Shown piece after piece: positions 1 to 64,000 of a stretch of 64,000 nt of DNA. Source of the stretch: Blattamonas nauphoetae (Eukaryota > Preaxostyla > Oxymonadida); the NCBI GenBank assembly GCA_033064195.1, contig JARBJD010000022.1, positions 310,001 through 374,000 of the forward strand, given 5' to 3'. How positions within the stretch are numbered: position 1 is the first letter of the stretch; the number at the start of each line of letters is the position of its first letter. Position numbers and translations under genes: made by a program. A model generated the notes under the pieces. The model was given only the letters and a program-made list of their open reading frames with translations, ran no database searches and was not told the DNA's origin.

Positions 1-629
1 AAATAGAGGCATACAAAAGACAAATGGGTGGCAGGTCTCAGCATTTAAGGCGATTGTTTGCAGGCAAGTGAGGGCATCTACAGCATACTGAAAGGTGCTG
101 AAAGAGTTAAACATTGATGAAAACACACTTTCCACTGGGCTGAGGAGTATCAATGAATGGGTATGCTGAAACAATCTCTTCAACAAGAAGACTCATTGTC
201 CCTGCAGAATACCAAAGAAGAGGTCCCATGAATTTATCGTATGGTGAACATTCTTTTAGCTACGGAGAGAAAGTTGTACAGTTGAAAAGATATAATGAAT
301 ACAGAAGAAAGTTGTTTCAAGGCTTCTGCCCGTTTGTTCTCCTCCCTGAGATCCAAAACAAGTTGGTTCAGATGGCTGGGGATCACATCTTTAGATATCT
401 CCTTGAAACTGTAGCGCTCAGGGGCAGGGATAAGAGCCAGCTTATTGACGAGATATCGGAGTGGATGTTCGAACTGAAGCTGAAAGTTGTGTTGGTCACT
501 TTGCTCTGGATAAATCCTACTGGTTAAAATACTGGACGGAGGCTGTTGCTGCTGCTGAGCAGACTGCTGTTGTTGAGCTTGTTGTTGCTCCATAAGATGA
601 TCCACCCCATAAGTGATTTTAGAAAACAA
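1..629 (-). CDS. CNOT9: CNOT9/Rcd1/CAF40 subunit of CCR4-NOT, 5' part (3' end beyond window)
   Basis: CNOT9 is the armadillo-repeat subunit of the CCR4-NOT deadenylase, which shortens mRNA poly(A) tails. Three exons are visible on the minus strand: 629-303, 259-129 and 97 to the edge. The introns are 260-302 (43 nt) and 98-128 (31 nt). After a Gln-rich leader, the joined protein follows the first Rcd1 repeats: 'LNQLVLDLREENKRAEAL', 'GPLLWYSAGTMSLLVEEIV', 'YPFID', then 'AVDALTCLQTIALNAET'. These align with the human run around 'LLQEIVNIYPSI' and 'LALLQCVASHPETR'. Each join keeps the frame exactly at the homologous position. The start is uncertain: 629 gives 12 extra residues before a second Met just ahead of the poly-Gln stretch. 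The C-terminal two thirds lie outside the window. Confidence 0.85.
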
Positions 630-688
630 TCAAAACTCCAGTTCTCTCAATTTATTCATAAAACGAAGACAAATTGTCTTATTGAGTG

Positions 689-3436
689 ATGGATCAGTCC
701 ATTTATCCAGCAGGTACTTCCATTTCTTGAAACATTAGACGATTCATAATTCAAATTGTTCACTCATTTATCTATCATGTAATTGACCTGATTCAAACAG
801 TTTCTTTTCAACCTTTAGACCACACTCCATCTGTTCATCGTGTTCATCATTCTAAGCACCATCATCATTCACATTCATCAAAACATCAGCCTCATTCATC
901 TCATTCCACTAAACATCACAATAAAGCAAGCTCGAATCACCATCACTCATCTCACAGCACACATAACTCCCAACAAGTTCCACCAACCTCAGGTTTAATT
1001 CAAGTTCAATCACCAGTCGAGCAAACACGCCCAATCTCCCAACCACCTTCCTCTTCATCTTATCAATCGAGTTTCGGAAACAATCAGTCCTACCAACCAT
1101 TTCGGTATCAGACTGTTCCTTCACAACAACCTAACGCTCTCCAATCGATGATCAAAACACTCCCAGGGCACGATCATCCAGCGTTGAGCATTATCACTCA
1201 TCAACCTGACATCGCTCGTCAAGAACTGGAAATATGGAACAAACATTTGGATGCCCAGCTTGCTGAAAAAGAAAAACGCCGAAATCTCCTTCGTCAACAA
1301 CGACAATCTCCACAGCCTTCTACACTCTCCTATTCGAGCCAAACAACAAGAACTCCGCCGCCCTCCCAACCCATCACAACACATACACCTACTCGAACAC
1401 TTCAATCATATCATTCATCATCTCCATCCCCTCTCAGACCTCTAGACGACAAACGCTACCAACGAGAAATGAAGAGAATTGACAAACTGGCTGAAAGGTC
1501 GAGTTATGAACAACAAAAACGAAGCCAACGAAAACAGAAGCAAACACCGGTCGAGGATTCACTTTCTTCTGAACAAACAGAACAAGAAGAAGAGTCGGAA
1601 GAAGAAACATCGGAACAAGGGATTGATTGGGAGGATGTCAAGGCAACGATGAAACAAAAGGAGAAAGAGAGGCAACGAGAGTTCCAACAGAAAATGAAGG
1701 ACATTGAGCGGGAAAGGAAGAGGGTCGATAAGAAGGAGCAAGAACGAATCAGTTCTGTCAAATCATCCCCAAAAGATAAACAATCCAAAGAAGCTGTAAT
1801 CAAAGAAATTACTCGAAAAACACAACTATACGCTCGACCTGCATCAAACACTCCTTTGAGGAAGAGGACACCGAGTCCAGTGTCCTCCGAAAGTGAGGAG
1901 AGTCAGGAAAGTGTGGAATCGATGGGAAAGTGGAGGAGGGAGAGTGAGAGGAGGAGTGATGATGATCGAAGGGAGGAGGAGAGGAGGAGAGAGGAAGAAA
2001 GGAGAGAGAAGGCAAGACAAGCAGAATTAGAAGAAGAGAGAAAGGAGAAGAGAAGACGCGAGCAGAAGCAGGAAGAGGAAAGATGGAGAAAAGAGGAAGA
2101 AGAAAAGAAAGAAAGGGAGCGGTCTCGATTGGACGAAGAAGAACGAAGACGCTCACAATTACGACAGGAAGAAGAAGAGAGAGCACGTCGAGATTTCGAA
2201 GAGAAGAAACGACGACAAGATGAGGCAGATCGCAAAACGAGAGAAGAACAAAAAAGAGCGAGAGAGGAAAGGGAGAGGAGAGAAATTGAGGAGCAACTAC
2301 AGAAACAACAGGAACTCAGACTCAAACTTCAAGAGGAGCAGAGAGCACGTGAGCGAGAGCAAGAACAAGAACAGAAAAGGAGACAAAAGAAGAAGGAAGA
2401 GATGGAACGAATCCGAAAGGAAGAGGAGAAGAAACGACAAAGAGAGGAACAAGAATTCGCCGAACGGATCGCGAGAATCCAAGCTGCCGAGCAAGCCAGG
2501 AAAGAAGAGCAGCAGAGAGCCGAGCAGGAAAAAGAAGCGAAAAGGAAAGAAAAGAAGAAACGAGTCCTCGCTCTAAAGAAACGGATTGAGGAAGAAAAAC
2601 GGAATCGTGACGCAATCGTCGCTCAGTTTGAGCAGCTCAACTCGATCGTTCCCATCGCACCTGTCTCCTCCTTTGGCTTTCCTCAACCTCAGATGACTGT
2701 TTCTACCACTTTCTCGGAGTCGTCTGACTCGGATAGCGATGATCTGGATTCTTCCGGCACACCCACAATCCATTCTTACTCTCGCCAACCCATCCCACAA
2801 ATTTCGAACTCACCAACGATAAACATGGGTAATTCTCGGCCGAAATATGAAAACTTGATGTCGACGATGGATACGATGGATGACGAGGACGATACCTTCC
2901 TCCGAGAAGCAAAACGGAACAAACGAAAACGAGAAGAAGATCGCCGTCGGATGGGAATTGATGTGAGTCTGTCTCCCGTCCGACGGCCGACCGAGCAGCC
3001 GGATCACCCTCGCACTCCGTCCCCAGCGCCTCTCTCCCCATCTCATTCGTCTTCTTCCTCTTCAAGTGATTCCGACGACGTGTCCGACCGTATTTTCGAT
3101 TCTCCGCACGATCGAAGAATTTCAGCCGCTGCTTTCGAACGACAGCAGAGGGCTGGAATTGCAATGAGTCCACAACAGACATCGTCGCCAGTTCGGTCAA
3201 GTCCTCTTCGAGCGAGACCGACGTCGCGGATCGATGAATCGGATGATGTGATTGATGATCTCCCCACAAACACTTCATATTATGAACTCTCTAGTACGGC
3301 ACAGAGCCACTTCCCGGCAGAAGGCATTTCAGGATTGAATCAGTCGTTGCAGTCTCAACAATATCCAGGAGCGATCACACCGCAGACAGGCCAAACAAGA
3401 ACCCTCCGTGACATGAGATCACGTACAGGGCATTAA
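689..3436 (+). CDS. Charged Glu/Arg-rich coiled-coil protein, unknown function
   Basis: I do not recognise a family. A tiny first exon (689-713, MDQSIYPA) is followed by an intron of 714-818; an acceptor at 800 would also keep the frame. The second exon runs to the TAA at 3436. The N-terminus is rich in His and Ser. The middle third (roughly residues 320-600) is an almost unbroken Glu/Arg/Lys/Gln helix like the single-alpha-helix or coiled-coil parts of MAP7, caldesmon or trichohyalin. The C-terminal third is Ser/Pro-rich and probably disordered. There is no signal peptide or membrane segment. Composition suggests a cytoskeletal or scaffold role, but this is only inference. The purine-rich coding strand explains the many long open frames on the opposite strand. 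Confidence 0.75.
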
Positions 3437-3554
3437 TTTACATTTCAATGTCTTTATTTCTGTGTTTGGGTGAATTTGAGTTGTTTCAGCAAGTTATGTT
3501 GGGATATGAGTCAATTTTTGATGAATCTGGCATTGTCGAAACACCCATAACAGG

Positions 3555-6500
3555 ATGAAGTACGAAAAGATCACACCTGTCCTGGCCTTCACAATCGTCC
3601 TCTGGATTATCGCCCAGGGGACACTCCCGACCTTGATATCCATAACACTATCGTTGGATGTCAGGCCACTGGACCTTGCCCTTGTCCTCGCAGCAGCACT
3701 TTTTATTTCTCGATTCGTTTACATTCAAATCTCTCCACCATCGAAAAAGTATTCACCTCGAAAGAACAAACAGATGGAAGAGACACTATTTTCTGCGTTT
3801 TTTGATTCTATTATTCTCGTCTGTGAGTGCTACACTCTACGAAGACTTCACATGAGCACTTTTCACATTCTTTCACTCGCCTTTCCTATCATACGATCTC
3901 AAATGTCAAGTTTCTTGACAGGAGAACAGCTGAGTCAAGCATCGCGACGGAAATTGCGTTATTCGTTAATCGCAATAGCCATCGGCATCCTGAACAAAGA
4001 GGTCTCGTCTCTCCTCGGACTTGTGATTGGCTTGATAGGATTAATTCTTGCTGCATACGAAAACGTATCTCTCACATTATACAACAAATATAAATCAGCC
4101 TCCCTATATACACCTCAAACATTCCGACTCCTTCCATTCTTCATCACAAAATCGTTTCTGAAGAAACTACGAAGCATGATCCAACCCTTGAACAACAAAA
4201 CATCTCAACGTCGATTGGTGTCCTTCCATTATTCTATCCTGATGTTCGTCACTATCTTCGCTTTCTTCTTCATCGTTTCAAGTGCAAAGATTCCCTCGTT
4301 TTTCAAACTTAACGATTTTCCTCAAGCTGCAGCAGCTGATTTGACCTACAACATCAATGAGACATCTCAACCATTCGGATTTCTAAGCAAAGTCTTCTCA
4401 GCTCCTCCACCAGTCGACATCTCATTGAGGAGTCAACTATCGATCCCCTTTATGATTTTCATTGTCTCCACAATGTTCGTGGTTGAATCGTTCACGTATC
4501 AATCTGTGACATTGCTCTACTTTGAATACTACTCCAAGAAGAAGACGAAACAGGGAAAACTCAAGAACGACCCAATAGTTCAACTTTCTGTCACAAAACA
4601 AATCATAATGACAATTTGTTCGCTTTTCAAGCTGAATTTGATTCAATTTATCCATTATGTGATCTCACTCGGCGTGTCTCTCTTCTTCCTCAGATCTTGG
4701 ACCAGAGAAGAGTTCAAATCCAAAGGATATGAAAAGGGGCGTTCAATTCTCATTCAAATTTCTTTTACTCATTCGTATCTATCCTCTCCACCGCCAATCC
4801 TTCCAACACAACCTCCACCGACGACATCCCAACCTCCATCAATCAATCCCCCAACTTACACACTTGATGGGTCATACAGAGTCAGCAAAACCAGGCAAAT
4901 CAACACCTGGTCCCCTTTCTCGCACATCGACCCCGCATCTACTCGACCGCCTCTTCCGTCCGACCAAACGCCTCTCTTCAACTTGAGTGTCCCTTTATTC
5001 ACAATCCATCCTGACTCTCTCTTTCAGAAGGAGACTGAAATGTTCTTGCAGGAACTTTATGAAGATGAGGAGGAGCAGGATCATGAGGACCACCAGGAAA
5101 ACAGTGAGTCTGATGACGAGGTGTCAATCTTGAAGTTCACACGTGATCGCTCCAGCGAGTTCAATTCTGCAATTTTCAACGCATTTTTCCCCGATACAAC
5201 TCTCCCCGTTAAATTGAACATGTTAGACCGAAGTGGGAAATCAGCAAGTGTGATTCTCGCGAATCCACATCTGATTCTTCCATCCTCATTCGAAGAGAAG
5301 ATCAATCCAACGGTTCCCTTCTCCTTCCAATCGTTCGCTCTCCGCATCCAAACAGCTTCTATCCTTGCCAAAGACACTCCAATTCCACACGTCAACACAA
5401 AAGCCATTTTGAGAGTGGCTTTCGGTCTGATGAGGGTGGAAGACGGGTTTATGAAATTGGTTCTGGACGGAATGAGCGAGCTTCTGAGAATAAGGAAACC
5501 AGACGAACTGCTCTCCGATCGTTCTAAGACACCTGGGGTTGTCCAGAATGAAAAATCGAAACAGAAAAAGGAGGAGGATCATCGTAAGTCGGAAGATGAA
5601 GAGAAAAGAAGAAGGAAGGACATCATTCGGACCTTCCAGCGACAACAGCGATCCACTCGAATGGTTCAGGCTCTCAGCATGCTCGACAAACTCGAAATCA
5701 AACTCAAACGCGACGTCATCAATCCAGACTGGCTCCGACAACACGACACTCCCTCTGCAATCGACGAAGACTCTCAAACAGACACTCCTGTTGAGGTTTC
5801 ATCCCCATCAAGCAATGCTGGAGACACAATCGTTCTTGGAGTGTATGAACTCTTCGACCTCATCTGCACTGAGCGAAGGCTGATGACGCAAGCATCACTG
5901 TCTCGACGACGAGTGCTCGGACAGGATGACGAGTCAGGGAGCAACAGAAGTGACAGTGAGATAGGGAGTGAGACTTTGGATCCCGAGTCTTCTCTGGAAA
6001 TCTCGAGGTCGTCGTCAATGCCACTCATTCCGGGACTCCAACGCAAACATGCTGCCTCAATGTCTCCTCCGCCTTCCCCGCTCATCTCGTCTTCGAGCCA
6101 GCTTCTGGATCCGCTGGACAATTGGGACTCTGACATGGTTGGACGTGTCCCTTCGCCGACAAACATCAAACTGTCATCTTTGAACCATCGCTCAACATCA
6201 TCCCTCTCACCCGTCATCAAATCTGAAGAGATTCCAACCGTTCTCCACAAACCGAAACCAAGCAGCATGTCTCGAACTCGATCCTCTTCGCTCTACGGGC
6301 TCAACCCGCAACATTGCCCTCTGAACGAGAGTAGCCGAGTACACGCTCCATCTCCGGTGGCTCAGAATCACTCGGGGTCGGTTTCGTTCTCTCTGGCCTC
6401 TCGGATCCGCTCTCCTTCACCTCCATCGCACCCACGAAATGTGAACGTCCTGGATGACAAGCCTGAGATGAAAATACGGTTTGTGCTTTGCTAATTTGCT

Positions 6501-6770
6501 TCTTTCTTCATTAATTATTCTTCGTCCTTTTCATTCATCGCCTCATCTTCTTCTCTCAGAAACGTGTGGACTTTCTCATCCTCCTCTCCACTTCCCGAGA
6601 GTGCGTTGGCTCTGCACAAAAAATCGTCTCTTCAGTATGTCCTCCAACACGTTGGGGAATGTCTGATTGTCACCCTTTTTATATTTTCTACCCTTTCAAT
6701 CTTCGCCATCCTCATTGTTTTTCCGATTGTGCGCTACGTAAAGCGTATCGGCCTTGTTTCAACCATGTAA
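3555..6770 (+). CDS. Multi-pass membrane protein with long cytosolic region and C-terminal membrane segment
   Basis: Exon 1 is 3555-6478. An 81-nt intron (6479-6559) joins CG|A in frame to exon 2 (6560-6770), which supplies a last hydrophobic segment (CLIVTLFIFSTLSIFAIL) and the stop. Without this splice the protein would end at 6494 and lose that segment. About seven hydrophobic segments occupy residues 1-400, for example near residues 8-30, 38-58, 80-110, 135-175 and 225-245. A long Ser/Pro-rich, acidic cytosolic part follows, with a short ordered-looking patch around residues 540-650. The layout recalls the nucleoporin NDC1 (N-terminal membrane bundle, soluble C-terminal part), but the extra C-terminal membrane segment does not fit and I see no decisive motif. 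Function is left open. Confidence 0.7.
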
Positions 6771-6856
6771 CGATAATTTTTTTGTTTCATTCATCATTTG
6801 AGCACAGTTCTTCTTTGAATCAAATATTATATTGAAGTATTTCGATGGAAACTTCG

Positions 6857-7335
6857 AATTGGGCAAAAATTTGACAAATTAGACACTTTGGTTTGATCAA
6901 TCTGAGATGCTTTAATCGGAGGTGTAATGTGTCTCAATTGTCTTCCATCACATTTTTCGACTCATTGAACCACTTTTTTTGGATTAGATCTCTAGGATGG
7001 AGGTGTTGGGAATGGGTTGTGAAAAAAGAAATCCATCCTCTATCTTCTATGGTGTCGTCCATTCGGCCTCCAAAATTGACCATAGTTAGATAAATCCTGA
7101 CTAAAATGATTCATGATACACATCTCACTTCTACACAATGTAGAACCTCTCAAAGAAAGAGACGAAAACCAATGCCAGAAAACAGCGGCTCCCAAGAGAA
7201 TCTGAGCCAATTCTTGGATTGAAAAGGCCTTGTAAACATTTCTTCACTCACTTCACTCGATTTCATGAATAAAAAATTTCTCCGGTTTTTGTGAAAAAGA
7301 AACTACTGTCTAAATTGTCAAAATTTTGCCCAATT
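6857..7335. mobile_element. MITE-like element with 29-bp terminal inverted repeats
   Basis: The arms 6857-6885 and 7307-7335 are inverted repeats of each other with 27 of 29 positions matching; the outer ends read AATTGGGCAAAA. They enclose about 420 nt with no convincing coding frame. The layout (479 nt, AT-rich, non-coding, between two genes) fits a non-autonomous DNA transposon remnant. I see no clear target-site duplication, so a fortuitous or functional hairpin remains possible. The element fills most of the 653-nt gap between the membrane-protein gene and STI1; nothing else is supported in that gap. Confidence 0.5.
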
Positions 7336-7423
7336 GGTCGAGATCAAGCGTGATATCAGATTATGGATCGGATCAGCATCTCTTCTCCACTTTCACCTAT
7401 ATTAAGTGCCTACCAATCAAACA

Positions 7424-9429
7424 ATGGCAGAAGAGGTTTGAACCGCCCTGATTTTCTTTTTTTGTACGATATACATCGATTTTGTTTAACTCTCGACATC
7501 ACATTTTTAACATTGCCCTAATTCCTTTTGTCAATGATCTCATCCTTCCAGTCACTTCAACTCAAGAACAAAGGTAACGAAGCATTCCAGGGAGGCCGTT
7601 TTCAAGAGGCAGTTGATTTCTTCACACAGGCAATAGCTGTGGATCCACAAAATCACATTTTGTACTCAAACCGTTCAGCTGCCCGTGCTGAACTCAAACA
7701 ATTCGAGCTTGCCCTCGATGATGCTGAGAAATGTATTGAAATCAAGCCCGACTTCGTGAAAGGATACTCACGTAAAGGAGCTGCACTTCACGGAATGGAA
7801 ATGATCGAGGAGGCTCGCATGGCCTATAATGAAGGTTTATCGAGAGATCCAAACAATGCCGCATGCAAAGAAGGTATTGCTTCTCTCGCAAATGCTCCCG
7901 ATCCCATGGCGGCCATGAACAATCTCTTCAAAAACGCCCGATCATTTGTACGGAATCACCCGACCCTTTCACAACATCAAAACGACCCTCAATTTATGGC
8001 CATTCTGGATGAGCTTGAAAGAGATCCCACAAACGCACTTACAAAGCACATGCAAGACCCACGCGTCATGCAACTGTTTTCGGCAATGTTGGGCATCGAT
8101 CAGAATATGCCTCCGCAACCTCCAACTCAAAATCAACCTCCACCACAATCATATCAACCTCCTCCATCTTACCAACCGCCTCCTTCCTATACTCAGCAGA
8201 GTACCAAACCAACGACAACAACCACTCCAATTCAGAGCCCTGCAGTCGCAGAGAAAGAACTCGGAAACAAAGAATATAAGAAACGCAATTTCCTTGCTGC
8301 TCTTCAGCATTATAACAATGCAATCCGTCACGACCCGAAAAACATCACATATTACAATAACAAATCATCGTGTTTGATTGAGATGGGCAACAGTGTTAAA
8401 TCTGCTGATGAACCCGTCCCTGATATTGTCTATGGTATTGTCGCCCAAAAAGCTCCTTCAGAGACAAGGGAAAACGATGATGGTGACTTGATCGCTGACG
8501 ATGATGAAGAGGAGGTTGTTCATGAGACTGCAACTGCTCGCAAGTATGTCGAGCCAGAGGGAGCTGAACAAGGTCCACAGGATGAACTTCAATTGAAGAA
8601 GAACGAGTATTACAACGCAGCCATCGTCTGCTCGGAAGACGCTCTTGCGATCGCAAAAGTTGAAAGGTCAGACTATGAACATGTTGCAAAAGCTTGGATT
8701 CGTATTGGAACTGCTCAGATGAAGAAGGGACAACTTAAAACGGCACTTGATTCGATTGTTCATTCCCTCGCTGAGAAGCGACTCGACGAAGCAGAAAAGA
8801 AACGACGCGAGATCCAAAAACTGATTGAGGAGAAAGAAATCCGTGATTATCTCGACCCAGTGAAGGGAGAAGAAGCGCGTCTCGCCGGAAACGAAGCATT
8901 CGGGAAAGGTGATTTTGCTGGAGCGATCGCTCTGTACACGGACGCTATCAAACGCAACCCCGAAGACGCTCGAATGTATTCAAACCGAGCAGCGTGCTAT
9001 GCAAAGATGATGAACTGGTCCAACGCTCTGACCGACTGCGACAAGGCTCTGTCGATTGATCCCAACTTCATGAAAGCATATCTCAGGAAGGGATCAGTCC
9101 AGACATTCCTGAAACAATATCCACAAGCTCTGAAAACGTACGAGACAGCGCTGAAGGTTGATCCGAACAATGTGGACATTCAACAAGCATATCGGGAGTT
9201 GATGATGAAGATCCAAGAAGCGCAACAGAGCGATGTTCCTGATGAGAGGCAGGTGCAGGAAGCAATGAAGGATCCGGAAATTAGATCCATCTTGCAAGAT
9301 CCTGTCATGCAGAATGTTCTTCAGGATATGCAGACAAACCCGATGAAGGCAAGAGAGCACCTGCAAAATCCAAAGGTGAGTGAGGCGCTGGCGAAATTGA
9401 TGGCTGCTGGTATCATTAAGGCAAGATAA
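7424..9429 (+). CDS. STIP1: STI1/HOP co-chaperone (TPR1-DP1-TPR2A-TPR2B-DP2)
   Basis: STI1/HOP bridges Hsp70 and Hsp90 during client transfer. The order is TPR1 ('KNKGNEAFQGG', 'LYSNRSAARAEL'), DP1 (NLFKNARSF to MLGID), a Pro/Gln linker, TPR2A ('EKELGNKEYKKRNFLAALQ'), TPR2B ('EEARLAGNEAFGKGDFAGA') and a terminal DP2 ('EIRSILQDPVMQNVLQDM'). I favour a 12-nt first exon (7424-7435, MAEE) and an intron of 7436-7551 joining to SLQLKNKGNEAF, which matches the usual STI1 N-terminus. The alternative is an unspliced start at 7534. TPR2A is broken by an acidic insertion of about 70 residues (roughly residues 280-350), unusual for the family. Length is close to the usual 540-590 plus this insertion. Confidence 0.93.
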
Positions 9430-9668
9430 ATAAGAGGTGGATATTGTTTTTTGGTCGCTCTTCTGTATCGTTCTTTCATTCGCAACCATTCGTTAGATCA
9501 TCTCACTCGTCTGTTTTAACAAGATTCGTTAAAACGAGCACATAGCACTGTAAAAATGATTCAATGAATTGGATCGGAGGAGAAACAACGTTCAAATTAT
9601 TGGAAAAGAAGAGAAAATAAGAAAGATTATTGTCATTTGAGGGTGAAATCGTCGTTTTTTGGAGATGG

Positions 9669-10858
9669 CTATCTTTTCCCATGATTATACATCAGCTGAA
9701 TAAATTCAATCTGTTGTGTGGAAACAAGAATAGTGTGTGCAGTCCGGCGAACAGGAACGGGCAGAGATGTCTGTGCTGTTAATTGTTTGAGGGTGAGGAT
9801 GAGGCTGGTCCAGAGTGATGAATGAATGGAAAGAGATGATAACGACGAAAGAGGAGTGTGACTATGGCCTGATGAATGTGATCCAATTCCTCCAGACGGA
9901 GTATTTGACATTGTTAATGAGCTTGTACCTGATGGGATATGGTGCGAGAGGAGATTGAGTGCTGTATGACTATGTTGTGATAAAGAAATGGAAAGTTAAT
10001 TGATTTACAAAAAATACCAGATTGCAGCGTTTGGGACAGATACTGGATCAATCTCTTCATCATCGCCAACGAGATGTTTTGGGAATCTGAAAATGAAAGA
10101 TTGTAAGGAAAAAAATGCAAACTTCCAGGTATCAGGAGTTTTAGATGGTGAGCAGGCTGGAATTTCCATTTTGAGACAGGCCAAACAGCATTCGAGAAGT
10201 GGAGTGGTGAATAAGTTACTAATTGTTGTTGATTGATAAATAAGAGAGATGGAAAAGCAATACATTGATGAATAGAGAGAAATAGTGAGAGAGCATGAGA
10301 AAGAGAACAAGGGAACATACTCAGCATGTTGGGCAAGTAGGGCAAGGATGTGTAAAGAAATGATTGGGATGAACGGGTGATTTGACTTCATGATGAGATC
10401 AATCAAGAATGACACTAATTTTGTTTTCACTGGATGAAAATATGTGAGAAGTTCGTGATTGATCGTGAGAATTGAGATATGCTTGAGAAAAATGGGCATG
10501 AGGACAGACTGATATGTTTAACACAGGCTTCGCAATCTGCAATGATCAAAAAAACCTGGAGTGCAAGTGCATAACCATCATATGCGATTTGATAGAGCTT
10601 GTGGATGACGCCAGGGTGTGAGGCTACAATTCTTCCCATTGCATTCGAGTATTCAACACTCTTACTCTCACCAAGGAGACGATTTAGTTTGATCAAAAAG
10701 AAGATGTTTTGTTCAGGTTCTTCACATTGCTCAAAAAGAGCAAGGAATGAATCAAGCGATGAGAGATGTTCATGTTGTTCATCAGTAAAGGCATGAGAAA
10801 ACTTATCGAGTGGAAATGTCGTTGTTTGTTGTTGTGGTTGAGAAGGATTGGTAGCCAT
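9669..10858 (-). CDS. Small all-helical protein of unknown function, 5 exons
   Basis: Exons on the minus strand are 10858-10556, 10508-10321, 10218-10123, 10086-10018 and 9969-9669. The introns are 47, 102, 36 and 48 nt. They sum to 957 nt and encode 318 residues with all phases consistent. Exon 1 starts MATNPSQ. The protein reads as stacked hydrophobic helices, for example 'MGRIVASHPGVIHKLYQIA', 'LKHISILTINHELLTYF' and 'PFIPIISLHILALLAQHA', resembling HEAT/armadillo or VHS/ENTH-like solenoids. It ends in a Ser/Gly-rich stretch and one more helical pair. I cannot assign a family. Its upstream neighbour on the same strand begins only about 140 bp away, leaving a very short promoter region. Confidence 0.7.
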
Positions 10859-10994
10859 TATGACGAAGAGACAATTCGTTCTTTTGGGGACTCGATCCAG
10901 CCATTGAAAAAAAAAGATCTGACAAACAAGAAAAAAAAGACAAAATGAAATGTTTCTGGGTGAAATGAAAATTAAGAATGAAAAATGAAGAAAA

Positions 10995-13900
10995 TCAAGG
11001 ACGTGACACCTTCTGTGAATGAGGATTGGAAGCATTTGTCACAGACGACTTGTCTTTCCGTTTAACTCCAGGTGAAGGCAAAAGAGTGGATGGTGGTGTC
11101 ACAGTTAATGAAGAAGTGGATCCTACACGTTGAGGATAAGATACAGGAGTCGAAGACACCTTCTTTGGAGGAGAAGGCGATGGCTTTCGTGCTGCGGAAA
11201 TCGGAGGAGGTGAGACAGAGGCTCTCACAGAAACAGGCTTCGGTTTGGCTAATTTCGACTGAATATTTCGAACAGCTTTCTGTTGAATATTTGAAGACGG
11301 TTGGCTTGATTTGTCTGAGCCCAATTTTTTGGGTTTTTGGAGATCGCCTTTGGAGGTGTAGAGTGAAGGGTCAAGAGAGAGTGGGAAGGAGTGGATTTCT
11401 TGTGAAGTTGGCGCAGGAGAGGTTCGACGCACTCCAACTTCGTGTCCTGACGGTTGAGAAGGGGCGGCGAATGGTGACGTGAACGGTGGGGAGTGATCGG
11501 AGAGTGAGGTGATGGGATCCTCTCTTCGATGTGGAAGTGGGTCATCGATTGTCCGATCCCGATCCAATTCACTTCTCGCCCGAAGAAGATCCTGAAAGAT
11601 TTGATCATCTGACTCTGCCGTCCATTTGTTTGGATCTGTTTTGACTTGAGATTCGACAGCTTGCTTCCGTTCCTTCGTCTTTCGTGGTTTTGCTGGAACA
11701 TTATCGTTTTTGAGAAGATCTTCGAACGAAATATCAAAAAGTGGGTTGGAAGTTTGTCTGTTGAACCCCCAAGTCATGTCGTTCTCCACCGGTTGGATCG
11801 CTTCTTGTCGTTGGTTCCTCATGACCCTTTGAATGGCTGGGCTGGCTTCAGAATGATAAAACCCATCAGCATCCTCAGCCTTCTGTTGTTGGAGAACGAT
11901 GATTTCCTCATCTTTAGCTTTGATCACTGCTGCGAACCTCGAGCTTATCTCTTCCACCGCAGCAATCTTCTCTTTTCTGATGTTCATCACTTCCTGATCC
12001 CTGGCCCTGTCCTTCTCTTGATTCGATCTTTCCATTTCCACAATTTTGTCAGTGAGCTGTTTAACTTTCAGAGCCATCCCGTTTTTGGATTCGATTTCTT
12101 TCACTTTCAGCTCGAGTGTGGCGATGACTTCATCTTTTGCGTCGAGCTGTCTGGCCAGATCGTTGATTCTGACTCTGTTCTTCTGCATCTCTTCTCGATC
12201 ACCCCCTAACATCTTTCTTTCGTCCATCAAAATCTGGATTTCGTTCTTCAGATGGGTGATTTGAGAGTCCTTCAATTCTCGGAGGCGACGTTGCTGGTCT
12301 TCGCTGATTCTCGATTGTTCTGAGATGGCCTCTTCGAGAGCCACTCGAGACGACTCCGATAATTTGACGGTTTGGCGAAGACGAATCAATTCTTGAAGGC
12401 TTTCGTCGTGTGCTTTCTCAAATTGAGTTGAACGAACTGAGAGCTGGTCTCGATCTTGCCGAAGCTCGATGACAACATGGTTGAGCCGATTGTTGTCATT
12501 CACAAGTTTCTCGTTTCGTTCCCTCTCCATCTGGAGATCGCCGTTCATCCGAGCTTCCTTCTGTCTCAGTCGAGTGATCACTCCCTCCAAATCGTCGATT
12601 TGAGATTCCATTTCAATCCGATTGTGGTTCTGAGCGTGAGGGACGATTGATGGGATGACCGACGGGTTGAATCCTCCGCCGACGAACTTGGAGTCTGGCA
12701 AGGCGAGCATTTGGTTGAGTTCTCTGATCATTCCGTCCTTCTCCTCTTGTTCCTTTTGAAGGTCAGAGATTTGAGAGGAGAGCGCCTCTTTTTCGGCGTC
12801 AGCTTCGTTCAGTTTCTGAGCTAACTCGCTCACCTTCTGTTGGAGACTTAGGAACTCTTCTTGTTGCAGATCCTTCTGGTGAATCTCTGAGTCAAAGTCT
12901 CTCTTAATCTCGTTCAGAATTTCGTTCATTTTCTCGTTCACCTTGTCTTCTTTGCTCGTGTCCACCTTCTTCTGATCACGTTTAAGCGGTGCTTTCTGAG
13001 CAAACCCGAATCTGTTCGTTTGAGTGAGCTGCTTCGACTTGCCCTTCGCTTTTGGTGTGGCCTTCGTGTCGCCCTGCTCTTTCTGTTGAGCTGTCAACTG
13101 ATTCTCCAATTCGATGATCCTCTTCGCATAAATTCGACGTTCTTCTTCTTTTTCTTTTTCATGTTTTCGGATCAGAGTTTTCTGGTCAAGCTCGTTCTGT
13201 TCTGCTTGTTTCATCATGTCGTTATTCAGAGAGTTCATCTTCTCTTCCCATCGAAGTCGGTCTTTGTGATGAATCTCGCTCTGTGTTTCGATTTTTCGAT
13301 CAGCCTCTTTCTGAATCTTCTCAATTTGTGCGTCAAAGTCAGTTTGAGACCATTCCTTTCCCCTCTCAGCTCCTTTCTGTTGTTTGGAGAGAGCGGACGA
13401 GTTTCTGTGCTCCTCGAGAAGCTCGTTCAAATCTTCGTTTTCTCTGTTCAGAGTGGTGATTTGTTTTTCCTGATTTCTCACACGTTCCCTCAGCTCGCTC
13501 AGCTCCTGCTTATCCTTCGAACTGTCTCCGATTTTGGGAATTCGGTCCATTCTCAGTTCGTCCAATTCCATCTGCAGACGGTCGTTGAGATAATCTTTCT
13601 CTTTCATCTGCTTCATCAACTCACCAACTTCATGTTTAGCTGATGTGTCTGGCCTGGAAAGCTGACCAGATCTGGCTTGTTCTCTTAGTTTGATATTCTC
13701 GTCTTGTAGCTTCGCCAGTTCGTTGTCCTTTTCAACAAGTTGGTTCTCAGTCACCACCCACTGCGACTCCAACGTCACCATCTCGTTTAGAGCTGTGTCC
13801 AACTTGTCCTGAGTCTCTTTCGACTTCTTCTTCTCCTTCTCAAGTTCGGCTTGGAGTCGATCTTCCTTCTCTTGATACTTCTCGTCTTCGATCGCTCTTC

Positions 13901-16733
13901 GAAGTGCTTCTTGGTTTTGCATGTCAGCGATTCTCTTTTCGAGATCTTTGATTTTCTCGATCGCAGTTGCCATCTCAATCCCCATCCGACCTCCTGTTCC
14001 TCCAACTGGTTGGCTATCAGATCCTGCTTTCTTGATCGCCAACCCTTTTTCGCTCTTCAGTTGATTGTTCTCAGCAGTGAGCGACTCAATTTGACGTTGG
14101 AACTGATCCACAAGAAATCCTTCTCCTTTCATCTGTTTTCTCAGTTCTTGGACTTCGTCGTCTGTGAGATTGTTGAGTCTGGCTGTGATTGTGTCGTCTC
14201 CAAACTGCTTTTTGCGACCCCTCACTTTGTTCAGAATTCCTGCTTTACGTTCATCTTCCTCCAAATCAAGCAATTTCTTTCGAAGGGCGGCATTTTCTTC
14301 GTTCTCTTGTTTTCTGAGTCTGTCCAATTCTTCTTTCTCTTTCCTCTCCGACTCCAGTTCGGCTTCGAGACGAGCGCATTTCTTTTGGAGCTCCGAAATT
14401 TGAGCAACAAGATTGCTGTTGTCACCACTTTTGTCCTGTCCTGTTCTCGACGATGCAATTGTGTCATCCTTTCCTTTCGTTCGACTGTCCTCTGTTTCAC
14501 GCAATCCACTTCTGGGCGGTGATTTTGTTGGACTGCTTTTGTCTGTCTTTTCCAGAATCTCTATCAGCTGTGACTTGAGCCTCTGGTTTTCTTCCTCCAA
14601 TGTCGCCATTGTCTCCATCAACGGATCTACACTACCCGCATCGTCCTCCTCGTTCTGTCTCGTCTCAACCTTGTCTGGTGTCTCCTCTGATGTTTCTGAA
14701 TCATTAGATCGTGCCGATTGTCCGCTCTGAGGAGTGTCGTCTTGTCTACGGACACTCATGTCGTAATCGTCAGATACTCCCAAATCGACAAAATGGTGTT
14801 TGGCTTTCGGTGATGGAACTCTTGTTTTGGACTTCCCTCTTCGCAAGACTGCTCGTCCTTTCGAGTTTGAAGATGATTTCGTGGAGTTCTTGGATGATGA
14901 AGTGAGTGATGGGATTTTGGTTGGTTTGTGGTCGGGCTGTTTTGGTTTTTCTGTCGGTATCGAATCAGGAAATTTGTTGTTCATCGAGAGTTTTGAAGAT
15001 GGGGGTGTGACAGTGATATCTCGCCAGTTCTTTGCTGATTCATGGTTTTGATAGTTCTCCAATCTTTGTTGTGGTGGTGTTGGGATCTCATCGTCGTCCA
15101 AATAATATGACGGCCTGTTAATTGGCTTTGGAGGTGAAGTTTTTTGGGATTTTGGGGAGACACGATGTGAGCTTCGATGCGAGCTTGTGTGCGAGGCAGG
15201 GCTGGCTGGTTTGTGGAACGAGGAAGGCGTCTGAGGTTCTGGTGAGTGGGGTGGTGATGCTGGACCTGAAGAATGTCGAGATCGCTTGGAATGAATGGAG
15301 TCTTCAGCTTCGTCATCTGCTTCAGTGTCTTTTTCACCCTCACTCTTTTCACCCGAACGATGGGTGTCCATCTTTTCGTGATGAGATTCAGATTTCTCGT
15401 CTTCTGATACCTCATCAAGAATGTCTCTTAAACTTCTCAAATTGTTCCGATGATCCGAAGATCCCATTGTTGATATTCCGGTCTTTCTGAACGACGAAGA
15501 ATCTGATTCCGTTCGATCCAACTCCGCCGCGTCTCTCAATACACGATCGACAGACGAGAACGTTGCTCCGCTGATTGGATCCTGTGAGAAGCTGAAATGC
15601 TGCCCATGAGTCTCCTGAGGATAACCTTCCTCCGTCGATGAGTCGTTCGATTCCTCCTGACTTGGGTTTTTCTTAAGTTCTGAAGGAGCTGTGGAGTAAT
15701 ACTTCTCTTTCGATGATTCGGCCTGTTTGATGCCTTCTTCTCCAAAAGTCTCGTCGAGAAAAGTGGGTTCTGGGTCGACTGAGTGGTGTGGGAGGGATGG
15801 GGCTGTGGTGGTGAATTGGGAGGAGCTGATGGATGTGACAGCAGTGTGCTTTGTGTCTTCACGAGTGTTTTTCGTTTGAGATTGAGATTGAATCGAGCTG
15901 TCTTGAGTGGGATCAAGTTGATTTTGAGAACTTTTCGTGTTTGAAGGCGGAATTTTCGCGTTTTTGATTGGAGTGATTGTGTCTGAGTCGAAGTCGGAGT
16001 TGTCACTGTCTGAGAACTCGGTGTGCATCTTTGGACGATTGTTTGTGGGACGAGCTGGCTTTTGTGGGGTTTCATCAGAATCTGACAGGTATGGATTGGA
16101 CATGTCTTTATCGGAAGAAAAGTGTGACGAACGTTTTGTTGAGCTTTGGGTCTCAACATGAGGGAAATCGTCTTTGGATTGTTGCTTGGGAGAATCTGGG
16201 TCTGAATGTGGTGTTTCATCATCAGTTTTGGGAGAAGATGGGGAATTTAGCTGATCTCGTTGAGTATTTGACTGTGATTCCGACATATCTATTGAGATAT
16301 CTTCAAGTTTTGAGATATCTTTCAGTCCTGACACATAATCGTGTGGTTGTGCACGTCTTTGTGAAAAGCCACTTGAATACTTGCTTTTTACGTTTGAAGG
16401 AGATGGGCCTCTTGGATTATCATTTTTTCGGCGTAAGAATGGTGAATCATCAGACATGTTGGTCTCATCTCGATCAGAATCGTCTTTCACTGGAATATCG
16501 TCAAAGTCGGACCAATCAGCTAGCTTTGTCCGTTGTGGATTGGATTTTTCACGTGAATTCATCGTTGTTTCATCACGAAGAGTCGAATCGAGTGATGTTG
16601 AAATATCATCAATATCATCCCAATCTTTCAGCTTATCGTCAGATCTGGATGATCTTCGATGTGAGTCTCCTCGAAATCCTTGACCAGATGAGAACATAGA
16701 CAAAAGGACAACGAATGAGCGTGTCCAGAACAA
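10995..16733 (-). CDS. Large coiled-coil protein (about 1,900 residues)
   Basis: One intronless frame of 1,912 codons; a start at the second Met (residue 13, MFSSGQGF) is possible, since the first residues look like an upstream extension. Residues 1-690 are Ser/Asp/Pro-rich and low in complexity, with repeated acidic patches such as 'KLKDWDDIDDIS' and 'KLADWSDFDDIP'. Residues about 700-1560 are nearly continuous heptad coiled coil. The C-terminal 300 are basic, Ser/Pro-rich and disordered. The overall shape (acidic repeats, long rod, basic tail) fits centrosomal, basal-body or golgin-like scaffold proteins such as CEP162, but coiled coils align too easily for a firm call. The same-strand neighbour upstream is another coiled-coil gene. 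Confidence 0.75.
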   Translation of the reverse strand: MFWTRSFVVLLSMFSSGQGFRGDSHRRSSRSDDKLKDWDDIDDISTSLDSTLRDETTMNSREKSNPQRTKLADWSDFDDIPVKDDSDRDETNMSDDSPFLRRKNDNPRGPSPSNVKSKYSSGFSQRRAQPHDYVSGLKDISKLEDISIDMSESQSNTQRDQLNSPSSPKTDDETPHSDPDSPKQQSKDDFPHVETQSSTKRSSHFSSDKDMSNPYLSDSDETPQKPARPTNNRPKMHTEFSDSDNSDFDSDTITPIKNAKIPPSNTKSSQNQLDPTQDSSIQSQSQTKNTREDTKHTAVTSISSSQFTTTAPSLPHHSVDPEPTFLDETFGEEGIKQAESSKEKYYSTAPSELKKNPSQEESNDSSTEEGYPQETHGQHFSFSQDPISGATFSSVDRVLRDAAELDRTESDSSSFRKTGISTMGSSDHRNNLRSLRDILDEVSEDEKSESHHEKMDTHRSGEKSEGEKDTEADDEAEDSIHSKRSRHSSGPASPPHSPEPQTPSSFHKPASPASHTSSHRSSHRVSPKSQKTSPPKPINRPSYYLDDDEIPTPPQQRLENYQNHESAKNWRDITVTPPSSKLSMNNKFPDSIPTEKPKQPDHKPTKIPSLTSSSKNSTKSSSNSKGRAVLRRGKSKTRVPSPKAKHHFVDLGVSDDYDMSVRRQDDTPQSGQSARSNDSETSEETPDKVETRQNEEDDAGSVDPLMETMATLEEENQRLKSQLIEILEKTDKSSPTKSPPRSGLRETEDSRTKGKDDTIASSRTGQDKSGDNSNLVAQISELQKKCARLEAELESERKEKEELDRLRKQENEENAALRKKLLDLEEDERKAGILNKVRGRKKQFGDDTITARLNNLTDDEVQELRKQMKGEGFLVDQFQRQIESLTAENNQLKSEKGLAIKKAGSDSQPVGGTGGRMGIEMATAIEKIKDLEKRIADMQNQEALRRAIEDEKYQEKEDRLQAELEKEKKKSKETQDKLDTALNEMVTLESQWVVTENQLVEKDNELAKLQDENIKLREQARSGQLSRPDTSAKHEVGELMKQMKEKDYLNDRLQMELDELRMDRIPKIGDSSKDKQELSELRERVRNQEKQITTLNRENEDLNELLEEHRNSSALSKQQKGAERGKEWSQTDFDAQIEKIQKEADRKIETQSEIHHKDRLRWEEKMNSLNNDMMKQAEQNELDQKTLIRKHEKEKEEERRIYAKRIIELENQLTAQQKEQGDTKATPKAKGKSKQLTQTNRFGFAQKAPLKRDQKKVDTSKEDKVNEKMNEILNEIKRDFDSEIHQKDLQQEEFLSLQQKVSELAQKLNEADAEKEALSSQISDLQKEQEEKDGMIRELNQMLALPDSKFVGGGFNPSVIPSIVPHAQNHNRIEMESQIDDLEGVITRLRQKEARMNGDLQMERERNEKLVNDNNRLNHVVIELRQDRDQLSVRSTQFEKAHDESLQELIRLRQTVKLSESSRVALEEAISEQSRISEDQQRRLRELKDSQITHLKNEIQILMDERKMLGGDREEMQKNRVRINDLARQLDAKDEVIATLELKVKEIESKNGMALKVKQLTDKIVEMERSNQEKDRARDQEVMNIRKEKIAAVEEISSRFAAVIKAKDEEIIVLQQQKAEDADGFYHSEASPAIQRVMRNQRQEAIQPVENDMTWGFNRQTSNPLFDISFEDLLKNDNVPAKPRKTKERKQAVESQVKTDPNKWTAESDDQIFQDLLRARSELDRDRTIDDPLPHRREDPITSLSDHSPPFTSPFAAPSQPSGHEVGVRRTSPAPTSQEIHSFPLSLDPSLYTSKGDLQKPKKLGSDKSSQPSSNIQQKAVRNIQSKLAKPKPVSVRASVSPPPISAARKPSPSPPKKVSSTPVSYPQRVGSTSSLTVTPPSTLLPSPGVKRKDKSSVTNASNPHSQKVSRP

Positions 16734-16896
16734 AGATTATGGGTTCAATTCAAACACAAGTCAGCACGAGGACTCGAGTTCCGTTTATATTCATTTATTG
16801 CATAGAAAAAACATAATCATGAGCTTCAAGAAGAAATGAATTTTAGAATACTTCTAAATAAAGAGAAAACAAGACAGAAAGGAAGACTACTTCATA

Positions 16897-19582
16897 TCAA
16901 GACTTTTTATTGGGAGGAGAATCTTTGGGAGTGACACCAGTAAAATGAAATTGTGGAGAATCTCTATTTGGTGTGGCTGCTCCAATAGTGTTCCGTTGAG
17001 AGAGAGGTGTGAGATGAGACGATGGGCTGGAATCAGGAGTCTCGACTTGGCGAGGGTATCGTGGTGTGATGTTGGAAAATGTCGATGGAGAAGAAAAGAG
17101 AGATGCGGGAGAAGTGTGATTGGTCAGAAAAGGAGATTGGAGAGGGGTTGACCCACTAAGGTTCATGGATTGGTGAAGTGGAGAGCGAGATTGAGTGATG
17201 TGTGACGGAAGAAGCGAACTTGGTTCAGATCGCAGATCGGCAAGCAGCGTTGTCCACGAATCAGAATCAGAATGAATTGAGTCAACGAGTCCTTGAAGTG
17301 TCCCGACCACCTTCTTCCAACTCTCGCCACCTGAGTCTGATGTGACCGCCTGCAATTTGTTGATTAGGTCGTCATAGAGTACAGTTTTTATCCGCTCCCA
17401 TTCTCGGAATAGAAGTGGAACATCATCAGTGAGGATCCGATTCGCTAGATAATCCGACCATCCAGTGATTTCCTGATAAGATACTCGATTGTTGATCTCG
17501 GCACCGTCGAGGATCGTGTTGCGAGTTGCATCTGTGTTCAGATCCATGAGCTGACCGACGAGCGATGTGATCCGGATGAGTTGTTGTTTGGTGGAATCTC
17601 GAGCTGCAACAGTTTCGGCGACAAATTGTCGGAACAGGCCAGCGAGATTGTGCGCGATCTTCTTCATCTCCTCGGCAGATCGAGCGGCTCTGATCTCCTT
17701 CGCATGATGGTACGATTTCATCGTCATCTCCGCTTTGAGAACCTCCTTCGCGAAGGCCTTCTCGGCGTGAGGGGAAGCAGGCGAGTGATGTGTTGGGTTT
17801 GGTGAGTGATGGTTGGGAACGATGGAGAGGATTGATTGATAAGTTTCTCTGTCAGAGTCGTTTGTGAGAGTCGGAAGGAGCGTCTGGAGAGGGTCCTCTG
17901 CTTGGGTCAGTTTTCTCAGAAGGTCGCTGAATTGTCTGTTCACATCATCGATGCTGTCTTGAATCGAAGTTGTGTCCACACCAAGCTCGCCCTGCTTCAT
18001 CTTTACAACGTCAGATATCCATTGATTCACATCCAGCTCACGGATTTCGTGGAGACTCTCATTCAAAGAAGGGACTGTGGATGGAGTGGTGAAGATACTC
18101 TCAAGTTCATGTTCGAGTGAGTCCATACTCCATCCGTTTTTCAGTGGGTGGGTGGATGATGAATGAAGTCTTCCTTTCACAATTGAAACTGCAGATCGAT
18201 CCGGATTGTGAACCATCTCACTCCAATTTCTCTCCTCTCCCATAATCTTTCCTCGTCCAGCGTCGGCGAGTGTCCTTTCTTCGTTCAGGATCGCATCTGT
18301 CGCTGTTGTCTGGAGATCCAGCTTCGAAGCCGAATGGAACCATAAGAAGAATTCCACCCACTGCCTCAGGCAAGCATGGAGTCGAACAAAACACGCTTTG
18401 GCTTCCAAAAGTTCAAGTTCAGCGAGGAGTTGTGCTTCTCGACTGTTTTTGGCCTGTGCTGCCAATTGGGAAGACTCTTGACGAAACGATTCTGAATGAT
18501 CTTTCATTCTGAGACTTTCCTGCTTGAGATGCTGGAGTTTCTCGTTCATTGTTCTCTCCAACGATCGTGCTGAGGCTTGTTGCTCGTTTAGATCGTTTCT
18601 CAACTTTTCGATTTGTTTCAGAAGAGCAGCATTTTCGCTCTTTGCGATGTTGAGTTCACCAGAAAGACGTCCATTTTCGTCGTTCACTTGAGTAGTATGA
18701 GTTTCGAGTGCTTGAATTCGTGTCCGATAGTCTGTCTCTTTTATTTTCGTTGAATTCGAAGATTGACTGAGTTCTTGTTTGAGCGTTGTGTTTGCAAGTT
18801 TTTCCTGCTTTAATTGTTGTTTGAGATCGAGAATAGTTTGCTCAGAATCTTGAAGTTTTTCTCTTTCTTGCTGTAGAAGCTTTTGAGCGTGTGTAGAAGT
18901 CTCTGTCTGGAGATTTTCAACTTTGGAGATTGTTTGTTGAGCTTCATGAAGTTGTTGAGTCAATGTCGCAATTTTTTGGTCTTTTGCTAAGATTGTACTT
19001 TCTTGATCTTGTATTTTTCTGTCTTTTTCCTGAGTTTGCTTCCGAATGGCAGCAACTTGGTCTTGAATGATTCCCTGTTGTTTAGAGAACTTTTCACGAA
19101 GTACTCTGGAATTCTGGAGCAAGAAAGAAACGTATGATTGATAGTATCATAGTATACAGTTTTTTCTCGATCCAGTGCGGCGAGATAGTCTTCAAATTTC
19201 ATCTTGTCTCTATGGGCTTTTAATCGTTGTCGCACTGCCATTTCTTTTGAATCTTGAATGAGAATTTGGATGATCTGGAAAAAAATGTTTGGAATGAAGA
19301 GATGGTATTGAGTTGTTAGACCTGTTTGTTTTTCTTGTCGCGTTCCTCCAAAATCAAATTTCTCGCCAACTTATCCTCCTGAGCCATACTTATTCGTTCA
19401 ATTTCTTGTTGAGTGAGAACAATTTGCGGGCGAGAACGAGTTGTAAATGTTGTGGACGACCTGAGCAGCGTCCGATGTTCATCCTCTGAAAAATCTATGA
19501 GAACAAATTGATGTAGGTGTTAAAGGAGATAAGTCGAAAGGAAGAAAGATGTATAATATGGTGGAGAAATACCATGTTCCAT
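16897..19582 (-). CDS. Coiled-coil protein, 838 residues, 4 exons
   Basis: Exons are 19582-19573 (only ATGGAACATG), 19494-19322, 19274-19158 and 19113-16897. Introns of 78, 47 and 44 nt keep the frame throughout. The N-terminus reads MEHDFSEDEHRTLL, then a charged helical stretch ('RISMAQEDKLARNLILEER', 'RLKAHRDKMKFEDYLAALD'), and from about residue 95 to 380 a heptad coiled coil. A globular helical part follows, then a Ser/Pro/Thr-rich tail with repeated SP and TP sites near residues 690-838. The family is unknown. The register and the neighbouring long coiled-coil gene make a cytoskeletal or flagellar role plausible, but that is inference only. The 10-nt first exon is notable. Confidence 0.72.
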
Positions 19583-19690
19583 GCTCTGTACTAGTGAACG
19601 AAAATCGTGATCTAACCAAGAGTTGAAAAACAGCAGATATATTCTCAACGTAAGCAATTATAGCGAAAAAAAGATGAAATGGTGTTTTTT

Positions 19691-21427
19691 CTATCGCTCA
19701 TCATCCATCCATGAATGAGTATATTCTCCTTTCTTTTTCCTATCCTTGTGTCTCGTCGCATCTCGATGTTTCCCCAACGCCGAACTCTGCGAAACCTTAA
19801 TTCTTCCATCAGACCCATGACCTTGTCCACGGCCAGCTGGTGCTTCGATATCGAGACAATCTTGCACAGCTTGATTGTTCCGGACATGGATTGAGAGATC
19901 AGCTCCGATGAGTGATGTGATGTATTCCACCCGAGTGATCATGGCCCAAGACTCGAAAGTATAATTCGTGGAACCGATGAGATAATTTTGTGTTGGTTCT
20001 TCTCCATCTTCCAAGAATTTGAGCACTGTTTGAACTGTTTTTCGCTGTTCTGCTTTGTCCTTCTTCGATTTGGTGTGAGTGGATTCTTTTGAGAGTGCAG
20101 TCAAGGCAGTTTGGCACCAATTGAATATATGGTCATCTGGAATATGATCTGGACTGTCATTGTCACGTTCGCCGAGAGATTCAAACAGAGCAATAAGATT
20201 CGCGGCTGCGATACGAACATCTTTTGATGGGTCACAGAGATATCGAGCAGCAAATTCAAGAAAGAGATGGGACTCATGAAATACTATGAATCCAAGCGAT
20301 GAGAAGAAGAAATTGAGGGCGTGGATGGTGTGGGTAACAAGGTTGGACCGATCCGAGTTTTCGTTCACCCGACGAAGACGAATGATGACTGGAGTACCGC
20401 AGAGAGGGATGTTGTAGATGGGGGAGGAGGAGGGGAGTGGGAAGGCAGTGGTTGGAGCGATTCCACCTGAAGTCGCTGATTCAGGTGTCATTCTGTATTG
20501 ATCAAACTCAACACCACCAGAAGTGTCATAATAAGCAAGCGAGGGGGATGGTTTCGTGAGAAATGCGCCGGACATTTTCGGGTGAGGTGGAGTCTTGGGG
20601 ACTGGAGAGATATCTTTCGTTGGGAGAGGTGTTGAAGCCTTCGATGGTGGTTTTGATTGTGGTTTCCGAGCCTTCTTCTTTCCTCTGTTTGCAGGCTTCT
20701 TTTTTGGTCGTTTGTAGAGAATTTCTGATGAGCTTGAGGCAGATTTATCATCTTCCTCTCTTGGTGGAATCTCATCCTCCTCTTCGTCGTCAAATTCGTC
20801 ATCCATCATCTCACTACCATGATCACTGTCCCCTCTATCTTCAAAGACAGCATTGTTAAAATCGATCATTTTTGATTCATTGGTCATTCGGCGGGATAAA
20901 ATGTTTCCACAGAAAGTCATAACTGGTTTGGCGTATTGCATGGGATCGTCCAAATCAAAAACAAGTGAAGTAATCAGAGCTTCGACGAAGGCTGCACAAA
21001 CATTGAGGTGTGATGTTCGCAGCATTGAATCGCAGAGTGCCAAAATGTCGGCGAAAGAAAGTGCAAGTTTTGTCGAACAACTTACGGATAGCAAAGCAAG
21101 AGTATTGAGAGCCTTGATACCTTCCTCTTCATCAGAGTAATGGCGAACAATCTATGAGATATTGCAGAGATTGGCGATGAAAAAAGAGCAAAACGACGGA
21201 TGGAAGTTCATGGTAAAAGAAACGGAAACCTGAAGAAGAGCGGTTACAGCTGTATCAAGGTAGTCATCATAATCGTCAGTTGTGAAGTGACCCTTTCTAG
21301 CGAGCTCTGCGAGTGATGCGAGACTTTCCTTTCGTTTTGATGAACTTTTTGCTGATAGATTGTCAATATACTTTACACCGATTGGCTGTGATGATAGTTC
21401 ATCAGAATCATCACCAGTTGTGGTCAT
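19691..21427 (-). CDS. IFRD1: IFRD (interferon-related developmental regulator) family protein
   Basis: IFRD proteins are HEAT-like nuclear/cytoplasmic regulators linked to transcription and ribosome metabolism. Exon 1 is 21427-21230 and exon 2 is 21151-19691, with a 78-nt intron, giving 552 residues. The N-terminal IFRD repeat region ('RKESLASLAELARKGHF', 'NTLALLS', 'ILALCDSMLRTS') is followed by an acidic and Lys/Ser-rich insertion near residues 190-290. The conserved C-terminal IFRD segment follows: 'KAEQRKTVQTVLKFLEDGE' and 'FESWAMITRVEYITSLIGA', ending in a basic 'GKHRDATRHKDRKKKGEY' tail like that of metazoan IFRD1/2. The internal low-complexity insertion makes it longer than the usual ~450. 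It shares a 69-bp divergent promoter region with DRC3. Confidence 0.83.
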
Positions 21428-21496
21428 GGTGATGAACGATTGGTGTACCCATATCTGTTTAATTTACAGTTTCACTTTTTTTAATAGCACGCTACC
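21428..21496. promoter_or_regulatory. Divergent promoter region between IFRD and DRC3
   Basis: Only 69 bp separate the two predicted start codons, so both genes must be transcribed from this AT-rich stretch or from within their neighbours. No specific motif was recognised. Confidence 0.4.
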
Positions 21497-23640
21497 ATGG
21501 ATGGCGTGCAGCAGCCAAATAAAAAAGCGATGGATCCAAGCGCGGTCATCAAGGTGATCAATGAAGAACTCATTGCAAAGAGTGTTGCAAAGAATAAGAT
21601 TGTTGTTGAAAAACTCACAGACACCCCAACTATAATTCTGTCATTCAAACGTATATTGCTTTCTCCATCATTATCGTTCATTTCTCACCAATTTTATCTG
21701 TCAATGTTCGACATCCTTCGACTTCAGACCTTCGAACAATCGAAAACCTCCAGGGATTCACAAAACTCACAGTTCTGAAACTTGACAACAATAATATCGC
21801 GAAAATTGACAATTTAACAACACTTGTAACTTTGGAAGAGCTGGGTATGGTGGTTTTTTTTCAAGATTCATTTTCCTGATAAATCTCTCTAGATCTGTCG
21901 TTTAACAAAATTACAGAAATTCCCAAGCAAGGAGGTCTTGAAACATTGACAAATCTTAGAGAGTTATCGTTGTTTGCAAACCAAATCAAGGACATCTCAC
22001 CTCTCTCCAAAAACACCTCACTACAAATGCTCTCTGTCGGAAATAATGACATCGAAGAACTTGAAACCGTATATTTTGTCGTTTTTTCATCATTTTCCAA
22101 AAGATTAAACCTCTTCGTTCTCTACGAAATCTCCAAGCACTCACACTTAGTGGAAACCCGATTTCGCATGATCAAGATTATGAAACATATATTCTTGCTT
22201 ATCTTTCTTTTCCTTTGATTGTAACGCCTAATGGTGCATCTGGTGGATCCGGTCAATCTGGAGGTGGGACAGGAGGAATGAAAAATGAACTACTCGCCCA
22301 AAAGGCACTCACATATACTCCTGAGGCACTTGGTGGGCCCCTTCTGGAGTCTTCAAACGATTCATCAGTCTTGGGCGGGGGTGGGGTCACAACGGGAATG
22401 ATTTCCATCAGCACACCAATCGAAGTCGCTCGTGCTGCCGCGGTTCGTGGAGGATTCATCCAACAAGGTGCTGATCCAATTCGAACACTTTGTTATCTTG
22501 ATTCAAAAATTGTGAACATTGATGCTGTTATCAAAGCACGAGAACTCTATGGAGAAGATTTAGCAAAACTTGAACAAGAAGATGCGAATGCAGCACTCAT
22601 GGAAGCCGCAAATGCACAATTGGAGAAACAGAAGGAAATGGCTCTGTTAGCCAATATTACAGGCTTCGAAACCTTCTTCCAAGAGATGATCGACAACGAT
22701 CAGGAATATCAGACAAAATTCCGTTATATCACAGTGATCCAGGCTTTACTAGAAGAATATCGAGTTGAATGTAACAAAGTCCTCGAGGAGTTCAAAGAAT
22801 ATATGATATCACAGCTGGATGTCCGAGTATGTTGTCACGATATCATCATCACATTTTCTGTCCCACTCTAGAAAAAAGAACAAGAAGAATTGCAACACGC
22901 GATGGACATCATCGAAGCGGAGGCAGCAGAGCAATCAGATAAATTGATCGCTGCTTTTGAAAAGAAGAAAAAGATGATCAGTCGCCAACTCGATCAAGCC
23001 ATGAACGAAGCCCCGCCAACATCATCCTCAATGAACGACCAAGGTCTCTTGAACCCCGCAGCAGTGAAAGAGCTCAGCGATGCAAACGAAGCTCTCCTCC
23101 ACGACCTGATGGAACTGGAAGAACATCGCGTCGAACAAGCCGAGAACATCCTCGACCAGTACAGCACAAAACTGAAAGATGTGTTTGCAGTTGCTAAAGA
23201 CCGGATTCAGCTTGACTTCCAGAATCTGATTCGAGTGGAGTTGAGAGAAGCTGAGGTGATGGCAGCGGACACAATGCGGGAGGCTGAGAGAGCGACAGCA
23301 AGCACGACAGGTGGAGCACAGGCTGCGGTTGAGGAGACTGCGATGAGTCCTGAAGAGAGAGCTGTTTTGAGTGACAAACCGAGTCTCCAGCAGTCGTTCA
23401 AGAACAGCTCAGAATTCAGACAGTCCAAAATTCACGAAAAGGAAGACGAAATTGTGGATAAGGAGAAGAAAACGAGAGTTGATATGGAAGAGGCCGCTCG
23501 AGCTGCCGAGCACAAAAAGGTTTTTTCTCATTTTTCTCATCAGCCGTCAGAATCGTGTGAGGCTCACAGAGATCTGGCACTTGTACCAGACCACAGTTCA
23601 GTTCATTCAACAGCTCTTGCAGGAAGAGTCGCAACGGTAG
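21497..23640 (+). CDS. DRC3: DRC3/LRRC48, nexin-dynein regulatory complex subunit 3
   Basis: DRC3 is a leucine-rich-repeat and coiled-coil subunit of the nexin-dynein regulatory complex that links outer doublets in motile cilia and flagella. Six exons: 21497-21650, 21728-21844, 21893-22068, 22104-22826, 22872-23519 and 23551-23640. The introns are 77, 48, 35, 45 and 31 nt, and the product is 635 residues. The LRR run matches human DRC3 repeat for repeat: 'TIENLQGFTKLTVLKLDNN', 'LDLSFNKI', 'LRELSLFANQI', 'LQMLSVGNN', 'LTLSGNPIS', 'DYETYILAYL'. Next come the 'LCYLDSKIV' step and the coiled-coil tail. Odd features are a Gly/Ser-rich insertion of about 85 residues (from about residue 185) after the LRR cap, which makes it longer than the human 523, and a last exon of only 90 nt. 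Confidence 0.93.
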
Positions 23641-23789
23641 AGGTTCATTTCACTCTCTTTTTTTTCTCCTTTTTCTCCCAAAATAATAATTTCTATGGAA
23701 TTTTGTGTTCTGAAGATCACAAAAAAGATGGAAAATGTTGTATTGAATTAAACGAATGATGGGGTTGAGAATGAAGACATTCAAACTGA

Positions 23790-25449
23790 TCAATCGACTT
23801 TGTCGTGTCCAGCTTCCTTCTCTCTCCGTTCCTTCTCCCGCAAGAGTGCTTCTCTTTGGCGTTTGAGTTGTTCAATTTGTTCTTTTTCGTTCCTCCGCCG
23901 AATTTCTTCCAAACGTTCTTGTTTCTTCCTTTCCAATTCTTCTTTTCTTTCCTGTTCTTCCCTTTCCTCTTCTTCTTTTCTTCGTTTGAGTTGTTCTTCA
24001 ACCATGCGCATGATTTCCTTGTCTTCCTCTGTTTCTTTTGGTTTCGAATCGCATTTCAGAAGACATAATCCGATTGAGCCGAGGAAGACAATTGTGACAC
24101 TTAAAATGGTGACAGAGAATCGGACAGGATAGTCTCCAATAAGTGTCAATGTCACATCACCAATAATACTCATCTTTTGCTTGAAGGATTTTCCATCCAA
24201 TTGGCTAAGTTTCTCTCTCCTGCGTTTATTCTTGTCGATCAATTTCAGTCTCTGTTCTTCCTTTTCCTCTGCCAATGCCGTTGCTTTCCATCGCTCCCGT
24301 TCCGATTCAGCGTATGTAAGATTGTCCGTCATGAATAAATTTGTGATAAAAGCCCCCGATATTGAGCTATTCACTTCGATGGCGACGCCTGTGATTTGTC
24401 CGAGTTTGTATGGGTGTTTTACCGTGTAATATTCGTCATTAGGAATCAGTGGCTGTCTCCATGCACCTTTGTACTTTGGATTGGCCATCAGAGGCTGCTT
24501 CCATTGTCCTTGGTAGTTTGGATTCTTCTTCATCCTTCCATCCGTATAATCCTCGTCAATGATAAATTCTTCATCATCCCAATCAAGAGGTTTCGTTATG
24601 TCAGGGTCTGGGATTTCATACGGTTGATCCCAGTCATCTGGCTTTTTGGCCTTGAAATCAGGGACCATCTCCGGAGGCTGAATTGGAGGGATAAAATGCA
24701 TTTGTTGAAGAAGAGATCCTTGCTGTTCCACCTTATTATCGATCCACAAACGATATTCGTTGTTTGGAAGAAGAATAAGTCGGTAGAAGTGAGACTTTGA
24801 ATCGAGGTTTGGTTTTGCAGCGTTGATCAGCTTATGATACGTATATTTTTGTGTTTTGTTATTTGCCATACCGTAATAAAAGTATAACTTGAACAAATTT
24901 GGAAATAAGTGAAGGAATATACCTTGTTTGTATGTTTACATTTCTCTGCGCCAAACATCAATTTATACTGCGTTGTTGAATTAAGATGCATTGGTGAAAA
25001 GTCGTCATTGAGCAATTTCACAAAAACAGAGCCACACGACCATGGTTGGCGTTGAGCTTGCAGAACAAACTGGAGCTGTGAAGCGATTCTGAAAACACAC
25101 CTGTAAAATGAACATTCCTCGATCATGCGTGAAATTTGCGGGGCATGACACAGCTCCGATCGTGTTTGAGGACTTTGATACAACACCTTGGGAAATAAAA
25201 AAAGAGTTTTGGAGGAGTTCATGAAAATGGCAAAAAAACCGAAATCATGATCCTTTGGTGATGCATGCATTCTTTGTTCGATTGCCCATGTCGCATTGTA
25301 CTCAGATGAGTGGGACCGTCTCCAATAATCTCCAATCACCTGATTTTGAAATCTGTCTGAAAAGTAGATCTACAGAAAAATAAATTAGAAAAGATTGAGA
25401 AAAAACATACAGCTCCACGAATTAATGAGAAAAACGAGAGGACAAGCAT
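23790..25449 (-). CDS. CANX: Calnexin, ER lectin chaperone
   Basis: Calnexin holds monoglucosylated glycoproteins in the ER folding cycle. Exons are 25449-25411 (signal peptide MLVLSFFSLIRGA), 25369-24923 and 24887-23790; introns are 41 and 35 nt; 527 residues. The lectin domain has 'DHDFGFFAIF', 'SCGSVFVKLL' and 'YKLMFGAEKC'. The P-domain has type-1 motifs (KPDDWDQPYEIPDPD, KPLDWDDEEFI) and type-2 motifs (NPNYQGQWKQPLM, NPKYKGAWRQPLI), apparently two of each rather than the four of animals. A single membrane helix (RFSVTILSVTIVFLGSIGL) is followed by a cytosolic tail of about 90 residues that is almost wholly Glu/Arg/Lys helix. No KDEL-type or classical dilysine ending is seen. It is convergent with DRC3, with 149 bp between stops. 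Confidence 0.95.
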
Positions 25450-25607
25450 CTGGGAACGAAGTGAGCTGAAAAAGAAGAATGGCGGGTTGATCTCAATACT
25501 GGTACCGAATTACGTGGAAATAAATCACCAAAAGGAAAAAACTGAAGAATTTATGATGAAATGTTGTGACGGACAGGCCAGTAATGGATGAGAAAAAAAT
25601 AGCGGTG

Positions 25608-27082
25608 TCATGCTTGTGCGTTGGTATCCTCGTCCTTAACCATGGCTTCCTGTGTATCTGCTGTGGTTGCTTGGAGTTGATTGGCAGATACAGAGTCAGC
25701 TGACTGTTGTTGCTCCATGTCTGGATCTGTGGATGTCTGAGGAATTTGATTGTTCACTGTGCTCTGTTGTGGGGATGAAACATCTTTTAACATTTCAGTT
25801 TGCTCAGTTGTCGATTCAGAAGCTGGTTGGTCAATTTGGCTGCCTTGTATGTCAGGGATATCGTCGATTGACGGATCAACTTCGCCGGTTTCCTGGAAAT
25901 CGTCCTCTGTCTCGTTTTGTGCTGATGGCCGTTGTTCGAATGGTTCAATCGAATCAGAAACTCTGACGACCATAACACTGATATTGTCCATGCTTTGTTT
26001 GTCCTTTGCAATGGCGAGGAGTTTACTTGCAGCCTAAAAGGATAGGAACGATGATATCAAGAAGAAATCATACTGCTTGGCAATCATCGCGGTGCTCCAT
26101 GACAATTTCTCCTGCTTCTTGATCTTCAATGACATCCCAAACCCCATCGCACGCAACAATGACGTGAGTGACTCCTTGTTTGTTCATGACACGTCTGCTA
26201 ACATAAGGATCACTAATTACGGCTTGTTTGAGGCCATGATCACCAAGTGCACGAGAAACAGCCAAAACACCTAGATCGATAATTGTGAAGAGGAGAAAGA
26301 CCTGCGACACGTCCACGGATAACAAAACAATCTGCATTTTTAATTCGTTCAATTTCTGATTCTTGGGTCGGTTTATGATCTTGTGAAATTCGCTCTGTCT
26401 CCCAGTCATGACTTGATTGGAAAAAATGAACAATGAGACAATCGAATACACTAAAACTGCACGAGCATCGCCACAGTTCGCAGAAACAATTTCTACTGAT
26501 TCTTCGCCCTCAACAATTGTCCTTTTCACGGCAACAACTGCTGCGGTTGTTCCTGGTTGAGAAAATTCAAGATTTAGAGGATGAATGAGGGAAGATACCA
26601 TCCTCAAGAATGTTCGACTGTTTTAATTGGTCGTCTGTTGCAGCAAATGCGAGAGGAAGAATTTCAGAGAGATTTTTGTCAGGGTGTTTGAAAAGAAGTC
26701 GTGAAAAAATCTAATTGGACGAATATCATTAAAAAGAAGAATGAATCCAGAGAAAGCAGAGGAGTTTAGTGGGAATATAGAGAAGAAAGAAGAGATATGA
26801 TGCAAAGAAGAAGATGAGACTTTGTGGAAATTCATTGAGACGAAGTCGACGGTTTCGCGTCCTCCATGACCATCGTAAATGGCACAGATAGCAATGTTCT
26901 TCTCAGGTCCAATATTATCGTGAAAACAGTGGGCATCCTGAAATTAAGTTGATAAATTGAAAAAAAGAAGTCAGATAAAGGTCTCGAAAGGTGAAGACCT
27001 CCATTGTCCGTCGAAATCTAGGATTCAGTTCATCAGCAAAGCCAAATTGTTTAATTACAGGAGTGGGTGCGGCTTCTGCCAT
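25608..27082 (-). CDS. PP2C-type (PPM) Ser/Thr protein phosphatase, 7 exons
   Basis: Metal-dependent phosphatase. Exons: 27082-26999, 26937-26821, 26710-26599, 26552-26450, 26411-26302, 26270-26074 and 26033-25608. Introns are 61, 110, 46, 38, 31 and 40 nt; 382 residues with all phases consistent. Motifs in order: RFRRTMEDAHC, the metal-binding YDGHGG, DGTTAAVVAV, SANCGDARAVL, DHKPT, GVLAVSRALGDHGLK, VACDGVWDV and DNISVMVV. The catalytic Asp and Gly residues are all present, so the enzyme should be active. The last ~115 residues (from about 270) form an acidic Ser/Gln/Thr-rich tail without known motif, probably regulatory. Substrates cannot be told from the sequence. It is divergent from the XMAP215 gene across 150 bp. 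Confidence 0.95.
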
Positions 27083-27232
27083 GGAGGAGGATCGAACCTT
27101 TTTCAAAGAAATTGAGGATAAAAACGAACAGTGAATAAAATTGAAGAGTATTTAAAGTCAGAAAGATTATAAATTTAATATACAATCAATGAATTAACAG
27201 AAACTACTGAGAAGCACCTTAACAGATCGTGA

Positions 27233-30200
27233 ATGATGAGATGGGCCAATCAAATCAGATTCCTGTATCACCACAGGGAAGTTCTAAATCCACAAATGAC
27301 TGAAAGCAACCCAACTGGCGAAACGAAAGTGTCATTGACAACAGGCATGACGGAAGACGAAGCCCTGTCTATCCTGACGAACACATTTCTCAGTCCGATT
27401 GTGTGTGTACTGCTGAGATCGAAAGCACCAGGATCAGATGGGCAAGGAATGGTGGAGTTTCTGAGTGAGGAGGAATCGAAAGCAGAAGCAGAAGCATCAC
27501 TCCCTCGGGAGCACTCGATCCAAGACATCTTGAAAGAACTGTCGTCAAAAGACTGGAAAGTGCGGCAATCGGCAGTAGCAGCGCTGTTTTATGGAGTTGA
27601 GACGTTTGCGCGATGGAAGATTGGAGAAGGGAGTGGAGGGGCGTTGGATGGGGAGAGAGTGAGTCGAGAGATTTGCGAAGTGAGCGATGCGGCGATTCGA
27701 GAATGTCTGGTCCATCCGTCGCTGAAGGACTCGAATATTGGAGTATGTGCGTCGATCTTGAAGGGAGTTGGAGAATTGGGGCAATCGAGCATTGAAACCT
27801 CGCGCTCGAACAATCAACGGATTGTTTTCGTTTCGGAACGAGGAATTGGATCGCTGGTGAATTACAGTTTGGAGAAGATGAACGATGCGCGATGCAAGAG
27901 TGCGTCGCACGAACTGATGGATGTTGCGTGTATTCTTTATGGACCTGGATTTGTGATGGACCGCGCTTACAAGATCTGCCTTCAGCAAAAGACGCCGAAA
28001 GTTCAAGGGGAGATCACAAATTGGATTGTGAAGACAGTGAAGGGATTTGGGGGGAAGAGCGTGTCTCTGAAAGAATTATTTGGATTCATCACTCAAATTG
28101 CAGAATCTCGGGATGGGACAGTTCGAAATGGAGCGATTCAACTGTGTGTGGTTCAGATGCGATCACGCCCAGCGATCTTCGAGGGGATGCTTCGAAAGAT
28201 GGCGCAGCCGATTGTGCAAGCAGTTGAGAAACAACTCCAAAGTGAAGAAAGTGATGGAAATGAAGAAATTCTGACATTGGATCAACAATTGAGTGGGAAT
28301 GTTGGAAATGGAGGAGAGGAGATGGGAATGATGAAAGACGATGAAGAAGACTTGCTTGGACCTCGAAAAGACATCTCGAAGAAACTGGAAAAGTATCAAA
28401 AACAGTTTGGAGCGCAGAAATGGGAAGAGAAGAAAGCGGCGTTGAACGCATGCACGGAAATCATTCGGGAAACGAACAAACGATGTGCTGTGACAGGTCT
28501 GTCCGAATTTGCGAAGATTGTTGGACGCCATCTTGAAGAATCGAACAAGAATCTTGCGGCAGAGCTTGCTCGATTGATGGGACTTCTTGCTCAGAGTTGT
28601 GGAAGCGAGATTCACGAAATTGGTCGATTCGTGGTTCCGAAACTGTTCAAACTGCTTGGGGACTCTCAAACGCGAACACGCGAATGGACACTGGAAGCAC
28701 TTGACGAATGGGTTCTTCAAGTTGGATTGTGTCGAATGTTCTCGCAATGTGTTTCTGGGTTGCAGAAGCAAGAAAACCAATCAGGAAAGAAAGAGAGTCT
28801 CTCTTGGATGCTTCGTCAGATCATCCGAGTTCGAGATGTTGCGAGTGGAGCAGAGAAGAGGCCGAGTGTTGGGAAAGTGAGTTCTGTGAATGAATGTGAA
28901 GAAGGGCTTCGAGCGCTGGTTGCCGTTGTTGTTGAACGACTTCAAGATGGTCAGCTTGAGATTCGAAACCTGGCAGGAGATGTTGGAACAGAGATTGCTC
29001 GTCTGATTGGGATTGAACCGTTCTGGCCGATCTTCCAAGAACTGAAGCCCACGATCCAATCGAGTGTTCGTCCTCTCATCGACAAAATCGATCGCTCATC
29101 TCGCCTCCCACCCGCCCAACCCTCAACCCAAGCTTCATCCTCTGTCCCTCACAGCACTGCTCCTGCTGTCGTTGTTGAACCGTCGAAAGCTCATCCCAAA
29201 CAGATTCGTCCTCCGAAGACGTCGATGGACTCTAAACTCTCCCGAATGGCAGAGGTCTCATCAGCTCCAAAAGAGAAAGTGACTGAAAATGTGGCGATGC
29301 TCGTCGATGTCGAAGCAGCTGTGGAGAAAAGTGAAGGGGTGTCTTTAACCGCCGGGATGAATGAGGAACAGGCGCTGTCGATCCTGACGAACACATTTCT
29401 CAGTCCGATTGTGTGTGTACTGCTGAGATCGAAAGCACCAGGATCAGATGGGCAAGGAATGGTGGAGTTTCTGAGTGAGGAGGAATCGAAAGCAGAAGCG
29501 GAAGCATCACTCCCTCGGGAGCACTCGATCCAAGACATCTTGAAAGAACTGTCGTCAAAAGACTGGAAAGTGCGGCAATCGGCAGTAGCAGCGTTGTTTT
29601 ATGGAGTTGAGACGTTTGCGCGATGGAAGATTGGAGAAGGGAGTGGAGGGGCATTGGATGGGGAGAGGGTGAGTCGAGAGATTTGCGAAGTGAGCGATGC
29701 GGCGATTCGAGAATGTCTGGTCCATCCGTCGCTGAAGGATTCGAATATTGGAGTATGCGCATCGATCTTGAAGGGAGTTGGAGAATTGGGGCAATCGAGC
29801 ATTGAAACCTCGCGCTCGAACAATCAACGGATTGTTTTCGTTTCGGAACGAGGAATTGGATCGCTGGTGAATTACAGTTTGGAGAAGATGAACGATGCGC
29901 GATGCAAGAGTGCGTCGCACGAACTGATGGATGTTGCGTGTATTCTTTATGGACCTGGATTTGTGATGGACCGCGCTTACAAGATCTGCCTTCAGCAGAA
30001 GACGCCGAAAGTTCAAGGGGAGATCACAAATTGGATTGTGAAGACAGTGAAGGGATTTGGGGGGAAGAGTGTGTCTCTGAAAGAATTATTTGGATTCATC
30101 ACTCAAATTGCGGAATCTCGGGATGGGACAGTTCGAAATGGAGCGATTCAACTGTGTGTGGTTCAGATGCGATCACGCCCAGCGATCTTCGAGGGGATGC

Positions 30201-33200
30201 TTCGAAAGATGGCGCAGCCGATTGTGCAAGCAGTTGAGAAACAACTCCAAAGTGAAGAAAGTGATGGAAGTGAAGAAATTCTGACATTGGATCAACAATT
30301 GAGTGGGAATGTTGGAAATGGAGGTGAAGAGATGGGAATGATGAAAGACGATGAAGAAGACTTGCTTGGACCTCGAAAAGACATCTCGAAGAAACTGGAA
30401 AAGTATCAAAAACAGTTTGGAGCGCAGAAATGGGAAGAGAAGAAAGCGGCGTTGAATGCATGCACAGAAATCATTCGGGAAACGAACAAACGATGTGCTG
30501 TGACAGGTCTGTCCGAATTTGCGAAGATTGTTGGACGCCATCTTGAAGAATCGAACAAGAATCTTGCGGCAGAGCTTGCTCGATTGATGGGACTTCTTGC
30601 TCAGAGTTGTGGAAGCGAGATTCACGAAATTGGTCGATTCGTGGTTCCGAAACTGTTCAAACTGCTTGGGGACTCTCAAACGCGAACACGCGAATGGACA
30701 CTGGAAGCACTTGACGAATGGGTTCTTCAAGTTGGATTGGGTCGAATGTTCTCGCAATGTGTTTCTGGGTTGCAGAAGCAAGAAAACCAATCAGGAAAGA
30801 AAGAGAGTCTCTCTTGGATGCTTCGTCAGATCATCCGAGTTCGAGATGTTGCGAGTGGAGCAGAGAAGAGGCCGAGTGTTGGGAAAGTGAGTTCTGTGAA
30901 TGAATGTGAAGAAGGGCTTCGAGCGCTGGTTGCCGTTGTTGTTGAACGACTTCAAGATGGTCAGCTTGAGATTCGAAACCTGGCAGGAGATGTTGGAACA
31001 GAGATTGCTCGTCTGATTGGGATTGAACCGTTCTGGCCGATCTTCCAAGAACTGAAGCCCACGATCCAATCGAGTGTTCGTCCTCTCATCGACAAAATCG
31101 CCCATTCAATCAACGCCCCTTCGCGTCCAATCCCAACTGTTGCTGCCCCATCCGGAATTCGACCACCATCCATCCAGAAACCAACTCGAACATCGTCCCA
31201 AACTAAACCCGGAACAATCTCACCTCCTCCTCAGACATTCTCAGCAGCAGACCAACCCGTCGATGAGGTATTTTGTCCCGCCTCAACCAAACAATCGCGA
31301 CGACGAGAATGGAAAGACTTTCAGAACATCCTCCTTCAGAGCCCCAACGAAGCTGAATCAGCCTGTTCAGTCATTCTTCAGAATCAGTGTCTAGGAACCG
31401 CTATCTTCGACAGGCTCAACAACAAATCGTTCCAAATCCAGATTTCTGCCCTGAATGATATCATCTCCACCGGCTCGTCACAGCCCGATGTCTTTTTTGG
31501 ACTCTCAGACGTCTTCTTCCGCTGGTCCGCCTCAAAAATGCTTGCTCCTCATCCCAACCCACAACTGCTCAAAAGTGTTGGTGATTTAATTTTCGCTCTT
31601 CTTTCGGTCGGTGTTCTCAACACGGATCTCTCCAGATTCACTCAAAGCCCGGTTTGCCCTCCTTCTGATGTCGTCTGCAATATTTCTCCGGACGAGTTGG
31701 AGGTTTTGCTTCTCGCTTTCCATACAATGATCAATAAAAACCCTTCGAGTGTTCCTGGCTTCGTGATTGAGCTTCTGAGCATCGTCGTTTCGTTCATTTC
31801 ACCCAACACAACTTTCTCTCATCTCATCCCTTACTTCCAAACCACCAACAAGAAGAGTGGACGAACCCCTTCCATTCTCTTCTTCCAATGTGTTTCTTTC
31901 GCAGCCACCCTCCTCCCCCCTTCCAACAAAAAGGAACACAACCAAATTGTCAAAGAAGTGTGTGGATACTACACACACGCCTCGACAGATGTTCGGAAAG
32001 CCGCTCTGCTCCTCCTTTCGATGTATCTCGCAAACCCAACCCTCGTCGACGTGGCGAAACAACTTGGGTGGAAGAGCACATCCAGCATGGACGACGCAAA
32101 GAAACGGATCGAACAGCTCGAACGAACTTTGACGGAAAAGGAGAGGAGGGATCAGCCTGTCTACACTGGAGTGGTTCAATCCCAGCCAAAGCCAATCATT
32201 TCACAACCGTCCCAAAACCAAAATATGAATCCATTCTCCCAACCATCCCACACTTCAGTCCCACCGTCCCATCATACTCCCCAAATCCAACACAACACGA
32301 TGGCCAGCCCATTTCTCGCCCAACAGCCACAGCCTCTCTCGCTCGAAGCCGACTGGTCTGTCGAAGACTGGCAAATCCAATCTCGTCTCATCCTTCCAAA
32401 CGGCAACCCAACAACCATTCTCCAACTCCACAAAAAACTTGGCGTGCTCCAACAGAAAAACAGCAGCATGGTCGACAGTCTCGTGTCTGTCATTGTCGAC
32501 CCACTAACAATTGGGTTCCAAGCGGCATTTTCTGGACTCGTTGAAACAATCCACAGGTTGCCAGTTGCCGCGTTGCTCAGTCGACAGTTGAACGATCAGA
32601 ATGCGATGGTGGTTTTGGCAAACAGCATTCGACTGGCGAAGTATTCACTCAACTCTCTTCTCATCGTAAGCAACACGCCAACAAGAGGAAAGTTCATCAA
32701 TCAGGCACAATGCAAAGAAGTGTTCAAGATTCTCCTTTCGTCGTTGCTCAACCCAGCTCTGTCGGCTCTCGAAGATGGCGAGGCCAACCTTCTTCCACTT
32801 CTCAACAATGTCATGTTGCACGTCCTGGAACATGTTGAGCGGACGAATGCTTTCATCGTCCTGATCCAACTGTTGGACGAACTGGAACAGAACTCTGTCA
32901 ACATTTTCACTCCTACCGAACAAGAAATGAACTTCAAACTCTCTCAACTCACCACAAAATGCCTCACCAAGTTGAACAAAGCCCTTCCTCGCTCAATCCA
33001 AGACATCCAATTCAACAGACTCGTCCCAGTCCTCGACACCTTCCTTTTCTCTCACGCTGACGTCGAGTCTCCTGGTGACGGAAGCCTTGTCGCCAAACTC
33101 CGCTTCAACCACGTCAGCCTCCTCAAGACCATCCTCATCAATCTGGTCACATGCTCTCCTTCGAAGGGAATTGACATTGTTCGGGCACTCCCAAATTGTC

Positions 33201-34090
33201 AGCGGAATCCTCCGGCGATGCTGGCCTCGTTGAGAGGGATTGTGAAGAGAGTAAGCGGGTCTGACGGTGTGGCTGAGATGGATCAGATCTGTCGGAACGA
33301 GTTTGGATGGGATGATCTCATCAGCGACATCATCACAAGCGAGGCCAAACGAAGGGTCGAGTCAGTCGGTGGACAATCTTTCCCAACCACCCAACCACAA
33401 ATTATTCCCAATCTCCATTCAAATGTCATCCCACCACAATCTCAGACAGGACAACCTCCCACCACGTCTCCGATGGCTGCTCCAGTGAACCGAAGTGCCG
33501 CCCTTAATGAGCAATTTGCACAAATCAAATCGATGACCGAACAAACCCTTATTTCGAGAGACTCACTCAACCAACCAATAAACCCATCGACTCAATCTCA
33601 TCAATCGGAGCAAGGTCAAGCACATCCCCAAATTCCTTCATTTCTTTTGTGGAAGGATGATTTGGGACAGAAAATTCTACCAAGTGATGGACAGGCCGCG
33701 GATTTTGTTGCTCTCATGAATCTGGTCATCTCAGACACCCCCAATTCTCTCGAACAACTCTATCAATATGTCAAGACCAACAGCGATGTAATGTGGGATG
33801 CAGTAATCAACACTCCAGCCGAACAGGCACAGGCAGGGATTGCACAGCGGTTGCTTTTCGAGTTGTGGGTCAAGGAGCAGGAATCACAAATGGATCAAAA
33901 CGCATTTATAGGAGTTGCCCAACTTAATCATGTGTCGGATGGAGTATACCATGAAGGGAGCGAGGGAATATTAGAGAAAGATGATGCGGCTGAGGATACA
34001 ACGCAATATGGAGTTGCTGCTCCAACTGATCAAAATCGAATTGCTCGACTGGATCAGATGGCGCAAATGTTGGCTCAACTCACTCAATAG
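27233..34090 (+). CDS. CKAP5: XMAP215/CKAP5/Stu2 family microtubule polymerase with duplicated TOG pair
   Basis: Family members use TOG domains to load tubulin at microtubule plus ends and centrosomes. One frame of 2,285 codons; starts at 27233 or 27296 (MTESNPTGE) are possible. Residues about 40-620 hold two TOG domains ('SSKDWKVRQSAVAAL'; 'FGAQKWEEKKAALNA', the counterpart of KKWQERKEAL in human TOG2). They are repeated almost identically at about 710-1290. A divergent TOG follows ('RLNNKSFQIQISALNDI'). The C-terminal helical region matches human CKAP5: 'LPLLNNVMLHVLEHVERTN', 'LTKLNKALPRSIQDIQFNR', 'NSLEQLYQYVKTNSD'. Linkers are Ser/Pro/Gln-rich. Five TOG domains is normal for animal members, but here two arise from a duplication kept at about 99% nucleotide identity. 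Confidence 0.9.
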   Translation: MMRWANQIRFLYHHREVLNPQMTESNPTGETKVSLTTGMTEDEALSILTNTFLSPIVCVLLRSKAPGSDGQGMVEFLSEEESKAEAEASLPREHSIQDILKELSSKDWKVRQSAVAALFYGVETFARWKIGEGSGGALDGERVSREICEVSDAAIRECLVHPSLKDSNIGVCASILKGVGELGQSSIETSRSNNQRIVFVSERGIGSLVNYSLEKMNDARCKSASHELMDVACILYGPGFVMDRAYKICLQQKTPKVQGEITNWIVKTVKGFGGKSVSLKELFGFITQIAESRDGTVRNGAIQLCVVQMRSRPAIFEGMLRKMAQPIVQAVEKQLQSEESDGNEEILTLDQQLSGNVGNGGEEMGMMKDDEEDLLGPRKDISKKLEKYQKQFGAQKWEEKKAALNACTEIIRETNKRCAVTGLSEFAKIVGRHLEESNKNLAAELARLMGLLAQSCGSEIHEIGRFVVPKLFKLLGDSQTRTREWTLEALDEWVLQVGLCRMFSQCVSGLQKQENQSGKKESLSWMLRQIIRVRDVASGAEKRPSVGKVSSVNECEEGLRALVAVVVERLQDGQLEIRNLAGDVGTEIARLIGIEPFWPIFQELKPTIQSSVRPLIDKIDRSSRLPPAQPSTQASSSVPHSTAPAVVVEPSKAHPKQIRPPKTSMDSKLSRMAEVSSAPKEKVTENVAMLVDVEAAVEKSEGVSLTAGMNEEQALSILTNTFLSPIVCVLLRSKAPGSDGQGMVEFLSEEESKAEAEASLPREHSIQDILKELSSKDWKVRQSAVAALFYGVETFARWKIGEGSGGALDGERVSREICEVSDAAIRECLVHPSLKDSNIGVCASILKGVGELGQSSIETSRSNNQRIVFVSERGIGSLVNYSLEKMNDARCKSASHELMDVACILYGPGFVMDRAYKICLQQKTPKVQGEITNWIVKTVKGFGGKSVSLKELFGFITQIAESRDGTVRNGAIQLCVVQMRSRPAIFEGMLRKMAQPIVQAVEKQLQSEESDGSEEILTLDQQLSGNVGNGGEEMGMMKDDEEDLLGPRKDISKKLEKYQKQFGAQKWEEKKAALNACTEIIRETNKRCAVTGLSEFAKIVGRHLEESNKNLAAELARLMGLLAQSCGSEIHEIGRFVVPKLFKLLGDSQTRTREWTLEALDEWVLQVGLGRMFSQCVSGLQKQENQSGKKESLSWMLRQIIRVRDVASGAEKRPSVGKVSSVNECEEGLRALVAVVVERLQDGQLEIRNLAGDVGTEIARLIGIEPFWPIFQELKPTIQSSVRPLIDKIAHSINAPSRPIPTVAAPSGIRPPSIQKPTRTSSQTKPGTISPPPQTFSAADQPVDEVFCPASTKQSRRREWKDFQNILLQSPNEAESACSVILQNQCLGTAIFDRLNNKSFQIQISALNDIISTGSSQPDVFFGLSDVFFRWSASKMLAPHPNPQLLKSVGDLIFALLSVGVLNTDLSRFTQSPVCPPSDVVCNISPDELEVLLLAFHTMINKNPSSVPGFVIELLSIVVSFISPNTTFSHLIPYFQTTNKKSGRTPSILFFQCVSFAATLLPPSNKKEHNQIVKEVCGYYTHASTDVRKAALLLLSMYLANPTLVDVAKQLGWKSTSSMDDAKKRIEQLERTLTEKERRDQPVYTGVVQSQPKPIISQPSQNQNMNPFSQPSHTSVPPSHHTPQIQHNTMASPFLAQQPQPLSLEADWSVEDWQIQSRLILPNGNPTTILQLHKKLGVLQQKNSSMVDSLVSVIVDPLTIGFQAAFSGLVETIHRLPVAALLSRQLNDQNAMVVLANSIRLAKYSLNSLLIVSNTPTRGKFINQAQCKEVFKILLSSLLNPALSALEDGEANLLPLLNNVMLHVLEHVERTNAFIVLIQLLDELEQNSVNIFTPTEQEMNFKLSQLTTKCLTKLNKALPRSIQDIQFNRLVPVLDTFLFSHADVESPGDGSLVAKLRFNHVSLLKTILINLVTCSPSKGIDIVRALPNCQRNPPAMLASLRGIVKRVSGSDGVAEMDQICRNEFGWDDLISDIITSEAKRRVESVGGQSFPTTQPQIIPNLHSNVIPPQSQTGQPPTTSPMAAPVNRSAALNEQFAQIKSMTEQTLISRDSLNQPINPSTQSHQSEQGQAHPQIPSFLLWKDDLGQKILPSDGQAADFVALMNLVISDTPNSLEQLYQYVKTNSDVMWDAVINTPAEQAQAGIAQRLLFELWVKEQESQMDQNAFIGVAQLNHVSDGVYHEGSEGILEKDDAAEDTTQYGVAAPTDQNRIARLDQMAQMLAQLTQ
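27371..29090 (+). repeat. TOG-pair repeat, copy 1 (1,720 nt)
   Basis: First copy of a direct repeat inside the XMAP215 gene, offset exactly 2,010 nt (670 codons) from copy 2. I counted 16 mismatches and no length differences; only two change the protein (Asn/Ser near 28260 and Cys/Gly near 28730). Similarity ends abruptly at both edges. Confidence 0.95.
29381..31100 (+). repeat. TOG-pair repeat, copy 2 (1,720 nt)
   Basis: Second copy. The linker between copies (29091-29380, about 97 codons) is unique Ser/Pro-rich sequence. The 42 nt just upstream of each copy encode nearly the same peptide but differ at 14 positions, half of them synonymous, in contrast to the ~99% identity inside. Confidence 0.95.
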
Positions 34091-34216
34091 GAAACATTCA
34101 AAAAACATTATATTTCCATTTCATATAAAAACTCTTTTTTTTGCTTTGCCCTCACTAATTCTTTTTTTGATCAACAGAAATAATTCCTCAAGAAGCCTGA
34201 TCGATATCATCAAAAC

Positions 34217-35548
34217 ATGCTCCAGCTCGTTCTTGTTCTTTCTTCATCGATTTTCTGTTGGAACTCTCCTGCTGAATGTGTTCTTGCTTTCGGTTCGCGT
34301 GATAACGACCGCTGCATTGATATATCACCATGCCACTCCTTAGATCAAATTTTTGATGGACGAATCAACCTCACTGAAACACGAGATATTAAAATTACTG
34401 ATGTTGGATGTCTGGTGGACGAAATTACCATCGATGGAGAGAAACTCGCTTCTTTTCACCTCCCTAACGCTGGATCTGTAGAACTCAACATCCATGGAGG
34501 ACAACTCTATGGTTCAGGGACCATTGTCCTTACCAGTAATGAAACACATAATTTACATGTGAATTTCTTATCACTAGGAGGTGGAACACCAACAATCTTC
34601 TCATCGCGAAAGCCAAACAACAACAAAAAAGCAGACTATTTCATTCGAATCTGCAAGTATGCGTATCTCTCTGGAAGTATGGTATTCATGCCACTCGGAA
34701 AATCCTTCCCTGCCTTTGCTCCTGTTACGAAGCCCCCAGCACATTCTGCCTTTGGTGGTGGGAAAGGTGCAGTATGCGTGGATGGAGGTCATCTTCAGAG
34801 TTACCACATTGAAAATCACGACCCCGAACTTGAAAACGTGTATATTAAAGATGGATCGGCCTTCACTGCCGCCACTCCCTTCGTATTCGATGTCAATGAA
34901 CGATCACAAGGCTCAACAGATATTCAGCAACTCACATGCTTTGGCCCAGACAGTATTCCACATATTAAAATTGCCGGTGTCATCCACGATACACAACCAA
35001 TTAATATCGTCAACACCGGAAAATGTCACATTCGTTATGTGGAGGGAACATACGATGAAACTGAAGAAAAGACAACATATAAGCTGGTCGACACCACAAC
35101 TCATATTCAAAAATCTCCCAATTTGGGCAAAATAAAACCTCTCGAACCCGCCGTCTCTGTCTCTTCCATCGATATCAAAGACAAAACTGCCATCCAACCC
35201 GTCTCCCCACTCAAACAATCGAAATATGTGATGGTTAAGATTGGATCAAGCGACGTCAATGCTTTCTATGCGTCGACAGCCACAGAAGCTATTTCAGTTT
35301 CCATAAAACCTCGAAGCTTCGAAAAAGACTACGAAGATGTCAAAAAAGACGACTGGATCAAACTAACTCCTTATGTTGGAAGAGAAAGAGCTGACGCATA
35401 TCTCCCAACTACGTACGATAATATTATTGGCAGTGGATCATCCCTCGCATTCGTTATTGAAAGAAAAAAACTTCCAGAAGCAGAATGGTATCAGATCAAA
35501 GTCGATGGCTTCCTTACACCTGTACGAATCGAACATCAACTTATCTAG
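34217..35548 (+). CDS. Secreted protein of unknown function
   Basis: One 443-codon frame. Residues 1-24 form a plausible signal peptide (MLQLVLVLSSSIFC, then a small-residue site near PAECVLA). The mature part is rich in beta-branched residues, Thr, Gly and Ser, with several N-glycosylation sequons (for example NLT and NET) and scattered Cys. This fits an extracellular beta-helix or beta-sandwich. No membrane segment or anchor follows. I recognise no family. The C-terminal part (about 290-443) has an Ile-Lys-Pro-rich, perhaps separate domain ending EHQLI. Its stop lies 126 bp from the convergent DENN gene. Confidence 0.65.
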   Translation: MLQLVLVLSSSIFCWNSPAECVLAFGSRDNDRCIDISPCHSLDQIFDGRINLTETRDIKITDVGCLVDEITIDGEKLASFHLPNAGSVELNIHGGQLYGSGTIVLTSNETHNLHVNFLSLGGGTPTIFSSRKPNNNKKADYFIRICKYAYLSGSMVFMPLGKSFPAFAPVTKPPAHSAFGGGKGAVCVDGGHLQSYHIENHDPELENVYIKDGSAFTAATPFVFDVNERSQGSTDIQQLTCFGPDSIPHIKIAGVIHDTQPINIVNTGKCHIRYVEGTYDETEEKTTYKLVDTTTHIQKSPNLGKIKPLEPAVSVSSIDIKDKTAIQPVSPLKQSKYVMVKIGSSDVNAFYASTATEAISVSIKPRSFEKDYEDVKKDDWIKLTPYVGRERADAYLPTTYDNIIGSGSSLAFVIERKKLPEAEWYQIKVDGFLTPVRIEHQLI

Positions 35549-35674
35549 GATGGGCAACTCTTTATATCTCATTTCCTCCCATCATGCCCCACTTATTCTT
35601 CGATCTTTGTGGAAATTCTGTGAAATGAAAACAAGAGGTTTCCAGATAAATTAAAGACTTAAATTAAAACAAGA

Positions 35675-37900
35675 TCAGGATAAATCAGGATTCATTTCAT
35701 CTTCCATGTGCGTGGGATGAAATGCTTCGGTTAAGGCTGGATCAAGCCCATCGTCTGTAAATGGGATATCATCGAACGGCGATGGGCTCGGTGATACGGA
35801 AGGAGCAGTAACCTCCAAGAGCGACAAATCAGTTGACGGTGTTGTGGATGTTTCTCTGCTCTGTTTTTGCTCCGACTGAAAGTGTCGAGGTGGTGGTGGA
35901 GGAGGGACACGCTTTTTGGGAACTACAGCCAGAGGAGAAGCAGAAGGAGTGTCAGCAATAGTGGCAGTGGGTGGCGGAATCACAGGAACCTTTTTCTGCG
36001 TTCGTTCGTTTTGGATTACTTCCTCGAACTTGTGTTTGCTGCCCACGCTACTTTTGGAAAGTTGGGCATCGATCTCGAAATTGAGCAGAGTAACGACCCA
36101 CACTTCAACATTACTTCGATCTTTTCGCTGAGAGACAGAAAATGACCGACTTGGACGGTTTTTGGGCGAGCCCACAGATTGTTTTGGAGATGCGAACGGA
36201 TTGCTTTGATGAGAAGATGGGTCGGCTTCTTTCCGATGGGCCGCGAGGGGATTTGTTTGTGTTCTGGGGACAAAAGATGGCGGTGGGAGGATCTGAACAT
36301 TCGTTGTTTTGTTGGCAGAGCGAAGAGACGACATTTGTCCAATTTGAACGTCTGGCCCTTTGCCAACAGCAGATGGCTGATTATTCAGCAACACATCACT
36401 GAATTCCACACACATTCTCGTCTCCACAAACTGCCGAAGGAATGGCTCGACATCTGAGGTGCTCATTGACACGAGCAGGTTCAGATCGAGTTTGTTGGGT
36501 CGAAGAGACGCTTTGTACCCGTTCAGAAGAGAAGCGTGGAAAGCAAAGAAGAGGTGGAGAACACGCACAGAGAACGTGCTTGCAGAGGTCTGGGTTTGGA
36601 GGTTGGTTTCAGCTTTGACGAGAGAAGCAAGCGATTCGGTCAGTCGACTGGCTGCACTGAACGAATTCGCTTTGAAAGGTGGTGTTGTTGTGAAAAGAGT
36701 GTTAAGCATTCGCATGGATGTGACATGGGCGTGGGTAGGTCTTTGTTCAATGGGAGGTGTTGGTTTTGTGATTGTTTGCGATCGAGAGCCCCAGAAGGTC
36801 GATGGGGCGGGAGATGTTGAAAGTGAATTGTGGATCTCGTCAACTGATTCTTTTGGGTACAAAATTCGTTTGGCACTGATGTCACATACGCATATATCCC
36901 CAACTGTGGAAGAGAAACGCTCAAGGTTGTTGTGGAGTGTCCCCATTATGAACGGCATTGGTGCCGCAATGTAATCACGCATAGAATACGGTAATATGGA
37001 AACAAAAACATGCTTCCATTCAAAAGGGTAAAGAATTCCCACAAGACATTCACATATGGTACTGATATCGTCCAAAGAATGGCCAAGAACTAGGACACCT
37101 CTTTCTAGCATTATCCAAAGGTGAAGTTCAACTATTTCATCAGCACTGAAATAATCGAACAAAACACGCATATTTCTTTGTGAAGAAAAGCCTAATGTCT
37201 CATCTGGTCGAACGAGGCTGAGTTGGATTGGTTCCGAATCTGGGCCGTCTAAATTGGGAATAATGAGGTCAAATGAATGACCTGGACGTGGAAATGGATC
37301 TGGATGTACCATGCACTTCAAAAGAGGAAGAAATATGTGTTCATAATCAGAATTAGTAAGTGAAGAGTCGGATTTGAATTGGGGAGAACGTAAAAATCGG
37401 GATTGGAGTAAACTTAGGAGATCTGCCATAATACTTGGCCAATAGAAGGGACTGACAAGGCAGAGACAGTCTGGCGGCCTGGTATCCGAGACAGTGAAGC
37501 GAAGCGCGAAGCAATATCGTCTCACATTGGATTGTGTGGTTAATACAAAACAAAACAAATCACTTCGAGAAAGAGAGAGAAAAAAACGTAATATGAGAGA
37601 GATAGAACGGGTTCATCCAGAAGATAGAGCAAACTTTGGAGCATAATGAGGAGTAGGGTAAACTTTGTCTTCTGGGAAACAAAATTGCCCAATTGTCTCT
37701 GGGATCGGATAACGATAGGCTCTGTACTCATATACAATGGTTGATGTGAACGTTTTTGGCTTAATTAGGCCAGCATCTGGGATGGGAGATTTTGAGAGTG
37801 GATTCTTTGAAATTTGCAAAGATGACGCAACCGGAGGATCCTTTGGGGGAGTAGGCTTGAACGTAACAACACAAAAAGAATCAAAAAGGTGGATAACCAT
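35675..37900 (-). CDS. DENN-domain protein (putative Rab GEF)
   Basis: DENN proteins exchange nucleotide on Rab GTPases. Exon 1 (37900-37635) carries the uDENN signature 'YPIPETIGQFCFPED'. A 72-nt intron (37563-37634) joins it in frame to exon 2 (37562-35675), which continues 'FCFVLTTQSNVRRYCFALRF'. The cDENN core follows ('LFDYFSADEIVELHLWIML', 'LVLGHSLDDISTICECLVG', 'LYPFEWKHVFVSILP', 'APMPFIMG'), then a dDENN-like helical part ('LFFAFHASLLNGYKASL', 'PFLRQFVETRMCVEF'). The last 200 residues are Pro/Ser-rich and disordered. Total 717 residues. All three DENN subdomains are present and in order. The Rab partner cannot be inferred. A start upstream of 37900 is possible but not needed. Confidence 0.9.
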
Positions 37901-38035
37901 CGTGTATGGCTCTCCAATGAAGATGAACCCTTAAAAGCGTTTTTACGTCATTGTCTCGAACATGGGTGTCCTCTAAAGAAGAATTTAAACATGAAAATGG
38001 ATAGATGCAAGCAATCCGGGAAATTAAAACGATTT

Positions 38036-38842
38036 TCATTGTGAAGTGATGATGTTTTCATTTTTCGTTAGAATGTCGATAACTTGAGAGAGATCATCAC
38101 GAATAGAACATGAAGAAACATAAACATCTGTGAAAGATTTGTTGTCGTGATGCGAAAGGGCGGCTTTAGCATCCTCATGTTGTGGAAATGAACGGAGAAT
38201 TTTGACGATTCCTGCTCGCTTCAAATGATAATCTATGCCATTAGAAAGAAATCCAGAGGATGACCCTTCAACATTTGTTATCATTGAAAGAACGTCTTCG
38301 ATCACAGGAATGCGGAAATCAGCTCCCTACGAAGAAATAGAACAGAGAAGAAGAAACGTCCGTCAGTGCTGGAACGTGGTATTGAATCCAAATCTTTAAA
38401 TCTCGATAGCAGTTTAGAAGTTTGCAAATGTGGTCAGTAACAGTTTGAATCAAAGAATCCAAATACTTGCGACAGTTGAGAATAGGAATCTACAGACTGG
38501 ATTTGATGGAATTATAATGTTCTTTTTGTCAGATCTATCCGCATTTAGGCTGAGTGTGCAATGTCTCTCCACCTCGTCACGTTTGTTTTCGATATCCTAA
38601 GAGAGATGGACAGATGCGGGTAAATGTTAAGAATCCTCGCTGAAAACACACAGAAATGAAATTTGATATTTCTTCATATTCCTTCAGAAGAATAACCTTT
38701 GCATTATCAGCTTTTACTGTGGATATTTGTTGACAATATAGAGAAAAGATATGTGGAAGATACATGCTGCATTTCGTCTCGATTCCTCATGATACTTCTG
38801 ATACAATGCAAGAGTTTCTGCAGAAACTTCAGATGAATTCAT
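38036..38842 (-). CDS. PSME3: PA28/REG-type proteasome activator subunit, 5 exons
   Basis: PA28/REG heptamers cap the 20S proteasome and open its gate without ATP. Exons: 38842-38764, 38716-38652, 38596-38498, 38465-38358 and 38326-38036. Introns are 47, 55, 32 and 31 nt; 213 residues. After an N-terminal helix ('ETLALYQKYHEESRRNAA'), the joined protein follows PA28-gamma: 'KKNIIIPSNP' (human KVFVMPNG), 'LKIWIQYHVPALTDGADF' (human VKMWVQLLIPRIEDGNNF, the activation loop), 'YHLKRAGIVKILRSFPQHE' (human YITRAKLVSKIAKYPHVE) and a final helix ending TKNENIITSQ. The REG insert between helices 1 and 2 is short, as in the gamma type. Unspliced, the gene would be invisible as several small frames. Confidence 0.87.
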
Positions 38843-38904
38843 GATCAGAATTGTGAGATGATTCCTCTTCTCACTCTCCGACAGACCATAAGAAGAAAGC
38901 TTCC
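38843..38904. promoter_or_regulatory. 62-bp divergent promoter region, PA28 / radical SAM gene
   Basis: The start codons of the two divergent genes are only 62 bp apart, so the core promoters must overlap here or extend into coding sequence. No motif was recognised. Confidence 0.4.
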
Positions 38905-40187
38905 ATGATCTATTTCGTTTATTGCACAACAGGGTGTAACTTACATTGTACATGTGTGTTTTTTGTTTGTATTCACTTCATTGTATTCTGTCACGCACAA
39001 TATCATTCTTATCTCTTCCTTCGACTCACAACTCACTTTGCATTTATTTGATCTTCTTAGACTGTGGCAATGACCCTGAAGAAATGTGCATGCCATTACT
39101 TCCTCAGTATTCTGTGGAGGAACTCCAAGCGTTCATTGAACGAGACTTTAAAGCGTCTGGTGGAGCGAAACCGACACTCGTCCTTTACGGCGGAGAACCT
39201 CTGGTGAACTTCAGATTTGTTGAACAACTTCTCGACACAATTGATGCAACATTCATTCTCCAGACCAATGCCTGTTTCCTCGAGAAGCTGTCAAAGAAAC
39301 ACATCGAGCGCTTCGCCTCAATCCTTGTTTCGATTGATGGACCTGAAGAAGTCGTCGACAGACGACGCGGAGCTGGAACATATCAGAAGTGCACTGACGG
39401 AGTTGTTGCTGCACTTCGAAAAGGAACGTTTGCCAATTTTCCTTGATAACACGACATTCACAGTCCACGCAACCTTGTGGCACGTGGAACCGCTATGGAA
39501 GGAAACGATATCTATGCATCGGTTATGCATCTTCTGAATCATCCAACAATCCCATTCACTCACACTTACTGGCAACTTAACGTCGGTTTCGATGCACCTA
39601 TGAGAACAGAATTCGAAGATTGGGTCAAAACAAGCTATAATCCTGGGATCACACGCCTAATCAATGAATGGGTTGGATTAATGGAGACAGAAGGAAAAGT
39701 TCTCGGAATTGTCCCATTCCTAAGTCAGATTGAGACGATGCTCCAAGATGAAGAACGAGGATCAATTAATCTCAAAGAACTTCGTCCAATTAGATGTGGA
39801 GTTGGGTACAATACATTTACAATTACGACCGACGCCAAAATTGGAGGATGCCCGTGCGGTATCGGTGAGAAATGGAACTATCTTTCGACAGACTTCAGAA
39901 CAATTGAAAATCCAGTTGAATCGCTCTGCAATCGCCTGAAACCAAAGGACCCATGCACAGATTGCGAAAATGCCCATTATTGTGGTGGACGTTGCCTGTA
40001 CTGCAACGTCACACGCTATTGGCAGGATGAGTACAAGAGAGTCGTCTGTGACTTGACTGTCACTCATCTCATTAATGAAGTCAAGCGCGTGTTCCCAAAA
40101 GTGAAGGAACTTTTGACTTCTGGTCGTATTCAGAGAGAACCTTTCCAGTATCCTGCTGAAGATTACAGTCTTGAAGTCATTCCTTGA
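38905..40187 (+). CDS. Radical SAM / SPASM-domain enzyme, prokaryote-like
   Basis: Exons 38905-38953, 39061-39427 and 39464-40187 (introns 107 and 36 nt) encode 379 residues. The first exon holds the start of the 4Fe-4S motif and the splice completes it: GCNLHCTYC, a perfect CX3CX2C. Next come 'LVLYGGEPL' (the GGE motif), 'ILQTNACFL' and 'ILVSIDGP'. The C-terminal half has 'PIRCGVGYNTFTITTD', 'CPCG' and the cluster 'DPCTDCENAHYCGGRCLYC', typical of SPASM auxiliary 4Fe-4S sites. The closest match I can recall is the archaeal putative peptide-modifying radical SAM group (Mhun_1560-like), known mainly from anaerobic methanogens. No peptide substrate gene is evident nearby. Two introns show the gene is settled in a eukaryotic genome; lateral origin is inference. 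Confidence 0.88.
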
Positions 40188-40299
40188 TTTTGGGGGAAAC
40201 AGTTTGAATCTCATTTCATATTGAAATTAGGAGATTTGAAAACAAAACGCATCTGTTCAAAACTTCACAGTTGAGCGGTAAGGATCAACCCACAACAAA

Positions 40300-40874
40300 A
40301 TGCCAAAAACAGAACGTGAACCACTGGTCTATCCAAAGTCATATATTTCCATCTCACCAAAAACAATATCCGCTATTCGTCGCTCTGTTGACCGCGCAAT
40401 CCGGTTATTATTTTTTCCTCATTGACAATTCACCTACGATAGATCTCACCCTGAATATGCAAACTTTGATGCTGTTCGTGTGCAGAGAATGGAAAAGAGA
40501 TTGTTAGATGAGTTTTCCTCTCTTTTCTCTTACCATTTTGCTTAGATGGAAGGATTTAGTCCAGAAGAACGTTCGTGCATCAAGACACATCTTATTCACC
40601 GTGTTTCCTGAAAATGAAGCTCACAATGTACGCTATTCGAGTTTAGATCATATGAATTTGTTCTTTTGTTGTAGGAATCACTCAAAGAAACATTAATCGA
40701 TACTTTGGATGAGACAAATCTCATGCAGCAAATGGTTGAAGAACAAAGAAGGTACGAACACTCTTGATTTTTTCACTGAGAGACAATAGACAACTTAAAG
40801 TGTGGGAAGCCAAACTTAAAATTATGGAAGGGTTGAAAGCTGAAAAAGAGAAGAGAAATCAGTCACACCGCTGA
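40300..40874 (+). CDS. Small helical protein, 138 residues, 5 exons, unknown
   Basis: Exons: 40300-40403, 40443-40511, 40546-40627, 40675-40751 and 40790-40874; introns of 39, 34, 47 and 38 nt. Every join keeps one open frame from MPKTEREPLVYP to a TGA. The N-terminus is basic and polar ('YISISPKTISAIRRSVDR'). The rest is amphipathic helix ('VQRMEKRLLDEWKDLVQKN', 'MQQMVEEQRRQLKVWEAKL', ending AEKEKRNQSHR). No family recognised. Short size, helices and terminal coiled coil suggest a subunit of a larger complex. The consistency of five exons is the main evidence that it is real. Confidence 0.65.
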
Positions 40875-41029
40875 TCTTCATTTACTCGCGTGATTTGTAG
40901 TTTCTTTAGGGTTCTCTTCGTGATGCACTTCATCTTTTTTATCTTGATCAAATTTTTCTGGTCCCCGCATTACCCTGACCAAATCGATGGGTCAAAGTGA
41001 TCAATCACTCAGAACTCTCCATTATCGTA

Positions 41030-41860
41030 ATGTCTGGTATGGAAGAGGATTTTTCGCGACTCCCTGCTCCTGTTTCAGTCAATCAAATCATCCAAGAGAA
41101 CGATATTTTGATAAATGCAGCATTGGAATCACAGGAAATCGGAAGACATCATAACTCACTCCGGTTTCACTCATCATCTCTCCTTCATTTATTTTTCATC
41201 CAATCTCCAGACTGATCCAACTTCTCGAATCAAATATAATCTCCCTCGGAACATTCATCAATCATCAGATGTCAACAAACGCTAAGTTTAGTTCAGACGA
41301 AACCATGGCATCCACTTGTTTTCAATGAATCTATTCAGACTTTAGATCTTGATAAGCCACTGTACGGTCCAGTACACATCCGCAACAACAAAATTGATCT
41401 CGAACTTGTACCAGATAAAGATATTTTTCCACAATTTCCACTGCCCACGTTAACGAGAAATCCAGCTGATGAATTATGGCCAACGCAAAACTCAGGATTC
41501 CCTTTCGCTGAAATCGATACATTCAGCCATGACTTTCTTATGAACAATTTTTATTCAAGTGATCCTCTCGGAGTCCAGCCCACGATGTCAGATGGTCCAT
41601 TGAAAGACTCAATTACGAGTTCAATGCAAACGGCACAGAACCGTCTCTTGAAATTAAAAGAACAATCGGCTCCAGCTTCTGCATTTATCCCATTTGAACA
41701 GAACTGTTTTGAGCGATGCTCTCATGATGAAAAGAACCAATTCAAAGATTTTCTGTCAGATATCTTCACAAAATTCCACGTTGATGTTTATCACGGCACC
41801 CTTGTTCGTCCACAAATGGATGTGACAACCTTAAAACAATCACATCAAACTCCTTCATGA
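41030..41860 (+). CDS. SS18/GIF-like (SNH domain) protein, gene model unresolved
   Basis: Exon 1 (41030-41163) and exon 2 (from 41211; 47-nt intron) join to give 'VNQIIQENDILINAALESQ' followed by 'NSLRLIQLLESNIISLGTF'. This pattern matches the N-terminal helical hairpin of SS18/GIF co-activators ('LDENDQLILCIQECQ', 'ILHRNLVYLATI'), which join SWI/SNF-type complexes. Downstream, from about 41300 to the TGA at 41860, a different frame encodes a polar stretch without a start codon of its own ('DKDIFPQFPLPTLTRN', 'CSHDEKNQFKDFLSDIF'). The two parts need a frame change near 41268-41300, but no normal intron fits there (the only phase-compatible GT-AG pair nearby gives 16 nt). Either I missed a splice, or there is a one-base change, or these are two transcripts. 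The family call is tentative. Confidence 0.45.
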
Positions 41861-42287
41861 AATTAACATCTTTTGTCATCCTCATTTTGGTGTTTCAATT
41901 ATGATGTTAAGCGGATGGACAAGACCAAATCGGATAAGGACATTATAATCACACTGGAACTCCTCCCCACCTCCATTCGTTTTCGTTTTCGATTTTCTTT
42001 CAGGACTACGTCTTCCATCTTTTCAATTCACTTTTTTCAACCTCTTTCTCATCATTTGTCTGAAATAGATGTCTTGATCATGCTCAAATCTGAAGTGGAC
42101 AGAAATAAATGAAATCAGGAAAACTCCCAACATCAGCTTGTATCTTTCAAGTTTTCTGCTCAAATTCACAGATTAGCTTAACCACATGCCTCCTCTGTTC
42201 TTTCAAACACAATCGCTCAATTGCTCCTCTCCCAATGTCGTTCTGTCCTGATGAGAAGTTGTCTGCTCTCTAAAACTGGCCCAAACA
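41861..42287. other. Intergenic stretch without supported gene
   Basis: About 430 nt with frequent stops in all frames. One 79-codon frame (41873-42112) is Phe/Ser/His-rich, lacks homology I can recognise and is probably chance. No RNA gene or repeat recognised. Confidence 0.5.
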
Positions 42288-42644
42288 GACGATGCACATC
42301 TTCCATTTCCATCGTCCAAAGACAACGGTGACTCTTTCACTCTTCAATCGTGCTCACTCGACGGTACCTCCAACCCATCAGCTGATCCCACCGAAGTGAT
42401 CTCGAAGCTCGACAGAGGATGAGGAGGACATGACAGCATAACATCAGGATTCGTCAGATTTTGGGGAGGAATAGGGAGGGTGACGAGAGATAACGGAAGG
42501 ATTGTCAATCTGGAGCTGTCAGGAGCAACGTGGAGCAGGTTCAGGCAGATAATGGGATCCTACCCGACACATCTGTCAAGCATCAAAGAAGAAGGTGTGG
42601 AACAGGAGGAAATAATGTCGAGAAGAGAGAGGAGAAGCCAGTGA
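42288..42644 (+). pseudogene. Decayed fragment of an LRR-like protein
   Basis: A frame from about 42288 to 42644 has no start codon and one internal TGA at 42420. Downstream of it the translation reads 'GFVRFWGGIGRVTRDNGR', then 'IVNLELSGATWSRFR'. The Trp-Gly, GRV, 'GRIVNLELSG' pattern resembles the N-terminal cap and first repeat of leucine-rich-repeat receptor or surface proteins. The fragment is short and isolated in an otherwise gene-poor gap, so it reads as a remnant of a host surface-protein gene rather than a working gene. Chance resemblance cannot be excluded. Confidence 0.35.
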
Positions 42645-42678
42645 GGGAGAGAAGGGAGAAGCCAGTGAGGGAGAGAAG
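42631..42678 (+). repeat. 24-nt tandem repeat, two copies
   Basis: Unit GGAGAAGCCAGTGAGGGAGA plus GAAG, twice without mismatch, followed by a partial third unit. Purine-rich. In one frame it encodes an eight-residue EKPVRERR repeat. Probably simple replication slippage. Confidence 0.8.
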
Positions 42679-42807
42679 GGAGAGCAGACGAGAGGAATCA
42701 TGTTGTATGAAATGACTTTGGATACCGATGAGAACGATTCAATGCCACAAATGCGACTTCACTGAATAATACCCACACAGTGACCAAGCAGAAACATGAG
42801 ACCATCT

Positions 42808-44979
42808 TTATTCATCTCTCTCACGTTCCATTGATTCGCCAGACTCGCTCTCTTCATCACTCTCTCCATCTTCACGACCCAGTTCTTTTCTTTTCAACAC
42901 CGTCTCTAGAGCATCTCTGACCCTCCCATCTGGGAACGTTCTGAGATCAAAATAACTCGGTGCAACATCGAACAACCATGACGGTGAGATCTGAGTGAGT
43001 GTCGTGGTCACAATACGACCGTCGAGTCTCAGCACTCTGTCGAATAAGATCCATTCCGGACAATCCTTCTCAATGGTCGAGATGCCTTGGCTGACAACAA
43101 GATTGTCCTTCATGGTGATGTATTCATTTTTACGTTGGTGCACTGCCACCTGCATGAAGAAACCTGCTGTCAACGCCTTTCGGATGTTTGAGTAGTAGTG
43201 CGGTGATTCAAAATCTGTCGAAGTGAGCGGGAGCTTCAACCGACTCATTAGCCGCGAAAGTTGGATCCGGATATTGTCTGCAGTTCGAAGATTGCGCTCA
43301 TTCAGGAAATTACGATGTGACCAGTCGGGTTCCGTTTTGTATTTGGAAAGCCAGGCGTGGTAGACATTCAGGAGTGTCAGATGGTCTCCAAATGGATGGT
43401 GAAACTGGCTGTGCGCAAGAGCTGCTTGAAGCTGCTTCTCGTGTCCGAGGGGTTTAAGAAAAATAGATGGAACGCTGAGGAGTGCTGCAATTGAGACAGC
43501 TTCTCTTGAACAATTGTATTTCACGGCCTCGATGACAAATTTGCTCAGATATGGGTCCATTGGAAAGTTAACCATCTGACTTCCCAAATCGGTGATTTTT
43601 CCATCGTTGTCAATCGCCCCGATGTAATTCAGTTCTTCGAGTGCCCTTGTGATTGTCTCTGGCGCAGGATGGTCGATAAAGTCGAAATGAATCAAGTCTT
43701 CAACACCAAGCATTGTAAGCTGGAGGACTAAACTTCTCAGATTCGAACGAAGTATTTCTGGAGTCGTGGTTGCCGGAAACTTTTTCTCGTAAGTTTCTTC
43801 CGTGTACATACGATAGCATTTCCCTGGTTGAGTGCGTCCAGCTCGTCCAGCTCGTTGGTTAGCAGAGGCTTTTGAAATATTCGTTTGAGTGAGAGATTCT
43901 GTGCGGATTCGTGGATGATAACCAATTTGCTTCGACAGACCTGAATCCACAACGTACACAATTCCATTAATAGTCAGCGAGGTTTCAGCAATGTTAGTGG
44001 CAACAATAATCTTTCTCCCTGGTTTTCCTCCAGGATAGCGAGGTTTTGGGGCGGGTTTGAATATTTCTTCCTGTTGAGAAGGTGGTAGCAATGAATAAAG
44101 AGGAAGAACAATTGCTTCGGAAATCTCTTCCTCATCAATGTCTTCTGAATACTTTTGAAGTTTTTTCTCGATGGCAGCACAGACTTTCGTGATTTCCTCC
44201 TCACCACTCAAGAATAAAAGAATATCTCCAACTTTCTCAAGTGTATGGATTTGTACAACAGTATCAATGCATGCTGACAGGCAATTACAAACACTCTGTG
44301 GGGTGTATAGGATCTGAACTGGATACATTTTTCCAGGGACTTGAAACAGTGGTGCATCGTTGAAGTATTTCTGAAATTTGTGTGTGTCAAGTGTTGCACT
44401 CATCACTATCAGTTTCAGATCCTTTCGGCGTGTGAGAGCTCGTTTCATTAGGCTGAACAGAATATCGGTACTCACTGTTCGTTCGTGTGCTTCGTCAAGA
44501 ATGACCACGGAATATCGCGACATTTTTGGGTCATGCACAGCCTCTGTCACCAGTCGTCCATCTGTCAGATATGTCAAGAACGTACCTGCAGATGTCTTGT
44601 CATCAAATCTGATCTGGTATCCCACTTCGTATCCAAGCGTCACATCCATTTCTTCGGCAACTCGACGGGCTATACTCACTGCTGCAACACGTCTCGGCTG
44701 TGTGCATCCGATTCGCATGCCATTCGCAGTATAGCCAGCTTCGACGAGATATTGAGGAATCTGAGTGGACTTTCCACAACCAGTCTCTCCTTGCAGAATA
44801 ACAATCTGATTTGAATGAATTGATTTCAGAATATCGTTTCGGAACTGAGCAATTGGCAGTTTCTCTCGGAATTCCTGCAGAGAATAGAATTTGCGTGAGT
44901 GGTGTCGGCTCGTCGATTGTTTCCATCCACCATTCGATTTCATGTGCGGCGGGATGTAAGCTCGTGGTTTTCCTGACAT
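42808..44979 (-). CDS. DHX15: DEAH-box RNA helicase Prp43/DHX15
   Basis: Prp43 releases spliced intron lariats and acts in ribosome assembly. One intronless frame of 723 codons. Motifs: I GETGCGKST (about 64-72), Ia TQPRRVAA, II DEAH, III SAT, V region NIAETSLTINGI, VI QRAGRAGRT. The ratchet/winged-helix region ('ALEELNYIGAID') and the OB-fold end follow ('CPEWILFDRV', 'SWLFDVAPSYFDL'), as in Prp43 rather than Prp2/16/22, which carry longer N-termini. Slightly shorter than the usual ~770. An odd feature is the N-terminus MSGKPRAYIPPHMKSNGGW, which resembles the eIF4E-binding leader of Ded1/DDX3 DEAD-box helicases rather than Prp43. Confidence 0.9.
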   Translation of the reverse strand: MSGKPRAYIPPHMKSNGGWKQSTSRHHSRKFYSLQEFREKLPIAQFRNDILKSIHSNQIVILQGETGCGKSTQIPQYLVEAGYTANGMRIGCTQPRRVAAVSIARRVAEEMDVTLGYEVGYQIRFDDKTSAGTFLTYLTDGRLVTEAVHDPKMSRYSVVILDEAHERTVSTDILFSLMKRALTRRKDLKLIVMSATLDTHKFQKYFNDAPLFQVPGKMYPVQILYTPQSVCNCLSACIDTVVQIHTLEKVGDILLFLSGEEEITKVCAAIEKKLQKYSEDIDEEEISEAIVLPLYSLLPPSQQEEIFKPAPKPRYPGGKPGRKIIVATNIAETSLTINGIVYVVDSGLSKQIGYHPRIRTESLTQTNISKASANQRAGRAGRTQPGKCYRMYTEETYEKKFPATTTPEILRSNLRSLVLQLTMLGVEDLIHFDFIDHPAPETITRALEELNYIGAIDNDGKITDLGSQMVNFPMDPYLSKFVIEAVKYNCSREAVSIAALLSVPSIFLKPLGHEKQLQAALAHSQFHHPFGDHLTLLNVYHAWLSKYKTEPDWSHRNFLNERNLRTADNIRIQLSRLMSRLKLPLTSTDFESPHYYSNIRKALTAGFFMQVAVHQRKNEYITMKDNLVVSQGISTIEKDCPEWILFDRVLRLDGRIVTTTLTQISPSWLFDVAPSYFDLRTFPDGRVRDALETVLKRKELGREDGESDEESESGESMERERDE

Positions 44980-45212
44980 AGAAAAAGATTAATTTTGTTT
45001 GAGATAATCGGAATGCCAACAGAAAAAAATAACACTCTGATCTATTGACTTTCGACAAATTGAGTCCTGAGGAGTATCCCTCTGAATGACAAATGGAAAA
45101 ACGAAGGATAATTACATCAAATGGAGTTTTGATTGAATAGAATCCATTGAGAAGTCAATACATCGGCTTCACTTTCTGTCGTTGACAACGTTCAGTTGTG
45201 TCTCATTTGAAA

Positions 45213-45447
45213 ATGATGTCGTTATTTCATGAGATTGTTCTGGACAGAAAGAGATCCATTCATGAAAAATACGATGTGGTGAAGTGGATGTATGTTGTGA
45301 AGAGCGAAATGAATGAATGAAGTCATACCAAGGAACGTCCTTGAAAGACTCTCGTCCAACAGCGACCTGTCAAACACAGATCGTCGAAAGAAGAATATGA
45401 AGTTGGGAAAATCACAGAAGGGAGGATTGGTTGATATGTGTAAGTGA
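45213..45447 (+). CDS. Possible tiny two-exon gene (63 residues)
   Basis: Exons 45213-45289 and 45333-45447 with a 43-nt GT-AG intron give MMSLFHEIVLDRKRSIHEKY, continuing into 'NVLERLSSNSDLSNTDRRK' and ending VDMCK. The frame is kept and the composition is protein-like, but there is no homologue I recognise and the gene is short, so chance is a serious alternative. It is divergent from Prp43. The rest of the 44980-45675 gap shows nothing else. Confidence 0.3.
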
Positions 45448-45675
45448 GAGAGAACATAAAATTTGAATTGAGAGTGGGCAGAGTGGCATGAAAACAAGAA
45501 ATTCTTTGTGTGAGAAGAAAGAAACAGGATGAAGTGAAATATAAACAATACTATAGATTTGAACAGTGTATTGGCAAGCTATGATCTGCTTCAGCTTGTT
45601 TCTCTTCTCTGTGAAGTGAGATCAAATGATGCAACGAGTGTGACGATGGTTGAGAGATGAAACGATTGATGAGAT

Positions 45676-48600
45676 TTAGGGATGCAAGATGGTGTCGTTT
45701 CCATCTGATTTCTTCTCAGTTTCGGCTGGATCGTCTTTCGTCTTTCCGTTGAAGTGTTGCGAGATGCTTGCGAGTGTTGGTCGCTTCAGAGGATCAATTT
45801 GGAGGCAGTTTTCGATCAGCTCTGCCATTTCGGGAGATATGTGATCCATTTTTGGAAGGATCCCACTCCCCAGTTGCCGCTGTGCGTTGATTCCGTCAAT
45901 CTCACCGAATGGTACAAGATCAGTCTCAATTTCCCACAAGATCAGGCCGAGCCGAAAAACCGTCCCATGGCTGGCATCCACAATCTGCTTTCCATCAGCC
46001 TCTTCTGGCGGAACCCATCGTTGCTCCTCGTTGTGTCTGATCTCCGCGTTCTCTCCACCACGGATATGCGTTTGCGATATTGTGGCGATAGCTTTGGGGG
46101 TGTCTAGTCGGAAGAGGATGTCGTCATTTGCATCAAATAGAACCCAGTGCGAGGTCAGTTTCGACAGAATGTCTGAGTGTGGCTTCTCTCTGGCAAGACG
46201 GGCCAACCCACGCGTGATCTTCTGCTTCACGGCTGTCTTGTCCATCAGAATCGGATTGAGAGTGTTGTGTTGTCTGTGGAGACGGTGGTAAAGTGTCTCT
46301 CGGACAATGACGGTCATTTCACAAACTTTCTCATCTCGAATGATAACCGCTTTCACTGCTTGTTCGCTTGTATCGAGCTGTTCTTCTGGTTCGAGGAGAG
46401 GGACAACAGGTTCTGACAGGTGCTTCTCCTCCTCATTCGTCGTGTATGACTCATTGTCGGAGAACGTGAGGGCACTGTTGGCTTTGATGACGTTTGCGGA
46501 GTGGTCGAAGTTATTGTCTCCGAGTTCCTCAATCTTGATCTCAACTTGGTCCAGTTCTTCCGTTTCTTGTTGAGCTTCCTTCTTCACCTTCGATTTCTTG
46601 TGGCGTCGACAGAGGAGAACAATCATGAGGAGGAAGATGAAGAGCAGAGTCACTACAACTCCAATAATGATTGGAATCATCGTTTTCATCATCTCTTTCG
46701 TTTGTGCTTTCTTTTCTGATGCTGCCGTCACCTTCACAAGGAAGTCCGACGTCACCACGCCATTTCCACACTTCAGACGACCTCGCCATTCGTTCGCGTC
46801 TGTCAGTCTCGAAAGATGCGTTGTCAAACTCAGCGTGAGGTTCAGATGCGTCTCGTTCCAAAATGTCGTCGGAGCAGAAGTGAGATCGACAACGGTGGAG
46901 TCTGTTTCGTTCCCTTTCGAGAAGATCTCAAGCAACAATGAGCATGGAATCAGTGTTGTTCCTTGCAGGTTGATTGAGAAGACTCCTGTTTTCCGATCTT
47001 TCGAAGACGAACACTCATTCACTGCGAGAGTCGGGATGAACAGAGGAGCATCCACATTCACAATCGCACTTGTGAGCAGGCAATCTGAAGAAATCCAAGT
47101 CGACGATCCTTCTTTGAAACCATCACCGCCAGACAGGCTTAAAATCTCGATTTTTGACTCGTTCAAACAAGCAATGTTTCGATGGAAGGACGGGAACAAC
47201 GAGTGGTCAATTGAGTTGTCTTCAAACGCACTTGTGTGCAGAGACACTGATCCTCCATCCACAACCAACGCACCCATCGCGAGCTGAGTGAATGTTGTTC
47301 CAAACACTTTCGTTGAGGTGTTCGTCAGTTTCATCATTCCACTTGACCAACTGCACAACTCTTCTCCATTCCATTCTGAGCTCCCCAAAACACCATCAAA
47401 CACACAGTCCCGAAGCGTCAACTGCGATTTTCCATTCGAAGCTGACAGAAATGTCGATCCAGTCCAGTCCGACACAGTGACATGTTCTAGCTGAGCTGAA
47501 TCGAACGAAGAAAGCGAGATCAGAGGACATGACGAGGAGAGAGAGATGAAAGTTGTGTTCGTCAGTGTCAGTGCTCCTCTACTTAATTTCACAACCAAAC
47601 TCCCGATTTCTGTCGAACAGCTCACATTCACTTTCTCCAAAGCGAGAAGCCCCCCTCTGTTTTCAAACACTCCTTCATCCGAGGTCAGCGTTGACGAGTC
47701 CAGATTCACAACAATCTCGCTGATCGTCAGAGAATCCAGTCCATTCACTTCGCCATTCACAATCTGACCCTTCCCAACCACCAACAGAGATCCTGAGTGT
47801 CGTAACGAGCTGACAATAACATCAAATTCATCAAATTTCATTTTTGATCCAAGTTCACCATTTCCACTGATCTTCACTGTCGCTTCTTTTGTCAACCCAA
47901 ATCCAGTGTCGACGGTGCGACAAGGAAGCTTGGCATTTCCACACAGTGGATGGTCTGTCGATGACGAGGTTGTCTCAACAATAATCTCACCCTCGGTGCG
48001 ACTGTGGAAACAATACAGAAGCGAGTATGGGTTGTATTTCTCGTCGATGGAGGGTGTCGACTGGTCTCGTTCAATCATCACACTCGACAGAGCACAGCTC
48101 ACGTTGAATGTTCCGGTCCAGCTCTCCTCCTTCTCCGACTCCGAATCAGCTCCTTTCAACAGAACCCACTGAGACTTCCCATTTGACAGGCTTCCTCCCA
48201 TTTTTGTGTTTTTCATCGAAACGTGGTGTGTGTCTGATAGCGAGGCCTCGAGGATGGAAGGACCATCTGAACTTCGCTCGACTTGTTCGAACGAGCAGGA
48301 TTCGACGATCACAGAGCTCGAAGTGGAGAACAGAGAAGTTGTTGTTTTGATCGAAGACGATGTCACGTCATTCATGTTCAGCGAGCCATCTGACATGCCG
48401 ATCAGATGAACATTCAAAATTGATGTGGATGGGGATGACAACGAGCAGGTCAGAAGAGAGAGGGAGCTTTGAGTGGAGGCGATGAACGAAGATGAATGGC
48501 GAGTTGATGAGAAGAGAAGAGAGAGTGTGTTGAGTGTCAGATGAGACTCCATCAATCCATCTCGAACCACTTCAATTCGTCCATCTTCAGAAAGACTCAG

Positions 48601-51600
48601 TTCAGACAAAGGGGTCTTCCCAACGATCGAGAACTCTCCCTTCGCTTTCAATGTGGTCACTAGAGGCGCAGAGTTGATGATGGTCATCGATCCAAGGTTT
48701 GCTGATTTCATTCGATCCAGTCCAAAGTGCAGTGTTTCACAGAAAAGGAAGAAGTGCCCACATTTCAAGAAAGGCCATCCAGACTCGTCCACTTCCACTG
48801 TTTCTGCAATGTCAACCAGATAAGGAAGAATTGAGCTGTTCACACCAGTTTTCGAGTCGTCTGCCCAGATCGACCGTTCTTTCGATGTGTCCCAGCTTCC
48901 TTCCCACAGAGCTGCTTGAATGATCGAATCTAAATCGCCTCCAAACAGATACACGTCAATCCCTGCTATCGATTCAGCTGTGTTTTGAGTGTGTGCAGAT
49001 GTCACATCGAATTTTAGATCTGTCGTCGAATAATCGAAAGATGGCGAAGAGGTTGTGTTCACAAGTTCCATCCACACACTGTTTGAACTACCTGAACAGA
49101 TGCACGATGAGAATGTCAGATTGTCCAGCTTGAACGAACTTCCTTCCCGTATCGAGGCAATAATCACTCCTGCCAGCAAATGCGTCGAAGTGACAGAAGA
49201 GAAGGAGGTGTTCCTGACAACCAGACTCGCTCCTTCGTTCACACAAACCAAACATCCAGCAATCGAAGAAACCAACTGGGTGACTAAACTGTCTTCCAAA
49301 GTCAGCGACGATGATGATGAACAATCAAACAGTGATCCACTTGTCAGTGTTTTGATCTCTATGTTCATCGAGTTCATTTCAGCCTCCTTGCTCACTCCAA
49401 ACAATCCCGAGAGGGTGTTTTTCGTTGTGGCCCCTTCGTTTATTGTCAGAGTGTGTTCTCCTCCATTCAATCTCACTTTCTTGTTCAACATCATTGACTT
49501 CACTTGCTCCACGTTTCCTTTCACTTTGATCGTCACATCTGTCTTATCTCCAAATCGCTTCCAAAGCGACGGTAGAGACTTGCATGGATAGACCGACAGT
49601 CCACACACTGACATGTCCGACCAGTTCTGATCCAGATGGCCAGTCGAGCCCATCGGAGTGAAGTACAAGTAGAGTGGAACGAGAGGAAGGAAGGTTCCTT
49701 CTTGGCCAACAAATTGAGTCGCTGTCGACGAATCTTTTGTCCAATCCAGTTTCATGGTGTTCTCGAGAACAGATCTGCTGAGTTGTGGGTGAGAGAGAAG
49801 GAGAAAGTCTGATTGGATTCCTGTCGACACACAATTCTCGAATGATGAGTCAGCAGAGAGGAGAAACGATGAAGTGTCAGTGAGAAGAGTGATGTCAAGC
49901 ACGCCCGACCCTTCAGTGTGTGTCGACGAGCATGACACGAATCTGGTCGACTTGAATTCGACGGAGCAGCCTCCTTCAACACTTCCGGACAGAACTGATC
50001 CTGAAGCCGAGGAGGTAAAAGCGGAGAACGAACATGAAGTCACAGAGAGAGACGCAGTGTCGGCCAAGCTGACGAACGACGATGATGACGACGACATTGC
50101 CACATTGGAGAAGTCCAGCATTGAAAGAGACAGAGAAATGCCTGCGGAGACAATGAACGACCCAGACTCTGCAACGGTGACAGTGAGAGCAGATGACTTC
50201 GATTTCAGCGTTTGTGATGTTTGGGTTGTGGTGAACAATGTGTTGAGAGTGGTTGTTGAGGAGAGGATGACAGACGACGACGAGTCTTTCAGTTGATTCC
50301 ATCCATGCGACAGAGACGAGCACGGTAGTTTCTCCTTTCCACACTTGGCGTGATCGAAAAACGATGAATCAACTGCAACATCTCCCGCTGAGTGACAAAA
50401 CATGAAATAGGCGAGAGGGCCAGAGTGTGTGGGTGTTTCCCGATCCTCACCCAAAAATTGTTTCAATTTCAGAAGAGTGAGATCATCCTCGTTACCAAAT
50501 GTCCCGTCAAACGATTCTTCTGTCACAAGCCTTTCAATTCCTGCTCCCACCAGCAACACATCTGTTCCTTCTTTCCCAGCCGTGACGGTGAAAGACACAT
50601 ATTTCATGACGACATCACCAGATGAGAACGAGTCCTTCGTGATGTGGATCACACGACCTTTCTCGTTAGATTCCTCGTTGCACTGAGAGAATGAGACAGT
50701 GTGCAGTTTGATCTTTCCTGAGGATGTTGACTGAATCAGACTTTTTGAATCTGTGGTTGAGAGGGAGGAGAACGAGACTTCACCCAGAGAGAGGCAACTC
50801 GATGCAGTGAGGATAAAAAGCGACGACGCTATCTTTTCGCTGTCAGTAGCCTTCTCAAAGTTGATGGATTCGACAGAGAGAGATTGGGTGGTCAGACTGA
50901 AGGAGCCAGATGACGTGACGGTCAAAGTTTGGCGAGTGGGTGATGTGAACGATGTGATGGCGAACGAAGAGAAGGTTGGAGTGAGTGATTGAGAAAGAGA
51001 ACTTGAAGAGTTCAGCAGTAGTTTCTTCGTTCCTGATTTTTGTTTCTGGAATGCTTTCTCGAACGACGAGCAAGGCAGAGCAATCAATCCACAATTGTTG
51101 TGGTCCATCCCTTCTGAAGCAACAAAGATCTTCTCCTCAGTGTCCGAATGCGGGAACCAGCTCCACAACAGACTCTCCTCCTTCGTTCCCTCCTTTCCTA
51201 CGAACAAGTTCCTTTCCAGTTCTGTGAATTGACGGTCTGTTGGGACTGTGAGAGTGCTTTTCAGTAAAGAGAATGGAGGACTTGACGCGGTTGAGGTGAT
51301 GTCCGTTGTTTCAACGAAAACAATAGATCCTTTCCCGTTCGATGCAATTAAATGCACAACACAGTCTGAGCTTATGGAAAACTGCGAACCATGCGAGAGA
51401 TGAATCAGGGTACCTGCCATAGCGTGTGTGAATTGGAGGGATGTGATTGTTGTCTTGGTAAGAGACATGATTCCTTTGGATCCGATGTCGAACAGACGAG
51501 CAAGATTCTGTCCGAGAGTGGTTGTTGACTCTTTTTCACCAATCTCACAGGAGGTCAGGGAAAGAGAGCCTTGTGAAACTGAGAAAAAACACGATGCTTT

Positions 51601-54600
51601 ACTCGATGAAGACGGAACGAACGAAAGCGACGTCAAATCAAGTGAAGCAGCTGCTCCATCAACCTCAATCCATCCATCAGATGTCTGCGTGACAGTTTGA
51701 ACAGTCGATGAGGACGACATCATTGTGAATCCTTCTGACACCGAGAACAGTGCGTCCAAAGTGAGAGCTCCGTCCACCAACACAGTCGAAATTAGACGAG
51801 CAGAGGCTGAGCGGAAGGCTGAGTCCAACGATGAGCATCTCAGTCGATCAGAGCCACAATTCGGATGCGTACTCTTGAATCCACCTTCTCCAAACGATCC
51901 GCCAGCATGCACTTCAGTAGCAGGCAGAAGGAGGTAGAACAGGAGCGATGACTCGAAGAAGGGATCGTCATTCGTGAGACTGGTGTCTTGAGCGAGGAAC
52001 TGGAGGAGAGGAGTCGAAGCAGTGTCGAAGTGTGGCCACAGGAGAGGGGAGATTGTTTGGGATAGGTTGGGTGAGCTGATGAGGACAATGGTGTCATTTG
52101 AGCCGGAGCGTGACGTGTCAGTGAAGGAGACTGTGTCGAAAGCGATGGTTCCTTCCGTAAAGAAGTGTAGAAGGGGGCACGTTGTCGTCTGAAGCTTTGA
52201 GAAAGACGTGGAGGAAATGGAGCTTGGTTGTGCACCAGCTGAGATGGTAATGATTGGAGTGGTGAAGATGGCTGGTTTTGTTGATCCATATGTCGTGTTA
52301 AATTGGCACTTTGATATCACAATTGGTCCTGACGATGTTTTGACAAGCGAGCATGCGTGTGTGACATCCTCCTTTGAGATCACAGCAATGTCCAACAGTT
52401 CGAGTGCTTCTCCATCTCCCAGCAGCTCAAACACTCCACAACCCGCTTTCGATTTGATGTCCAGATTCGTCACTTTCAGCTTCCCCTGATTGCGCACTTG
52501 AAACAGAAAACTCCCAACAGCCATCGCTTCATCAATCTCCACCAAACTCCGAAGAATGGTTGCTTGTGTTGGTGATTTCGCTGATGTCCCTGTGACGGTC
52601 ACGTCCTGATCAGAGACAACCACGCTCTTCTCCGTGTATGTCATGTTGTGCAGAAATTGGATTGTCTGCGGGATGGCTGATCCATCCACTCCTTTCTGCG
52701 TCAGGAATTTGATGCCATAGCCAAGAGTGGCACAGAATGACGATGTCCATTTGCACGCGGGATCGTCTTTGCCACTTGGGTTTCCATACGGGTCAAGTTC
52801 ACTTCCATTCACTGACACTTTGGGCGATGGGAGGAGTTTGTTTTGGATATCGTCTTTTTGATTATCGTCGATGTCAAGTCCTTCCACAACGACTCTGAAG
52901 TTGAGGGACTGTGACCCACCTCCAAATGAAGAAATTTGCGAAAGAGTCTTCCCAGAGAATACAGAGCTTGTAATAAAGACATCGTTTCCTTCTCCAGCAT
53001 AATTATTCTCAAAACGGGCGTCGTTGGTCGAAGAAGTGTAGAACCTGAGAGGATTGGAGATTGTCGTTGATCCGTTCACAAAGATCGCTCCTCCCTTCCC
53101 CGTCGGATTGTCAAGGGTCTCATCCGCTCCAATCGCTCGACAGTTTGAAAAGGTTGCGTTGAATTTTGAAGAGGAGGCGTGTGTGATGGTCGCTGTGACC
53201 GAATTGCTCACTTCAAGTGCAAGCGCTCCTCCATTCATCGCCGAACAGTTCTCAAAACACGACAGAGTGGCCGTCAGTTTCGTCCCCTTCGCATTCAGTA
53301 CAGCCCCATTCGAAGATGATGTGATCCAGAAGAAGTGAATCGATTGAAATACTACTGATCCCCCTGTGCTCTCGATGAACGAGTGACTCCCAAAATCGAG
53401 TCCAGTTTTGGTGATCGTTGTGCTCTCGAATGTGACAGACCCTCCTGTGTTCCGAATGAAAGAATCTTTGTGCTGGCTGCTCGTGAAAATAATGGTTGGG
53501 GAAGAGAAAACCAAGTGTGATGAGTCCAGTACGACAAACGGGCAATGTTGGATCGAGGAAAGTACAGTGAATGATCCTTCGTAAACTCTGAAGTAACTCT
53601 TCCCTTTCAGCACAATCTCCTCGTCTCCATCCAAGTCGAGCGTGAATTGTGCATATCTGAACGAGAACTGCTGGTCCATTAAAGTGATGGCTGTGAGAGG
53701 ACCGGATTGGGGTGTATTGAACGTAATCTGGAGAAGATCGTCCGTTGCATGGAGAGTTGTCATGAGATCATAGAATGAGGTGAAGAATGAAGACGGTGTA
53801 CCTCGCCAGAAACGAGATGCGACAGGGAAATCGACAGCATAATCATATAGTTTCAAAGGGATGGCGTCAAAGGAAGCATTTGCGGTGTTTGTGAGATAGT
53901 GGGGTTGTCGGCTGATAGACCTGACTGTTACGAGATCAAGATTGTTGCTTGAGAAACCAGAGAAAACCAAATCATTTCCGAAAGAGGTGAGAAGAGCATC
54001 GCTCGATTGGTTGGCAAGATTGTTGGAGAAGAAAGTGTTTGTGAGATTAACTTGAGATGTAGAGCCAGATGAAGTGAAATCGCAGCAGCCAGCTCGGCCA
54101 GATGAAGAACAACGACTGAAATCGGAGTTGTCAATCATAACAAGCCCACTTGTCGACGAATCTATCACACTTCCTCCATTTCCCGCGTTTTGCTTTATCT
54201 CCATGAACCAGCAACGCCTGACAGAGAACGCGGCTGTGCCAGAAAGTGTGATGGCGGCTGTTTGGGTGAGTGAGATTGTGTTCATAACTGACAGTTCAAA
54301 TGTCGCGGAACCAGCCGAGAACGAGAAAAGGGGGACAGTGTGGTCGACGATCTGTTCAACCCAAACATTCGATAGGTGGACCTTGGCTGCGGCTGAGTCG
54401 AGAGAGACGAGAGTGGCAGAAGGAGAGGAAGGGTGGAGAGAGAGCGAAGTCAGGGAGACATTCCCAGTTCCACCCACCTTCACCCCTTCCGATTTAATTT
54501 GGCTGAACATCGAGCTGTTCACATCCCATCCCATCCCTTGAAACTCAACTGAAATTGTAAGTGTGGTTTCTGCGAGAGTGAACACACCAGAGTCAACATG

Positions 54601-56625
54601 GATCAAATTGAATCCAGCTGTGTTCTCCGAAGCTGTGACAGAATCTGACAGGGCTGAGCATGGATTAGCACTTGAACATTCCGTCCCACTTCCACATATC
54701 TCCACCCACCACTCTCCATTTGCTGTTGGTAGTGAGGTTGTCTGTGGATTCGGAAGAATCGAGTCTTCAGTTGTCAGGTTTCCATTGACCGCGTCTGTCG
54801 AATAGAACCCGATTTTGGGGCTCGATGACGTCGACGTGCAGCCGACTGTTGTGGACGTGACCTTCACAGTTGTAGGTTCTTCAATGCAAATGTCATTCCC
54901 TCGAAAATGAGTGAGCGTGGAGTTCTTCTCTGAATATACCTGTTTCGCTTCATTCTCCCGAAAATGGCAGTCAGATAAATCAATAAAAGTCATCCAATAG
55001 TACAGTAAAACACCACCCCTCAACTCGGCTGTGTTGAGTGAGAAATCGCAGTGAAAGAATCTGGACGCAGAGTTGATAAAGAAAGCAACTCCCCCACGAG
55101 TTCCAGACTCGCAATTTGTGAATTTGCAGCTTGTCCAGACGCTGACTGAAATTGCTCCTGAATCTGCGAAACACGAACCAGCTGAGCTGGAAGATTGCCG
55201 CTCGAAAATGCAGTTTGAGAAAGAGGTGAATGCAATAGAGTTGGGGCAGACGATGGTTCGGGCTAACGATGTTTGTTGTGCTGACGGAGTCGTGAAATTT
55301 GACGAGACGAGATGGACATTGAAAGAATAGCTCAGAGTGAGTTGGTTGTTGGCGGTTGGAGTGCCTGACGTGGAAGAAAAGGTGAGTGAAGAGGAGTCGA
55401 AGAGGAAGAGGGGGAAGGCTCCTTTCTGAGCCCCAAGATTCACTGCTCCGACGAATGATGACTTGAACGACACTGTGAAGTCACAACGAATGATTTCGAA
55501 GGGATCCTTCACTTTCGTCTTTTCGATGATCGAAAATGCAGCTGATGGGTTTGTTGTTTCAAAAATGCAGTTCTCGAACAGATTTATGGCTGTTTGGGTG
55601 GAGTATTGGCTTCGATCCGCTGCTGATTGAACAGTAAATGTGGTCTTTTCCTCATTTTGGACATTGGGAGTTGCGTGGTTGTTACATTCAAGCACCGATG
55701 TGTTCAGGCAGATTGTCGATGAAGATGAGGTGAGGGATGACGTTGCTGTTCCATAAAGTGCATTGTCAACATGTGATAAGACACTTCCTGTCATTTGTTG
55801 ATCCATCATTATCAGTGTCGGTGTCGTTGCTTCAACTGATGTGGTCATATTCGAAATCTTGCTTGCTGCGATCGAAGAACGACCAAGAATGGAGTGATGA
55901 CTTGATTCAGTCGAACAAGCAACACCATGTGAACCAATGGAGTGGGATGAATGAAGATGAAGCCCTGAGATCGAAACATCAACGTGCAGAGAAGTAGAAT
56001 CAGCATTTGATGCCAAACAGAACGAACCCAACAGATTGTCGATGGTTTTGAGGGAGCACGACAGAATAACAACACTTGACGAGGCTGTCGATGTCGGAGA
56101 GGAGCTGGGAATCACCAGAAGAGGCGACACTCCACAGCTCACTTCAAAAGAAGAATGGGAGACTATGGCGGCCGAGTCCATGATAATTGCAGCGTGGAAA
56201 GTTGTGGAAGCTATGATGTGGTTGGTTGTTGACTGGCTTGTGGTATCTTGGGTTGGCTGTTTGAAGTGGATGGACGAGATGTAAATCGTCGAGTTTTCCA
56301 CAACTAAGATAGAGCTGAGAAAGACATTTGATGTACGTGACGTCGATAAAGTTGCTTGTTTGTCTTCTTCCGGACCTTGGAGAGGGAAAAGGGTCGTTAT
56401 CTTTGAGCCAACCAGTGACAATTGTTGCGAGAGAATTGGGAGGTTCAGTCCAAAGTATACATCATTTCCAAGCTGAATCGACAATATACTGGTCGAGAAG
56501 TTGTTGTCCTGAGTGACATGCGATCCAAGAAGACTTGACAACGACTTTGTCTCCGTATGTTGGCACGTTGGGTGAACCAAATCGTTCAAGACGAAAGAAA
56601 AGCACACAAAGGTCAACAATTTCAT
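45676..56625 (-). CDS. Giant modular beta-helix surface protein with membrane helix and pseudokinase tail
   Basis: One intronless frame of 3,649 codons. A signal peptide (MKLLTFVCFSFVLNDLVHP) leads a ~3,300-residue ectodomain rich in Ser, Thr and short beta-strand steps, typical of right-handed beta-helix proteins. A two-Cys signature close to CG-x4-PCxSL recurs about every 240-300 residues: SANPCSAL, CKWTSSFCATL, CGSDRLRCSSL, CGLIALPCSSF, CGKEKLPCSSL, CGLSVYPCKSL, CGHFFLFCETL, CGNAKLPCRTV (near nt 54680, 52735, 51850, 51085, 50320, 49595, 48745 and 47930). One membrane helix (IPIIIGVVVTLLFIFLLMI) is followed by a basic stop and a kinase-like domain with 'RWVPPEE', 'GTVFRLGLILWEI', 'PFGEIDG' and 'CLQIDPLKRPTL'. 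HRD and DFG are missing (SHWVLFDAND in place), so it is probably a pseudokinase. Ligand unknown. Confidence 0.88.
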   Translation of the reverse strand: MKLLTFVCFSFVLNDLVHPTCQHTETKSLSSLLGSHVTQDNNFSTSILSIQLGNDVYFGLNLPILSQQLSLVGSKITTLFPLQGPEEDKQATLSTSRTSNVFLSSILVVENSTIYISSIHFKQPTQDTTSQSTTNHIIASTTFHAAIIMDSAAIVSHSSFEVSCGVSPLLVIPSSSPTSTASSSVVILSCSLKTIDNLLGSFCLASNADSTSLHVDVSISGLHLHSSHSIGSHGVACSTESSHHSILGRSSIAASKISNMTTSVEATTPTLIMMDQQMTGSVLSHVDNALYGTATSSLTSSSSTICLNTSVLECNNHATPNVQNEEKTTFTVQSAADRSQYSTQTAINLFENCIFETTNPSAAFSIIEKTKVKDPFEIIRCDFTVSFKSSFVGAVNLGAQKGAFPLFLFDSSSLTFSSTSGTPTANNQLTLSYSFNVHLVSSNFTTPSAQQTSLARTIVCPNSIAFTSFSNCIFERQSSSSAGSCFADSGAISVSVWTSCKFTNCESGTRGGVAFFINSASRFFHCDFSLNTAELRGGVLLYYWMTFIDLSDCHFRENEAKQVYSEKNSTLTHFRGNDICIEEPTTVKVTSTTVGCTSTSSSPKIGFYSTDAVNGNLTTEDSILPNPQTTSLPTANGEWWVEICGSGTECSSANPCSALSDSVTASENTAGFNLIHVDSGVFTLAETTLTISVEFQGMGWDVNSSMFSQIKSEGVKVGGTGNVSLTSLSLHPSSPSATLVSLDSAAAKVHLSNVWVEQIVDHTVPLFSFSAGSATFELSVMNTISLTQTAAITLSGTAAFSVRRCWFMEIKQNAGNGGSVIDSSTSGLVMIDNSDFSRCSSSGRAGCCDFTSSGSTSQVNLTNTFFSNNLANQSSDALLTSFGNDLVFSGFSSNNLDLVTVRSISRQPHYLTNTANASFDAIPLKLYDYAVDFPVASRFWRGTPSSFFTSFYDLMTTLHATDDLLQITFNTPQSGPLTAITLMDQQFSFRYAQFTLDLDGDEEIVLKGKSYFRVYEGSFTVLSSIQHCPFVVLDSSHLVFSSPTIIFTSSQHKDSFIRNTGGSVTFESTTITKTGLDFGSHSFIESTGGSVVFQSIHFFWITSSSNGAVLNAKGTKLTATLSCFENCSAMNGGALALEVSNSVTATITHASSSKFNATFSNCRAIGADETLDNPTGKGGAIFVNGSTTISNPLRFYTSSTNDARFENNYAGEGNDVFITSSVFSGKTLSQISSFGGGSQSLNFRVVVEGLDIDDNQKDDIQNKLLPSPKVSVNGSELDPYGNPSGKDDPACKWTSSFCATLGYGIKFLTQKGVDGSAIPQTIQFLHNMTYTEKSVVVSDQDVTVTGTSAKSPTQATILRSLVEIDEAMAVGSFLFQVRNQGKLKVTNLDIKSKAGCGVFELLGDGEALELLDIAVISKEDVTHACSLVKTSSGPIVISKCQFNTTYGSTKPAIFTTPIITISAGAQPSSISSTSFSKLQTTTCPLLHFFTEGTIAFDTVSFTDTSRSGSNDTIVLISSPNLSQTISPLLWPHFDTASTPLLQFLAQDTSLTNDDPFFESSLLFYLLLPATEVHAGGSFGEGGFKSTHPNCGSDRLRCSSLDSAFRSASARLISTVLVDGALTLDALFSVSEGFTMMSSSSTVQTVTQTSDGWIEVDGAAASLDLTSLSFVPSSSSKASCFFSVSQGSLSLTSCEIGEKESTTTLGQNLARLFDIGSKGIMSLTKTTITSLQFTHAMAGTLIHLSHGSQFSISSDCVVHLIASNGKGSIVFVETTDITSTASSPPFSLLKSTLTVPTDRQFTELERNLFVGKEGTKEESLLWSWFPHSDTEEKIFVASEGMDHNNCGLIALPCSSFEKAFQKQKSGTKKLLLNSSSSLSQSLTPTFSSFAITSFTSPTRQTLTVTSSGSFSLTTQSLSVESINFEKATDSEKIASSLFILTASSCLSLGEVSFSSLSTTDSKSLIQSTSSGKIKLHTVSFSQCNEESNEKGRVIHITKDSFSSGDVVMKYVSFTVTAGKEGTDVLLVGAGIERLVTEESFDGTFGNEDDLTLLKLKQFLGEDRETPTHSGPLAYFMFCHSAGDVAVDSSFFDHAKCGKEKLPCSSLSHGWNQLKDSSSSVILSSTTTLNTLFTTTQTSQTLKSKSSALTVTVAESGSFIVSAGISLSLSMLDFSNVAMSSSSSSFVSLADTASLSVTSCSFSAFTSSASGSVLSGSVEGGCSVEFKSTRFVSCSSTHTEGSGVLDITLLTDTSSFLLSADSSFENCVSTGIQSDFLLLSHPQLSRSVLENTMKLDWTKDSSTATQFVGQEGTFLPLVPLYLYFTPMGSTGHLDQNWSDMSVCGLSVYPCKSLPSLWKRFGDKTDVTIKVKGNVEQVKSMMLNKKVRLNGGEHTLTINEGATTKNTLSGLFGVSKEAEMNSMNIEIKTLTSGSLFDCSSSSSLTLEDSLVTQLVSSIAGCLVCVNEGASLVVRNTSFSSVTSTHLLAGVIIASIREGSSFKLDNLTFSSCICSGSSNSVWMELVNTTSSPSFDYSTTDLKFDVTSAHTQNTAESIAGIDVYLFGGDLDSIIQAALWEGSWDTSKERSIWADDSKTGVNSSILPYLVDIAETVEVDESGWPFLKCGHFFLFCETLHFGLDRMKSANLGSMTIINSAPLVTTLKAKGEFSIVGKTPLSELSLSEDGRIEVVRDGLMESHLTLNTLSLLFSSTRHSSSFIASTQSSLSLLTCSLSSPSTSILNVHLIGMSDGSLNMNDVTSSSIKTTTSLFSTSSSVIVESCSFEQVERSSDGPSILEASLSDTHHVSMKNTKMGGSLSNGKSQWVLLKGADSESEKEESWTGTFNVSCALSSVMIERDQSTPSIDEKYNPYSLLYCFHSRTEGEIIVETTSSSTDHPLCGNAKLPCRTVDTGFGLTKEATVKISGNGELGSKMKFDEFDVIVSSLRHSGSLLVVGKGQIVNGEVNGLDSLTISEIVVNLDSSTLTSDEGVFENRGGLLALEKVNVSCSTEIGSLVVKLSRGALTLTNTTFISLSSSCPLISLSSFDSAQLEHVTVSDWTGSTFLSASNGKSQLTLRDCVFDGVLGSSEWNGEELCSWSSGMMKLTNTSTKVFGTTFTQLAMGALVVDGGSVSLHTSAFEDNSIDHSLFPSFHRNIACLNESKIEILSLSGGDGFKEGSSTWISSDCLLTSAIVNVDAPLFIPTLAVNECSSSKDRKTGVFSINLQGTTLIPCSLLLEIFSKGNETDSTVVDLTSAPTTFWNETHLNLTLSLTTHLSRLTDANEWRGRLKCGNGVVTSDFLVKVTAASEKKAQTKEMMKTMIPIIIGVVVTLLFIFLLMIVLLCRRHKKSKVKKEAQQETEELDQVEIKIEELGDNNFDHSANVIKANSALTFSDNESYTTNEEEKHLSEPVVPLLEPEEQLDTSEQAVKAVIIRDEKVCEMTVIVRETLYHRLHRQHNTLNPILMDKTAVKQKITRGLARLAREKPHSDILSKLTSHWVLFDANDDILFRLDTPKAIATISQTHIRGGENAEIRHNEEQRWVPPEEADGKQIVDASHGTVFRLGLILWEIETDLVPFGEIDGINAQRQLGSGILPKMDHISPEMAELIENCLQIDPLKRPTLASISQHFNGKTKDDPAETEKKSDGNDTILHP

Positions 56626-56963
56626 GGCGATGGATGATTCACAATTTCAGTTCAACACTAAGACAGATGTGATTCTCAGCCAGATGGTTTTTGAACGTTC
56701 ACGATGTTTTTGATGATGTGATCATCCCCTTTATCTGGATAGATTCAAATTTTGGTGTTCGCGAGTGTAATTAAAGTCGATATCTCGAAAAGACGTATGG
56801 AACGGGTTTGTCATGGGACTGATCTGTATTAAAGTTTCATGTTTTGATTTTTTGAACCTGCTGGCTTCATTCTGCCACAAATAATCGATATTTCATCGAG
56901 TTCTGAGCTTGTCGATTAGGTTTCCAGTAACCAATCAGAGAAGAATGAAGTGTTAGAAAAAAA
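56626..56963. other. Promoter-side gap of the giant gene
   Basis: About 340 nt, AT-rich, between the start of the giant surface-protein gene and the end of VPS53, both on the minus strand. It should hold the promoter of the giant gene. No motif, RNA gene or repeat was recognised. Confidence 0.5.
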
Positions 56964-59958
56964 TTAAGATTTTGTCTTTTTTAACTTATCAAACTCGTCA
57001 AGAAGAGTTTGCCTTTGGTCTCTTTTGATTTGCTACACGAAGTAAGAATGAAATGGGTCATACTTTGAGTTCGAGGATTTTTGAGAAACTTTCCCTTGTT
57101 CCATCTGGAAAAGCTTCAGTGAAAGACGAAAGGAGGAGATCCTGGTGTGTTTTAATGATGTTGATTGTTTTCTTGAGTGTGTCAAAACTGCGTTGGATCT
57201 GTTGAGAATATCTGCGATAGAAAGAGAGATCAACCGGAGAAAAATTGCACAAACAACAAGTCGGCCGGTTTATTCAAGATTTTGGGGATCTCCCGAAGAG
57301 TTGTGATGATGTTCTCTGTGTCAACTAATAGTTGATCTGATGCAGTCATCGATAGCTTCTTGACTCTTGTTGAAAACAGCGTCCACATCCTCTCGCCCAC
57401 ATTCTTCACCAACAGCCCAATGAACCTCTTCCACCGAATATCGTAAAACACGGAAGCGAGTGGTGTGAGTGAACTGACCAAGACTTCTGAGAACTCGCGG
57501 ACATATGGCGACTCCATCGTGTTCATCCCTCCGTCCTGGATTTTCTGGATGGTGACGGGCATCTGCGAGAGGCTCGGCTCGGCCTTGGTCAAGATCGAGT
57601 AGCAGAGGCATTCCTGCGTCAGTGTCAGCAACTGTTGTGAGACATCCTGAGGTGCCCGAGCAGACACTTTCGACTTAAACTCCTCGTCAAGCGACCCGAC
57701 GATGGACTTCACAAGCTCTTCCGTGGTTGTGAAGACGTACGTGATGGTGTTCATCACTGTGCAGATTTTGGTGTCCTCTTCGGAGGTGAGAATGATCACA
57801 TCTGGGCTGTATTGAGGGAAGTTCTTCACTGCCATTCTGGATGGGTCGCAATACCGATGGATGGATCTGGGAAGAGAGGAAAACGTTGAGAAGAGAGGAG
57901 AATGTTGAGAGGAGATGAGAACGATGAGAGGAGATGAGAACGATGATTGAGACACACTTCGGCAAAAGATGAACCAGATTCCTCAAATAATCTGTGAGCG
58001 AGTCCATAAACACGACACTCGTATCAAACATGACCTTCCCCCTTGACAGCTTCTTCATGTTTGTGTATCCTGTTTTGATTCGCTTGAACAACTTCGGAGC
58101 AGAATTGTAGACCATCGCTCCGCCTTCGTCTTTCGCTGTTTCTGCTTTATCGATGAGGTCGGCGTTGAGAGCGGCGAGCTCCTTCTTCTCTTGTTGAACG
58201 ACCAGATCCAGCGAGGGGATGAACGCTGACGAGAGGAGGGAGGTGAATGATGGAGTGAAGGGAGGAATGAGCCCCGAGCGATCGCCTTGCTGAGCCCGGA
58301 GTTCAATATCCTTCTGGCGCATCATCTTTTTCTGTTCAGCTTCCTCCATCTGCTTCTTTCTCTTCTTCTCTTCTGACTCCTTCTGCCACCTCGCGCGAAT
58401 CGCGGCCGCACTCGAACCCGTCATCTCCGACCCGAACTCCTCTTTGTCCTCTTCCGTTGAAGGTGAGTGGATGTTGACAAGGAACTTGGCTCGTTCCATT
58501 TGAGCTTTCCATTCCTGATCAGCTCCTCCATCCTTCCCTTTCTTCTCTTTCGTCGCTGTCTTCTTAGCGAGCACACTGAAGTTCTTGTCTTCGTATTCCG
58601 TCTCTTTCTGCGGTGTGTTGCTTGGGAGTGCCTCGATTTCATTGTCAGAAAACTGCAATGACTTGACGTAGATTTCCAGGTCCTCCTCAAATCTGAGTGT
58701 CTCTTCGAGAACGTTGACAATGATGGAGACATCCGTGTGGCCGGAGATTCTGAGAAAAATGGATTATTTGATGGGCACACGTTGGATCCAAATTGCGGTC
58801 TTGCTTAAGAAGTTGTTCGATATCGGTTTTGGTGATTAGACAAAACTCATAACAAAAATGTGACTGTAAAGACCAACACTGAGGGAAGATATTCTTGCGT
58901 CTGTAGAATGAGAATAAGGAAAAAGTAATTGGGGGAAACTGGTCAAGTTGTTGTATTGTTTTCTTCAACCATGTGTATCTTCCAATGACATTCTTGAAAT
59001 GATACTTTGGTCCAAGCTCTCCAAATTCCCGTTTGTACGGTCGAAGAATCGTCGAACAAACATTTGAAGTGATTTCAGTCCTGAAAAAGATGAAGAAAAA
59101 AGTGAAAAAGTGACCGAAAGTCGTCTCCAAGGACAGTAATGCATTCGCAGGCACCCTTTAGTTTGGCTGTTTCCTGATCAGATAGATTTGCTCCAAGTTC
59201 TGTCAATCTATCAGTAGAGATACAAGGAAGAGCGATAAAGAAAATGAGGTTATAAATAGTGCGAATGGCACACCCATTGATGTCAGCTGTGAGATATTTT
59301 TGTAGATCAGCTGTTAACTTTCTGTATTGTTCTATCACTGCTGTAATCTGTGGAATATTGAACTTTGAGAAAAATTCCACGAGCATGATAGTTGACTAGG
59401 GACAATAGTTTGGTTGGAAGACATACAGTGAGTGAATCTTTCAGGACTGGATATTGGCGCTTTGCAACGAGGGTCTGGAGAGTGTCAATTGAGGTAACTA
59501 CAGAAAAATGACAGAATATTTGATGGAAACTTAGCATTTGAAGTTTGTTGAGAGATGAGATTGAATTTTGGAGATTCTTTTTGCCGAGATCTAGATGGCT
59601 GATTTCTGAAGTAATAGTCTTCACCATTTGTTCAGAATCAAGACTCTTTGTCTTAATCTCCTGAATTTTTTCTCGAAGATTCTGTGAAATCATGGGTTGA
59701 CGAGGAAAGAAATACAGAGATAGCTCCATGAGCTTTGTCAAGTTCCTCCTTTCCTTTTTGGCGTGAAACTGATTGTTTATTCAGTGCATCATTGATTTCA
59801 GTTTCAAGGTGATAGATTTTGGTTTTCACTTGGACAGCGACTCGTCCTAGTTGACTAAGTGATTCCTCTGACTTGAACATGGAATTCACAAAATCAATAG
59901 GGTTGAAATCCTCTCGGTCGAGGTAATCCCATGAGACAGAAACCTCCCCAGATGACAT
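56964..59958 (-). CDS. VPS53: VPS53, subunit of GARP/EARP tethering complexes, 10 exons
   Basis: VPS53 tethers endosome-derived vesicles at the Golgi. Exons: 59958-59716, 59681-59531, 59497-59427, 59395-59274, 59207-59115, 59080-58781, 58749-57958, 57866-57255, 57211-57064 and 57032-56964; introns 31-91 nt; 866 residues, all phases consistent. The N-terminus matches the family: 'NPIDFVNSMFKSEESLSQL', 'SLDSEQMVKTITSEISHLD', 'NSISSLNKLQML', 'TLVAKRQYPVL', 'GRYTWLKKTIQQLD'. The C-terminus has 'SPYVREFSEVLVSSLTPL', 'ASDQLLVDTENIITTLREI', 'ESFSKILEL'. A charged Lys/Glu/Gln insertion (about residues 350-440) makes it longer than human. The 91-nt intron 57867-57957 contains a short direct repeat (GATGAGAACGATGA). 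Four of the introns are only 31-33 nt. Confidence 0.92.
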
Positions 59959-60053
59959 CTGAGGAGAAACGATGATCTAGCCCAAGACTTTTACTCCCAT
60001 GACAGGAAAATTCACTCTTCTCACGAAAGGGCAAAATAAATCTTTCCTGCTCT

Positions 60054-62047
60054 ATGGTGCAAGGTCAAAAGCTCTCTTTTCAGGAACATCGTGCCCGTAT
60101 TTACGAGATGTCGAAAGCAATGAACACATCTTCTTCCAGTACGAACAGTACTGGCCCACAGAACCAAACCCTCATTCGACCTACAAACTCAGTGTGTTCC
60201 ATTCTTTCGATGTATCGTACACGTCTTAGTGAGTTTGGCAGCCAACGAACAAGATTTTCACAAGAGACTCAACTCAGCCATTTTGGTGTGTAATCCATCA
60301 CTTCTAGTCATTATTTGTCATATATTTCTCTTATACATCGGATTGTGGATGCCTTTATGCTTCTCTGTTTATCCATCTCAGAAAGGAATCGAACTTGATC
60401 CCTCACGTTCCAGCCAAATTCCAGCTGATGCAACAATCGTTCAACCCTCACAAGATCGAACAGTCTCAGATATAACAGACTCTGGCACGACATCCTCTTT
60501 CGTATTCGCCAAAGCAGGACAACCACACTCCGTCTCACCTCTATCCCAGGATCTCGACACTTTTGGCATATCTATACCACAAGCAAGGCCAAGTCATGTA
60601 GTTGTCCCTGTTTCTCCCATCTCCCCAACAGAAGGAGGACGAAACCCAAGAAGCTCACCATTCTCAATGCACAATCCTCGTTCGCCTCTCTCGATGACAG
60701 TGATAAATGATTCGGAAGAAACAGATGAAACGATTATCCAGCAACTTAAACAAGAGAATTCCGATCTCTCACGGCAGATTGCGACATTAGAAGCAGCTCT
60801 TCTCAAAAATACGCAAAACGAAAATAAATGTGATAAACTCGCTCAAAACATACCTGAAAGGCAAAAATCATCTATTCTTGCATTTCCTGCCTCTGATTTG
60901 ACAGAATATCATTGTATGTCGTGTTTTCATCCTTATCTCACACATACTCTTGATTCTACTCTTTAATGGTCATTTAATTGTACATTTTCAGCTCTGATTG
61001 ATCCACGACTCTCATTCGCACGTTACCTCCAACATCACACTCTCCCTCCTTCACAACCAATCACATTTCAAATCTCGCAATCTCTCCAACTTTCTCAAAA
61101 CAAAGCAACATGGCTTGTTAATCATGGACAAATGGCCTTTCTTGATCATGTTTTCTCTGCGCCTCAGTTACTACCTCAAACCTCGGTTAACGAGGGTTCA
61201 TCCAGACCATCTCTTCTCCCTTCACGTCAGCGCACCCAAAACCAAAGAAAACTCACTCGATGTGGAACAGATCCATCCTACTCATTCACTCAGCAATCCT
61301 CTCAATCTCGTTTTCCCTCGGCCTCCACAAGCGACATGACACAAGGAAGAAACTCGGATTGGAAACGAAATATGAACGCACAACAAGTTGTATCAATATT
61401 AAACGATCACAGCAGGACTGGAGACGAGAAGGTGCATCGTATAACGTTTCGTTTCTCGTCATCGAGGCACACCCAAAAGAACAAGGAAAAAAAAATGAAC
61501 AAGGAGAGAAATAGTGAAGACGGAAAGAGAAAGGGAAATGACTGGGTGTGGTGTGTGGGTTTTTGTGATGCCACAAGAAACGCGAGCGAGACGATCTGTT
61601 TCGGAAACGATTCAGACAGCATCGACTTCACAGCACGTGGATTGTGCTATTACAATAAGACAGTTTGTAAAATGCATATATATTCCATTTCTCCATTTGA
61701 ATCATCTTTTCTCATTCTCGATCATCCTCTCTCTCGTCATCATTTTCAGGCCTATCCTTGTGCGTCACCTTGGTCCTCTTCATCTCAAATTGCGATAGAA
61801 CTGGATATGGTTCGGCATATTGCCGCATTTTTTGTGGATTCTTCCCGGGGGAGTGTAATTGTGACAAACATACCAGATTCCGTAAAAATCGGAGTTTGTC
61901 CGTCTTGTTGTTCTAACTCATCTTTTCTGATAGGCCGGTCTTAGTGGTATTGGTTCGAATGTCGAGGTGGTCTCTTTCCATGTGCTCTCGGCTTCTTCGA
62001 TCCAACCAGCTTCTGGGGATGCTATCATTGAATGGACAAAAGAATGA
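60054..62047 (+). CDS. SPRY-like domain protein, 5 exons
   Basis: Exons: 60054-60287, 60382-60913, 60992-61662, 61750-61893 and 61934-62047; introns 94, 78, 87 and 40 nt; 564 residues. The N-terminal half is Ser/Pro-rich with one coiled-coil stretch ('IIQQLKQENSDLSRQIATL'). The C-terminal half has alternating beta strands: 'PITFQISQSLQLSQNKATW', 'NDWVWCVGFCDATRNASET', 'SQIAIELDMVRHIAAFFVD', 'NVEVVSFHVLSA'. This order, with an IELD-x-AAFFVD strand pair, fits a SPRY/B30.2 beta-sandwich, a protein-binding fold. The domain is assigned from pattern only, so moderate confidence. A frame at 59999 overlapping exon 1 is a shadow. It starts 95 bp from the divergent VPS53 gene. Confidence 0.62.
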
Positions 62048-62312
62048 TGCAACCTCACACATCTCTTGATTTCAGATATTCATAACTTTTGATTTGATAC
62101 CTTTTAGTTATGCTTCTTTTGTGTGATTCTTTCCTTCAATCGGTCACATCATTTCTCATCGTTTCTGGCACTTCTGAGGGGTTGTCACCCCACTGGGAGC
62201 ATTCACTTGTTTTCCCAGAAAGCAGTTTCCCTGACATTTTTGAATTCACTTTCGCTTTTTTTCCAAGCCAAAAACGAGATTCATTGAACGAACGTAAAAC
62301 GAACAAAAGTTT

Positions 62313-62395
62313 GCATGGTGTGGGATTTGAACCCACGCACCCATACGAGTAGTAGATCTTGAGTCTACCGCCTTAGACCGCTCGGCCAACCATGC
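62313..62395 (-). tRNA. tRNA-Leu (anticodon CAA)
   Basis: Read on the minus strand, the 83-nt sequence folds as a class II tRNA: acceptor GCATGGT pairs with ACCATGC; D-arm GGCCGAGCGGTC; anticodon stem GTAGA/TCTAC around the loop CTCAAGA, which places CAA at positions 34-36 (reads UUG); a long variable arm; T-arm GTGGGTTCAAATCCCAC with a clear B box. No intron. The long variable arm agrees with leucine identity. Confidence 0.95.
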
Positions 62396-62596
62396 GATTG
62401 CCGTCCAGTTCAAAAATTGATATTTTATACAAAATGATTATTTGATGATGATCTTCCAAACACAATTGGTGGATTCATGATTTCTTCTGACAGAAATTGA
62501 TGGTTCCCACAAAATATAACACAAAACAGAAGTTAAACTGAGACGACGAATGTCAAAAACCTATGGACATAATGCAACCAAACTAGAATGAACTCG

Positions 62597-63387
62597 TTAC
62601 TCCGTTGTGGATTCAGACGTATCGGCTGAAACAGGAGCAGCTTCACCTGCCTTCTTAGCCTTGGCTTCTTCAATAGCAGGCTTGATTTTCTCTTCGTACA
62701 CTTTCTCGGCTTGGGGCTTGATAACTTCGGTGTATGTCTTCTTAGCCATTGTAACAAGGCCAAACTTAACAGCCACAGGAGCACCAAAGACAAAGATGAT
62801 GGAGAGGACGGCTGTGGTGGTGTTGGAGAAGAGAGTTGTGACGATGGCGATGGAGACGAGAACAATGGTCACAAGAAGTGGTTGGAAAAGTGGGTTCTTT
62901 TTCAGTTCGTCCACTTTTTCTTTGTGTTCGGCAGGGACTTCTTTTGTCTGGAAAGAGGCGAGGTAGGAAGAGAGTTTGTCGATTGATTCGGAGATTCTAT
63001 TGACGCAAAAAGAGACTGATGACCATAAATAACAAACTTAGAATCTTCGACTTTACCGGCGCCAAAGAGTGAAAGGAGGAGGGAGAGTAAGTAGACTTCA
63101 AGAAGGCCGAACGTAACGTAAGTGAGGAATGATAGGTCTGTCGCACTTACAAACCTAGAATAGACAAAAGAATCAACAAGAAGGGAATAAAAAAAATAAT
63201 AGAGTGGATGAGCAGACCATGTGTTGATCACTACCACCAGTAGAGAGCCAAGATACACAACAAAATTGTCCAACGAAGCGACTTGTTGAATGTAGTAAGC
63301 GGCTTGGCCAAGTTTGTTTTTGTTAATAAACTGGGTGATGGCCTCTTTTCGTTGGGGGTTCACGACTTTGGTTTCGGTTTCAGACAT
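62597..63387 (-). CDS. Reticulon-like ER membrane-shaping protein
   Basis: Exons 63387-63218, 63154-63038 and 62996-62597 (introns 63 and 41 nt) encode 228 residues starting MSETETKVVNPQRKEA; an in-frame Met at 63420 is less likely. Two long hydrophobic hairpins are separated by a charged ~45-residue loop: the first around 'NFVVYLGSLLVVVINTWF' to 'LLEVYLLSLLLSLFG', the second 'LLVTIVLVSIAIVTTLF' to 'VLSIIFVFGAPVAVKF'. A Lys/Glu/Ala amphipathic tail follows (KVYEEKIKPAIEEAKAKKA). This is the reticulon-homology layout that curves ER tubules. Sequence identity to known reticulons is low, so TMEM33- or ARL6IP1-like proteins remain alternatives. Confidence 0.68.
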
Positions 63388-63707
63388 GTGGGAAGTTGAT
63401 CGAACCCAAGATGGAAACATGTCGAGAGATTCTGTTGAACCATGACTGAATGATCACATTGACGATCTGTTCAACAACTGCGATTGGATTTTCGCTCATC
63501 AAAGAACCGTATTCTTGACACACACCTTTTGAATGTGTTTTCTGAATAAATCGACGAATTCTCTATCATTGCGAAAGATAGAAGAAAATAGCATATATGG
63601 CTCGGATGAGATAATACCAATAATCGAAAAGAAAAGTCAGTTCAGAAACCAAGCTGAAGAGACTCGAACTCAGAAAAACCCGCTCAAATCATCACCAAAC
63701 ATATTCA
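63388..63707. other. Divergent intergenic region, reticulon-like gene / peroxiredoxin
   Basis: 320 nt between two divergent start codons. It contains a non-conserved open frame on the plus strand but no recognisable gene, RNA or repeat; presumably two promoters. Confidence 0.45.
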
Positions 63708-64000
63708 ATGGCAGCAAATCTTGGAGAAATTCCCGCAGACTTCGAATCAATCAACGAAAAAGGCGAGACAGTCCGATTTTCCGACTTGAAAGGAAAAGGA
63801 CCTTTTGTGATCTTCTTCTATCCAAAAGATTTCACTGGGGGTTGCACCAAAGAAGCGTGCTCGTTCCGTGACAGTCATGAAGTGTTCTTGAAGGCCGGTG
63901 CCGCTGTGTACGGTGTATCGTCGGACAGTGTCAAGTCACACGTCGACTTTATTGAAAAGTATCATCTTCCGTTCAGCCTCCTTGCCGATGACGGTGGAAA
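63708..64000 (+). CDS. Peroxiredoxin Q/BCP-type thiol peroxidase, 5' part
   Basis: Thioredoxin-dependent reduction of peroxides. The visible 97 residues start MAANLGEIPADFES and hold the thioredoxin-fold peroxiredoxin core: 'PFVIFFYPKDFTGGCTKEA', the peroxidatic Cys in T-G-G-C and the resolving Cys five residues later (CTKEAC). This spacing is diagnostic of the BCP/PrxQ subfamily with an intramolecular disulphide. 'GVSSDSVKSHVDFIEKY' and 'LPFSLLADDGG' follow. The reading frame runs off the window. Typical PrxQ proteins are about 150-160 residues, so roughly 60 remain. There is no targeting peptide. In an anaerobic protist it would serve oxygen defence; bacterial ancestry is possible but not shown here. 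Confidence 0.93.
   Translation, partial: MAANLGEIPADFESINEKGETVRFSDLKGKGPFVIFFYPKDFTGGCTKEACSFRDSHEVFLKAGAAVYGVSSDSVKSHVDFIEKYHLPFSLLADDGG

Follow-up and report, generated by a model that had tools for sequence, protein, structure and literature searches.

An XMAP215-family gene of Blattamonas nauphoetae with two near-identical TOG3-TOG4 pairs

The window analysed here, a 64-kb stretch of Blattamonas nauphoetae DNA, contains an XMAP215-family gene in which a pair of TOG domains is present twice. We consider it likely that this gene encodes an XMAP215/Dis1 polymerase with the array TOG3-TOG4-TOG3-TOG4-TOG5 followed by a C-terminal region, and that the pair was duplicated long ago and homogenised in its core later. 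The gene is a single open frame on the forward strand (27296-34090), whose 2264 aa translation is identical to P0001; from an upstream ATG at 27233, the frame is open for 2285 aa. The TOG-pair repeat of this gene was the sole direct-repeat family reported within the window (minimum length 60, seed 14), where GC content ranges from 0.39 to 0.49 in 2-kb steps. An assembly-wide DNA search with the whole gene returned no other locus among the best candidates.

Direct comparison at an offset of 2,010 nt delimited two forward-strand blocks of 1,720 nt, 27371-29090 and 29381-31100, which differ at 16 positions. Fourteen of these differences are silent, in agreement with the count of a sequence-only reading of this DNA, and 14 are transitions. 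The two replacements, Asn/Ser at 28260 and Cys/Gly at 28730, leave 571 of 573 residues alike between the copies. Both block ends are sharp, as that reading had claimed, here to about one base. On the left, the final difference lies at 27370 and is followed by 119 identical bases. On the right, the last 360 bases (28731-29090) are free of differences and mismatches resume from 29091, the 30-nt bin directly after the block (29110-29139) being mismatched at 17 of 30 positions at the same offset and bins far from the block borders at 19 to 29 of 30. As a difference-free end of 360 nt is not unusual for 16 random differences (permutation P = 0.36), we do not claim a second tract.

The 42-nt flanks just upstream of the blocks, 27329-27370 and 29339-29380 (both forward strand), encode the peptides VSLTTGMTEDEALS and VSLTAGMNEEQALS, respectively. 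They had been described as diverged DNA encoding almost the same peptide, and this held on recounting: 10 of 14 residues are identical in register, and 14 of the 42 nt differ, seven of these as the single silent change in a codon. With 9.5 of 10.7 silent sites changed, the flank is saturated, whereas the core has a dS of 0.036 and a dN of 0.0015, so that its silent divergence is far below that of the homologous flank (Fisher P = 6.6e-13). When 14-residue pairs were drawn at random from the same protein, skipping overlapping or in-register pairs, none of 2,000,000 draws reached 9 identities. The flank motif is not general to TOG pairs, since in 8 references the sequences leading into TOG1 and TOG3 match neither it nor each other at more than 6 of 14 residues, whatever the offset.

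The same figures bear on a single recent tandem duplication without conversion, in which the likeness of the 42-nt flanks would be due to chance or selection. Such an event would account for a core dS that is low throughout and for the sequence past the flanks being essentially unalignable, but it does not account for flanks that agree in register beyond any random draw while their silent sites are saturated, and we regard it as very improbable. Homologous, saturated flanks beside a core of low dS need two ages: an old duplication and a later homogenisation of the core, as the sequence-only reading had proposed. The TOG3-TOG4 pair would thus have been duplicated in tandem long ago, the linkers and the 14-codon flank would have diverged afterwards, and the 1.7-kb core would have been made uniform by gene conversion or by cycles of unequal crossing-over, with strong purifying selection on both copies since. 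We infer gene conversion as the homogenising agent, and crossing-over cycles would look alike: if the array passed through at least three units and back, the core could be exchanged while the linkers and edge flanks were spared and stayed in place. However, base-sharp edges at both ends arise more simply from one conversion tract, and the crossing-over route appears unlikely. Three protein searches, which listed 8, 2 and 1 proteins with the query protein itself first each time, contained no close relative and no orthologue.

Under random point changes, 14 silent differences out of 16 would be expected with P = 9e-8. Together with the excess of transitions, this indicates real sequences under purifying selection rather than read errors, and sequencing error was rejected as the source of the block differences; it also suggests that neither copy has lost its function since homogenisation. 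A collapsed or expanded assembly had also been raised by the sequence-only reading. Polishing can blend near-identical copies. The published genome (88.54 Mb, 879 contigs, 44.96% GC, Merqury completeness 98.24%, BUSCO 76.6%) was, according to the available text, assembled from Nanopore reads with Canu, with Nanopolish and short-read Pilon used for polishing (PMC10703272). An origin by collapse, expansion or false homogenisation of copies is at odds with the silent differences, and also with the finding that a single 2,285-codon open frame holds three distinct sequences as upstream flank, linker and downstream flank; moreover, a one-copy gene would offer no source for the linker. Thus an invented second copy is unlikely, and we give an artefact of any of these kinds hardly any weight. 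The locus may still hold more than two genuine copies, and polishing may have blended them in part.

By BLAST, profiles and fold, the repeated pair is of the TOG3-TOG4 class. TOG-A and TOG-B span 27494-28249 and 28349-29089 in copy 1 and 29504-30259 and 30359-31099 in copy 2, all on the forward strand. The class tests were run on copy 2, except that the tree included both copies of TOG-B; the TOG-A proteins of the two copies are identical rows in the alignment. The best matches of both domains were XMAP215 TOG3 and TOG4, which ranked ahead of CLASP TOGs, and CLASP membership was therefore rejected; Pfam CLASP_N matched TOG-B at 29 bits, just above the cut-off. TOG-B can be placed firmly in the TOG4 class, also by the tree. 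TOG-A is of the TOG3 class by profile, BLAST and fold, and in the tree it joins TOG3 weakly (64/62), a grouping with TOG1 not being rejected. The tree comprised six of the eight references, two short and doubtful TOG5 cut-outs (P0007 and P0008) having been left out, and the profile test used all eight, or six for TOG5, with control domains cut by alignment to plants and hence not wholly independent. Both AlphaFold models were built from 9-row alignments, and the second is weak (mean pLDDT 51). In Foldseek, the whole 980-residue model matched solved TOG1-TOG2 arrays at the top (six of the best seven chains from 6mze/6mzf and one from 6mzg), followed by XMAP215 TOG4 chains mixed with generic HEAT-repeat proteins; this ranking was not used for class because it favours two-domain chains. 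TOG-A and TOG-B (27494-29089, 29504-31099) each have insertions, about 17-21 alignment columns long, that are absent from the six aligned references.

The remainder of the protein points to XMAP215 as well. The linker between the pairs (29091-29338; net charge +1 over 83 aa) aligns with the sequence after copy 2 no better than shuffled sequence does (score 17, shuffle mean 18), and a Ser/Pro-rich linker (31101-31330; net charge +5 over 77 aa) precedes a strongly diverged TOG5-like domain at 31331-32095, recognized in a by-eye alignment. The TOG5 position of this fifth domain rests on the tree, its score against the TOG5 profile being 1.3 bits and PDB support weak. It is followed by the C-terminal region (32366-33265), which aligns in part to plant MOR1: an alignment of about 145 residues with 31.5% identity (62 bits, E = 5e-12) pairs residues 1773-1917 with MOR1 residues 1530-1675. 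All of these features lie on the forward strand. The order TOG3, TOG4, TOG5 and C-terminal region argues for XMAP215 by descent, and the family assignment made from sequence alone is supported by the TOG3 and TOG4 classes and by the MOR1-like region. The two pairs claimed by that reading stand, but its total of four TOGs does not, since the TOG5-like domain makes five probable. The C-terminal tail (33266-34087, residues 1991-2264) has a net charge of -20. Two weak matches to EB-binding SxIP-like motifs were seen.

We searched the assembly (88.3 Mb, 837 contigs) with TOG domains of Chara, scoring the best candidates only. The TOG3 and TOG4 queries found the XMAP215 gene (E = 5.2e-9 and 3.3e-11, respectively), the TOG1 query gave nothing credible across the whole assembly (best E 2.62) and the TOG2 query gave no match there. 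A TOG1-TOG2 gene may have diverged beyond the reach of a single query. Upstream TOG1-2 exons were rejected, as only about 0.2 kb separates the XMAP215 gene from an opposite-strand PP2C gene that begins at 27082. Searches with two Pfam TOG families matched the XMAP215 gene and two further loci, namely TOG-type genes on C833 (L009, 3281-6208, reverse strand) and C63 (L006, 244-2310, reverse strand), with CLASP_N scores of 98.5 and 71.1 bits, respectively. In the PDB comparison, which covered C833, that gene also matched CLASP2 and CLASP1 structures. As both genes look like CLASPs and score at most 18.2 bits with the TOG1-5 profiles, a second XMAP215 gene was rejected within these best-candidate searches. 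With neither TOG1 nor TOG2 detected, though the tree leaves TOG-A with TOG1 unrejected, the gene was not filed under the canonical TOG1-TOG2 subtype.

A pair of TOG3-TOG4 class, undetected TOG1-TOG2 and a TOG5-like domain together imply a replaced array front, and not just a duplicated pair. An ancestral TOG1-TOG2 pair would have been lost, or a TOG3-TOG4 copy may have been written over it in place with no prior loss. Four TOGs still precede TOG5, as in canonical members, which suits such overwriting; against it, flanks 1 and 2 lie outside the TOG fold and are nonetheless closely related (10 of 14 residues in register), while in the 8 references no offset brings the pre-TOG1 and pre-TOG3 stretches above 6 of 14. 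We therefore hold overwriting in place to be quite improbable and prefer loss of the ancestral pair with tandem duplication of TOG3-TOG4.

The neighbourhood of the gene was also surveyed. The PP2C phosphatase gene (26068-27082, reverse strand) is apparently split by introns and is oriented away from the XMAP215 gene, the two start codons being about 0.2 kb apart. A calreticulin-family frame (23790-24896, reverse strand) leads on to a hydrophobic segment and a tail dense in charged residues, and is calnexin-like by eye. Just downstream of the XMAP215 gene, an open frame of 443 codons (34217-35548, forward strand) had no Pfam match at E 0.001. The search against plasmid records gave no match.

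In TOG domains, a Trp in the first loop and an Arg in the last loop take part in tubulin contact. The Trp is kept in TOG-A, TOG-B and the six aligned references, and the Arg is kept in TOG-A, TOG-B, all six reference TOG4s and four of six reference TOG3s, the other two having Lys. The two TOG3-TOG4 pairs would be predicted to bring up to four tubulin dimers to the plus end, if tubulin binding and polymerase activity hold for this protein, and the TOG5-like domain and the basic linker may hold the lattice; a lattice role has been proposed for the last metazoan TOG in the available text of PMC7773332. TOG number, not TOG1/TOG2 identity, would then carry polymerase activity. The available text of PMC6251626 relates TOG3 to TOG1 and TOG4 to TOG2, which makes TOG3-TOG4 a plausible stand-in for TOG1-TOG2. 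As XMAP215 TOG4 is described as having an orthogonally bent architecture (PMC6641166, in part), an array with TOG4 doubled may contact the microtubule differently.

The five-TOG polymerases XMAP215, ch-TOG, Msps and MOR1 have in common with this protein the order TOG3, TOG4, TOG5-like domain and C-terminal region, but here TOG3-TOG4 is present twice and TOG1-TOG2 was not found. In the yeast homodimers Stu2 and Alp14, each subunit carries TOG1 and TOG2, according to the excerpts available (PMC6251626, PMC5999394), so that two identical pairs are at work in these proteins as well; in contrast, the near-identical pairs here are in a single chain and of TOG3-TOG4 class. In the engineered Stu2 variants TOG1-TOG1 and TOG2-TOG2, one TOG class was replaced by a copy of the other, and both are described as active polymerases (PMC5999394, in part), whereas the replacement here is natural, evolved and of a whole pair. 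CLASPs have TOG arrays too, but the separate genes on C833 and C63 of the same genome fit CLASP far better. In the open-licence literature we found no report of a TOG3-4-3-4-5 array and no paper on XMAP215 in oxymonads, and among papers combining XMAP215 with gene conversion, judged by title and the start of the abstract, none on such a repeat.

The gene is a clean candidate for concerted evolution among domains within one housekeeping gene, and a natural counterpart of the engineered Stu2 variants built from one TOG kind. Polymerase activity has been reported to need no different kinds of TOG (available text of PMC5999394), while the opposing model assigns an anchoring role to TOG1 and a polymerising role to TOG2 (available text of PMC6251626). 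A cell whose sole detected XMAP215 lacks the TOG1-TOG2 class would naturally test these two views. Tentatively, and with more doubt than confidence, we suggest that this is a natural polymerase without the TOG1-TOG2 classes, in which identical TOG3-TOG4 pairs may be under ongoing conversion, their sameness may be selected and TOG1 anchoring may be dispensable.
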